From assembly GCF_026210795.1 (NCBI RefSeq), contig NC_089431.1, positions 496,001 to 560,000 on the forward strand: a stretch of DNA of 64,000 nt. The letters are read 5' to 3'. The DNA is from Rhizophagus irregularis (Eukaryota; Glomeromycota; Glomeromycetes; Glomerales; Glomeraceae). A program made the position numbers and the translations under genes. Positions within the stretch are counted from its first letter, which is position 1; the number at the start of each line of letters is the position of its first letter. Shown here in pieces: positions 1 to 64,000 of this stretch. The notes below the pieces were generated by a model that saw only the letters and a program-made list of their open reading frames with translations, ran no database searches and was not told where the DNA came from.

Positions 1-3000
1 TGTAAATTCCCACATTATCATTGAAAAGCTATAAATATCACTTGCTGGAATATAGGGTTTTTTTCTTAATATTTCAGGAGCCATGTAGGGTAAAACTCCA
101 TAAATTTCATTAACTTTATTATCAGAATCTTGTAAATCACTTATAGGTTTGCATAATCCTAAATCAATAATAAATATCTCTTTGTAATTATCTGACATTA
201 AAATATTGCCATCATGAAAATCACCATGAGTTAAATTTGATTCATGAATTACTTTAAGTCCTAATATAATTTTTTTCAACAATTGTAACTTATCTTGCCA
301 TTTGAATTTAATTATATCAGATAAACATTTTCTCAAACTTCCTTTTTTTGCATAACTCATTACTATTATATAATTTAAATTACTTGGATCTTGAGTAATA
401 CCAAAGAACTGAATAAATTTTGAAAATGATTTTTTCTGACAACTATAATAATATTTCCACTACATAAATGATAAAAAAATTATTAAATTTTTGCAAAAGT
501 AAATAAAATTTGCCATAAAATACAAATACTATACCTCATCCAGAAACTTATTATTTAAACTTGATGAATTATTAAGTGTTTTAAGAACAACCTCATAACA
601 TATTTGTCTATTCCATTGTTGTTTATCAAAATTCCAACCATAAATAGGTCCATCTGTCCAGTTAGCTTTATGGATTTCACTAAATCCTCCTTTATCATAA
701 TAATTAATACTTGACAATTTATTATAAGGTATCCACTCTAATATTTCATAACTATTTTTAGCATTTAGTTGTGTTTCTTGAATAAATTTATCAATAAATT
801 CATTTTTACTAGTCCACTTTAAAAAATCTTGTTGAAATCGTTTAGTATTACATTGTTGGCACCACTGGTAATCAGTATATGTCTGCCTGCATTCATTACA
901 TAATTCAACTTCATTCTTAGGATTCACTTTGTCACTTTCTACTCCTTTTTGATACCAATAAAAAGCCTTTTCTAAATTTTCTTCTGTTCCTTCTGCGTTT
1001 TTATAACATTTGGCTAAATTAAACATTGCTTCTTTAACATTATTTTCCGCTGCTTTTTGATACCAATGAAAGGCTTTTTCTAAATTCTCTTCTGTTCCTT
1101 CTCCATTTTCATAACATTTGGCTAAACTATTCATTGCTTTTTCATAATCATTTTCTGCTGCTTTTTGATACCAATAAAAGGCTTTTTCTAAATTCTTTTC
1201 TGTTCCTTCTCCATTTTTATAACATATGGCTAAATCAAACATTGCATCAGTATAACCATTTTCTGCTGCTTTTTGATACCAATGAAAGGCTTTTTCTAAA
1301 TTCTTTTCTGTTCCTTCTCCATTTCTATAACTATTGGCTAAATTAAACATTGCATTATGATCTTTTTCTGCTGCTTTTTGATACCAATAAAAGGCTTTTT
1401 CTAAATTCTTTTCTGTTCCTTCTTCATTTTCATAATATATGGCTAAATTATACATTGCAATAAAATGATCTTTTTCTGCTGCTTTTTGATACCAATGAAA
1501 GGCTTTTTTTAAATTCTTTTCTGTTCCTTCTCCAATTTCATAATGTGCAGCTAAAGTATTCATTGCATCAGTATGACCATTTTCTGCTGCTTTTTGATAC
1601 CAATGAAAGGCTTTTTTTAAATTCTTTTCTGTTCCTTCTCCTTTATAATAGTGATAGGCTAAACTATTCATTGCATTGGTATAACCATTTTCTGCTGCTT
1701 TTTGATACCAATGAAAGGCTTTTTCTAAATTCTCTTCTGTTCCTTCTCCCTTTTTATAACATATAGCTAAACTATTCATTGCTTCTTTAACACCATTTTC
1801 TGCTGCTTTTTGATACCAATAAAAGGCTTTTTCTAAATTCTTTTCTGTTCCTTCTTCATTTTCATAATATATGGCTAAATTATACATTGCAATAAAATGA
1901 TCTTTTTCTGCTGCTTTTTGATACCAATAAAAGGCTTTTTTTAAATTCTTTTCTGTTCCTTCTCCAATTTCATAATGTGCAGCTAAAGTATTCATTGCAT
2001 CAGTATGACCATTTTCTGCTGCTTTTTGATACCAATGAAAGGCTTTTTCTAAATTCTCTTCTGTTCCTTCTCCCTTTTTATAACATATAGCTAAACTATT
2101 CATTGCTTCTTTAACACCATTTTCTGCTGCTTTTTGATACCAATAAAAGGCTTTTCCTAAATTCTTTTCTGTTCCTTCTCCTTTATAATAGTGATAGGCT
2201 AAACTACTCATTGCATTAGTATAATCATTTTCTACTGCTTTTTGACACCAATGAAAGGTTTTTTCTAAATTCTTTTCTGTTCCATCTCCTTTATAATAGC
2301 ATCTAGCTAAATTATACATTGCATCAGTATAACCATTTTCTGCTGCTTTTTGATACCAATAAAAGGCTTTTTCTAAATTCTTTTCTGTTCCTTCTTCACA
2401 TTCATAACATTCGGCTAAATTAAACATTGCTTCTTTAACATCATTTTCTGCTGCTTTTTTATACCAATAAAAGGCTTTTTCTAAATTCACTTCTGTTCCT
2501 TCTTCACATTCATAACATTTGGCTAAATTAAACATTGCTTCTTTAACATCATTTTCTGCTGCTTTTTGATACCAATAAAAGGCTTTTTCTAAATTCTCTT
2601 CTGTTCCTTCTCCATATTTATAACATTTGGCTAAATTAAACATTGCTTCTTTAACATCATTTTCTGCTGCTTTTTGATACCAATAAAAGGCTTTTTCCAA
2701 ATTTTCATCTGTTCCTTCTCCATTTTCATAACATTTGGCTAAACTATTCATTGCTTCTTTAACATCATTTTCTGCTGCTTTTTGATACCAATAAAAGGCT
2801 TTTTCTAAATTCTCTTCTGTTTCTTCTCCAATTTCATAATGTATAGCTAAACTATCCATTGCATCAGTATAACCATTTTCTGTTGCTTTTTGATACCAAT
2901 GAAAGGCTTTTTCTAAATTCTTTTCTGTTCCTTCTCCTTTATAATAGTGATAGGCTAAACTATTCATTGCATTAGTATAACCATTTTCTACTGCTTTTTG

Positions 3001-4176
3001 ACACCAATGAAAGGCTTTTTCTAAATTCTTTTCTGTTCCTTCTCCTTTATAATAGTGTCTGGCTAAATTATACATTGCATTAGTATAACCATTTTCTGCT
3101 GCTTTTTGATACCAATAAAAGGCTTTTTCTAAATTTTCTTCTGTTCCTTCTCCATTTTCATAACATTTGGCTAAATCTAACATTGCATCAGTATAACGTT
3201 TTTCTGCTGCTTTTTGATACAAATGAAAGGCTTTTTCTAAATTCTTTTCTGTTCCTTCTCCATTTTCATAACATACAGCTAAATTATACATTGTTTCTTC
3301 ATCACCATTTTCTGCTGCTTTTTGATACCAATGAAAGGCTTTTTCTAAATTCTCTTCTGTTCCTTCTCCATTTTCATAACATTTGGCTAAACTATTCATT
3401 GCTTCTTTAACATCATTTACTGCTGCTTTTTGATACCAATGAAAGGCTTTTTCTAAATTCTTTTCTGTTCCTTCTCCATATTCATAACATATGGCTAAAT
3501 TATACATTGCATTGGTATAACTATTTTCTGCTGCTTTTTGATACCAATGAAAGGCTTTTTTAAAATTCTTTTCTGTTCCTTCTCCATATTCATAACCATT
3601 TTCTGTTACTTTTTGATACCAATGAAAAGCTTTTTCTAAATTCTTTTCTGTTCCTTCTTTATTTTTATAATATGTAGCTAAATTATACATTGCAATAATA
3701 TGGCCTTTTTCTGCTGCTTTTTGATACCAATAAAAGGCTTTTTCTAAATTCTTTTCTATTCCTTCTTTATTTTTATAATATGTGGCTAAATTATACATTG
3801 CAATAATATGACCTTTTTCTGCTGCTTTTTGATACAAATGAAAGGCTTTTTCTAAATTCTTTTCTGTTCCTTCTCCATTTTCATAACATATGGCTAAATC
3901 AAACATTGCATCAGTATAACCATTTTCTGCTGCTTTTTGATACCAATAAAATGCTTTCTCTGAATTCTTTTCTGTTCCTTCCCCATTTCCATAACAGTTG
4001 GCTAAATTATACATTGCTTCTTTATTACCATTTTCTGCTAAGTTTTCTAAATAATTAATACATTCTTTACACCCCAATTTTTCAGTAAAAGGTATATTGC
4101 AATATGAATAATTTTTGGTTTTTATTATATCAGTTTCATTATTTGAAATATTTAGTTTACTAAATTCAGTTTCCAT
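1..4176 (-). CDS. Sel1-repeat protein with C-terminal protein kinase (partial at left edge)
   Basis: Exon 1 is 4176-535 and exon 2 is 459 to the window edge; a 75-bp intron (534-460, GTATAG..GTAG) joins them in phase 0. About 1367 residues are visible. Residues ~54-1090 are 29 Sel1-like (TPR-related) repeats of ~36 aa; the fifth is shortened to ~27 aa. A four-cysteine block (CNEC, then WCQQC) and a kinase domain follow: glycine loop KGGFSEI, lysine in VVLK, catalytic HGDFHDGN (HGD replacing HRD), DLG for DFG, and MAPE. Sel1 repeats normally make a superhelical protein-binding scaffold, so a scaffold-plus-kinase signalling role is inferred. The fold is TKL-like and the Asp, Asn and Lys residues argue for activity. 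The kinase C-lobe lies outside the window. The start is the first ATG, with no in-frame alternative needed. Confidence 0.88.
800..4020 (-). repeat. Coding tandem array of 29 ~108-bp Sel1 units
   Basis: Near-identical units of ~108 bp run through the Sel1-kinase gene. Consensus features per unit are AMxxLAxCY, GEGTEKNLEKAF and WYQKAAEN. A higher-order block is duplicated: units 19-21 match units 22, 24 and 25 almost word for word. Spurious plus-strand open frames inside the array are antisense shadows. Confidence 0.9.
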
Positions 4177-6200
4177 TTGTTATTTTGATTTATTGAAAAA
4201 AATTTAATTTTTTTTAGACAAATTTTTTGACAAAAAAAATGTTTTTTCTTATTCAATTATCATGAATGAACAACCAAAAAGAAATATTTTAACCAAAAGT
4301 AGAGGTTACAATAAAAAAAATTTTTAGGGCCAATGTTATCCCTAGTTATATAAAGAGTTGCAACATGCTGTCCTGCTGTTGTGCTATCATGCTGCACAAA
4401 AATGATCATGTAAAAAATTAAGGTTTACTGTGCCAAGGCTGTACAGCCAACCAGGCCTATTATTTTTATTATATTTATTATATTTGTTATATTTAATTTA
4501 TTTATTATACTTATTATTTATTATATCTATTATATCTTTATATATGTATCTTCGGAGAAAAAATGGATTAGGTGGTCTGTTATTTTTGCAAATAGCTGTA
4601 AAATTTAAACTTAAAAATTAAACCGAACTGAGACTCCAAAAATTCGGATTGACGTAAAATTGGGACGTTTTATTAATTAATCATCATCACATGACCTACC
4701 TGTGTCTTTCATGAAAGTCCGAGCCGAACGAGCCGCTCCCATCCCTAATTTTGAGTCTATTTAATTATCATAAATATTTTCATTAAATTTACTTTGAACT
4801 ACAACCGGTGTCCAATCACCGGTCTCATGTGAATAGTAAGAACCACCACGTGATTTTTATGGCGTTTAAATTTTGGCTCGTATCTTAAAAAAAATCGAAA
4901 AAAAAAATCCTTAAAATATAGAAAATATATATATAATAAAATTATTTTACTCCTTTTATAATAAGCACGCCTAAAAGATAACTTTTGATGCTTTACACTT
5001 TAAGTGTTTATTTATTTTTTTTATTCAATTTTAATAAAGAAATAATTTTTCAAATACACAATTATAAAAAATTCAATTTAATATCATAATTTCGGGACAA
5101 CGACCCTAGCATCGCCACCGAAAAGTGGTAGCTGTATTTACTTGTCGGTTATACATGCCGGTTACATATGATTTTGGATCAATCACGTTATTTAAAAATT
5201 TTTTCTTTTTTTCACTATAATTTTTTTTATAAACTCATATTTAAAAGAGTCACTTAATAAACCCAAACGATATTTATGGTTAGAAAATGTTCGTTCAAAT
5301 TTTAAGTAATTAGAGAAAACTAAAAGACATAAGATCGTCAAACTATGCCAAGAACCCGAAGGGTTTTAATAATACAATGTATTGGGAATAATTATATTAG
5401 AAGTATAAAGAACATAAATATTGTTCATCCCAGTATATTATTTAAAAATATAACTATAAAAAAAATTTCTATTTGTAAAAAATAATAAATAAAGATCAAT
5501 AACCCTAAAATTCGATAAATCGTTGATTTGATTCTAAAGTGATCATCACATGTATAACCAGCTGGCTACCATTTTTTGTGGCGATGCTGAGGTTGGTAAT
5601 TCAGGACAATAGAATCATATGTGCTAATGGTATTAATTCTATATTAAGATAATTAAGATCAGTGCATCAGAAATAATATGGTGTTGACTGGCTCAGCACG
5701 CCAAACAGATTAACTATGATTTGCAGGCAGGAAGATTAAGTACGTCCAACTATGACTGAAATCCAATCAAACAAGACACTGAAAATAGGGAACTAAAAAA
5801 TAACAATACATTTTGTTTTATCCAAAATATCAATTGCTGAGCAAATGAACCAAATCACGAAGTTAATGTTGGGACCATTGTGTTATAGATAACGACTGGT
5901 GTCTCTGCAAAAACTAAAGGCCTGAGGGCTAACAACATTATTAACCATTTTAGAAATTGTTTTTTATGTAAATTTAATTAAATTAATAAAATTTTGCCGC
6001 TTTTGGAATTAATTTCAACGTTCTATGCTCAATTTTAAATTTTTTTTTAATATTATATTTAATATTAATTTCTAATAATAACTTCAAAATTATTTAATAT
6101 ATTAAAAAAAAAATGACATGAAAGAAAAATTTATAAAAACTAATTATTCACTCTATAAAAAAAGAATAATAAATTACATTAATTTTATTAATTTTTTTAA
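4177..6200. other. Intergenic, AT-rich; no gene seen
   Basis: This lies between the divergently placed 5' end of the Sel1-kinase gene and the 3' end of the ABC transporter gene. It contains a TTA/ATT low-complexity run at about 4456-4535, a small palindrome (ACCGGTG..CACCGGT) near 4804-4824 and the inverted repeat listed separately. No open frame shows codon structure. Confidence 0.6.
5108..5588. repeat. Imperfect inverted repeat pair, possible old MITE
   Basis: AGCATCGCCAC at 5108-5118 recurs inverted at 5578-5588, and both arms continue with related sequence (GTGGTAGCTG..GGTTATAC on the left, its inverted relative at about 5553-5577). Arm similarity spans ~40 bp and the whole is ~480 bp. 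No clean target-site duplication was found, so an eroded non-autonomous DNA transposon is only inferred. Confidence 0.45.
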
Positions 6201-9200
6201 TTAATTCGTTTTACCCAAATATTGATCTTGTACCATATTATAATAAATTCCTTTTCTTGCTAATAATTCTTGATGAGTACCTTTTTCAGCTACTTTACCA
6301 TCTTTTATAACGAATATAATATCAGCATGTTGAATGGTTGATAATCTATGTGCTATCGCTAACGTAGTTCTACCTTTTGCAGCTTTATCCAAAGCTTCTT
6401 GTACAACTTTTTCTGATTCAGAATCTAAAGCTGAAGTCGCTTCATCTAATAATAAAATTTTTGGATCACGTATTAATGCTCTTGCAATTGCGATTCTTTG
6501 TTTTTGTCCACCTGATAATTGAGTTCCTTTACTACCAACAGGAGTATCATATCCATCTGGTAGACTAATAATAAAATCATGAATATTAGCTTCCTTACAA
6601 ACTCTTTCAATATCATCTTGCGTCGGTCTTTGATCTGATTTACAACCAAATAAAATATTTTCTTTTATAGTCATGTCATATAAAGAAGGTTCTTGATTAA
6701 CAAGTGAAATATGTTTTCTTAAATCATCAACATTTAAAGTACTTATATCAACTCCATCTATTTGGATTGTTCCACTTATCACATCATAAAACCTTTCAAT
6801 TAATCCTATTGTAGTACTTTTACCACATCCTGATGGTCCAACCAATGCAGCAAATTGACCTGGTTTAATGTTTAAATTAAGACCATTAAGTACTGGTACA
6901 TTATGACGTGTAGGATATCGAAAATAAACATTAGAAAATTTGACATATCCTTTAACATTATCAATATTTTTTCCATCTTTAGACCAAGAATCTACTTTTG
7001 GAACATTTTCAATTAATTTTATAATAGATTCTGCTGAAATTTTTGCTTTTGTTATATTTGGTGCGTAACTAAAAATACGTCCACTTGACATCGCTCCGAA
7101 AAGTACTGAAATTAAAAAAAAAAGTTTAATTTTTAAGTTGAACGACATTTGGACATTTGGTATGCAATAAAAATTATGAAATATATATTACCTGCCATAA
7201 ACACAGTATAAAATTTGTATACATCATATTCTCCATTCGTAAACTATCATAATAAAAAAAAAATATTTTTTTTTTTAACAAAAATAAAAATAATTTTTTT
7301 ATAAATTAATAATTATTATCATACATACCAAAAGAGTTCCATACCAAAATGCTAAAGCATTAGAAAGATAATTCATACTAGCTGCAAACCCATAATTTAA
7401 ACTACCAAAAATTGCATTATGATATCCTTCTTTCATTGGACCATCCAACATATCACTATATATTTTTAATAAATCTTCTTCTCTTGTTAAAGAAGCGACA
7501 GTACGGATATTAGATGTTCCTTCACACGCTATTTGTGCCGATTTTTCATAAACCTTTAGTGTACGTGCTTTGAATCCCGCCATCATCTTATATCTAAGAT
7601 AACCGGCGGTCATTAACAAAGGTACCGTTGTTAATACTACAAGTGTTAACTTCCATCCAACTATTAATGCAACTATAATTCCCACTATGATTGTAGAAAG
7701 GGTTCGTGAGATAGTACCAAGTGTAACACCAGCCAATCCACCAATATCCGTTACATTCGATGTTAATATACTGATCAAAGCGCCAACATTATTATCTTCT
7801 TTATCAAAGAAACTAATATCTTGTCGTAATATTGAAGAAAATGATATCGAACGAATCCGAAGAACGAGGTTTTCTCCGGCTATTCCGAGACATAAACCTT
7901 CAATCAAACTGCATATCATAACAACAACACCGATAACAACTAAAGAAAATTATAAAAATAATTAGTAAATATAGATCTTAATACCATAAATAAATACATT
8001 AATTTAACAACTTACGAAACATAAGTGACCAAAATTTTGCATCCTCTCGTAATTCATCTTTAGGTTTCGTAAAAGCATCTATAACTTTTGCATATATAAT
8101 AGCAAATACCGGAAAAAGCGTACCACAAATAAATGAAGCAGTCATTCCAATAAATACTAAATACAATTGCGAATGATTAATTTTACTAATTTTTCTAATT
8201 AATTCCCAAGTAGAATAACGATATTCCGTATTAGATCCTTCTTCAATATCACTATATTCATTAACAACGGGTGCGGGTCTTGACAATCTATGTGAAAGTC
8301 TATAATTTCTTTCAATTATAGAATCTTCTTCAAAGTCTTTTTCTTCGTTTTGAATTTTTTGCGCTGAAACTAATTTTGAATAAGCTCCTTCTGGATTTTG
8401 AATCAATTCATCATGATTACCAATTTCAACAATTTCACCATTATTCATTACAACAATTTTTGTAGCATTACGTATGGTAGATAACCTATGAGCTATAACT
8501 ATTGTCGTTCTGTCTTTTGAAGCTTTATCCAAAGCATCCTGTACAACACTTTCACTTTTAGTATCAAGTGCACTAGTAGCTTCATCTAATAATAAAATTT
8601 TTGGATCTTTTATGATCGCTCTTGCAATTGCAATACGTTGTTTTTGTCCTCCTGATAATAAAAATCCTCCTTCCCCTACATTTGTTTCATATTTATCTGG
8701 TAATTTCATTATAAAATCATGAGCATTTGCCATTGTACATGCTTGTACGATCATTTCATGTTTTTTATTTTCATCAATATCTTCATAAACTGATCCTATT
8801 AATCCATAGGCAACATTTTTCGCAATTGTAGTATTAAAAAGAACGGGTTCTTGTCCCACGAGACTCATTTGTCTTCGAAGCCATTTTAAATTAAGCCCTT
8901 TGATAGCGTGACCATCAAATAAAATCTCTCCTTCGATAGGATCATAAAAACGAAGAACTAGTGATACAATCGTACCTAGAGATGAAAAAATTAATTTTTT
9001 TTTTTTAGATAATTGAAACGATATTTACGAATAAAAAAATAAAAAATTAATCAAAATTAATATAAATAAATTACTTTTGCCAGAACCAGAAGAACCAACT
9101 AATGCAACAGTAGTTCCAGGTTCGATATCCAAAGATACATTTTTCAAAGTTTTTATTTCTGGACGTGAAGGATAAAAAAATGAGAGATTCTTTAATTGAA

Positions 9201-10720
9201 TTCGACCTTTAACATTATCTAATATATCACCTTCCTTTGATTCAATATTAATTGGAGGAGTTCTTTCTATTGTTTCATAAATTTTTCCTGCAGCTCCTTT
9301 AGCGCTATTAATTGCCATAATATCAGGCATAATTTGATTAACAGAAAAACATGCCGCTACTACTGAGAAGAATACACTAATAACCTGTATACATATAATG
9401 CGGATAATTATTATTTAGTTAATATTGTTTTCGCATAAAAAAAAAAAGAAATAATAATATAAACTTACTTTTCCTGAAGTTGTCTCATCATTGATAATTT
9501 GAGTTGAACCAAACCAAAAAGCCAAGCCATAAGCTGAATTCAAAATAAATTCATTAGTACCTATACCAAAACTATTTAATATACTTGATTTTACGCCGGA
9601 TAATTTAGCATCTTCTAATTTAGAATCATAAAGTTTTGAAACATTTTTTTGTTGAGAGAATGCGATAGTTGTTCTAATTGTAGATATTGATTCTTCTGCT
9701 ATAACAGAAGATTTAGAATAATAATCTAACACCTTTCTTTTATAATTAACTATTAATCTATTAAATATTCCACCATTGAGCATGACCATAGGAAATATAA
9801 CAAAGATTACTAAAGTCATTTTCCAATTTATTATAAATGCTATAGTAAAAGCCGCGAAAAATTGCACCATAAACTTTATGAAAAAAAATTTATATAGTTA
9901 GTGGCGCAGTAAAGAAGAAGGAAGAGGGTTAAAAAGATTTTTAAAAGACTTACGGAAAATCCCATTGAAACTTTTTCACTAATGCCATCTTGAATTAAAT
10001 GAGTATCATTAGTAATTCTCATAGTTACTTCACCAGCACCAAGTTTATCAAAATAAGCGATATCTTGTCTTAAGATCGCACGAAAATATTGTTCACGAAT
10101 TCTTCGAGTAATTCTATTTTTTTTAAATATATATATATATATGCATATATTTTTTATATTAGATAAAAAAAATTGAGTGATATTAATTTATTAATTTGGT
10201 GATTTTTACCTTTCTCCAGTCGCGACCCAACATGCCATATAAAAATAATTGGTAAAAAAAGCAACTATAGCAAAATAAACGAATAAAAGTGTAAAATAAT
10301 TGGCTTTATCCAAGAATTCAATTTTATCGATTTTTCTGGTTTGAAATTGACTAAAGCTATCAATTAATTGTCCGAAGAGAACTGTCATAAAAGGCTGGAT
10401 AAGAAAAAAAAACCAAATATAAAACATTATAAATTTTTTTCTAAATTTGCTTAGTTTAAATAAAAAAAACAAATACTTACGACAATGATACCGGAAATGG
10501 TGGCGCAAATCAGACCAAATATCATTAAAATCCAATCTTGCTTCGTAGCATGACTATATAATTTCCAATATGATATTTTGTTATTTTCTATATGGGTTTG
10601 TTCATTTATAACTTTTTCGTGAACTGTATCAAGTTCCTTCTCCATATTCGCATCATTCGTATAATTGTTAATTTGTACTACTGCGGTGTCTTCACCGGAT
10701 GATCCGACTTTTTTTGTCAT
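6201..10720 (-). CDS. ABCB-type full ABC transporter (MDR/Ste6-like)
   Basis: Nine exons keep frame throughout: 10720-10481, 10394-10210, 10113-9954, 9873-9469, 9384-9075, 8975-8016, 7936-7329, 7243-7192, 7105-6201; 1274 aa. The layout is TMD-NBD-TMD-NBD, the standard ~1280-aa ABCB size, each TMD presumably with six helices. NBD1: Walker [10 protein letters not shown] at ~427-435 (split by an intron), LSGGQ at ~540, [12 protein letters not shown] with catalytic Glu ~565, and AHRLST. NBD2: Walker [10 protein letters not shown] at ~1063-1071, LSGGQ at ~1170, Walker B Glu ~1195, and AHRLST. Both ATP sites look catalytically competent. The family exports lipophilic drugs, lipids or prenylated peptides from the plasma or internal membranes; the substrate cannot be read from sequence. 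The 52-bp penultimate exon ([16 protein letters not shown]) is easy to miss. Confidence 0.93.
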
Positions 10721-11692
10721 ATTAACGTTTTAATTTCAAAGATCAAAAAATGATAATAATAATAATAATTTCGGTAAAAGAGTGTTTTCGGTATTATAAA
10801 AAAAAAATAAAAAAACAAAACATTTTAATTAGGACGAAAAAGAATAATTTCATTCAATATTTATAATAAAAAAAATAAAAAGACGAAAACATTTTAATTA
10901 TAACGAAAAAAAATATTATATAATCTCATCGGACGAATAGTGATTTTAATTTTTAAAAATAAACAAACTATTGAAAAACGATTAAATATATATCCAAGTT
11001 TTAAATTGCGAAACATGACTATCAAACAATTAAATGACGAAAATTAAAACGAAAATCTTTAAATGAGATAATTGATCATCATAAATATAAACGATCATCA
11101 TAATAAATTAAATGAATTTCATCCGATTTGTGTCAATTATGCCATTTTAGTAATAATAAACAAGATTCATTCATTCATTTCATTAAATTATTACGGTCAA
11201 AAAAAGGAAATTAATTTAAAAAAATTTAAAATGGTTAGTTTCGACTAGGACCGATATTTTTAAAACTTAATATATTAATTCCTATTTGCCACCGCAGTAT
11301 TCCTAATGACTGAGAATATCGGTTTTTCTATCCCCATTTAATATTTTATTTAAATTAAACATTTACGTTCTAATAATAATTGGTTAATTATTTTTAATTA
11401 TAATAATAAAATATTAAAGCGTCTAAATTTAAATCGTCTAAATTTATCTATTTGTAAAAAAAGTCGATCCGTTTTTCCGTAGGCTCAAATTTCCGGAATT
11501 AATAACCTTATATCATCAACGGAATTTATCGATTTATTTGCATTTTCCGTGAATGGATCCGTGAAAGGCTCATTTTTACGAAGTTTTTATAGAAATAACG
11601 GATAAAATTTTTTATAAAGTCGTATTCATTAAAGTAAATAAGTATTTCAATTGTGAATATTTATCACTAAATTTTTACATTATTTTTTTTTT
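10721..11692. other. Promoter side of ABC gene and 3' flank of oxygenase gene
   Basis: AT-rich sequence with long A and T runs. No coding signal, repeat or RNA gene recognised. It must hold the ABC transporter promoter and the oxygenase terminator; no clear motif was identified. Confidence 0.5.
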
Positions 11693-13154
11693 TCAATAAG
11701 TGTTTTTGGTGATTTTTCGTCCAAATTCAGCAAAAGTAATATTACCCACTTTCTCATTTAAAGAAGGTTGCATAAATACTGCAAAAGTATTTCTAGCTAT
11801 AACGTTAATTGGTATATCACTTTTTATATCAGAAGAAATAGCCTTAACCATATGAGGAGTCGCCCGAAGATTATCAGCAGATGCTAGTTGCATGGCTGCA
11901 CCAAGCTGAAAAGCTAAACAATCCCTTGGTATTATTACTTTAATGATTTTATCGTTTCGATTCTTAATATAAAGTCCCGCTTGATTGTCTGGACATTCAA
12001 TTTCAGGATAAGCAGGATCACGTTCATCAACAAACATTGATGATGTTAACCCTATATAATAAAAAAAATTTTAGGCAAATGTATATAGGCTTGACAGTCG
12101 ACCGAGGTCTTTTGCAAACCAATTTACCTGTAAGCGATGAGTGATCAGTATGCCATCCACACCAAGAATCATCAATATCATCAATATCATCAGTATCGTT
12201 CTTTTGATTCATTGTCTGAATAGGAAAGTAATGTAAAAGACGAGCACTGATGGTTTGTGATTCATCAATAATTCTTTCTAAGTAATTTGGTTCCGCTTTT
12301 GGTAACTTTGTTAAAACTGTTTGATTATTAATAATAATAAATACGAAAAAAAAAGAAAGAATATATATTATGTAAACATACTAACCAAATGAATCACATG
12401 CACGAGCAACCAATTTCCCAATATCTATAATAAAACATCCTAAATCCTTAAACGCTTTTTCAAATTCTGGAAGATCTTCATTTGGCCAAATATTTGGATG
12501 ACAGTACATCGGGAATTCTCTCAGTTCTTCTTCAGTAGCATCAGGATAATCATATTTTGGATTACCATAATATGAACCTTTTAACGTATCTGAATGTAAT
12601 AAAAAGATATTTAATTATAGTTTAAATAAATGAAACTTACGTGTAATTTCCAACACATACCTTTTTTACCGTTAAAGATTTCTTTGCCACAGCTCCATCC
12701 AAATTTGTAATAACTTTGTTCATCAACAGTTTTCTCTTTAATTTCTTCTGGTAAGGAAGCGAAAACTGACGCTAAACGTAACAAACGAGAACGATTTTCC
12801 ACGTAAACTTCAGGAAGATTTTTTACCAATAATATTCCAAGACAATGTGATTTTGATCCAAATGCTTCCTGAAAAAAATATAATATAATTTTTTATATAA
12901 AAATAATTATAAATATAAATTATATATTTATTTAATTTATTTTTATTTTTATTTTTATTTTTTTTTTAAAACAATTGTACCTCAATCTCATTATATAGAT
13001 CAACGTTATTAATAAGATCCGTATAATCTAATATAACAACACCTTCAGGACTTTTGGTACTTTTATTGCTTTTAGTAAACATTTTTTTCACGATTTTTTT
13101 TTGGGTGAGAAATAAAAATCTGCTCGTGTGATGTGCATGATGACTATCATTCAT
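11693..13154 (-). CDS. Fe(II)/2-oxoglutarate-dependent dioxygenase (isopenicillin N synthase-like fold)
   Basis: Five exons keep frame: 13154-12981, 12868-12661, 12589-12386, 12316-12128, 12051-11693; 377 aa. The iron triad is visible as H251 and D253 in GWHTDHSSLTGL and H325 in LRATPHMV; R345 in IARNTFAVFMQP is the likely 2-oxoglutarate carboxylate anchor. The order (N-terminal helix region, HxD, distal His, RxT) is that of the isopenicillin N synthase/clavaminate-like oxygenases, and the length fits. Substrate unknown. A second in-frame ATG (residue 25) could be the true start, since the first 24 residues are His/Ser-rich and unlike the family. Exon 4 carries a microsatellite-like GAT run coding for an acidic DDIDDIDD insert just before the HxD motif. 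Confidence 0.87.
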
Positions 13155-13250
13155 GATGTAATTTATTGAATAATCTGATGGTAAGCATGTACCACATGTG
13201 GAACAGTTCGGACATTCGGATTTACTTAAACCCTTTTATATGTGAAGGCC

Positions 13251-13426
13251 GGCTATACTAATGTTCGCCCCAGGTTCCCATTGGATCCGATGTGGAGTTA
13301 GCTCGGATTTTATGTAATGACGGCCGAAGGCATGGTCCGGATAATTACAAATGATTATCAAATCATAAAATTCCAGAAATCGGACCCGGTTCACCAGCCA
13401 GAATAGGGGCGGAAATTAGTATAGCC
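13251..13426. mobile_element. 176-bp MITE with terminal inverted repeats and 9-bp target duplication
   Basis: The ends are inverted repeats of ~21 bp with two mismatches: GGCTATACTAAT..CGCCCC at the left and GGGGCG..ATTAGTATAGCC at the right. Perfect 9-bp direct repeats GTGAAGGCC flank it (13242-13250 and 13427-13435). A 9-bp duplication is typical of Mutator-like elements. It has no coding capacity. It sits about 100 bp upstream of the oxygenase start codon, within its likely promoter or 5' UTR. Confidence 0.85.
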
Positions 13427-13435
13427 GTGAAGGCC

Positions 13436-14524
13436 ATCTGATACTTTTTAATTCATTAACGTCACGGTCGAAGATAAGATTATTTGGCATTTTTTTAAAC
13501 AACAGATTGTTCCCCATTTTTCTTTGTTGTTATTCCAATTCTGAAAATTAAGATTTTAAAGTTTATATGTTTATGTTACATAAAGAAACGCATGCGTGGT
13601 ACCAAAAAAAAAAAAAGGTTTTGTATCAACCGTTTTTGTTTTAAATAATGAATAGATATTATAAATTATAAATTTTCTAAATCAAGAAATTTTAATCTCA
13701 TGATCAAAATAACAAATATGAAAAAAAAATTAGAAAAAATAAAATTTTTTCAAAGATTAATTTTTCATTTTTAATTTATATATTTAGATGTACAAGTAGA
13801 TAACATGATTGAAACAAATCAATCTTTGCTTTATATTTGTACTAAAAAGCTATTATATGTAAATCGACGATTGAATTTTTGATGCCAGGTTGCAAATAAC
13901 AATAACACGTGATATAAATAAAGTTTTATGAATGTCGTGTTACTGTGCTACTGTAATTCATGTTTCCATGTCTGAATTTAATAAAAATTCATGTTTCCCT
14001 TAACTTTCGAAAACAGTATTAAATCAATAAACGATATTAATCAATGTAAATATAATCTTTATTAATAGTTAAAAGCGAATTCCTACTCATCATCAATCGT
14101 TTCTTCACGAATCATTTTCAAATTTTATTTTTTATTTGTAGAAAATAAAATTCTAATGTACAACAAAATTCAATTACCGATATTAAATAGTCTTTTTTAT
14201 TTTTTATTATAATTGATCGCTTAATTTAGTTGTAACAGTAGCTTCGTTGTCATATTCATGTTTGTAAAAAAAAAATATTTTTCTGGAAAAAAAAGCATCG
14301 TCAATCTTTGTTAGACGAAATTATTTGTTTATAGTCGTACAAAATATTTGCTAACCTCCGAACTCCGTATATATATATTATATATATTTATTAAAATAAG
14401 TTTTTTATTTAAATATCGTAAAATTTTATAAAAGGTAAATTATTTATTTGAATAATGTAATTAATTAATTATAACTAAAATTACTATTTATATATAAAAT
14501 TAATTTAGTATCGAATTAAAAAAA
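13436..14524. other. Intergenic between divergent oxygenase and K1 kinase genes
   Basis: AT-rich with A/T homopolymers and a TATATATATTATATATATTT stretch near 14370. It must contain the K1 promoter. No further repeat or gene recognised. Confidence 0.5.
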
Positions 14525-17500
14525 ATGCCAAAGAATTTATGGAAAATCCTTGATTATGAAAAGTATGAGGTAAAAGAAATTCACTTTATTATTGATATGA
14601 TAAATTGCTAAATTTTTTTTTTTAATTAAATAATTATAATTTTTTAAACCGCGCATTTTATTTTAATAGGACTATGTTACGTTTCCTTCAATTGATGAAC
14701 AAGAGATAGACGAAAGAGTAGTCTATATGGATGACTTAGAAAAAAGAAAACAAGCGTATGGAATATGTGGAGAATGTAATGAACCTGGCACAGGAGAATT
14801 TTGGTGTCAACCTTGTGATGCTAAAAGATTTAGAGAAAATTTTAAAAATTGGACTAGTGAAAATGAAGCTATCGATGAATTTATTCAGCAATCTCAACTT
14901 AGTGCTATACATCATACAAAATGTCTTGAATGGATACCTTTCGAAAACTTTAAAAAAGTTACTTATATTTCGAAAGGTAGTCATGGCAAATTATATTCAG
15001 CTGAATGGTCCAACGGATGTATTAATTCCTGGGATATTGAAAATCAGGAATGGAAGAGGTGTGACATGGAAGTTGCGTTAAAAAATTTTGATAATTCTTT
15101 CGATACTCCTGATATAATTACAGATTTCTTAAATGAGGTAATTAGAATGAAAGAATTGATTTGTTGTTTCTTTAGAATTATTTACTAAAATTTTCATTTT
15201 TTTAGATTAACTTACGTTTACAAATTCATACCCTTGACGTTATTCGATGTTTCGGATTAACTCAAGATCCTGATACTAAAGATTATATAATGGTTTTAGA
15301 ATATTGTGATGGTGGAAGTTTGAGAAATTATATAAATAAATCAAAAAATTTTACAGATTATGAATCAAAAATTTTTAAATTATTCCAAATTACGAGGGGA
15401 CTTCTAGATATTCATAATGCTGAAAAAGTTCATAAAGATTTTCATTCAGACAATATATTAATTACCAAAGATGAATTCTTATATATAAATAATTTAAGAA
15501 TGTGCCAACCAGAAAATGAAGAGCAACCAATTAAAATAGGAAAAATATGTGGAGTAATACCTTATATGGCACCAGAAGTTTTATGTGGATGCCAATATAC
15601 AAAAGCAGCAGATATTTACTCATTTGGAATAGTGATGAATGAGTTTCTTTCAGAGGAAGTTCCCTTTAATGATATTTCTCATAACCGCATTTTAGCCATT
15701 AAAATATGTAATGGACTTAGACCAAAAATTTCTGAAGATATACCAAAATTGTTTGTAGATTTGATCAATAAATGTTGGGATGCTAAAGCTGAAAACAGAC
15801 CAACTGCTAAAGAATTATATCAAATATTTATTAAATTGAATTATGATAAATATTTTAGCAATAGTGAAATCTATTTTCAAATAGAAGAAAGTGATAAAAT
15901 CATGAAGAATGAAATAAAAAGCAGTTCAAAAAAAAATAATTCTAAAAATACTCATGTACTCTCCAATTCAATTTATACTAATAAGTTTTTATATTCCGAA
16001 AACTCTCCGGAATCATTATCTCTTCGATTTATTTGCAGGTAAATTTAAATTTATTTTCTTAATTAAATATTTATTTTATTATTAATAACAATTTATTTAT
16101 TCATAGATGTTGTAAGTCAGATGGTCATCAGGTAAAAAAAATTTACTTATTTGTTAAATCTTACTACTAATAATTTACATTAAAATAGTAATAATATTTT
16201 TAATTAATTGTTAAAAGGATCGTGTTATAATTTCTACTATTGATTTAACTACAGAGATTGATGACAAAATTGTCTATATGGAAGATTTAGAAAAAAGAAA
16301 ACAATTGTATGGAATATGTAAAGAATGTAATGAACCTGGCACAGGGTTTTATTGGTGTCGACCTTGTAATGCTAAAAGATTCAAGGATAACTTTAAAAAT
16401 TGGACTAGTGGAAATAAAGATATTGATGAGTTTATACAACAATCACAACTTAATGGTGTATATTATCTTGAATGGATACCTTTTGAAAAATTTCAAAATA
16501 TCACTTATATTGCAGAAGGTGATTTTGGAAAGATTTATTCAGCTGAATGGCCTGAAGGATTTATTAATTATTGGAATATTGAAAATCAAAAATGGTATAG
16601 ATTCAAAAGTTTTGATAAATATGCATTAAAAAGTTTGAATAATTCTTCTGATATATCATATTTTTTAAATGAGGTAATTTAACTTACTTTGTCTTATATA
16701 TAAAGATTGTTATTTGCATTTATTTATTAATAAAAGTATTCCTTTTTGATGATAATTAGATTAAATCTCATCTTCAGTTTTACACTTTTAACATTGTTCG
16801 TTGTTATGGAATAACTCAATATCCAAATACTAAAGAATATATGATGGTTTTAATGTATTGTAAAGGTGGTAATTTAAGATGTTATTTAAATGAATCTAAA
16901 GGCTATATAAACTATGCATCAAAAATTGATATGTTACAAGCTATTGCAGAAGGACTTCTTGGTATTCATAATGCTGGAAAAGTTCATAAAGATCTTCATT
17001 CAGGGAATATATTATTGTATAATGGTTCTAATCCACTTATAAGTGATTTAGGATTGTGTGAATTGGAGCAGCCAGATAAAGTAGAAAAAATCTATGGAGT
17101 ATTGCCATATGTAGCACCAGAAGTTTTACATGGACGTCAATATACAAAAGCAGCAGATATCTACTCATTTGGAATAATAATGAATGAGTTTCTTTCTGAA
17201 GAAATTCCTTTTAATGATATTCCTCATGATTATATTTTAGCTGTTAAAATATGTAAAGGACTTAGACCAGTAATTTATAAAGGTATGCCAAAATTACTTG
17301 CAGATTTAATTATGAAATGTTGGGATGCTAAAACAAAAAATAGACCAACCGCTAAAGAATTATATTATATATTAAAAAAATTGAATAATGAAAAATATTT
17401 TAGCGAATCTGAAATTTATCTTCAAATAGAAGAATGTGATAAAATTAGTGAAGGAAAATTTAAAAATAATTCACGTAAAGATATTTTTTCAGAACATCCA

Positions 17501-17587
17501 TATGCAATTTACACTACTAGACTTTTAAAATTCGAAAATCTTTCAGAACCAGTAAATTCTTCGGATTTACCTTCTCAATTTTCTTGA
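14525..17587 (+). CDS. Tandem dual-kinase protein: K1 pseudokinase fused to K2 kinase
   Basis: Exons 14525-14569, 14670-15137, 15206-16038, 16107-16131, 16218-16673, 16760-17587 give an unbroken 884-aa frame. K1 (residues 1-~448): Cys 48/51/61/64 module, WTSENEAID motif, glycine loop KGSHGK (~117-122), Lys153, HKDFHSDN (Asp249); the DLG position reads NLR (Asn267, Arg269), so the Mg-binding Asp and the Gly are lost. K2: Cys 491/494/504/507, GDFGK (~558-562), Lys595, HKDLHSGN (Asp687), intact DLG (~705) and VAPE. A 25-bp mini-exon joins the units, replacing the usual terminal exons of K1 and first exon of K2. The sequence supports the fusion by splice sites and frame only. The alternative is two genes, with K1 ending at a TAA just after 16038 and K2 starting at ATG 16278. 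TKL-like; pseudokinase regulation of K2 is inferred. Confidence 0.7.
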
Positions 17588-17925
17588 GGTAATTTACTTA
17601 ATTTTGTTATTTTAAACTAACTTACTTGATTAATTATTATTTGTTTAACTGTATAATAGACGATGACGATAATATTTTACCAAATCAATCAGATCCAAGT
17701 AAGTAATTCTATTAACAATTACTATATTATTCACATTTTATACTACTTAACATTATTATTTAATTTATAGTTTCAGAATGTTTAAGTAAACATTGTTTTA
17801 AAGTATATATATTATTTAAATGTATTTAATTGATACTCATGTACATGATTTACCGACCTATTTATTTTATTTGCTTTTACTGTACTGTAGATCTTAATGA
17901 AATTAATCAAGATGATTAGAATGAA
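17588..17925 (+). pseudogene. Relic C-terminal tail exons of K2
   Basis: Sequences matching the tail exons of K3-K6 persist downstream of the K2 stop: ~17661-17699 (DDDDNILPNQ), ~17772-17803 (SECLSKHCFK) and ~17891-17919 ending DLNEINQDD then TAG. In K2 the conserved TCA-G/GT donor has become TGA-G/GT, so translation stops before these exons. They are probably now 3' UTR or dead. Confidence 0.6.
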
Positions 17926-18130
17926 TTTCTTTCTTTTTTTGACCCTTTAAATAATCAAAGAACATATAAAAGTTATCTCTATAACATAATTTTCTTTCCA
18001 TTTATTTTATGCTTTTTTTATATTTGACTTCTTGAGTCCTGTTGTATTTAAGAATATTTTATAAAATAAAATTTTTATATCAGTACTTCGTGATCTTTGA
18101 TTTAAATATTGATCGGTGTATCTGATCTTA

Positions 18131-18517
18131 GTATAGTATGATTTTGTAAAATAGTATGTATATTGCATTTTTTGTTAGTACGTATGATTTTAAATCGTAC
18201 GTACTACTTTGATTGTTAAATATAGAAAAATCGTACGTATGTAGTGAAAAAAAAAAATCATACATACGTATATAAATCATACTTTTTTACCAGCCTCGTC
18301 ATACACATTTTCGATGGCGCTCGCTCCTTCTTTTTAATATGAAAATAAAATTTAAATAAACATAATTATGTGTTGTTTTATGTAATAAAAAAATTTAAAT
18401 TATACTATCATACATACATATTATTATATATTGTGATAAGTATATATATACCATAAAAAATCATACATACAAAGTAAAAATTCTACAATCATACTAACTA
18501 ACAAAATCGTACTATAC
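18131..18517. mobile_element. 387-bp TA-flanked MITE (mariner-like)
   Basis: The left end GTATAGTATGATTTTGT and right end ACAAAATCGTACTATAC are inverted repeats with one mismatch over 17 bp, flanked by TA (18129-18130 and 18518-18519). The interior is full of CGTACGTA / CATACATA palindromes. A TA duplication suggests a Tc1/mariner-type non-autonomous element. Confidence 0.7.
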
Positions 18518-18968
18518 TAATATTATATATACTCAATATTGATTGGTTAAACCATCAATACAAAGACAAAGTAAAAATACTAAAATAGAATTAATTAAAA
18601 TGATATCAAATAGATTTGATGTATATAAGTGCTTTAACATATTTCACTTGTTATTTTAGAACCTTCTTTATATATTCGGATACATGAAGCTGATCAGTTA
18701 TCAAGTAGACAAAGATTATATTAGCAATAACACATAAATTATCATTATTATTATTAAAGTAAGAATTATATTTAAAAGGTTGAGTAGGAAAATCGGCATC
18801 ATTTTTACAATACTAGTAATGTGTGCATTACCAAACATCCAATAGGACTTTAACACGTATACAAATTTACTATATTGTATAATTTCATTTTTACTTTATA
18901 TTTACATATTTCATATAAGCGATTTAATAGCTAAATTGGATTCATGTATAACCTGTATTACCAAATTA

Positions 18969-19411
18969 TGGCAAGCCGCAATGGTCAAAAGTGTGCCGCA
19001 TTTTGCGGCAGGTGCGCCTGTTTTTAGGCGCCTGATGCGCGAAGTGCGGCAGGTGCACCTGTTTTTAGGCGCCTGAGTGCGGCAGGTGCACATAGTTTTT
19101 AGGCGCCTGATGCGCAGGATGCGCCTGGTTTTAGGCGCCTGAGGCGCCTAAGTGCGGCAGTTGCTCCTGATTGCAGCAGATGCGCCTGTTTTTAGGCGCC
19201 TAATTGCGGCAGGTGCAGCAGATTGCGGCAGGTGCGCCTGTTTTTTGTTCATAGGTTTTTTTTGGAAATAAGCATCTTCTGAGCTTTTAGCATAGATCTA
19301 CGTACATTGCCAAATTAATTTAATAATCTGATAAAAATAGTAAAGTTAAGCTTTTTTTGGTTCAAACTCGTTCCAATGGATCGGATGTTGTTTTATCCTT
19401 GAAATTATCAC
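18969..19411 (+). repeat. Left long TIR with GC-rich microrepeat array
   Basis: About 19000-19240 carries repeated words GCGGCAGGTGCGCCTG, TTTTTAGGCGCC and TGATGCGC in shuffled order, making a GC-rich island in an AT-rich region. GGCGCC is palindromic and recurs many times. Confidence 0.85.
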
Positions 19412-21416
19412 TTTTTTTTTCAACCAACTAAATTTTATTAAATTAAATGTTCGAAATAATTATGAATATAAACATATAAAAAAAATTTTTATCTTAATGG
19501 ATTATCCATTGTATCATTTATTTTTGTTTTATTTTTATTTTTTTAATTTTTTTTTTGCTTATAATCTTGAATAATTAATTTCATTGTCGTTCTTTTATAA
19601 TTGGTATTTTTAGTTTTCTTTTTAAATATATTTGTATAGTGAAACTAGTAAAATTTATTTTTAAACTTCATATGCAATTTTACAATAAGAATTCTATTAC
19701 CTTTTGATTACATAGTTAAATAAAAGATTTTGACTTTTTTAGAAATTCAGTCTCAACATTCCATCTTTTAATGTAAAATAAATACATGAACAAAAAAATT
19801 GAAAAAATTAACAACTGAATACAATAATCACAAAAAGGTCTTTCATGTTTGTTATTATTATTAATCATATTAATACAAGATTTTATAATTATTAAATTAT
19901 TAGGAGTTTATAAATTACCCGGGTTCTAAGATAGGAATTTTTTTTATTTCTAGTAAAATATCCAGGTCTTATGAAATTTGGTATGCAGTAATCCTTCACC
20001 GTGATAAAAATAGTTTAAAATATATAAGTAAAAATGTGTCAGTTTAATATTATTTTATAACATTTAGTTAAAAAAAAAAGTCAAAGGTACAGTATCTTTA
20101 TTAATTAGTTATATAAGTTGTTTTTTTTAATATTATTACTATATTATAAGTTATAAAATTTAAAAATATGCTAAAAAAATTATTTTTTAATAAAAGTTTT
20201 GTAAAAAAAAAAATATTTTTTTTTAAACATAATAATTTAATAGTAATTTAATATAGGAAAAAACATTTTTACGCGGGTGCGTAGCAACGCGCCCCCTTTT
20301 TGGTAATTTTCTCATAGTAAATATGTCGATCATTTATTATCACGTGACATCGTTAAATTTTCTGATGTTTGAATAAACGTCGCATAAACTTTATGTACAT
20401 ATTATAAAGCTTTCAAAAGACACGTACTATGCATATTTTTGCTTGCCCTACAACTTTACTTAAAGACTAAAGTATGGTTTGAATGGTGTTTTTGACTTTT
20501 ATATATGAGATATTATAAAGGGTGCGTTGCAATGCACCTGCATATAAAATTTAAACCCTTTAATATATTATAAATTTTTTTGTTAAGTAAGGTTTTTAAA
20601 GACAGAAATTTTATTTTACAAGAAAAAACGAGATTAACATTGATAACATAATTATTAATAAAATGAAATAAAAATAAAATAGAGATTAATTTTGAGGTAA
20701 TGCTAAAGTTAGTAAACTATTTTTATCATAGGTAGTAGGGTTACTGCTTTGTGAAAAGGGAATACTATATGCAATTCTAGACAGTAGCCCTGTTTACTTC
20801 CATTTGATTTTTTTCAAAATTTTTAAAAATTGGAACAACAACTGAAACAACAGATTAAGAAAATTGATGATCTGTGTATTCCGAAATTTTAAAATGCAAT
20901 ACAGCTTTAACATGATCGGTTGAAAATAAAAAGAAAAAATTGAATATGATTTTATACTCAATTTTAATTTGCTAAAATTAATTACACTAGAATCGGATAA
21001 GCAGGGCTAGTATAAATATTTATAGTACATGACTTTGGTTAACTAAAATTTTCAATACCAATGCTATATTTGAGCAAGCTGAGTAATTTCTATTAATTTG
21101 CTACATTTATACAAAACCATGGATTAGTATATAATTGTACAGTAGTATATATGCTACACAAAATAATTAGTGATTTATAAAAATTTTATGCAATTATTTC
21201 TATTTTTGTTAATAAACTGAGATTAACTGAAGGTAATATTAACTAGGAAAGACTACTTCTTTATGCTCATATATAAATCATGAAAATTTAAACAGTAGAT
21301 AAGATTTGTAATAATTTTGAATTTTTTGAAATAAACTAAAATTGTTCACATTTAAAAATAGTATTATAATAACTATAGCAGGATAAAAAGAGATCATCAC
21401 ACAAACCACAAGTCTG
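19412..21416. other. Non-coding core of the 2.9-kb transposon
   Basis: AT-rich with no open frame worth calling. Two similar short hairpins stand out: GGGTGCGT-AGCA-ACGCGCCC near 20275-20294 and GGTGCGTT-GC-AATGCACC at 20521-20538. A ~240-bp segment lies between them and may be a nested repeat. Confidence 0.5.
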
Positions 21417-21869
21417 GTGATAATTTCAAGGATAGAACAACATCCAATCCATTGGAACGAGTTTGAACCAAAAAAAAGCTTAACTTACTATTTTTATCAA
21501 ATTATTAAATTAATTTGGCAATGTACGTATATCTATGCTAAAAGCTCAGAAGATGCTTATTTCCAAAAAAAGCCTATGATTGAAAAGGAACAAAAAATAG
21601 GAGCATCTGCCGCAATCTGCTGCACCTGCCGCAATTAGGCGCCTAAAAACAGGCGCACCTGCTGCAATCAGGAGCAACTGCCGCACTTAGGCGCCTCAGG
21701 CGCCTAAAACCAGGCGCCTCCTGCGCATCAGGCGCCTAAAAACTATGTGCACCTGCCGCACTCAGGCGCCTAAAAATAGGTGTACCTGCCGCACTTAGCG
21801 CATCAGGCGCCTAAAAACAGGCGCACCTGCCGCAAAATGCGGCACACTTTTGACCAGAGTGGCTTGCCA
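21417..21869 (-). repeat. Right long TIR with GC-rich microrepeat array
   Basis: Inverted copy of the left TIR. The arms differ by small indels and by the order of some GC-rich units (for example TGCACCTGCC words near 21740-21830), so the arrays have drifted or slipped independently since insertion. Confidence 0.85.
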
Positions 21870-21879
21870 TACCAAATTA

Positions 21880-22560
21880 ACAAATTATTTTTATTTTCAG
21901 AAATAAAAATTTAACGACCCAATTATATTCAATAAAGCTTTAATATGTTTTTCCATTTATTTAAAAATAATAATTTAAAAAATTAGAATGATATATTATA
22001 AACTGAATACTATTTTAATATAATGAACCCATCACATCGTTATGTTAATTTACCCTTAAATCTTTTTATCAATATCAAATTCATATATGAATATACTTAA
22101 CGTTAACAATAACGATGATAACGTGCTTTGATTACGTTCATTCCTATATTGAATTGCATATGTATCTTTACTCAAATATAAAAAAGTAAACAATTCCTAA
22201 TCATTATGAATACTTTATATATGAATGACAAAATTGTAAGCGAATGTTATATCTTCATATTAAGTTAAAGATTCTCACTGATTCTACTTTCCAAACTAGA
22301 AGATTAATTTTTATTAATTATACAACTAAGGTTTCCCTTTTCTTCACGTAATTGTGACAAAAAAAAAATAACAAATTATAAGCTGATTGACAGGCATTGG
22401 TTTTTCTAAAATGATTAAGCATATCATGGGGAAAAATATATCATTTACACCAAGTATTTACCATAATCCTACCCGAGTTTAGATTGGCCCATCACATATT
22501 TGTCACCAATAATAACGCTAATATAATAGTGTCTGGCTGCATTTAAAACTTTTCAATCTT
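21880..22560. other. Unique flank and start of the K3 duplication unit
   Basis: AT-rich without genes. From about 22376 the sequence aligns by eye with 41007 onward (shared words TTATAAGCTGATT, GAGTTTAGAT, CATCACAT and GTCA.CAATAA.ACGCTAAT), marking the upstream limit of the segment shared by the K3 and K4 units. Confidence 0.5.
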
Positions 22561-22561
22561 T

Positions 22562-23830
22562 GTTACGGAGCGAAGCGTAGGAAATTATACTTTTAGGAAT
22601 TAAATGAAAATCGACCAGTCGCATGAGAATTTCCATTTGACATGTCAAGTCATCATGGCCATCAGAGATCGATTATCAAATCCCTTTTTTCACTTTGAAA
22701 ACTTTTGTAAAAAGCGGGTTTTTTATTTTAATTTTATTTTTACCATTCGCTCCTATTTTCTTTTCTTTAGGACTTTATGTTCTTCAGTTCTGCAGCAAAA
22801 GGTAAGTTTCCTTCATTTAAGCTTCTCATTGCCAATTTCTTACTTTCTTTTAGTCTTCAGTTCTGTGATCAAAGGTGTATTTCCTTCTTATTCTTTTTCT
22901 TTTTGATTCACTTTTTGCCTATTATTTCTTTCTTTAGGTCTTTAGGTTCTTCAGTTTTGTGATTATGTTTCATTTCTAATTTTCTTTTAGGTATCAAATC
23001 TTCTGTATTTGTGGTTGAAGTATTTTTTATTTCAATTTGCTTTATGTTTGTTTCTTATATTTTGTTTCTATTAACTTTATTTATTCTTTTCTTTGTGATC
23101 TTTTTTTTTTGATCTTGTGAATTTCATCTTTGATCTTCTTTATTTCCACCCTTCTTTATTTTCATTTCATCATCTCTTATTTTTGTTCTTCGTCATCTTT
23201 CTTAGTTTTTTATTCTCTTTCTACTCCCTTTATTTTTTTTACCCTCTTTCTACTCTCTTTATTTTTTCGTTCTCTTTCTATTCCCTTTACTTTTTAATTC
23301 TTTCATTCGTTCCCTTTCTTCCTTCTCATTCCCTTTTTCACTTTATCCCCTTTCGTTGCTTTTCTTATTTTTTCATTATTTTTTTTTGTTTTCATCTTTT
23401 ATTATTTTTTCTTTGTTTATCGGTACATTTTTATTTATTATCACTGAAATTCTCTTTATTATTGTCGTTAGGTTTCCTTTTTTGTGTTATTTACTACTAG
23501 TCCCGTTTAAAATAGTTGAAATTTTTGATTGCAGATTTGTTAATCTATTTAATAAAACATAAAATAAACTTTTGAAATAATAAATGATTATAATTAAATG
23601 TATTACTTTTAGTTAGCAGTGTATTTATAATAAATAAAATTTTAATACATAAAATTATTTTGCGAAACTATTTTTTAAGTTAAAATTAGTCTACCAAAAG
23701 AGCAATATCAAATCTCACCTCGGATGGAGAATAAATTTATTATATTTATTGATTAATAAAATATATATATATATATACAGTATATATTTGTATAAATTTC
23801 ACTTCAAACTCATAACGGATTCCGTTTCTA
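22562..23830. repeat. ~1.27-kb insertion rich in pyrimidine runs, absent from the K4 unit
   Basis: The K4 unit (about 41160-41230) continues directly between sequences that here flank this block, so it is an insertion or a segment lost elsewhere. About 22740-23480 is strongly strand-asymmetric (C/T-rich on plus), with repeated words CTTCAGTTCTG, TCTTTAGG and TTCTCTTTCTA. Long plus-strand open frames here (up to 127 codons, almost all Phe/Leu/Ser) reflect composition, not genes. No clear terminal repeats found. Confidence 0.5.
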
Positions 23831-23961
23831 GTAATTATGAGAAAGAACAGGTCAAATTGCTTAATTGTTGTATTTTAGGAAATTATTCATGCGAAGAGAG
23901 GAAAATAATCAAAATGGAAAAATAAGTTACGAAAAATGTCCATGCCAAAACACACGATATA

Positions 23962-24352
23962 CAGATCTCTTGGTTCAAGAGCATAAGTTCGGTATACAAT
24001 AGAAGTTCTGTATGTAAATTTTTTTATATCGAACTTACAGAACTTACAGTAATAAGTTCGGTATATAAATCTGCCGCGTGATTAAATATTAATTTTGACC
24101 AGAATTGATTATCACTAAGACCAGCATAAATTATGAGAAATTCCAAACACGTGATCACTGTTCAAGTATAATCGAGAATTTTTTTTATATACTTTATTAT
24201 AAATGGTAAAATAATAAAAGTTCGGTATATGTTATATCAAGTTTTATATAAAATTCGGTATAAATCGAGATAATTTTGAATAATATGAAACTGGTTTTTT
24301 AAAAAAGTTCGATAAGTCGAGAGTTCGTTATATCGTGGACGAGATCAGACTG
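23962..24352. mobile_element. 391-bp pogo/Tigger-like MITE
   Basis: It begins CAGATCTC and ends GAGATCAGACTG between TA dinucleotides (23960-23961 and 24353-24354). Near each end are repeats of AGTTCGGTATA and GTTCG.TATATCG, typical of pogo-family termini. The K4 copy (~41300) lacks the element: flanking words GATACGAAAAATGTC and ACATAAAAATT lie almost adjacent there. Confidence 0.75.
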
Positions 24353-25069
24353 TAACGTAAAAATTAGTATAACTTAACATCGGTTCATTACCATGATTAC
24401 CATGCTGCTTTTTACATCCATCATTAAAATATTATTAGCAATATATTTTTAATACGTTTTATTTAATAATTAGCATCTGTTTTTATATGTTGAAGAATAA
24501 ATATTTAATTAAGATATCAAAATTAACAAATAAATTTTTTCATATATTATTTAAAAAAGTACTGTTATTATTATTTATAAAATATTATAATAATATTATC
24601 AGTTATTATTTAATTTTTTTTTTTAGCCCAAAATCTAATTAACAAATACTCTGAGCTAACATATTTAAGTTCAACTATAAGATCTTTCGTTATAATTAAT
24701 TACAATATATTCTTCTTTAGAGATCTCTAATATGGGACTTAAATTTTTCTATCACTACTTCATTATTATGAAATTTCATATAAATATCTTGATTAATCAT
24801 ATGATACCAATTTACCATTAGGTCTTAAAATATATAATTTTCATCTTTATAAACTATTGGCAAATTTTTAATTATTTTATCGTGGTTTTGTATTTTTTTC
24901 ATATCTACTCATCTTTGTAAACAAGATGAAATGACTAAATTTAAAAAAAAAAAAATCTTAGTCATTCCTTAATAAGTATGTTGAAGACAAAAATATGAGA
25001 ATAATTAATTTATTTACGTGCTTCATGTATTTTACTTAAAATTAGTCCAATTCCTTTAAATGTACTAGG

Positions 25070-25212
25070 CAGTGTTGGAAAATTTTGAGGTCATTTCACT
25101 TTTTTAAAATGACCTTAGGTCATTTCGTATATGATCACGTGATATATTCATAGTAAAATCATGACGTAATCAGGTCATTTAAAGGTCATTTCAAGGTCAT
25201 TTGCCAACACTG
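25070..25212. mobile_element. 143-bp MITE with CAGTGTTGG ends
   Basis: The ends CAGTGTTGG and CCAACACTG are perfect inverted repeats, continuing imperfectly with copies of GAGGTCATTTCA and AAGGTCATTT. CAGTG-type ends recall hAT elements, but no 8-bp duplication is visible, so the family is uncertain. The corresponding places in the K4-K6 units lack it. Confidence 0.6.
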
Positions 25213-26667
25213 TTAAATAAATCCTAGGTACAGTACATTCGACGGTAAATTAGTGTGTCTTTAATAGCATTACAATCCTTTAGAATTATGAGAACGAATG
25301 GATAATTATTTTAGAATTCAAAACTAAATTATTGATGTGAAGAGAAAAAAAGAATTTAAGATACCCCAAAATAAAAATGACAGAGTTAAAGATTGACATT
25401 ATATTATTTAGAATCCCATATAGGGTTTTTACATTTCTCATGTGATTAACAATTTTAACAATTAGGATCATATAATTTCACTCTGATAATTTTGATTTTA
25501 AGGAAAAGAATTTTTGGAACAAACACATTTCATTGATTTAATTTTCTTAAATATTATTATTTTTAAATTTAATAATGAAACATTATTATATTCTGCAGTT
25601 ATTTACTGTTGTTAATATTCGTTAACGGGGCTAACGATCGAAGTAGTGCGTAGCTTTCTTCAAGTACTTACTATCAGATATATTATTAAATGGTGAAAAT
25701 GGTTATCTTACAAATTATGTACTCCGCAGAAGAATAAATGTTGTCATTAATAACTCACATTATAAATTTCTGAATTTTACTATGTTTATTTAAACTTTGA
25801 ACGAACAAAGATTACTAAAATTTGAAATATTGATATAACAAATACAAATAAGCCGCAACAATATCTTTCCATTCATGATTTCCTCCATTCAAATTTTTTT
25901 GCGGTTAAATTTAAAAATATGTAAAGTTAATTTCTTTCTTATAATCGATTCAATATAATTATTTATTTTATGTTTCTTATTTTTAAATTGATGTATTAAA
26001 CGAAAAAATCTCTTTCTTTGTATGGCCACCTTAATAAATTGTTTATTTGTTTTTCAAATTTTCAGACTATTATTTTTTTTTTTTCGTGAAATAGCAATGG
26101 CAATTGTATCCGCAATAATCTGGTGATTTATATTTTATTAATTATTTTATTTCTTCTAAATTAAAGTTTAAAATAATTATAAACCCATTACATATTACAA
26201 TTGAAAGTGTATCGTCAACAAAAAGCTACTTTTATGATTATAAATATTGGTACACTTGATAATTTTTTAATATGAAATATATATATATCATCTACTAATA
26301 ACTTTTATATAATACCAGCTACCATATATACTTCAATTTGTAAAATGTATAATTTTAGGTAATGCTGACAAAATTGTTGAATCTGATTGGTAGATTATAT
26401 AGGAAAGATGTCATGTATAGACACCTATGTATGTAGTGTATAGTGATGTGCACTATACGATTGTTATGTGTATATATAAATGTATCCAGTGGCGCAGCAT
26501 ATGTTTCACCAGACACCAGTTGAACAGGCAAAAATTGTAGCACAGGGCCAGCATTACGGCATTATGCACGAACGCGTGAAAGTAAACAGTGGTGACAAAT
26601 AAGGATTTTACCTACTCAAAAAAAAATATAAACAGTGCTGATTGTAATGATTTAGATTTACCGTAGT

Positions 26668-26858
26668 AACACCACCAATTTTATAATTAAAATTTTACCC
26701 CACGTGACCGGTGACAGTTAAGGGGTTGTGAAAAAAATAATTTTGGAAGGCAAAAAAAAAACTGTCCCTCAGATAAATATAAACAGTGAAAACGCAGTGG
26801 GGTGTGATGCCGGTGATGAATATTATTAGGTCACGTGGGGTAAAAATTTGGTGGTAAT
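26668..26858. repeat. Inverted repeat inside the 4.1-kb element
   Basis: ACCACCAATTTT..TTTTACCCCACGTGACC at ~26671-26708 is matched inverted by GGTCACGTGGGGTAAAAATTT.GGTGGTAATACC at ~26828-26858, a potential ~190-bp foldback. CCTAGGGGTTA just beyond it recurs inverted at ~30090, and TTAATTTATCTAACCCC occurs at both ~27484 and ~30081, hinting at nested insertions. Confidence 0.55.
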
Positions 26859-27966
26859 ACCTAGGGGTTACAATATGTAAATTACTATGAGTTAATAGTA
26901 AAATGCAACGGTACCCCATGTTTAAAGTGAAAGATCTACCAATAATCAATATAATCTATGAAAAAAAATGATAAATTGGTAATGACGAAATGTGAAACTA
27001 CACGAAAATATTTTTTTTTTTCAAAATATTCTGTTTATATTTTTTAAAATTTTGGATCGGCTGTTTGAAATACCTCAAAAACATATAAAATTTTATTACA
27101 CACTTAAAAATAATACATAATAAAAGAAGAAAAGGCTATTTTAAAACGTTTTACATAAAAATATTTAGTATATACTTATTGAAATCTCGAAAAAAAAAGG
27201 ATGTAATTTTAACTTTCTTTATAAAAGAGCAAAAAACATATAAAATTAAGAACAAAGCAACCAGTGGTCTAATTTTAATAAAAAAACTTCGCCTATATAG
27301 AGCTAGCATATATAACCTTGACTTCTGAGATCGGCTGCTTTTCTATGCGTACGCATCAAAAAAATAAAAAAAAGTAAAAAATTTGCGCAATTTTATAGTA
27401 GATTTCGATTGTGTAACCAATTTATGGTGGCGACAGTTCTGGTTATTATTGATCAGTCTGTGTAACCTAAAGTTGTCTCCCGTTAATTTATCTAACCCCT
27501 TTATTTTTATTTTTATTTTTAAAACCACGTGAACTAGATTACAGAAAGATAGACAAGAACAAAAGATAAAACAAAAGTCAAACGCTATCTGATACTAAGC
27601 TATAATCAAACCGCCCGAGGACAGCGCCACTCTGGTACTTTTAACGAATCTGGAGGAGTCCCTAACATGACATCACATCCCAAATAACCAAAGTAAAGGC
27701 AATCTGAACTAAGGAGAGAAGTAAAGATCCGTATTTTCTTTTGGTCATAAAAGACCGCCACCTGTCAATACTGTCATAGGTGGAGTGGTTCACACTATTC
27801 TAATTGTTGTACGTTGTTATAAATTGTGTACGTGGGGTTACCCAAAAAAAAGATGTAATAAAATACAAGTCAAAAAAAGATAAAAAGTAGCTAAAATCGA
27901 TGTAAATCTATAACTATCAGCGCGCTACCAAAAAAAAAGAAAGCTGATAGGTGTATCCTAAAGGAG
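26859..27966. other. Non-coding left part of the 4.1-kb element
   Basis: AT-rich and poly-A-rich. Minus-strand open frames of up to 84 codons here start at non-ATG codons and overlap the foldback, so they were not called. Confidence 0.45.
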
Positions 27967-29313
27967 TTAGAGCGAAGGGAAGACTTTCGAGTCTTTCGGA
28001 GACTGCGAAATATCCAGTCTCAATTTCTTGATGTGAATTTCATCCGTAATCAAGATAGGAGGACGTTTGTGTGGCCTGAGTTCGAGTTGTTTTGTGTCGT
28101 CGGATGTATATCCTTTATAATGATAATGAGGTGCATTATCGTCCATGACTGAAAAATAGTCGATTTGGAAAGAACCTAATTCCTGTTCTAATTGAAGTAA
28201 TTGTTTATTAGATTTATAAACATTTTTTCTTTGTTTAATTCTGTTTTCAAGGACGGCACGACGCTCAATCAGAGGCGTGATTTTCTTGTGATAATGATCT
28301 TGAAAATTAGTGAGATCTTTCGTCATATCTTCATGAAATTCTATACGGTTGGAGGAGGTACCCCAGAGCTTAGCTCTGGCAGAGAGTTCTTTTTCATGGG
28401 CAAGACGTGCAATTTCACTTGCTTCTCGGTCTTTTTCTTGTTGTAAAGCTAGTTCATGAGCTTCTTTACGTTTTTTAATACCGTTTAACCAATACACACT
28501 ACCTGGTGTGTATTGTTAACCTTTAAGTTTTGCCTGTCTTTTAGAAATGTAAACAGGTTCATCAGTTACATAAGGGAAGAGGTCGTTAGGAATCCAAATG
28601 CCCAGCTTGTCATGCCAAATGTTCTCGTCTTTAACGAGAGCGGGTTGTAAGGTATTGGCAGGCGAGCTAATATTTGATGTTCTAATCGAATCATTCCCTG
28701 GACGGGGTTGAAGGGGTGGGTCAAGTTTGATTACGGTAGCAAATGCACCTTGAGTCTTAATGGGATCTGGAGGTATATAAAAATTGTAATATTCCTCATC
28801 TCTGAGTACTTCTTTCTTGTGATATTTCAAATGTTGTATAGGTTTGTTGATATGTTGTGAAGGTAGAAATAAAAATCGATGTTGAGTGGCACGGTGAAGT
28901 TTTTCTTCAAGACTATCCACACGTTTCTGTAATTTCTTCTTGTTATTACTACGATTGTAGAAAACAGATCTACATGCCCGCTGAAAGCGGGCTTTTTGTT
29001 TTTTACTCCTTTTACTACTATCGGAGTGGTGTGAGCAGAAATTATCCAATCGTTTACGGTACATACGACGGTCCCTGTATTTGTAAAAAGATTCGTATCC
29101 GTTTGCTAAATATGAGACGTCATAGGAAATTCCTAGACGATTTGAGTGAATGTGTTTTATGACATTATAATGCCATCGGTGATAAGTATAGTTTGCATGA
29201 AACCGTTTGTTATTAATGGTATTATTATTTTGAACCAGGGTGTGTTTCTTGATATTATGAAAAATATCTAAATTTTTTTGATGAGAAACACAGGCACGTC
29301 TATTGTGAGACAT
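27967..29313 (-). pseudogene. Unknown protein frame with one in-frame stop (element-encoded)
   Basis: From ATG 29313 a frame runs to 27967 (449 codons) broken by a single TAA at 28516-28518; the frame is the same on both sides. The first part is strongly basic and His-rich (SKRSKKQKARFQRACRS region), then coiled-coil-like (KKKLQKRVDSLEEKLHRA). A Pro-rich stretch and the IWHDKLGIWIPNDLFPYV segment follow. After the stop comes a Lys/Glu-rich coiled coil (KRKEAHELALQQEKDREA), then an acidic/aromatic tail. No family recognised. The stop may be a pseudogene lesion, a read-through site or lie in an unseen intron; a perfect 10-bp hairpin sits next to it. The basic N-terminus suggests nucleic-acid binding (inference). 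Confidence 0.55.
28490..28515. repeat. Perfect hairpin immediately after the in-frame stop
   Basis: CAATACACAC and GTGTGTATTG form a 10-bp perfect stem around a 6-nt loop, directly 3' of the TAA that interrupts the element's long minus-strand frame. Confidence 0.8.
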
Positions 29314-29996
29314 GATGAAAGGGGAGGGGACACTACACAACTGTGTGTGTTCAGTTCCAAAATTATAAATAGTGGAAAATTACATGGTATAAAAATACCG
29401 AAATAAAAATGATAACGTTTATAAGAGAAATTAAAGAAAGTTTTTGTGCGGGAATTTCTTTGTGTGATACTGTCAGCACGTGATTTGATAATGAAATATC
29501 TATCGAGTAATTTGGAACGAATAAGATTAAAATATCTTTTTTGAATAGAGCGTGGGATGACTTTTTGATGAGAAAAAAAATGTTGTAACATCTTACTAAT
29601 CTGATATTTCAGATTAGGAAAGCTACAGGTGGAAGAGTAGCTAATAGGGATTGATTTCATGTGATAATCATTTGTGTGTATTTTAAGATGAATATCATTG
29701 GTGTTTGCTGAAGAATCAGCTAACTCAAAAAAGAAACTTTTTGATCTTCTGATTTCGTAAATCTTGTTACATCCAGCCCGATTGGGTCTAGTCACGTGAA
29801 ATTTATTGAATGAGACGTCGAAAGAGAATTTTCCCAAAGGAATAAGTTTATTAAAAGTAAAAACCATATTTTTCAATATGTTTTGAAATATGAAGTAAAA
29901 TATTGTAAAAACTTCTTTCAGAGGTCGGGTGATAAGGAGAAGAACCTTTCCATAAGAGGCCACCCAGTGGTCCTCTGTCTTCTCGAGCGTTAACAA
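29314..29996 (-). other. Open region upstream of the element protein frame; doubtful coding
   Basis: A 242-codon minus-strand open frame (29996-29268) begins at TTG, overlaps the next frame out of phase and has no family resemblance. Its higher GC and the stretch FNKFHVTRPNRAGCNKIYE look somewhat protein-like. It could be a spliced 5' part of the downstream gene or chance. Confidence 0.3.
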
Positions 29997-30529
29997 ACGT
30001 AAAAAATGTGTAAATAAAAAAAAAACAGTAATTAACTGCGGATTTCTATGTAAAAAATGGAAAGGGGGAAAGAGTTCTTAATTTATCTAACCCCTAGGTA
30101 ATACTGGGGAAGATGATGATTTAGAGGTATGTCACGTGATGGATAAATTTGCCGGTGTAACAGTTACTGCGGCTGCGCCTTATCATTTGTATTTATGTGT
30201 TTGGTCTCTTATTTCTTTCATACGTACGTACGTTTTGATTTAATTAGTATCATTTATTTGCCATGTATGTACATACAGTACACTCAGTGCAACCATACGT
30301 AGGGTACGAATCACGTATGGTACGACGGAAACATGTCATGTATAGAGGCCTATGTATGTCTGTATAGTGATCAACGTACGGTATGTATGGGGTGATGTAT
30401 ACCGGACGTTGCCATACATTGACCACTATACGTACATACATAGCTCACCATACGCTACATGTTTTCTATATAATCCCATACGTACATAGCTAAAGATCAC
30501 CATACACTACACACAAGGGTCTCTATACA
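29997..30529. other. Right end of the 4.1-kb element, rich in CATACGTA palindromes
   Basis: About 30220-30510 is packed with CGTACGTA, CATACGTA and TATGTATGTA words in both orientations, including a near copy (30331-30372) of the left-end sequence at 26400-26446. These look like transposase-binding subterminal repeats. No gene. Confidence 0.55.
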
Positions 30530-30606
30530 CTGATTGGTATGGATTGTAGCCTCAGGAAGTGCATGATGGCATGATGCATGTGCATATTTTTGTATACATT
30601 TAGCTC

Positions 30607-30615
30607 TATAAATTA
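30607..30615 (+). promoter_or_regulatory. Putative TATA box of K3
   Basis: TATAAATTA lies 180 bp before the K3 ATG, inside an upstream block (GTATACATTTAGCTCTATAAA) conserved in all four kinase copies. Confidence 0.5.
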
Positions 30616-30786
30616 ACTTTACGTCTTTACGTTCACTAAATTTGTTCTAATAATTTCATTTATTATAAAGTAAATAACAGTACTCCGCATATAACTAAAA
30701 TTACTGTAATTAACACATTTATTTCGTAATTTACAAGTATAGAATCGTTAAAAAAGATATTCAAAAAAAAGTCAAGAAATACTAAT

Positions 30787-32554
30787 ATGGAAATTTTGAA
30801 TAAAACATCTAAAGAAAAGCCAAGAAATTTATGGAAACAAGTTGATTGGGATAAATATCAGGTAAACGCAATTTCACTTTATAATTTAAATATTATGATT
30901 TAAATAATAAATAAAATATATTTTAATTATTTATTTAGACTCATGTTACTGTTTCTTCTATTAATTCTGCCACTAAATCAGAAGAGATTGATGATAGTGT
31001 AATTTATATGGACGATATAGAAAAAAGAAAAGAAGTATATGGTATATGTGGAGAATGTAACGAACCTGGCACAGGACATTATTGGTGTCAACCTTGTAAT
31101 GCAAAAAGATTTGAAGAAAATTTTAAAAATTGGACTAGTGGAAATAAAGATATTGATGAATTAATACAACATTCACAACTTAATGCTGTAATATATACAA
31201 AATGTCTTGAATGGATACCTTTTGAAAAATTTCAAAATGTCACTTATATTACCAGAGGAGGCTTTGGTAAAATTTATTCAGCCGAATGGCCTGAAGGATT
31301 TATTCTTAACTGGGATATTGAAAATAAAATATGGAATCGATACACAGACAGAAAAGTTGCATTAAAAAGCTTGGATAATTCTTCTGAAATTAGTAAAGAT
31401 TTTTTAAATGAGGTAACTGAATAAAAAAATTAATTTATCATGTTATATTTAAATCGACATCATTATAATTTTTATTAAATTTTGTTTTTTTAATTTTAAT
31501 TATTAGATCAAATCTTATCTTCAGATTTATATTCGGGATGTTATTTACTGCTATGGAATAACTCAAGATTCAAATACCAAAGATTATATGATGGTTTTAC
31601 ATTATTGTGAAAATGGAAATTTAAGAAATTACTATCTTAATTCTAATGATGATACGAAACTTTATGATTTATCAAGAATTGCAAATGGACTGTTAGATAT
31701 CCATAATGCTGAAAAATTCCATAAAGACTTACATTCAGGTAATATATTGGAAGGTGGGACTATGTATATAAATGATTTAGGAATGTGTCAACCAGCAAAT
31801 AAACAAATAGTTAAAGAAGAAGGAATTTATGGAGTATTACCATATATGGCACCAGAAGTTTTACGTGGATATCAATATACAAAAGCAGCTGATATTTATT
31901 CATTTGGAATAATTATGAATGAGTTCCTTTCTGAAGAAATTCCTTTTAATGATATTCCTCATGATCATATTTTAACTATTGCAATATGTAAAGGACTTAG
32001 ACCTAAAATTTCTGAACATATTCCAAAATTTCTTGTAGATTTAATTATGAAATGTTGGGATGCTAAAGCAGAAAATAGACCAACTGCTAATGAATTGTAT
32101 CAAATGTTAAAGAAATGTAATGAAACAAACAAGTATTATTCTCAAATGAGGAAATATGGTGATAAAATTAGAGAAAAAAAATTGGAAAACAAATTAAATG
32201 AAAATAAGTCTGAAAGTATTAAAACTCATCCTCAAGCAATCTATACCAGTAGACTTTTAAGTTTTAAAAATCTTTCAGAACCTGTAAATTCATCAGATTT
32301 AACATCTTTACAAATTAATTCAGGTAAATTTTCAATTTAATTAGTTATGAAAAAATCTTATTCAAGTTTTAATAAAATCAACTTTTTTTTAATAATAGAT
32401 GATGCCCCATCAGTATCAACAAATCTAAGTAAGTATAACCATTAATACTTTTTTTATTATAAATTTATATTTTTATTTTTAATAATAACATTATTTTATT
32501 GTTTATTTTAAAGTTTCAGAATGTTTTGGTTGTAAAATTCAGCGAATCAGGTAA
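30787..32554 (+). CDS. Protein kinase K3 (TKL-like, four-cysteine N-terminus)
   Basis: Exons 30787-30861, 30939-31412, 31507-32323, 32399-32428 and 32514-32554 give 478 aa. Cys62/65/75/78 form a C-x2-C..C-x2-C zinc-ribbon-like module, followed by NWTSGNKDIDELIQ. Kinase: glycine loop RGGFGK (~131-136), Lys168 in VALKSL, HKDLHSGN (Asp257, Asn262), DLG (273-275) and MAPE; all catalytic residues present. Between glycine loop and Lys is the ~25-aa family insert with WDIENK. A Ser/Lys-rich tail follows. The last exon reads FGCKIQRIR then stops: its frame differs from K4/K6 and the sixth-exon acceptor seen in those genes (ATAG) is ATAT here, so the DLNEINQEEEI ending is lost. Substrates unknown; cytosolic signalling role inferred. 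Confidence 0.85.
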
Positions 32555-33175
32555 AATAATTTATTTGGAGTGATTTATTATTTTATTAATAGCTTCCCGT
32601 TCAATTTGTCTAATTTTATTTAATTATTACTAATAATATATCTCAATGAAATTAATCAGGAAGATAATTTGAATGATGAGTTTTAAATTATAGTTGGCTT
32701 TTTCAAGAATAGTCAGAATATTATTTAAAAAGATAATATTTAAAAATTTTTATTTAACTTAGTTCATATTTTTATTTACTTTTTTATATCTTGGTGGAAA
32801 TTTTTATGGTGAATGTCATTTTGATATCATGTTAAAAAATATAATAAAAAATTCTTAGGTTAGCTTGTCTATTAATCATTAAGAAAGCTTAAAATTGATT
32901 CTTTATTAGTTATTTATTTTTATATTTATTATTAGCCTTTTTTTTTTATCTAAATAAGTTTTTAAATAAAAATTTTTTTTTTATTTTAAAGTTATTTAAT
33001 ATTTTAATTGATCAATCTAAAATTATTTTTGAAGTGAGTTAAAAAAAAATCATATATTTTCTTTCATGAAATAAGAAACTGCAATCGTATCTGCAGCAGT
33101 AATTTCTCCAGAAAAATATTAATATAGTTCCTTTTATTTCTTTCCATTTTCCAATACAATAACACCAGGAAGTTT
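32555..33175. other. 3' flank of K3, shared with the other units
   Basis: AT-rich; about 32713-32780 closely resembles the K6 3' flank (55728-55795), more than those of K4/K5. ~32640-32686 is the relic of the missing sixth exon. No gene. Confidence 0.5.
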
Positions 33176-33827
33176 TTGCCATTTAAAATCTGCAGAGAAT
33201 TCTACGTGGAACCATCATGGAAATTCCAAGTGGAACCAATATTTTCCGAATATCCTGTGACGAAACATGTGGAATGGATTCACAGAGTTCAAGGTCGTCA
33301 AACGTGGATTTGATATCGGGTGATTTGCAAAATATTAAAAAATATTTAAATTATATTAATTATATTTATTTTTACTCACCTTAGGAACCCTTGACTTATA
33401 CTATTAATATGCCAATCTCACGATCTAATTACTGTACTATTTAATTTTTTTTAATAATTACCTAGATTATATCTTATATTTATTCTTGAGCCGCAAAAAA
33501 ATATTTATTATATAATAAAAAGGCATGTTCTATATTCTTTATATTTTAATTTATATTAGTATGTTTTTTAACTAGCACTATTATACTGTGTTATCTTGAA
33601 CTCCGCAGTAATATCTGCGGATGAATCCCTTATTCTTCTAAAGAATTCTATGAATTTCCAATGAAATTTACGATATACGAAAATTCAGGAATCCACATAT
33701 TTCTATTATGAAATATGTGGTTTTGTGCGGATACTTGTCCACACAATTTAATGTGTAGAATTCCACGTATTTCCGAACTAACCTACGTGGTTTTTGGTGG
33801 ATCGATCTAGTACCTAAAAATTTCCTG
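33176..33827. mobile_element. ~652-bp TIR element inserted in the K3 3' flank
   Basis: The ends CAGGAAGTTTTT and its inverted relative AAAAATTTCCTG bound a block missing from the K4, K5 and K6 units, where ATACA.. runs straight into the sequence found here at 33828. The interior repeats ACGTGGAA / TTCCACGT and ATCTGCGGA words. Target duplication is unclear (AATAAC/AATAAA at best). No coding frame. Confidence 0.6.
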
Positions 33828-34264
33828 AATAAATTTAATAGAATACATGTTCACAATTTTTATAGGAAATTGACCGAAATTCGACCCAGCTAAGAATTTT
33901 TAAGAGAATAAAATTCGCAATTTTCTTCACACAATTGTTGTGAAAGAAAAAAAATTCTAAATAGTAAATATGATAATTTTGATTCATTAATTCGAGAATA
34001 TTTCATAATATTGTTTCTAAAATTAAATTATAGAAAGGGCGAAATATATATATACGGTTTAATATGATTAGTATTCTAAAAAATAAAAAAGGATCTTAAG
34101 ATGAAATATAATTAATTAATTACCTATTATAATTTAAATTAGATAAAATTCTCATAAAAGTTAAGATGAACAAATCACTATTTTGATGGTAGATTCTTAA
34201 AAGTATATATGATTTTATTTAGATGAATTATTCAAAATAATTAGTATAAATAAAATAAATGCTT
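33828..34264. other. Continuation of K3-unit 3' flank
   Basis: AT-rich; the first ~70 bp (GAAATTGACCGAAATTCGACCC) match the 3' flanks of K4-K6. The rest shows no gene or repeat I can name. Confidence 0.4.
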
Positions 34265-35497
34265 AACCTGTTAATTTGAATAAGAGCGGAAATAAAGAAT
34301 ATAATCCAGATACTGTAAGTATTATATAAGAACGGAAAAGTGCATATTTGCTGATATCAAACTGAAATATATACATTATTAAATATGTTAAATTGCCAAA
34401 CAGATATGATAAAAATATAATTTTACCCATAACTAATAAGATTGCTTTTTCGTGAACATGTCATCCGAATAGAAAAGAAGAATATCCGTTTAATATTAAT
34501 GATACGAGAAAATTTTTGTAACTTGGATGCTTCCCACGATTTAACAAGAGATATCTGTTTTAAAAAAAATAATTGGTTCATCGGATTTTAAAATTTACCG
34601 AGATTCAAGACTTACAAAATTTTCTTACCATTTGAAGAATCAAAATAAGAATGAATGTGTGATTTGCTTTAACTTGTGGTAATAATGCGGAATTAACATC
34701 CTCAATTAATCCACTTGTAATTGAACCAATTGCCGATTCATTTAACGTCCATCCGAGAAGTTTTGCAACTATATAATGAGAATTAGCAAATTAAATATTC
34801 ATTACGTAAACGTATTATATTATATAAATAATGTATTTACAAACGATCAGCCGCGGAATACAAAGCCCAAAAATTCGGTGCCCAGTACGCATGACAAAAC
34901 CTCCTTTTAAAAAGAAATAAACGAGAAAGAACTTGACCCAATTGTCTCATAATAATAAAAGGTCCAAATGAAAGTAAAAATATTATAATGACAGAAACAC
35001 CAAGAAAAAAAAAAATGTCTTAACGAAAACGTTTTTGTGCCTAAATAACATTTTCGATGATTAACAATATGATGATCTCAGTAAAGTTAAAAAGAATAAA
35101 ATATTTATTGTATAAATTAGTACCTTATTGAGATTTCTTGAAAACAATAATGTCTCAATAGAATTACGAAATACGCAGGGACAAGATAAAGAAAAATGTG
35201 TTTAAAATTAATAAGATTATTTTCCTTAAATATTAAATTCACGATATAAAAAAAAATTGACTTAATTTTCCAATACTTGTAATTACTGTCGCACGTTGAA
35301 AATAATTTAAATTATCCACTCTAAGTATTTCTTTGTCGGCTAATGATGCGAATTGTGATAAGATTCATTCGAACCATACGAGAAATGGAGGATAATCTAA
35401 TGTTCATTCACTCATATCTTCATAATACCATTTTGATATTGGTAAGCTATGTGTTAATAGCAATCCAATTCTGATGAACTTCAAAATCTGTTGAACG
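34265..35497 (-). pseudogene. Decayed ALG8-like dolichyl-P-glucose glucosyltransferase
   Basis: Intron-containing fragments in the right order, minus strand. 35497-~35288: RSTDFEVHQNW, SLPISKWYYEDMSE, DYPPFLVWFE. ~35040-34845: [36 protein letters not shown]. ~34770-34632: VAKLLGWTLNESAIG. ~34570-34265: LVSLILNGYSSFLFG, HVHEKAILLVMG, and a YSLFPLLFKLTG end. [19 protein letters not shown] and YSLFPLLF are hallmarks of the Alg6/Alg8 family and favour ALG8, which adds the second glucose to the lipid-linked N-glycan precursor in the ER. Lesions: TGA at 35404-35406, 35365-35367 and 34461-34463, each where Trp is expected; a 1-nt insertion near 35448; a frameshift in the last block; missing middle exons. 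Not functional; introns show it is a DNA-level duplicate. Confidence 0.75.
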
Positions 35498-36430
35498 ACT
35501 TGTAAAGAGAATAAACAAATTAAATTGAAAATCATAAAAGTTCACAATTTAATTTAATTTAGCTTAATAATAACTTAACAAATATACTAAAAATTATCAA
35601 ATCTTTTAACATAGTTATAATTAAAAACATAGGCGTAAAATTATTTCTGTCAGAACTTAAATTGATATACATGCTTGGAATCAATATAAACTTTTTAGGA
35701 CATAAAAATTAATTAGATTTCACAAACCAAAAGTTTTCCAGATTAACATATTTATTTTGATTAACTGAATCATTTAATGTACAAAATAAAAATTTGATAC
35801 ACACCAATTATGCTTAGATTTATTTTTGCAATGTAGCTTTTTTTACAAAAGTTCCAAATAAGCATACTATTAACTAGAGTACTAAGCCTAACCTAACCTA
35901 ATCTCTGCAGAACCAACATTTTATGCAGAATGCGTAAAAATAAAAATTCTCCATACTTTAAAACCAATATAATTAAACTGTCCTTCACCCTCTCTAAATA
36001 CAACTATAAGTACTAAATTCGGTACTCAATATTAATACTTAATTATTAACACTATATAATAAAAGTTTAATTAAATTAAATTGTCTAAAATGAATATTAA
36101 AGAAAAATTAACGACAATAATTATTTTGTTTTTTACCCTACCGAAACAATCAAATTTAGTTTTTTAGATTATTTATCTCCATGATATCCGGAATCCTCTC
36201 CGAATCCTTACTTTTGATCTTTGTAGTTTTATTTAATTCTGAGAAAGGTGCAGTTCTAGATAACCATGTTAGTGCTTCAACTCGACTATGTTCTCCTAGG
36301 ACCAGAAAATATATATATAAGGAGTTTTGCGTATTTTAAACTAAAAAAATCATGAAAATATTTCCTTTTTTAGATAATTTTGGATAATGCCAGTCAGAAT
36401 TTTATTTCCTATTATAGTAACTGACTGATA
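35498..36430. other. AT-rich spacer between two pseudogenes
   Basis: Nothing recognisable as coding. Short words such as CCTAACCTAACCTAAT near 35890 appear, too few to call telomere-like repeats. Confidence 0.4.
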
Positions 36431-37224
36431 TTAGTTATCATAATTCTGGCCCTGAAAAAATGTACAGATAGTAAAAAATTTTTCATCACCTGACCTATCT
36501 ATATATATTTCTGGGTCCTGTTGTTCTGCTCTACTTTTAGGCCTTGAACTTGATCCACTTATCCCATGAACTTGTTCTACTATGACCTGACGTCCTGACG
36601 CGCTTCTATTATTTTTCTCAGAAAAGTAAATTGCATCATCAAATTCTGATGTTCCTCCCAATTAAATACCCTATCATCCAGCCAGTCTATTGGTGGAATA
36701 AACTCTTAGAAGATGTAAGTATTGCGGTACGCTCTACTGTCTGGGCTATTCTTTCAGCATCAAATCGTGATAAATTTGTGGTGCCGATTCATTAATAAGA
36801 TTAGTAATATCGGTTGACAGTTGTTCACGAACTGTGCGTAATTTTTTAGAAGATTTGGCCCATGGAAGTAATGACAGGAAAAGTGGATGAATTGATCTAA
36901 GTATAATATCAATAAGTATTATTTCCTTTGTTTAAAAGTACTAATTAGGTACATAAGAATATTACCAATATTACTTGTAAATATCAATTCCGCTTTCATA
37001 CAATCTAATCGTTACATAGCTTCCCGTAACTAAAATGCAAAAAGTCGATATAGGAGCAAAAACTTTCCATTTTAATATCCATTTACATTTAAATGAAATG
37101 AGTACTACAATGAATGTATAGAAGCCATAAAGGGTTGGTGTAACAACAAGAGCAACTAGTAATTTCCACGTCGCAAGCACATCACGTCCGGCCACTTTGA
37201 CTGACGATCCACGAACAGCTTCTG
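36431..37224 (-). pseudogene. Decayed 3' part of a glycerol-3-phosphate/DHAP acyltransferase-like gene
   Basis: The upstream exon (37224-~36980) reads SVKVAGRDVLATWKLLVALV, LYGFYTFIVVLISF, SGIDIYK with hydrophobic helices. A ~77-bp intron with intact GTAATA..TTAG leads in frame to SIHPLFLSLLPWAKSSKKLR and QLSTDITNLINESAPQIYH. Then a missing T in CACGATTTGATGC shifts frame (next readable FDAERIAQTVER), a missing A makes TAG after SLFHQ, and another shift precedes the final frame TSEFDDAIYFSEKNN to a stop at 36431. The GRDVLATWK region and what follows resemble the C-terminus of fungal SCT1/GPT2-type acyltransferases; the catalytic N-terminal half is absent. At least three frame lesions show a dead fragment. 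Identity moderate, pseudogene status strong. Confidence 0.6.
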
Positions 37225-40200
37225 TTTGATTATAAAATATAATTAGTATATAAAATAAATAAATCAAATTTAATTTATTAACATAAAAAAAACCTTTGGC
37301 TTTTTTTGCGCTAATTTACGCACAATTATTACGAGTGGTAGGTTTCAATATTTATTATTTTTATTTATTTTATCCATTAAACCAAATCTTTAATATACTA
37401 CACATCATATGTTTCATTTTCTTTAATAATTAGATCACGATCCTTTAAGTGTTAATGAGAAAATTTTATTATTAGACGAGTCCGTAATTGTCAAATTTGA
37501 TCTAGTATTATTCATTGGAAATATATAATTGATGAATTAGTAAGAAAATTTGGCAAACTTCGTTCTGAGAATAAAATCAAATATTTTTGAAATTCAACTA
37601 ACTCCTTTAGGAAAAGAAGGACAACTAAGGATGACGGAAAAGAGCGAAAACAAATAGAAAATAGAATTAGCGTTCAGGTATTGATCGTGATAGATGTCCT
37701 TATGTTTTTTTTTGACTTCGGATTTCGGATGACACAAAAAAACAATATCCCTACTCAAATATAATGAGTATTATAATTATATGTCTGACGAAAGATCAAA
37801 ATATTAGTGAATAAAAATTACCAAAAGTTTTTATAATTTTTTCTTTATTATTTTTGTTATTTTTTATTATCATTTATTTAAATTAACGACATTACAATTA
37901 AGCGGTCAAACGAAAAAACGTCCAATCCAAAATTTCAGTTAAAATGTCTTATTCACTTCAAAATTATTTTCATGTTTAAGAGAAATAAATATTATTACAG
38001 AATACTATACAATTGCATTATTTATCTAATCAAGATTGAACAAAAGACATTTATATATATATATTTTTTATTATTATTTCACTTTTTTTTTATCAATGAT
38101 CCTTGTCTGATATTGCTTTAAAAATATTTGCAAATTTTATTACAATTTTTGTCTTTAAAAATTTACTAAATATTATTTAGATCATATCTACAATTTAAAT
38201 CATCAAAAGATTTGATTCTACTTGTTACCGATACTAATTTTTCAAATTCTTCTATATTGAATTTATTTATTGGATTTAAAGATTTCAGAGGAGCTTTCTT
38301 GTCTTTCTTTATTTTATTAACTAACCGCGTGGTAAAATTCCACTACAAGTATTTCGAATTTCGATGCTTACTATTATACATTCATAAATGGTATCATTTT
38401 TTTTAAAAAAGAACAAATGGACATATTACGATTTAATTTTATTTTCTCAACTTTATTGAAGAGATTATTTGAATTTAGATATTGTAATTATTTTTGAGCT
38501 TAGAAATTTAGTTTATATTTATTTGATAATTACAGTAACTGTATAAAAAAATTTCGGGGCGTGACTGGCGTGACTAAAGAGGGTTTTTTTTTAAGTAACT
38601 TATTTTTATATAACTATTTCTTTTTCTTCTTTTTTTACTAAGATTGATTAATTAAAAAGATACTAAGTTTAAAAGGTATTTATTTTTAAGAAACGAAAAC
38701 AAATATTTCAATTACCGACTATGAATTAGCTTCGTCTCACTAACATGAACATAACTATTATTTTTTGTTTTCTGCAAAAGAAAAACATATCTTTAAATAA
38801 AGTAATCTCTTTAAAAAAAAATAAGATTGATATTTATTATAATACATACTTCCGAAATTTTACTTAAATCCTTATATAAATGATCTAATATTTAAAGAAT
38901 TGAACGAGTTGAATTTTACGTATATTTAGAGAAATAGCAATATTTGAAATATAATGTCAAAATTTTAGTTTATAAAGCAAGTTTACTGTTGTTTACCTTG
39001 ATTCTGAGACATTTTCTATGGCTTGTGTGAGTTTATTTTTTTTTGTTGTTTAAATTTATATTTTCAAAAAACGAAATATAAATATTTTGTATCAAGTAAA
39101 AAAGAAGAGTATATATATATGTTTTGAAATTTGGCGCACGTATATTGTATGGTAAAATAAAGAATGTCTAAAAGGAAAGGCAGAATGAAGGGATTACTAA
39201 AAAGGAAAAAATAAAAGGATTGCTTGATTAAGAATTCTTACAATGAAAATAATGAAAATTAAAAAATGGAAAGAAAACAAACAGTTATCCGGAGATAATA
39301 TCCGAACCGGCAGAAAATTCATAATGCCGGCCGGAATTAAAATCATAAATTTTGAGTATATTTGTATATCACAAAATGCCAGAATTCTGGCCTACATCAT
39401 AAATTCGACCCGAATTACTGCCGATCATTAACGAATAATCATTAGCTTAGAGAAAAAAGAATGCTGAAAAGTTTGTGCAATATGTTTAATTTTGATTGTG
39501 GTGATTATACTAACCAAGAAATTCAATATATGGTTAGTTGCCTAGACTTTTCCTAGTTTAAACTTAGGAATATGCCAAATTTTATGCGTTGTATCCACAG
39601 CCAGCTTTACGGATGGTAGGTTAATATATATTGGAAAAAAAATTCCTTTTATCTTTTATCTTTAGTTATTTAATTAAAATAATTAGAAAGATACACAGCG
39701 CCATTGGCTTCTTTATTAATTTTAGTTACTATTATTCCATCTTTTTAGGTTTATCTAGATTAAAACAATAATAATTATAATCTTAGCTTTTATAAATAAA
39801 TTGATTTTAATTCAGTGATTTTCCGTGATATGGTGACTGCGCCTGGTCACACATTTCGAAATTGTTAGGAAAAAATTTCTATAAAATTTTAAAGTTTAAA
39901 TATTAGAGATTATTTTTATAGATAATAAGTTAATTTGTTTATTTTGTAAAAAAAAAATTACTAAATTTGTTAGATGTGCCTATTAAAATTTCATTCATAC
40001 AATAGGTAGATAAAATATTTCTTTTCCATAATAATTTTATGCAAATTTTTTTACAAAGTTACAAATACAGTATGTCATGTACGTTATTATTTCCAAATAT
40101 ACGTGAAGATAATTCTCTCAGAAAATTTTTTCATAATACTATAAACCACATTTATTAATGAATATGCCAACTTTGATTCTTGATTCTACCCTAGCTAAAA

Positions 40201-41006
40201 TTAAAATCTTTTAACAATAAACCTACTTGATAGATTACATAATTATTATCTTAAGTTTAATGTAATAAAATATTGAGCTTAAAACGTGATGTGATTTTTC
40301 TATCATTTTATAGAAATTTAAAAAGATATCAAAATTATATCATTGTTAATATTAGAATAATTAAAATCTTTCTACTTTATAATTTATATCAGTCAATGAC
40401 AATTTTTGGATTAAAAATACTAAATTGTTTTCATGACATTGAGAATATTAGCAATTGACTCAAATGACATATAATGTGTCATTGTATCATTTATAATATA
40501 GAATACAAACAAATTTAAAAACATTTTAATAATTATACTGTACTGCGCCATTTTTGCGGAAATTTATTATTAAGAGAAATTTACTGTATATGAAATAGAC
40601 AAAGGCGCATTATTTTTTTTTTTTAAGAAAAATTATAAAAGTTCAACTTTTGTAATTGATTTACTTTTTTCCGGAGGGAGCGACTGAGCGAGTGAAAAAG
40701 CAGAACTCTATGCGAAATTAACAAGAAACAATGGATGGATTTTTTTAATGATTTCAACAGGTGGTAAATAATAATAGCAAGAATTAGCAGCGAAAATTAA
40801 TCTAAGATATTTCTTAGATGTATTAAATATTATTTAGCGATGAATCAGAATACTATCTATTTAAGACTATTTTTTTTAACATGTTACGACTTCGAAAAGT
40901 ATCGTCGATGATTTCATGAGATCGTTTGACACCACGTTGTCACGTGTTGGATCGTTGTGGGTGTCTTAACCGCATCACAAAGTATCATTGAAAAATTCAA
41001 TGAATT
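37225..41006. other. 3.8-kb AT-rich region without intact genes
   Basis: Possible coding relics without family assignment: plus strand ~37435-37690 (VNEKILLLDESVIVKFDLVL, then stops) and minus strand ~38370-38160 (VNKIKKDKKAPLKSLNPINK, FNIEEFEKLVSVTSRIKSF). Near 39310-39400 lie CCGGCCGGAATT words also found at ~52.0 kb. A GGAGGGAGCGACTGAGCGAG patch occurs at ~40675. No RNA gene seen. Confidence 0.4.
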
Positions 41007-43606
41007 ATAAGCTGATTCATATCATATGAAAAAAAGATACAATGTTATTTACACAGTATTTACCCTAAAACCGAGTTTAGATCGGTCCATCACATTATTT
41101 GTCATCAATAACGCTAATAATTAGTGAGACTTGCTACATTTAAAGATTTTCAATTCTTTATTATTAAGAAAACGAACGGATCAAATAAATCGTTAATTGT
41201 CGGTTTGTCGTATTTTTTTTTTTTTAGAAAATAAAGTTAAATTATTCATGTCAAGAGAGGGAAATCGAAGTGGAAAAATAAGATACGAAAAATGTCGAGT
41301 CAAAATAACATAAAAATTGGAATTTATATAATAGCTTAACATCTTAACATCGTGTCTTTTCCATACTATTTTTTACATCACTATACAAATATTATTAAAC
41401 AATATGCTTTATTTAATACGTTTCATTGAAAATTAATTTATATTGCCAAATAAATTTTATTTAATGAAATTTTCATATATAATAATTGTAACGTACAACA
41501 ATATGTATGGTATGTATTCTATTATTTATACTATACGGTATTATATAATATTATTATTTATAAAAAAATATATCATATTATTAAATATTTTTATAAATTA
41601 CTATAATAATACTATCAGTTATTATTTAATCAAATTCCAATTAGCAAATGTTCTGAACTAGTAGTATATTTAAGTTTTCTACAAGATCTTTTGTTATCAT
41701 AATTTTATATTCTTCTTCAGAGATCCCTAATACGGGACTTAAATTTTCCATCGCTACTTCATTATTATGAAATCCTATACAAATATCTTAACTTGATCAA
41801 CCATACCAATTTTATCGTTAAGTCCTAAAATATATACTAATTTTTCAACTTTATAAACTACTGGAGAATTTTAATTTGATTTAATTATTTTATCAAGATT
41901 TGGTATTACTATTTTCATATCTACTCTTCTTTGTAAACAAGCTGTAAATTTTTAAAAAAATAAAATCTTAGTCATTTCTTAGTAATGAATACTATGAAGT
42001 TTTGTTATTTTATAATAAATAAATTATTATTTATTTTTTATAAAAATTTCAATTATAAAAAAATATATATTGCAGGAAAAAAATATATATATAATTCTAA
42101 TAATTTTAAAATTTTAATAAAAATATGCATCAATTATCGCTCGAGTTGATTAATAATCGCATGATCGATTACATATTACATGATCGAATTTGTTTGATCA
42201 ATGTGTTTTGGATCAATTAAAATAATTATTCTCCATCTATACTGTTCCTAGGTAAAGTACATTTGTCACCAGTAAGTCGGTAAAACTACACTTAAAAACT
42301 TTACAATCCTAATTCTTTATAGTAATTATGAGAACAAACGGATGAATTATTAATTATTTGAATATAAAACTAAATTCAGTTATCCAAAGGAAAAATGTCA
42401 GGATTAAAGATCCCAATATAGGGTTTTTGTATTACATGATTTAACAATTAGGATCATATAATCTTACTTTGACAATTTTGATTTTAAGAAAAAGAATTTG
42501 GAACAAGCACATTTTATCGATTTAATTCTTAAATATTAATATTTTTTAAATACATGCATCATTTAACGGGCTAACACCTGATTACCAATCGGTGCTACTA
42601 TCACATTCCGCAGAAGAATAAATGTCATTAATAATTCTCAACCCATTATAAATTTTTAAATTTTACTATGTTTATTTAAACTTTGCACGAACAAAGATTA
42701 CAAAGATTCAACAATATTATGCTGCAATACGAAGTATGAGGTATTGATATAACAAATCAGCTGCATCAAATTTCCAACGCACGAATATCGTCTTCAAGTA
42801 TCTTTTTTATGATTAAAATCAGTACAAGTATAAAAATAAATAGTATGAGTATGATATTTCAATATTCTATGTAAATTATTAATGAAATACATTTAAGGCC
42901 TTTGAACAATAATTTTCCTTTGGAAAGATCACTTTCTAAATTATGTTCAGTAACAACATGATTTCCTCCAGCATTCAAATTTTTTTCGTGGTTAAATTAT
43001 TTAAAAATATGTAAAGTTAATTTCTTTCTTAAAATCGATTTTATTTATTTTATGGCCACCTAAATAAATTGTTTATTTGGTTTTCAAATTTTCAGACTCT
43101 TATTTTTTAAAGAAAAAAAAATTCGTGAATTTTTTTTTTTTCGTGAAATAGCAATGATGACAATTGTATCCGCAATAAATCTGGCGATTTATATATTATT
43201 AGTTATTTTATTTTTTTCTGAATTAGTTTAAATAATTATAAAACCATTACATGTTACAATTGAAAGTGTATCGACAGCAAAAAGTTACTTTACTTTTATG
43301 ATTATAAATATTAGTACACTTAATAATTTTTTAATATGAAATATATATATATATATCATCTACTAATAAATTTTTATATAATACCAGCTACCATATATAC
43401 TTTCAATTTGTAAAATGTATAATTTTTTTTTTAAAAAAAATAGGATCAACATAATACAATATTTTGATGATTAGGTTTCACGATGTTTCAATTAGGTAAT
43501 GACAATAATTGCGGCTGACAAAATTGTTGAATCTGATTGGTATTGATTGTAGCCTCATGATGTGCATAATACATGTTGTGCATATATTTTTGTATACATT
43601 TAGCTC
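41007..43606. repeat. Upstream part of the K4 duplication unit
   Basis: Aligned by eye with 22376-26382 (K3 unit, after removing its insertions) and, from about 41800, with 46360-47930 (K5) and 50620-53618 (K6). It lacks the 391-bp and 143-bp MITEs and the 1.27-kb block, so it serves as an empty-site reference. No gene. Confidence 0.7.
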
Positions 43607-43615
43607 TATAAAATA
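43607..43615 (+). promoter_or_regulatory. Putative TATA box of K4
   Basis: TATAAAATA lies 173 bp upstream of the K4 ATG, in the block conserved among K3-K6. Confidence 0.5.
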
Positions 43616-43779
43616 ACTTTACGTTCACTAAATTTGTTTTAATAATTTTCATTTATTATAAAGTAAATAACAGTACCACACACATAACCAAAATTACTGT
43701 AATTAACACATTTATTTCGTAATTGATAAGTATAGAATCGTTAAAAAAGATATTCAAAAAAAAGTCAAGAAATACTAAT

Positions 43780-45659
43780 ATGGAAATTTTGAATAAAACA
43801 TCCAAAGAAAAACCAAGAAATTTATGGAAAGATGTTAATTGGAAAAAATATCAGGTAAATGCAATTTCACTTTATAATTTAAATAAATAATAAATCAAAT
43901 ATATTTTAATCATTTATTAGACTCATGTTACTGTTTCTTCTATTAATTCTGCCACTAAATCAGAAGAGATTGATGATAGTGTAATTTATATGGACGATAT
44001 AGAAAAAAGAAAAGAAGTATATGGTATATGTGGAGAATGTAACGAACCTGGTACAGGAGTAAAATGGTGTCAATCTTGTAATGCAAAAAAATTTGAAGAA
44101 AATTTTAAAAATTGGACTAGTGGAAATAAAGATATTGATGAATTAATACAACATTCACAACTTAATGCTGTAGAACATTCAAAATGTCTTGAATGGATAC
44201 CTTATGAAAAATTTCAAAATGTCACTTATATTACCAGAGGAGGCTTTGGTAAAATTTATTCAGCTGATTGGCCTGAAGGAAATATTGATCGTTGGGATAT
44301 CGAAAATCAAAAATGGCACCGATTTACAAGCAAAAAAGTTGCGTTAAAAAGTTTGGATAATTCTTCTGAAATTAGTACAGATTTTTTAAATGAGGTAACT
44401 AAATAAAAAATTAATTTATCATGTTATATTTAAATTGACATTATAATTTTTATTAAATTTTGTTTTTTTAAAAAAATTTTAATTTTTAGATCAAATCTTA
44501 TCTTCAGATTTATTTTCGGGGTATTGTTGGCTACTATGGAATAACTCAAGATCCAAATACCAAAGATTATATGATGGTTTTAAATTATTGTAAAAATGGA
44601 AATTTAAGAAATTTCTATTTAAATAAATATGATAATATAAAACTTTATAAATTATCAAGAATTGCATATGGACTATTAAATATCCATAATGCTGGAAAAG
44701 TCCATAAAGACTTTCATTCGGGTAATATATTGGAAGATATTACTATATATATAAGTGATTTAGGAATGTGTCAACCAGCAAATAATGAAGAGAAATCAGA
44801 TAAAAAAGAAGGAGTCTATGGAGTATTACCTTTTATGGCACCAGAAGTTTTACGTGGATATCAATATACAAAAGCAGCTGATATTTATTCATTTGGAATA
44901 ATTATGAATGAGTTCCTTTCTGAAGAAATTCCTTTTAATGATATTCCTCATGATCATATTTTAGCTATTAAAATATGTAAAGGACTTAGACCAAAAATTT
45001 CTGAACATATTCCAAAATTTCTTGTAGAATTAATTATGAAATGTTGGGATGCCAAAGCAGAAAATAGACCAACGGCTAAAGAATTGTATCAAATATTAAA
45101 AAAATGGAATGAAACAAAATTTAATGATGATGAAATTCATTCTCAAATGAGAGAATATGAAAAAATTAGAGAAAAAAAATTTAAAAACAGATCAAATGAA
45201 AATAAGTCTGAAAGTATTAAAACTCATCCTCAAGCAATCTATACCAGTAGACTTTTAAGTTTTAAAAATCTTCCAGAACCTGTAAATTCATCAGATTTAA
45301 CCTCTTTCCAAGTTAATTCAGGTAAATCTTCAATTTTAATTATGAAAAAATCTTATTCAAGTTTTAACATCAATTTTTTTTTAATAATAGATGATGTCCC
45401 ATCAGTATCAACAAATCTAAGTAAGTATAACCATTAATACTTTTTTTATTATAAATTTATATTTTTTTATTTTAACATTATTTTATTATTTATTTTATAG
45501 TTTCAGAATGCTTTGATGTTCAACTTAGCGAATCAGGTAAAATGATTTATTGGAGTGATTTATTATTTTATTAATAGTTTTCTCGTAAAATTCGTCTAAT
45601 TTATTTAATTATTTCCAATAATAGATCTCGATGGGATTAATCAAGAAGAAGAAATTTGA
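43780..45659 (+). CDS. Protein kinase K4 (TKL-like, four-cysteine N-terminus)
   Basis: Exons 43780-43854, 43921-44394, 44490-45321, 45391-45420, 45501-45536 and 45625-45659 give 493 aa. Cys62/65/75/78 module (C-x2-C, WCQSC), NWTSGNKDID, glycine loop RGGFGK, Lys168, HKDFHSGN (Asp257), DLG (273-275), MAPE. Kinase residues are intact. The family insert before the lysine reads WDIENQKW and differs from the sister genes in the residues around it. The tail exons encode DDVPSVSTNL, ISECFDVQLSES and DLDGINQEEEI: with K6, the most complete C-terminus in the cluster. Intron 3 (45322-45390) is 69 bp, in frame and stop-free, so retention would insert 23 residues and then continue past exon 4 to a different stop at ~45437. 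Confidence 0.87.
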
Positions 45660-47930
45660 GTCTTAAATTAGTTACAGTAGGTTTTTTCGGGAATAGCCAG
45701 AATAAATTTAAAGATAGTACTTATAAACTTTAGTATTATGTCTTGGTGGAAATTTTTATGGGTAAGATCAAATAGGCAAAAAAAAAAAGTTTATTATATA
45801 GTATATTATTTATAGCATATATAGCTAGACGCTCAACTTTGATTACAGAATGACATCATGATAAAAAAAAATTACGATAGAAAATCTTTAAGTTAGTTGG
45901 TTTATTAAACATTAAGAAACCTTAAAATTAGTTGCAACCAACTGAAGCAAATAATTTTAAGTTTGCTATTATCTTTCATTAAAATTATATTTATTATTTT
46001 TTTTATCCGAATAAATTTTTAAATAGAAAAATTTTTTATTCTTTTTAAAAACTAGTTGTCTAAGTTTTCAATTAATTCAGAATTATTTTTTTGAGGTGGG
46101 TTAAAAAAATTGTACATTTTCTTTTATGAAACAGAAACTGCAATCGTATCCGCAGTAATCACTCTAGAAAAAACGTTAGCATCTTTTATTTCTTTCCAAT
46201 ACAAGTTTAATAGAGCATATACTCAACAATGTTAAAGGACAAAAATAATTAAATTGACCGAAATATGATCCGGATAAGAATTTTTAAGGAATAAAATTCG
46301 CAATTGCGACCGAAAGAAATTTCAAATATCATTGAAAATTCAGGCATTGATTAACCATACCAATTTTACCATATTATTTTCATATCTATTCCTCTTTGTA
46401 AACAAGATGAAATGTCCATAAATTTTAAAAAAAAATAAATCTTAGTCATTTCTTAATAAATATGTTGAAGATAAGATATGGTAATAATTAATTTACTTAT
46501 GTGTTTCATGTATTTTACTTAAAAATTGACCTAATTCATTTAAATGTACTATGTACTTTCATATTCATCAGTTTTGTTATTCTATAATAAATTAATATTC
46601 ATTTTTATAGAAATTTCAATTTATAAAAAATATATATGAGGGAAAAAAAATGAAATTGGTAACGAGCTTTCTCTATTATAATTCTAATCACTTTAAAAAT
46701 TTTATTAAAAGTATGCCTAAAAGTATGCCTCGATCAATGATCGATCTAGTTGATTAATCACATGATCGATTACATATGACAGGGTCAAATTTGTTCGATC
46801 GGATCAATTAAAATCACTACTCTAATCCCACCCATACTACTACACCTAGGTACAGTACATTTTTCACCGGTAATTCTGGTAAAATAGCGTGTCTTGCTAC
46901 ACTTAAAACTTTATAATCCTAATCCTTTATAATTATGAGAACAAACATGAATTATTAATCACCGGTTATGACCGACTGGTGCATGTCATGAATTACATGT
47001 TATGTCTTTGCGTATTTACTATCACACCCGAAGAAGAATAAATGTTGTCATTAATAACTCATAATCATTATAAATTTCTAAATTTTACTATGTTTATTTA
47101 AACCTTGTGCGAACAAAGATTACAAAGATTTAACAGTAATATACTGCAATACGAACTACTATAATGTGTTGATATAACAAATGGCACTACAAACCAGCTG
47201 CACCAAATATTTTTCCAACGCATGGATATCGTCTTCAAAAATCTTTTTTATGATTAAAATCAGTATAATTATAAAATAAATATGAGTATTAATATTCTAT
47301 GTAGATTATTAATAAAATACACCTAAATACCTTTGGTAATAATTTTCCTTTGCCAGGCTAACTTTCTAAATTATGGTCTGATTTCTTCCATTCAAATTTT
47401 TTCGTGATTAAATTATTTAAATATATGTAGTTAATTTCTTCCTTAAAATCGATTTTATTTATTTTATGGCCACCTAAATAAATTGTTTATTTGTTTTTCA
47501 AATTTTCAGACTCTTATTTTAAAAAAATTCGTGAATTTTTTTTTTCGTGAAATTGCAATGAATAAATCTGGCGATTTATATCTTAATTAATTAATTTATT
47601 TTTTTCTAAATTAGTTTAAACAATTATAAAACCTTATAAATATTGGTATACTTAATAATTTTTTAATAAGAAATATGTATATATATCTAATAAATTTTAT
47701 ATAATACCAGCTACCATATATACTTCAATTTGTAAAATGTATAAAAAAAAAAATTGGATCAACATGAATCTTGTAATACAATATTTTAATGATTAGGTTT
47801 CACGATGTTTCAATTAGGTAATGACATTAAAAATGTGCGGCTGACAAAATTGTTGAATCTGATTGGTATGGATTGTAGCCTCAGGATGTGCATGATACAT
47901 GTTGTGCATATTTTTGTATACATTTAGCTC
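45660..47930. repeat. K4 3' flank and K5 upstream flank (unit junction)
   Basis: The K4 3' flank merges near 46300-46360 into a copy of the upstream flank; the same junction sequence (CAATTGCGACCGAAA, CAGGCATTGATTAACCATACC) recurs at ~50575-50640 between K5 and K6. A junction repeated this way is what tandem duplication of a ~4.3-kb unit by unequal exchange produces. No gene. Confidence 0.7.
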
Positions 47931-47939
47931 TATAAAATA
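47931..47939 (+). promoter_or_regulatory. Putative TATA box of K5
   Basis: TATAAAATA lies 151 bp upstream of the K5 ATG. A ~20-bp deletion relative to K4 and K6 shortens the leader. Confidence 0.5.
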
Positions 47940-48081
47940 ACTTTACGTTTACTAAATTTGTTTTAATAATTTTCATTTATTATAAAGTAACTAAAATTAC
48001 TGTAACCAACACATTTATTTCGTAATTGTTAAGTGTGTAATCGTTAAAAAAGATATTCAAAAAAAGCCAAGAAATACTAGT

Positions 48082-49708
48082 ATGGAAATTTTGAATAAAA
48101 CATCCAAAGAAGAAGCAAATTTATGGAAAGTTGTTAATTGGAACATATATCAGGTAAATGCGATTTCACTTTATAATTTATCATTTTAAATATTATTATA
48201 AATAACCAATATATTATAATAATTTATCAAGAATCATGTTACAGTTTCTTCTATTGATTCTGCCACTAAATCAGAAGAGATTGATGTTAGAGTAATCTAT
48301 ATGGATGAAATTGAAACAAGAAAAAAGGTATATGGTATATGTGGAGAATGTAACGAACCTGGCACAGGAGAAAAATGGTGTCAACCTTGTAATGCAAAAA
48401 GGTTTAGGGAAAATTTTAAAAATTGGACTAGTGGAAATAAAGATATTGATGAATTAATACAACATTCACAACTTAATGCTGTACATTATAAAACATGTCT
48501 TGAATGGATACCTTTTGAGAAATTTCAAAATGTCACTTATATTACCAGAGGAGGCTTTGGTAAAATTTATTCAGCTGAATGGTCTGGAGGTTATATTGGT
48601 TATTGGGATATTGAAAATCAAAAATGGTACCGATTTACAAATAAAAAAGTTGCGCTAAAAAGCTTAGATAATTCTTCAGATATTAGTACTGATTTTTTAA
48701 ATGAGGTAATTAAATAAAAAAATTAATTTATTGTGATATTTAAGTTTTCAAATAATTTTCATTGGACATTTTTTAAATTTAAATTATTAGATCAAATCTT
48801 ATCTTCAGATTTATATTCGGAATATTGTGTTCTGCTATGGAATAACTCGAGATCCAAATACAAAAGATTATATTATGGTTTTATATTATTGTGAAAATGG
48901 AAATTTAAGAAATTTCTATTTAAATAATTCTAATGATAACACAAAACTTTATAGATTATTAAGAATTGTAAATGGACTGTTAAATATCCATAATGCTGGA
49001 AAAGTTCATAAAGACTTTCATTCTGGCAATATATTGGAAGGTGGGTCTTTTTATGTAAGTGATTTAGGAATGTGTCAACCAGCAAATAATAAAGAGAAAT
49101 CAGACAAAAAAAAAGGCGTTTATGGAGTATTACCTTATATGGCACCAGAAGTTTTACGTGGATATCAATATACAAAAGCAGCTGATATTTATTCATTTGG
49201 AATAATTATGAATGAGTACCTTTCTGAAGAAATTCCTTTTAATGATATTCCTCATGATCATATTTTAGCCGTTAAAATATGTGAAGGACTTAGACCAAAA
49301 ATTTTTGAGGATATTCCAAAATTTCTTGTAGATTTAATTATGAAATGTTGGGATGCTAAAGCAGAAAATAGACCATCTGCTAAAGAATTGTACCAAATAT
49401 TAAAGAAATGGAAGGAAACACATGACTATTATTCTCAAATGTGGGAATATGATAATAAAATTGGAGAAAAAAAATTGAAAAACAAATTAAATGAAAATAA
49501 GTCTGAAAGTATTAAAACTCATCCTCAAGCAATCTATACAAGCAGACTGTTAAATTTTAAAAATCTTCCAGAACCAGTAAATTCATCAGATTTATCATCA
49601 TTTCAAGTTAATTCGGGTAAATTTTTAATTTTAATTATGAAAAAATCTTATTCAAGTTTTAACGATATCAAATTTTTTTTAATAATAGATCAGTATCAGC
49701 AAATATAA
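48082..49708 (+). CDS. Protein kinase K5 (TKL-like, truncated tail)
   Basis: Exons 48082-48153, 48232-48705, 48791-49616 and 49689-49708 give 463 aa. Cys61/64/74/77, RGGFGK loop, Lys167, HKDFHSGN (Asp257), DLG (~273), MAPE: all present. Exon 1 is one codon shorter than in the sisters and exon 2 uses acceptor CAAG. A 10-bp deletion in exon 4 shifts frame, so the protein ends DQYQQI; the old fifth exon also has a TAG (~49813). Intron 3 (72 bp) is in frame and stop-free, so splicing or retention leads to the same stop. Lacks the SECxD..DLNEINQ tail of K4/K6. Confidence 0.85.
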
Positions 49709-50961
49709 GTAAGTATAATCATTAATACTTTTTTTAATAAATTATATTTTTATTTTAACGTCATTTTATTGTTTAATTTATAGTTTCAGAATGCTTAGAT
49801 TGTTCAATTTAGCGAATCAGGTAAAATGATTTATTGGAGTGATTTATTATTTTATTAATAGTTTTCTCGTCAAATTCGTCTAATTTATTTAATTATTTCC
49901 AATAATAGATCTCGATGAGATTAATCAAGAAGAAGAAATTTGAGTCTTAAATTAGTTACAGTAGGTTTTCTCGGGAATAGCCAGAATAAATTTAAAGATA
50001 GTACTTATAAACTTTAGTATAATGTTTTGGTGGAAATTTTTATGGGTAAGATCAAATAGCCAAAAAAAAAAGTTTATTATATATATTATTTATAGTATAT
50101 ATAGCTAGACGCTCAACTTTGATTGCAGAATTACATCATGATAAAAAAAAATTACGATAGAAAATCTTTAAGTTAGCTGGTTTATTAAACATTAAGAAAC
50201 CTTAAAATTAGTTGCAAACATGCAAATAATTTAAAGTTTACTATTATCTTTCATTAACAGTAATTTATTTTTATATTTATTATTACAGTAGTTTTTTTAT
50301 CCGAATAAATTTTTTTTTTGTTCTTTTTAAAAACTAGTTATCTAAGTTTTCAATTAATTCAAAATTATTTTTTTAAGGTGGGGTTAAAAAAATCGTATAT
50401 TTTCTTTCATAAAACAGAAACTGCAATCGTATCCGCAGTAAAAAACATTAGCATCTTTTATATTCCAATACAACAAGTATAATAGAACATATAATAATTA
50501 AATTGACCGAAAATATAATCCGGTTAAGAATTTTTAAGGAATAAAATTTGCAATTTTAATTTCCTCACGCAATTGCGACCGAAAAAAATTTCAAATATCA
50601 TTGAAAATTCAGGCATTGATTAACCATACCAATTTTACCATATCAGATATTATTTTCATATCTATCCCTCTTTGTAAAAAAAATGAAATGTCCATAATTT
50701 TTTTTAAAAAATAAATCTTAGTTATTTCTTAATAAATATGTTGAAGATATGGTAATAATTAATTTACTTATGTGTTTCGTGTATTTTACTTAAAAATTGA
50801 CCTAATTCATTTAAATGTACTATGTGCTTTCATATCCATCAGTTTTGTTATTCTATAATAAATTAATATTTGTTTTTATAGAAATTTCAATTTATATAAA
50901 AAATATATATGAGGGGGGGAAAAATGAAATTGGTAACGAGCTTCTCTATAATATATAATTC
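49709..50961. repeat. K5 3' flank and start of K6 unit
   Basis: Includes dead fifth and sixth tail exons of K5 (~49784-49815, ~49909-49941). The flank then matches the K4 3' flank and passes through the repeated unit junction near 50575-50640. No gene. Confidence 0.6.
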
Positions 50962-51160
50962 CCCTATAAAAAATTTTTATCCGAATATTTCCACTATTTC
51001 TCCGTGACTTCCGTAAAAATTCCGTGAAAATGATACATTCACGGATATCCGTGTTAGGGAGATGAAAATTTCCATAATTTAAGGCTATAAATTCCATTAA
51101 AATGATACATTCACGGAAAAAATATGGAAAGATAAAACACGGATCAGATTTTTTACAGGG
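50962..51160. mobile_element. 199-bp MITE with CCCT..AGGG ends
   Basis: The left end CCCTATAAAAAAT and right end ATTTTTTACAGGG are inverted repeats, flanked by TTC on both sides (50959-50961 and 51161-51163). The interior holds two direct copies of AAAATGATACATTCACGGA. The K5 unit (~46680) has the uninterrupted site. A 3-bp duplication fits PIF/Harbinger- or CACTA-like elements; family unsure. Confidence 0.65.
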
Positions 51161-51163
51161 TTC

Positions 51164-51926
51164 TAATTACTACTTTACCTAAAAGTATGCCTTGATCGAT
51201 CAAGTTGATTAATCACATGATTGATTACATATGACAGGGTCAAATTTGTTCGATCGAAAATCACTCTAATCCCATACATACTACTACACCTAGGTACAGT
51301 ACATTTTTAACCGGTAATTCCGGTAAAATAGCGTGTCTTGCTACACTTAAAACTTTATAATCCTAATCCTTTATAATTATGAAAACAAGCATGAATTATT
51401 AATCAAACGGTCGGTCGGTCAAAAGTAAGGTTCTTGACCGGTTTTGACCGACTGATGCGTGTCATGAAACATTATTTACAACGTCGCTTTCTTCTAGTAT
51501 TTACTATCACACCCGAAAAAGAATAAATGTTGTCATTAATAACTCACAATTCATTATAAATTTTTAAATTTTAAATTTTACTATGTTTATTTAAACCTTG
51601 TACGAACAAAGATTACAAAGATTTAACAGTAATATACCGCAATACGAACTACTATAAAATGTTGATATAACAAATGGCACTACAAATCAGCTGCACCAAA
51701 TATTTTTCCAACGCATGAATATCGTCTTTAAAAATCTTTTTTACGATTAAAATCAGTATAATTATATAATAAATATGAGTATTAATATTATATGTACAGT
51801 AGATTATTAATAAAATACACCTAAATACCTTTGGTAATAATTTTCCTTTTGCAGGGTAACTTTCTAAATTATGATCAGTGACATGATTTCCTTCACCAAA
51901 AATTTTTTTTGTGGTCAAATTTAAAA
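51164..51926. repeat. K6-unit upstream flank
   Basis: Parallel to 46690-47390 in the K5 unit. Words such as ACACCTAGGTACAGTACATTT, CGTGTCTTGCTACACTTAAA and ACGAACTACTATAA are shared. Contains a local CGGTCGGTCGGT run near 51410. No gene. Confidence 0.6.
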
Positions 51927-53056
51927 GGGTGAATTTATATTCCTCACCCTTCGATCCGGATGAAAACCGTCATTCAGGTTACACAAAAAGATCCGGATTG
52001 GATTTATAACTGATCGGCAATAATTCCGGCTGGAATTCATAACGCCGGCCAGAATTACAAATTTGTGTAACATTAAAATTTTCGTGCCACTATTCTTAGA
52101 TTCTTATCATAGCCAATAAAAAATTTTTATCCGGTGGCTAAACTATTTTTCCGGTATCACGTGATATAAATTTCGGCCAGAATTACAATTTGGCCAAAAT
52201 TATCTAAGACCGCGATTCATAATTCCAATTTTATTTAATACTTTTTTTTAAAGCAATTTTATATTATTTCAGCATTGTCTCAGACTATTGTTTAAAATTT
52301 TTCTATAAATTAACTAATTATGAAATTTTGGATAAACAAGATATTTTATTTACAACTAAAGATTACTATAGATAGATGTGTTGAGTTAGAAGGCAATTTT
52401 TAAAATGTTAAAATGTGATTTGTTTTCTTCTTTCAAAAATTAAAGAATCATTTGAATCAAATTATATAACACTAAGGTTTTAATTTTTTAAAAAAAAGTT
52501 GTTATAATTATATAAATTTTATAATATCTCAATTTTTTTGTAATTTGATCTGAATAATTTTTCAGTTGACCGACATGTGATGTTGGTGTTTTCACTTTTC
52601 TTTAATGAAAGAAAATATACATATTTCTATAAATAATTTGTAAATCTTAATTATATAAAGTTACGGTGCTATGCAAAAAAAATAAATAAATAAAGATTCA
52701 TCCGGATTCCGATTTAAACCGGATATTTTTCATTTAGATTATAATCCGGATGAAAACTGCAAAATCCGGATATCCGAAAAAAAAATATCCGGATATGGAT
52801 CGAAGCACTAATTTGAATCATTCGATATTCCTCACCCCAAGTCATAAATTGTCAAAAATGTCAAAAATGTTATTCATAACCTTTCTTAAGGTATTAAGTA
52901 AAGAGCAGTCAAAATTACCTATAAGTCATAATTTTGAAGGCTATACGAAGCTTATATTAAGTTTTATTTTAAAAATTTTTTTTCCATAACATGACGTCAT
53001 TTTTATATATATTAAATTCGGGGGAGAAATCACCCGGGTGAGAAATAAATTTTTTC
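51927..53056. mobile_element. ~1.13-kb element with CTCACCC-type ends in the K6 unit
   Basis: A left GAATTTATATTCCTCACCC and a right GGGTGAGAAATAAATTT form imperfect inverted ends. ATTTAAAA flanks both sides (51919-51926 and 53057-53064), and the K5 unit has the empty site (~47400). The interior carries repeated ATCCGGAT / CCGGATATCCG words. Open frames inside show no similarity. The duplication is AT-rich, so boundaries are somewhat uncertain. Confidence 0.6.
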
Positions 53057-53618
53057 ATTTAAAAATATGTGAAGTTAATTTTTTCTTAAAAATCGATTCA
53101 ATTTATTTATTTTATGGTTTTTTTTTTATTTTCTAATTGAAGTATCAAACGAAAATCTCTTTCTTTATATGGCCACCTAAATAAATTGTTTATCTGGTTT
53201 TCAAATTTTCAGACTCTTATTTTAAAAAATTTGTGAATTTTTTTTTTCGTGAAATTGCGATGGCATCCGCAATAAATCTGGCGATTTATAACTTATTAAT
53301 TAATTTATTTTTTTCTAAATTAGTTTAAACAATTATAAAACCATTACATGTTACAATTGAAAGTGTATCGACAGCAAAAGTTACTTTTATGATTATAAAT
53401 ATTGGTACACTTAATAATTTTTTAATAAGAAATATGTATATATATCTAATAAATTTTATATAATACCAGCTACCATATATACTTCAATTTGTAAAATGAA
53501 TAATTTAATAAAAAAAAAAAATGTGCGGCTGACAAAATTGTTGAATCTGATTGGTATGGATTGTAGCCTCAGGATGTGCATGATACATGTTGTGCATATT
53601 TTTGTATACATTTAGCTA

Positions 53619-53627
53619 TATAAAATA
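53619..53627 (+). promoter_or_regulatory. Putative TATA box of K6
   Basis: TATAAAATA lies 173 bp upstream of the conserved K6 ATG at 53792. Confidence 0.5.
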
Positions 53628-53791
53628 ACTTTACGTTCACTAAAATTTGTTTTAATACTTTTCATTTATTATAAAGTAAATAACAGTAGTAACACATATA
53701 ACTAAAATTACTGTAATTAACATTTATTTCGTAATTGATAAGTATGGAGTCGTTAAAAAAGATATTCAAAAAAATGTCAAGAAATACTAAT

Positions 53792-55681
53792 ATGGAAATT
53801 TTGAATAAAACATCCAAAGAAAAACCAAGAAATTTATGGAAAGATTTTGATTGGAAAAAATATCAGGTAAATGCAATTTCACTTTATAATTTAGATATTA
53901 TGATTTAAATAATAAATAAAATATATTTTAATCATTTATTTAGTCTCATGTTACTGTTTCTTCTATTAATTTTGCCACTAAATCAGAAGAGATTGATGAT
54001 AGTGTAATTTATATGGACGATATAGAAAAAAGAAAAGAAGTATATGGTATATGTGGGGAATGTAACGAACCTGGCACAGGAGAAAAATGGTGTCAATCTT
54101 GTAATGCAAAAAGATTTGAAAAAAATTTTAAAAATTGGACTAGTGGAAATAAAGATATTGATGAATTAATACAACATTCACAACTTAATGCTGTACATTA
54201 TAAAACATGTCTTGAATGGATACCTTTTGAGAAATTTCAAAATGTCACTTATATTACCAGAGGAGGCTTTGGTAAAATTTATTCAGCTGAATGGTCTGGA
54301 GGTTATATTGGTTATTGGGATATTGAAAATCAAAAATGGATTAGAAGAACAAATTATAAAGCTGCATTAAAAAGCTTGGATAATTCTTCTGATATTAGTA
54401 TAAATTTTTTAAATGAGGTAACTAAATAAAAAAATTAATTTATCATGTTATATTTAAATTGACATTATAATTTTTATTAAATTTTGTTTTTTTTTAAAAA
54501 AAATTTTAATTCTTAGATCACATCTTATCTTCAGATTTATATTTGGGGTATTGTTTACTGCTATGGAATAACTCAAGATCCAAATACCAAAGATTATATG
54601 ATGGTTTTACATTATTGTAAAAATGGAAATTTAAGAAATTACTATCTTAATTCTAATGATGATACGAAACTTTATGATTTATCAAGAATTGCAAATGGAC
54701 TGTTAGATATCCATAATGCTGAAAAAGTCCATAAAGACTTACATTCAGGTAATATATTGGAAGGTGGGACTATGTATATAAGTGATTTAGGAATGTGTCA
54801 ACCAGCAAATAAACAAATAGTTAAAGAAGAAGGAATTTATGGAGTATTACCATATATGGCACCAGAAGTTTTACGTGGATATCAATATACAAAAGCAGCT
54901 GATATTTATTCATTTGGAATAATTATGAATGAGTTCCTTTCTGAAGAAATTCCTTTTAAAGATATTCCTCATGATCATATTTTAGCTATTAAAATATGTA
55001 AAGGACTTAGACCAAAAATTTCTGAAGATATTCCAAAATTTCTTGTAGATTTAATTATGAAATGTTGGGATGCTAAAGCAGAAAATAGACCATCTGCTAA
55101 AGAATTGGATCAAATATTAGCAAAATGGCATGAAGAATATATGAAATTCAATGGCGAAATTTATTCTCAAATGAGTGAATATGAAAAAATTAGAGAAATA
55201 AAATTTAAAAACAGATCACATGAAAATAAGTCTGAAAGTATTAAAACTCATCCTCAAGCAATCTATACAAGTAGACTTTTAAGTTTTAAAAATCTTCCAG
55301 AACCTGTAAATTCATCAGATTTAACATCTTTCCAAGTTAATTCAGGTAAATCTTCAATTTTAATTATGAAAAAATCTTATTCAAGTAAGTTTTAACAATA
55401 TTAATTTTTTTTTTAATAATAGATGATGTCTCAACAAATCTAAGTAAGTATAACCATTAATACTTTTTTTATTATAAATTCATATTTTTATTTTAACATT
55501 ATTTTATTATTTATTATATAGTTTCAGAATGCTTTGATGTTCAACTTAGCGAATCAGGTAAAATAATTTATTTGGAGTGATTTATTATTTTATTAATAGT
55601 TTCCCGTTCAATTCGTCTAATTTTATTTAATTATTACTAATAATAGATCTCAATGAAATTAATCAAGAAGAAGAAATTTGA
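53792..55681 (+). CDS. Protein kinase K6 (TKL-like, four-cysteine N-terminus)
   Basis: Exons 53792-53866, 53944-54417, 54517-55345, 55423-55443, 55522-55557 and 55647-55681 give 489 aa. Cys62/65/75/78, RGGFGK loop, Lys168 (AALKSL), HKDLHSGN (Asp257), DLG (273-275), MAPE: all present. The tail is DVSTNL, ISECFDVQLSES, DLNEINQEEEI. An in-frame ATG at 53744, where K3 and K4 have ATA, could add 16 residues (MESLKKIFKKMSRNTN). Exon 2 closely matches K5 (AVHYKTCLEWIPFEK, SGGYIGYWDIENQKW) whereas exon 3 matches K3 (NSNDDTKLYDLSRIANGLLD, CQPANKQIVKEEGIYG), making K6 a mosaic. Confidence 0.87.
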
Positions 55682-56919
55682 AAGATGAGACTTAAATTAT
55701 AGTTGGCTTTTTCGGGAATAGTCAGAATATTATTTAAAAAGATAATATTTAAAAATTTTTATTTAACTTAGTTCATATTTTTATTTACTTTTTTATATCT
55801 TAGTGGAAATTTTTATGGCAGAATCAAATAAGCAAAAAGAAAAAAAATAAATGTAAAATATCTTAGGGTCTTACGTTAAAAAAGAGACGTTCAACTTTGA
55901 TTACAAACGTTAGAAAGCGTTAAATGCTTGACAAATATTATTCTGATATCATGATAAAAAATTAATAGAAAATCTTGGGTTAGCTTGTCTATTATGAAAA
56001 CTTAAAATAGATCTCAAACAAACAAATAATTTTTAAATTCGTTATTAACTTTATATTTATATTTTAAAAGTGATTTATTTTTATATTTATTTATTAATCT
56101 CTTTTTTTTTTATTTGAATAAGTTTTTAAATAAAGTTATTTAAAACTTTAATTGATACATCTAAAATTATTTTTGTGGTGGGTTAAAATAAATCGTAAAT
56201 TTTCTTTCATGTGCAATCGGTATCCGCTGTAATCACCTCAGAAAAATATGAGTTCATTTATTATATAATTTCCTTTATTTTTTTTCCAATACAATAAGTT
56301 TAACATGATAGAATATATGTTCGCAATATTAAAGGACAAAAATAATAAATTGATCGAAACTCGGCCCAATAAGAATTTTTAAAGAATTTTATCTCACCTG
56401 CACTAATTTATCTAATTGATTATTAGCTAGCTTACTAACGAAAGTAAAGTATTGAATTATATATATAGATCAGGACTATCAGATCAAAATTAATAACTAC
56501 AAACAAAGAAAGAAGTGTTTGCTGATTGATATATTTCTTTATAAATGTCACTAACTAATTTTGCAATTGAAAAAATTATTTTTAATCGAAACGAAAAAAA
56601 AAATTATTTATTACAGGTATGTAATGAGTTTTACTTTTACAGAATAAAAATACCTTTGTAATATTAAACCAATTTGGAATAAAATATAATATATATACTA
56701 TTTTTTTTCAAAAAAGTTTAGTATAATAAATTTAGAAATATAATGCTAATCATTTTAAACTATATTAACGATATTAAGATTCACAAAAGTCAAGACATTG
56801 ATGTACTGTTTCAATGTATTCTAAACTGTTATTATCTGATAGATTAATTCATATTTCAAGTTATTATTAATACATATATGATATACCGTAACATACCTCG
56901 TCTCGCATCAAATGAATTT
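55682..56919. other. 3' flank of K6 and end of the duplicated cluster
   Basis: Similarity to the K3 3' flank continues to roughly 56370 (GATCGAAACTCGGCCCAATAA). Beyond that the sequence is AT-rich and unmatched within the window. No gene. Confidence 0.5.
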
Positions 56920-57690
56920 ATTGAAAATAAAAATTTATTGAAGATTTAGAATCAAAGAACTCGTGTAAAAATTGCTTTTGAATGGGATTTTTTACAAAAT
57001 TTTGGAGCTTCTTATTTCATTCTTTTTTTTTTTTGAAAGCATTCCGATAAAATTAGCCTTTTTGAAGAATTTCAACATCTTTTCATTAAATTGACAAAAA
57101 AAAGAAATTTGGGTTTCATTTATAATTTCAGTCCAATTTCACTCAATAATCTTATAAATAAGATAAAAATTATTATGTTCATTAAACTTTGTTGTAAGTT
57201 CCCAAATAATCATATCTATATGTGAGATTTGATGAAATATAATATTATTATCACTTGTTAGGTTGTGATAATTTTAAGTCTGTAATTTTCCAATCTTCAG
57301 TCAATAACGTATTACCACTATGAATGAACATCTCGATGTATAAAATTATTAAATTATAAATTATTATCTGAAGCGTTAATAATTAACTTAAATAAAATAA
57401 TTTAATCCATTAAAAATATAAATTACCCATTTGGAATTTGCCATAAAATTCTTAATTTTTATATCCATGTAATAATAAACAAATATTTATAATACTCATT
57501 TAACCTTTCGTACATTTCATTATTAACACTCACTCTATTACTTATTTTTTATTATGTGAAATTTTTTAATAATCCAAAATACATTTAATGGATTTAAATT
57601 TGTATGATTATTTATCAATCAAATGTTTGATTATAATTGTAAAAATTCTTCCATAATACAATTTCCACTGGTTAATATTTGTAGTATAAT
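56920..57690 (-). pseudogene. Decayed protein kinase of the same family
   Basis: Collinear remnants on the minus strand: LTSGNCIMEEFLQ (~57675-57636), the equivalent of WTSGNxxIDEFIQ; IHRDVHS and, one frame over, GNTLLTEDWKITDLKLSQP (~57341-57270), the catalytic and DLG region with Gly to Lys; MIIWELTTKFNEHNN and FYLIYKIIE (~57210-57130); and HSKAIFTRVL (~56984-56956), the common tail motif. Multiple stops and frameshifts; the cysteine module and glycine loop are not readable. Confidence 0.65.
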
Positions 57691-59317
57691 TTTTAATTAA
57701 TAATGTCCTATTCTTACATTGGGATTGACTTGTAATTCCATAAATAAACAATACCTACAGCCAATAAAATTAAATGGACTTTTTATTCAAAGTTAATTCT
57801 ACTCAATTAAAAGAAATTCGATAACAATCTGTACAATACTCAAATAAATATAGTGGTTTAAAGTCTGTAAAAATCTTATGAGTACATTTCCCTAATAAAT
57901 AGTATTCATAAATTTTACTATGTTCAGATACACTCAAAGCATCAATTTACGCAATATTTTTGTTTAAAATTAAGCGTCTTATATTGGATCAAATAAATTA
58001 TTATATGAAGTAGATTATAGAAATTGAACGTAAAAATTATTATAATCTTGTTTATATTTTATATAAATACAATAAAAGTGAAATAATATGAAATTTTATA
58101 AATTCTATTCTTGCAAATATTGCAAAATAAAAAAAAATTTGTAAAGTGTATACTTATATTTTATATTGTAATATGAAATATAATTATTAATATTAGATGT
58201 CTAATAAAAATATCGGTCATTAAAATTCCACATATTTCTAAAAGACTGAACAATGACATTAAATAATAATCATTAAATAATATCTTTCCAATTCTTAGCA
58301 AATCAAAAAAACTAATGTACCACTAATGTACCACCTAGTTTGAAACATTCATCAAAACATTTCTTCTATTTTACTACTTACTAGCTTTGATTCAATTTGT
58401 CAATTTTATTATATTTTGTATAACAATAATTGGTGAAAAAAATAATGAGAAAATGAACTATATCAAGAAAAACAAAAAGAGTGTCGTTTCATCCATGAAT
58501 TTGAAATAGATCAATGTAATCAATTAAATGTTTCATTAAATAAAATTTGAATTGTAAATAATTTTAGACTTTTTTCGATCCCTAATCGAAATCGCTATAA
58601 ATAAATGATAGGATTACATGTTTTGGCAATACAAAGGGGCTCATTAAGTTTATTAAGACCTGCCCGAATAACCGATCACTATATTGAATCTCAAAAAGTT
58701 AACAAAAATTCGTTAAAATTTGATTTGGGATAACACGTGACATAAATCTCACTTTCCCCGGATTGTTGTTAATTTTAACCGATTAACCGATTCTTTCATC
58801 GATTAATCGTCTTAACGTTAATCTAATTTAACCGAGCCGGAAATAATGAAATCAATAATGAACTTACATAAAAAGTTCGATAATCATAATTTATGATCCG
58901 ATGTAGAGAGGCTTACTGCTGACTTACTGCTTTAGACATCTAAATCAATTCTAGTCTGTCATACATTGTACATAATGTGTTAAATAACGTCATTATCACA
59001 TAATCTTAAAAAACTTGTCTATTTCAAGATTGATGTCAATTATTCTCTTAGAGATATCTGATATCCCACTTAATGTCCTATAAAATTGTCGCATATAATC
59101 ACATTCTCACCTTTGTACTTTTGCTTTCAGGCGTATTTTAATACATTCATTTTTTTTTTTGTAATTAGGGTTAGTGATCATCACGCTTTTGTTCGGCATT
59201 TCCAAATGCATCATACAAAAGCGGTTACACACAATTTTTTTTAAAATAAAGGTTAGTATTGATTTAAATTTTCTAACTTATCCATGAATTGTTTCTCTGA
59301 TTTTTTGTTATTCAATT
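57691..59317. other. Intergenic before the KH-like gene
   Basis: AT-rich. Contains a short direct duplication ACTAATGTACCAC (58313-58337) and a patch with CCGATTAACCGATT words near 58780-58830. The KH-like gene's promoter must lie here. No gene seen. Confidence 0.45.
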
Positions 59318-62300
59318 ATGGGAAATCGTTATATTGATGATGATGATATATATAATTTCGAAGAAAATGAAGCATTATCATGGAGACAACCGAATCAAAG
59401 AGAAGAGTATGTTATAAATGATCTTCCGGAATTTTTTTTCTTTCTTTTTTTTTTTTTTGAAATTTAGATTTTTATCTTTTCTTTTATAGAACAAACGTTT
59501 ACACAAATAATGAACGGAATCCACCAACTCAAAAAAAAATTGATATTTTGACTGAATTTGATCCGGTTAATACGACTAATAAGAATCGGTTGGTAATTTT
59601 TATTAAATTAATCATTTTATTTTCGTAAATTATCTCTTTTAATTATGAAAATATCAGTCATAGTGAAGGCTATGATATGAACGTATTTTTTGGCGAAGAA
59701 AAAGAAGCATTAAACTGGAAAAAACAGTATGGAGATGTTTCTCTGATGTATATACATATAAATATTGATTATTTAATGTTTTTTTATCTTTCATCCTTCT
59801 CAAAAAAATTTTTTTTTTTCTTTAAAATCATTATAGAGAAGACGATATTAATAATAACGAAAAAAAGGATGCACAGTCTCAAACAAGAGAAGAGATTATA
59901 GATGAGCTTGATCGGTTAGTAATTTTTTTTCTTACTTTTTTTTTTAATTTGATAAAAAGTGATAATAGTAAGATTTATATTTATTTAACCTTGTGGGTAC
60001 TCGTTATTAGCGAAAGTGATGACACAAATTTATATGAAGACATTGAAGCTATATGGCGACTACCGGTTAAAAAAGAAGAGTATACAGCCAATTTTAGTTC
60101 AACTGATACATATAATATATCTGAAAGCGTTCGGTTAGCTATTTTTTTTTTTCTTTGTTTTCGCAGAAAATAAATTAGTTTTCTCATTTCATATATGGTG
60201 TTTCCTAAAAGGCATAATAAAAACGATGATAAAGGTGATAAACATAAACGAGATTTAAGTGAGTTTGATCCATTTAATAAATCCGACAGGATCCGGTTGG
60301 TATTTCTTTTTTTTATTAGTTTTCCTTTTTTTTCCTGACATGTTAAAATTATACTCATCTATTTACATATTCTTTTTGCTTTGATAACTTGTTATCACAA
60401 TAGAGAAACCCGCCATAATAATAACGGTGATGTGCAAAATATAAATTTACTTGATGACGAAGAGAGTACATTAGCATGGAATAATCAAATAGTAACGTAT
60501 GTAAATTATTTTCTAGTCAATATACTTGAATGTATTGTTTTATTAATTTGATAATTAAATTTTTTTTCAAATTATTTTTTCTTCAAAAATCATTATAAAG
60601 AAAAAATAATGAACCCGTGGATGAAAAAGAATTAACATGGAAGCCTCAGAATCAAAAAATAGAAGTGTATGCAATATATTTGAACTCGTTATTACAATCT
60701 TTATTATTTAATGATAAAATTTTCATTCTAAATTGTATTTTCTTTTGAAAGTCATTTTAATGGAAATGGAAATATTGAGCACGAAAAGAAAGAAACATTA
60801 TTACCGAAACAACAAACTCAAAAAATAAATGAACTCATTATTGATTTTGATCCATTTAATGAATCTGTCAGGGATCGGTTGGTATTTCTTTTTTTTCTTT
60901 TTTTTTTTTTTTTGTATTTAAAATAATAAAATTTTTTTTCATTTTTCATAATCGTCTTTTTTTTTCTTTTCAAAGAGGAGAGAATATAGCCAATTCCAGT
61001 TCAATTAATAATATATTTGATATATCTGTTTGGTTGGATTTTTTTTTTCTTTTTTGACTCCACAGAAAAATTAAGTTCTTATTTTTCATATACTGATTTT
61101 CTCTTTTAATTCATTAGGGAAAGTTTCTACGACAAAAAAAATGATGCAGTCGATAATAAAACTCTAGGTGAAATACCTGTTCCAGTAAAGAAACATGCAC
61201 AGACTCAAAAAAAGGGGGAGATTATAAATGAGTTTGATCCATTGAGTATATTAGACACGATTCGGTTGGTATTTTTATTTTGTTTTATTTTATTTTCGAT
61301 ACCAGATTTATTATTTTCATTTTACTTATACAATTTCTTGTTGTTTTGTTAGAGAAACAAACCATAATAAAAGCGATAATAAATATGATATAAATTTACA
61401 TGATGACGATGAGATGGATGCATTAGAATGGAGGCAGCCTATAAAAAAAAGTGAAGAGTATGTAAATTATTTTTTAGTCAAAATACCTGATCGTATATTG
61501 TTATTTTTTTTTCCGGGTTAATAAAATAATTCTAATTGTTTTTCTTTGAAAAATTTGAAAGACATCATAGTATAAATGATGATGCAAATAATGAATACGA
61601 AAAGAAAGAAACTTCATCAAAGAAACAACATAGTCATGATGAGATAGTGAATGAGTTTGATCCATTTAATACATCCGACAAGAATCGGTTGGTTTGAAAT
61701 TAGTATTTATAATACTTTTCATTTTTTCATAACTTTTTTTCTTTGATTAATATGAAACTCATTATAATTAAAAATAGTTATGTAAATATGCAAGTTAATA
61801 AAGAGAAACCTGTATTATCGTGGAGAGATAATGAACAAGTAGATGATGGCCCTACGCGAAACAATAATCCTGACGCAACGTGGGTGGTAAATAATAATTA
61901 ATTTATAAAATTCTTCTCTTTGTGTTATAGTCTTTTGGTTTTTCTTGAAATAAGATTTTTTAAAAAATTTTTAAAGGGTCCTCCACAATTTAGTTCGCTT
62001 GAGATTCTTGGTGAGAAAAAGTCGCATTTAAAACGTATTGAGTCAAGCACAAATACGCATATGAATTATAAAAAGTATGAAGATGTAAGTACGCATGCTT
62101 TATTATGAACATATTATTGTCAAATTTCATCAATGATTTTAAATTATAGAAAATTGAAATAGAAATATGGGGATCATATGAAGAAATTGTGGAAGCTAAA
62201 AATCAATTGAATGAACATGTTCAAAGTTTGTTAGGAGGGAAAGGGTACGATCAAAGTAGAAAATATGATAAAAGGAATAGACAAGAATTTTATTCGGAAC

Positions 62301-64000
62301 CTGTTCCTATTAAGAACAAGCAGGAGCTTGAGTTGAAACGCAAAAAAGAACAAGAACTTGAGTTAAAACGTCAAAAGGAACAGGAACTTGAGTTGAAACG
62401 TAGAGAAGAACATGAGCTTGAGTTAAGACGTAAAGAATCGGAGTTAGAGGTAAAACGTAAAGAATTGGAGCTAGAGGTAAAACGTAAAGAATTGGAGCTA
62501 GAGTTAAAACGTAAAGAAGAACTGGAATTTGAGTTAAAACGTGAAGAAGAACTGGATCTTGAGTTAAAACGTAAAGAAGAACTGGAACGTAAAGAAGAAC
62601 TGGAGCTTGAGTTGAAACGTAGAGAAGAACTTGAACGTAAAAAAGAACTGGAGCTTGAGTTGAAACGTAGAGAAGAACTGGAACGTAAAAAAGAACTGGA
62701 GCTTGAGTTGAAACGTAAAGAAGAGCAGGAACTTGAACGTAAAAAAGAACAGGAGCTCGAGTTAAAACGTAAAGAAGAGCAGGAGCGTGATGATGAAATT
62801 TATTTACAACGTCCAGGTTATTCGCAAAGGTTCCCCTTCAATGAGTACTTTGTCTTTCCTACAACCGATATTCATATCTCTCGATTTATTGGAGCAAAAG
62901 ATGAAATTTTGAACCCAGTACGTACTAAATATAAGTGCCATATTTGGCATGATTCAACTCTACCAGGTTCAAATGTAAGTATGATTTATTCAATATTCAA
63001 TTTCTAAATTTTAATTAAATATGTCTAAATATTTTAGTTTTTTCTTTTCTTAGATAATAAAAATTGTTGGTAGTTCAAGGGAATCTGTAGATATAGCAAC
63101 AACGCGGGTCAAGAATTTGTTCATTAAAACACTTGCAGTATGAAATATAGTTTCTTGATCATTTCAAATTTACCACTTATTTATTCTAAATTAACGAATG
63201 TATTTTTCTTTTAGTCTAGATCTATTCCTCATGCAACGCAAGTAGCAGATAGTCTCTTAGGAGTTCATCATATTGTAGAACAACCGCATGAGCCTTGTGA
63301 GATTAGAATAGCGGATCCATCAGCTCGTTTCTATCTATACTATTTACCATTTTATGAACCTAAAGTTAAACTTATTAAACCAGTTTACATGCCATCAGAT
63401 TTATATTTTGATTTTTTTCATGAGTAAGCTGTTTTTTTATTAATAGTTGTAATCCAGACTTTATTAGATAATAACACGTATAATTTCAATTGACATCAGG
63501 ATTCGTGAGTCAAATCTCAAAAGGGTCGAGGACTCTCTTCTTAGAGCTTTGGAAACTGTCCATTTATTAGATGAAGAAATCAAAATGCGTGTTAGGTACA
63601 GTATGTGTATAATAGATTATGTGTTCATAAAGTTTATTTCTTATCAAAATTATTCGCATATACAGATTTGGTCATGTGTGTTTCACGCGTATCCCTCTAA
63701 CTAAAGATTTCAATAACGATGCAACATTAACTATTAATGAACTAAATGAAAAGGTTCTGAAAAAAACTCGTACAGAATCTAAATTTGCTACACGGTAATC
63801 ATTTATAATTAATTACTATTAAGTTATCATTATTTTTATAGAAATTTAAGAATTTTTTTTTTTTCCTTAGAATTGCCACTGAAGAAAGTCAATTGATTGG
63901 GTTAATTGAGGTTCTTTCCGGTAATGATCTAGGATGTTTTGGTTCCCCGAATCGAGAATTTAAGATTCACGCAACTCGTAAAACAAATGATAAAGAGTGG
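59318..64000 (+). CDS. KH-like domain protein with repeat-exon N-terminus (partial at right edge)
   Basis: 21 exons visible, frame kept at every junction (991 codons): 59318-59406, 59490-59588, 59658-59747, 59837-59914, 60011-60133, 60212-60295, 60404-60496, 60601-60666, 60752-60877, 60976-61032, 61118-61264, 61353-61457, 61562-61687, 61778-61886, 61977-62084, 62150-62974, 63054-63137, 63215-63423, 63500-63595, 63666-63794, 63871-edge. Residues 1-~464 are an acidic, Asn-rich, probably disordered region of two alternating modules: one with ALxW, one with EFDPFNxSDxxR. Then a KH-like unit (SLEILGEKKSHLKRIE..IEIWGSYEEIVEAKNQ), a 157-residue Glu/Lys/Arg helix (~557-713) and a second KH-like unit (HISRFIGAKDEILNP..IIKIVGSSRESVDIA). 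Both lack the second Gly of GxxG. The C-terminal part has no recognised family. RNA binding is inferred. Confidence 0.8.
62318..62788 (+). repeat. Coding microrepeat for charged helix (ELELKRKE)
   Basis: Degenerate 24-bp units (GAGTTGAAACGTAAAGAA plus variable hexamers) encode ELELKRKE / ELERKKELE repeats. The alternating acidic and basic pattern fits a long single alpha helix or coiled coil. Confidence 0.85.

Follow-up and report, generated by a model that had tools for sequence, protein, structure and literature searches.

In JAK (JH2-JH1) and GCN2, a pseudokinase lies directly N-terminal to a kinase: JAK carries FERM and SH2 domains before both kinase domains, and GCN2 carries an RWD and a HisRS-like domain. 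The pseudokinase-kinase layout is used elsewhere for signalling switches. Plant tandem kinase-pseudokinase proteins (TKPs) are described in PMC6170490 as tandem kinases, one of them degenerate, with no other conserved domain and with repeated origins by duplication or fusion, and are there called polyphyletic; Lr9 is named a tandem kinase fusion protein in PMC10260399. Many origins of plant TKPs are thus on record (PMC6170490), yet in old cases the individual steps are difficult to make out.

Here, we describe a locus of the arbuscular mycorrhizal fungus Rhizophagus irregularis at which, with a probability of roughly 0.7, a deletion within a tandem of kinase genes left a chimeric exon and a fusion gene (K1-K2) with a predicted 884-aa pseudokinase-kinase chain. 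Its gene model resembles plant TKPs such as WTK1/Yr15 and RPG1 in holding two tandem kinase domains, one degenerate and one complete. However, plant TKPs belong to other kinase families, whereas K1-K2 comes from the fungus's own expanded kinases, and it is set apart by its pseudokinase-first order and a joint that runs through a chimeric micro-exon. A sequence-only reading of this DNA had likened the protein to JAK and GCN2. The layout does agree, but the domain companions do not: for the 884-aa chain, the Pfam hits at E up to 0.01 include kinase models but none of FERM, SH2, RWD or HisRS-like. Lacking FERM and SH2 in that list, K1-K2 does not belong with JAK, and lacking RWD and HisRS-like, it does not belong with GCN2; we infer an origin independent of both. 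Plant TKPs are the better analogue. In STRAD-alpha, GLR replaces DFG, which is close to the NLR of K1, but STRAD acts in trans on LKB1, whereas K1 is covalently joined to K2 in the gene model. We found no fused tandem kinase of Rhizophagus in the literature listings searched, which does not imply its absence from print. For K1-K2, the genome holds many close relatives, and comparison with them still allows the donor exons, the join and the change of frame to be traced. Which of fusion, frame tuning and loss of catalysis came first, and which later, could thus be tested across isolates of one species.

Gene structure of the K1-K2 locus

All coordinates are positions in the window, the 64,000-nt stretch that was analyzed (NC_089431.1:496,001-560,000, forward strand), whose GC content is 26%. 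Spliced translation of six exons within 14525-17587 yields 2655 nt, or 884 aa followed by TGA, and all five introns have GT..AG borders. The sequence-only reading had drawn this 884-aa chain through a 25-nt exon that takes phase 2 to phase 0; the frame is indeed open, with those phases. The features of the locus are:

14525..14569, forward strand: K1 exon 1, MPKNLWKILDYEKYE, leaving in phase 0, at a position matching exon 1 of the relatives
14670..15137, forward strand: K1 exon 2, a CxxC-rich leader and most of the N-lobe, with the VALK lysine at 15081-15083
15206..16038, forward strand: K1 exon 3, the remaining kinase domain, leaving in phase 2 versus phase 1 in the relatives
15431-15439 and 15491-15499, forward strand: HKD and NLR (for DLG), respectively, in K1 exon 3
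16039..16106, forward strand: intron matching intron 3 of the relatives
16107..16131, forward strand: the putatively chimeric 25-nt exon, CCKSDGHQ after a split Arg codon, with the presumed deletion join inside it
16132..16217, forward strand: intron matching intron 1 of the relatives
16218..16673, forward strand: K2 exon 2, with the lysine at 16629-16631 and the first in-frame ATG only at 16278
16760..17587, forward strand: K2 exon 3, with HKD at 16985-16993, DLG at 17045-17053 and the stop TGA at 17585-17587
17660..17698, forward strand: relic of K2 exon 4, 3' of the stop, by comparison with the relatives by eye
17771..17785, forward strand: relic of the start of K2 exon 5, by eye
17891..17919, forward strand: relic of K2 exon 6, LNEINQDD and a stop, by eye

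K1 and K2 are 58% identical (252 of 432 alignment columns). The best Pfam model for the chain was PF07714 (E 1.5e-81), which matched two stretches in the fusion, the one displayed (553-811) lying within K2; PF00069 also matched two stretches, and its displayed one (147-377) lies within K1. ABC1 passed the Pfam cut-off for the full 884-aa protein, with no stretch of its own. By sequence, the solved structures closest to K2 are those of TKL and tyrosine kinases, TNNI3K ranking first (E 1.5e-23). Leaders of the form CxxC...CxxC precede both kinase domains (14670-14910 and 16218-16450), and that of K1 has a weak Pfam match to Stc1 (E 0.004, under the cut-off).

The kinase family

PF07714 is reportedly the commonest motif of the inflated R. 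irregularis genes (PMC6123716), and 2,533 kinase genes have been counted in this species (PMC10234402). Our searches of the genome (32 contigs, 146,748,485 bases) with parts of K1 and K2 returned at least 163, at least 146 and at least 150 matches. Further family members in the window start near 30942, 43924, 48232 and 53947; a more distant kinase-like match (39% identity) lies on the minus strand at the window edge (4-903). We retrieved 20 relatives together with their flanks and a further 115 as exon 3 alone, and compared 141 exon-3 sequences from the matches listed; one of these (L084) is the window gene Ka, leaving 140 that are distinct. K1-K2 shares with this family the PF07714 domain, the CxxC leader and exon boundaries 1/2 and 2/3, its last exons having been lost. 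However, the PF07714 relatives hold one kinase per stretch (24 stretches of about 3 kb each), while K1-K2 holds two.

The relatives follow a common plan: a short exon 1 that mostly ends in CAG, a phase-0 intron, exons 2 and 3, a short exon 4 and two tail exons, the last two (exons 5 and 6) read by eye only. Exon 1 was located in 23 of 24 relatives (the exception being L020) and an exon-4 candidate in 22 of 24 (all but L007 and L018); in L013, exon 3 is split into two pieces. In the stretch examined 3' of exon 3 in L007 (C3:139700-143000), the usual intron 3 and tail exons were not seen, and the sequence there is unrelated and GC-richer, perhaps a mobile element. Among the 140 listed family places, 38 are on contig C3, which carries the window, and 30 on C10. 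Of the pairs of listed neighbours no more than 20 kb apart, 34 share a strand and 12 lie on opposite strands.

Origin of the 25-nt exon

Exon 4 of the relatives spans 20 to 39 nt in the clear cases, so a length of 25 nt is unremarkable for this family. The introns on either side of the 25-nt exon match different family introns. The left junction intron had a mean score of 40.6 against family intron 3 (shuffled: 19.9, s.d. 4.1, highest 28.8), and the right one 49.6 against family intron 1 (shuffled: 26.3, s.d. 5.2, highest 34.6), in comparisons with 8 relatives per side and 25 shuffles preserving base content only. Over the 179-base stretch, a chimera of two relatives scored 129 at best, against 88 for the best single left and 86 for the best single right relative, with the two-source alignment having more freedom than a one-source alignment. 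The best split fell within 16107-16131 in 465 of 552 relative pairs, and upstream or downstream of it in 54 and 33, respectively. An origin from one source alone, either K2 exon 1 or K1 exon 4, was rejected on its poorer fit to the whole stretch.

The most plausible reading of the 25-nt exon is therefore a chimera that combines the head of K1 exon 4 with the tail of K2 exon 1. These alignments support that assignment well, although they do not place the join to the base. In such a chimera, the start codon of K2 with its upstream region and the last exons of K1 are gone. As the simplest origin, we propose that two PF07714 kinase genes in head-to-tail order became one through a deletion running from exon 4 of the upstream gene into exon 1 of the downstream gene, which would have taken the last exons and 3' end of K1, the spacer, and the promoter and start codon of K2. 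The broken exons would have merged into one 25-nt exon. With K1 supplying the acceptor and K2 the donor, both splice sites would have been ready-made.

Reading frame and tails

Exon 3 ends in phase 1 in all 24 relatives and in K2, versus phase 2 in K1. From a common anchor to the end of exon 3, K1 has 68 nt; the anchor is present in 16 of the 24 relatives, of which 14 have 85 nt, one 73 and one 67, while in K2 a one-base variant of the anchor gives 82 nt. The K1 tail is thus 17 nt below the relatives' common length, whereas all the remaining lengths are a multiple of three apart. Among 26 exon-3 tails (24 relatives, K1 and K2), a single one is out of phase, and it is the tail at the joint, shifted in the direction that opens the frame. 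We take this phase change as moderate evidence for fusion, since a freely drifting phase would suit the joint by chance about one time in three. The joint would have come into frame through a frame-shifting indel among the final K1 codons, and transcription and splicing would follow the gene model. The gene structure, the unique phase and the lost K1 motif can be read directly from the DNA.

The sequence-only reading had called K2 intact, which holds for its kinase motifs but not for its tail: the TGA at 17585 ends it shortly 5' of the exon-3 donor, at a point where the frame remains open in all 24 relatives.

Kinship of K1 and K2

Of the earlier proposal that two tandem paralogues fused after a local duplication, the fusion is supported by the probably chimeric mini-exon and by a phase change found in 0 of 24 relatives. 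In 23-gene trees, K1 is a long branch away from K2, but a K1-K2 clade was not rejected in this set (AU p 0.309 for protein and 0.131 for DNA). The two were weakly sisters in a 140-gene exon-3 tree (SH-aLRT 85.5), but this tree was built quickly and may suffer from long-branch attraction. In none of 25 sliding windows was K2 the nearest of 22 relatives to K1, an argument against recent duplication or gene conversion. On the other hand, K1 and K2 share four private residues, a number equaled by K1 and L017. A direct K1-K2 duplication is neither demonstrated nor rejected by these comparisons. Measured from start to start, exon 3 of K1 and exon 3 of K2 lie 1560 bp apart, in keeping with a fusion and less than for any other neighbours among the 140 listed places, where the second-smallest spacing is 3006 bp; further fused pairs may exist outside this list.

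Constraint and the possibility of a by-product

Branch dN/dS was estimated from pairwise distances (396 codons, 23 genes, a chosen subset of relatives) with bootstrap intervals. The K1 branch had a value of 0.39 (0.28-0.57), L008 had 0.32 (0.23-0.52), and K2 had 0.80 (0.54-1.70), an interval reaching above 1. Wider sets of relatives gave 0.41 for K1, 0.76 for K2 and 0.34 for L008; other single branches there were L017 at 0.47, L007 at 0.37, L012 at 0.52, Kc at 0.29 and Ka, a short branch, at 1.14, so that K2 is high yet not the highest. Before and after the DLG site, the values were 0.30 and 0.57 in K1, 0.68 and 1.03 in K2, 0.34 and 0.27 in L008, 0.54 and 0.36 in L017, and 0.34 and 0.47 in L007, while the pair median without K1 and K2 was 0.58 before the site and 0.40 after; K1, K2 and L007 are thus looser 3' of the DLG site, but the family overall is not. 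Neutral drift simulated at 0.05 per site produced 4.6 stops on average and left the frame stop-free in 1 of 300 trials. Since this outcome was so rare and K1 dN/dS is 0.39, the K1 frame appears to have been maintained: K1 was kept as a protein through most of its history, although this constraint may mostly predate the fusion. K2, with 0.80 overall and 1.03 after the DLG site, may be relaxing, which is the main warning on function.

Such relaxation would fit a fusion that is real in the DNA but a non-functional by-product, little expressed or decaying, whose open frame reflects chance in a young event. We regard this as unlikely. The K2 interval above 1, the loss of the K2 tail to a stop, a K1 tail outside the family frame and the origin of the locus in a very large, tandemly arranged family are all consistent with it; however, neither the K1 nor the K2 kinase has an internal stop, and the single out-of-phase tail among 26 lies at the joint and opens the frame.

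The degenerate motif of K1 and its possible role

The loss of a catalytic motif (the Lys, the HRD Asp or the DFG Asp) is one mark of a pseudokinase, a lack of phosphotransfer activity being another, and loss of the DLG/DFG Asp usually abolishes catalysis. Asp-X-Gly is present in 137 of the 140 listed exon-3 sequences (132 DLG, 4 DFG and 1 DVG). Two others have GLG (L125 and L135), three have Asn for the Asp of HKD (L089, L105 and L125), and at least one of the two catalytic Asp residues is missing in five of the 140. Only K1 among those listed has NLR, the sole loss of both the Asp and the Gly; the sequence-only reading had noted this Asn and Arg in a kinase that keeps its lysine and HKD. K1 is therefore probably a pseudokinase. 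L125, L135, L089 and L105 may be independent pseudokinases, judging by their motifs.

Alternatively, K1 could be an active kinase with an unusual metal-binding motif, as its retained VALK lysine, helix-C Glu, HKD and following Asn might suggest, but replacement of both the Asp and the Gly of DLG, found in no other listed sequence, makes this improbable.

With K1 as a pseudokinase, the product of the fusion would be a non-catalytic domain followed by K2 with complete motifs. By analogy with other pseudokinase-kinase proteins, K1 could influence K2 in cis, serving as an allosteric, docking or dimer-forming domain; whether it would be a brake, an activator, a dimer surface or a bait is a choice that sequence does not make. 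More tentatively, and in our view less likely than not, the locus might represent a regulator built in place, in which a deletion with its chimeric micro-exon, a frame-tuning indel and loss of the upstream Asp turned one kinase into a regulatory half, so that the origin of a JAK- or TKP-like layout would have been caught in the act in a fungus.

Splicing at the joint

Against a family splice matrix (68 donors and 68 acceptors from relatives), both donors used at the joint outscore all others in 15990-16300 and both acceptors used outscore all others in 16040-16300. The mini-exon itself has a good acceptor (11.62) and donor (11.39), which its chimeric origin would account for. The acceptor of K2 exon 2 is weak by this matrix (0.65, where the family has a median of 13.93 and reaches down to -3.36), and the runner-up AG, at 16189, scores little below it (-0.14). 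Skipping the mini-exon leads to a stop at the fifth codon, and entering it in phase 1 leads to a stop at the 13th; phase 2 reads through K2.

Two separate products, with K1 stopping at 16042 through intron retention and K2 arising from an internal promoter at the in-frame ATG at 16278 (minus 20 residues; Met in three of five relatives compared and Ile in two), are the least probable arrangement, since only 175 bp separate the K1 stop (TAA 16040-16042) from K2 exon 2, no K1 tail exon lies between that stop and K2, the family exon 1 start is gone, and the mini-exon and exon 2 lack an in-frame ATG before 16278.

Positions 14609-14669 in K1 intron 1 and 16046-16106 in the first intron of the junction match at 70%, which we take as a weak likeness; both are AT-rich.
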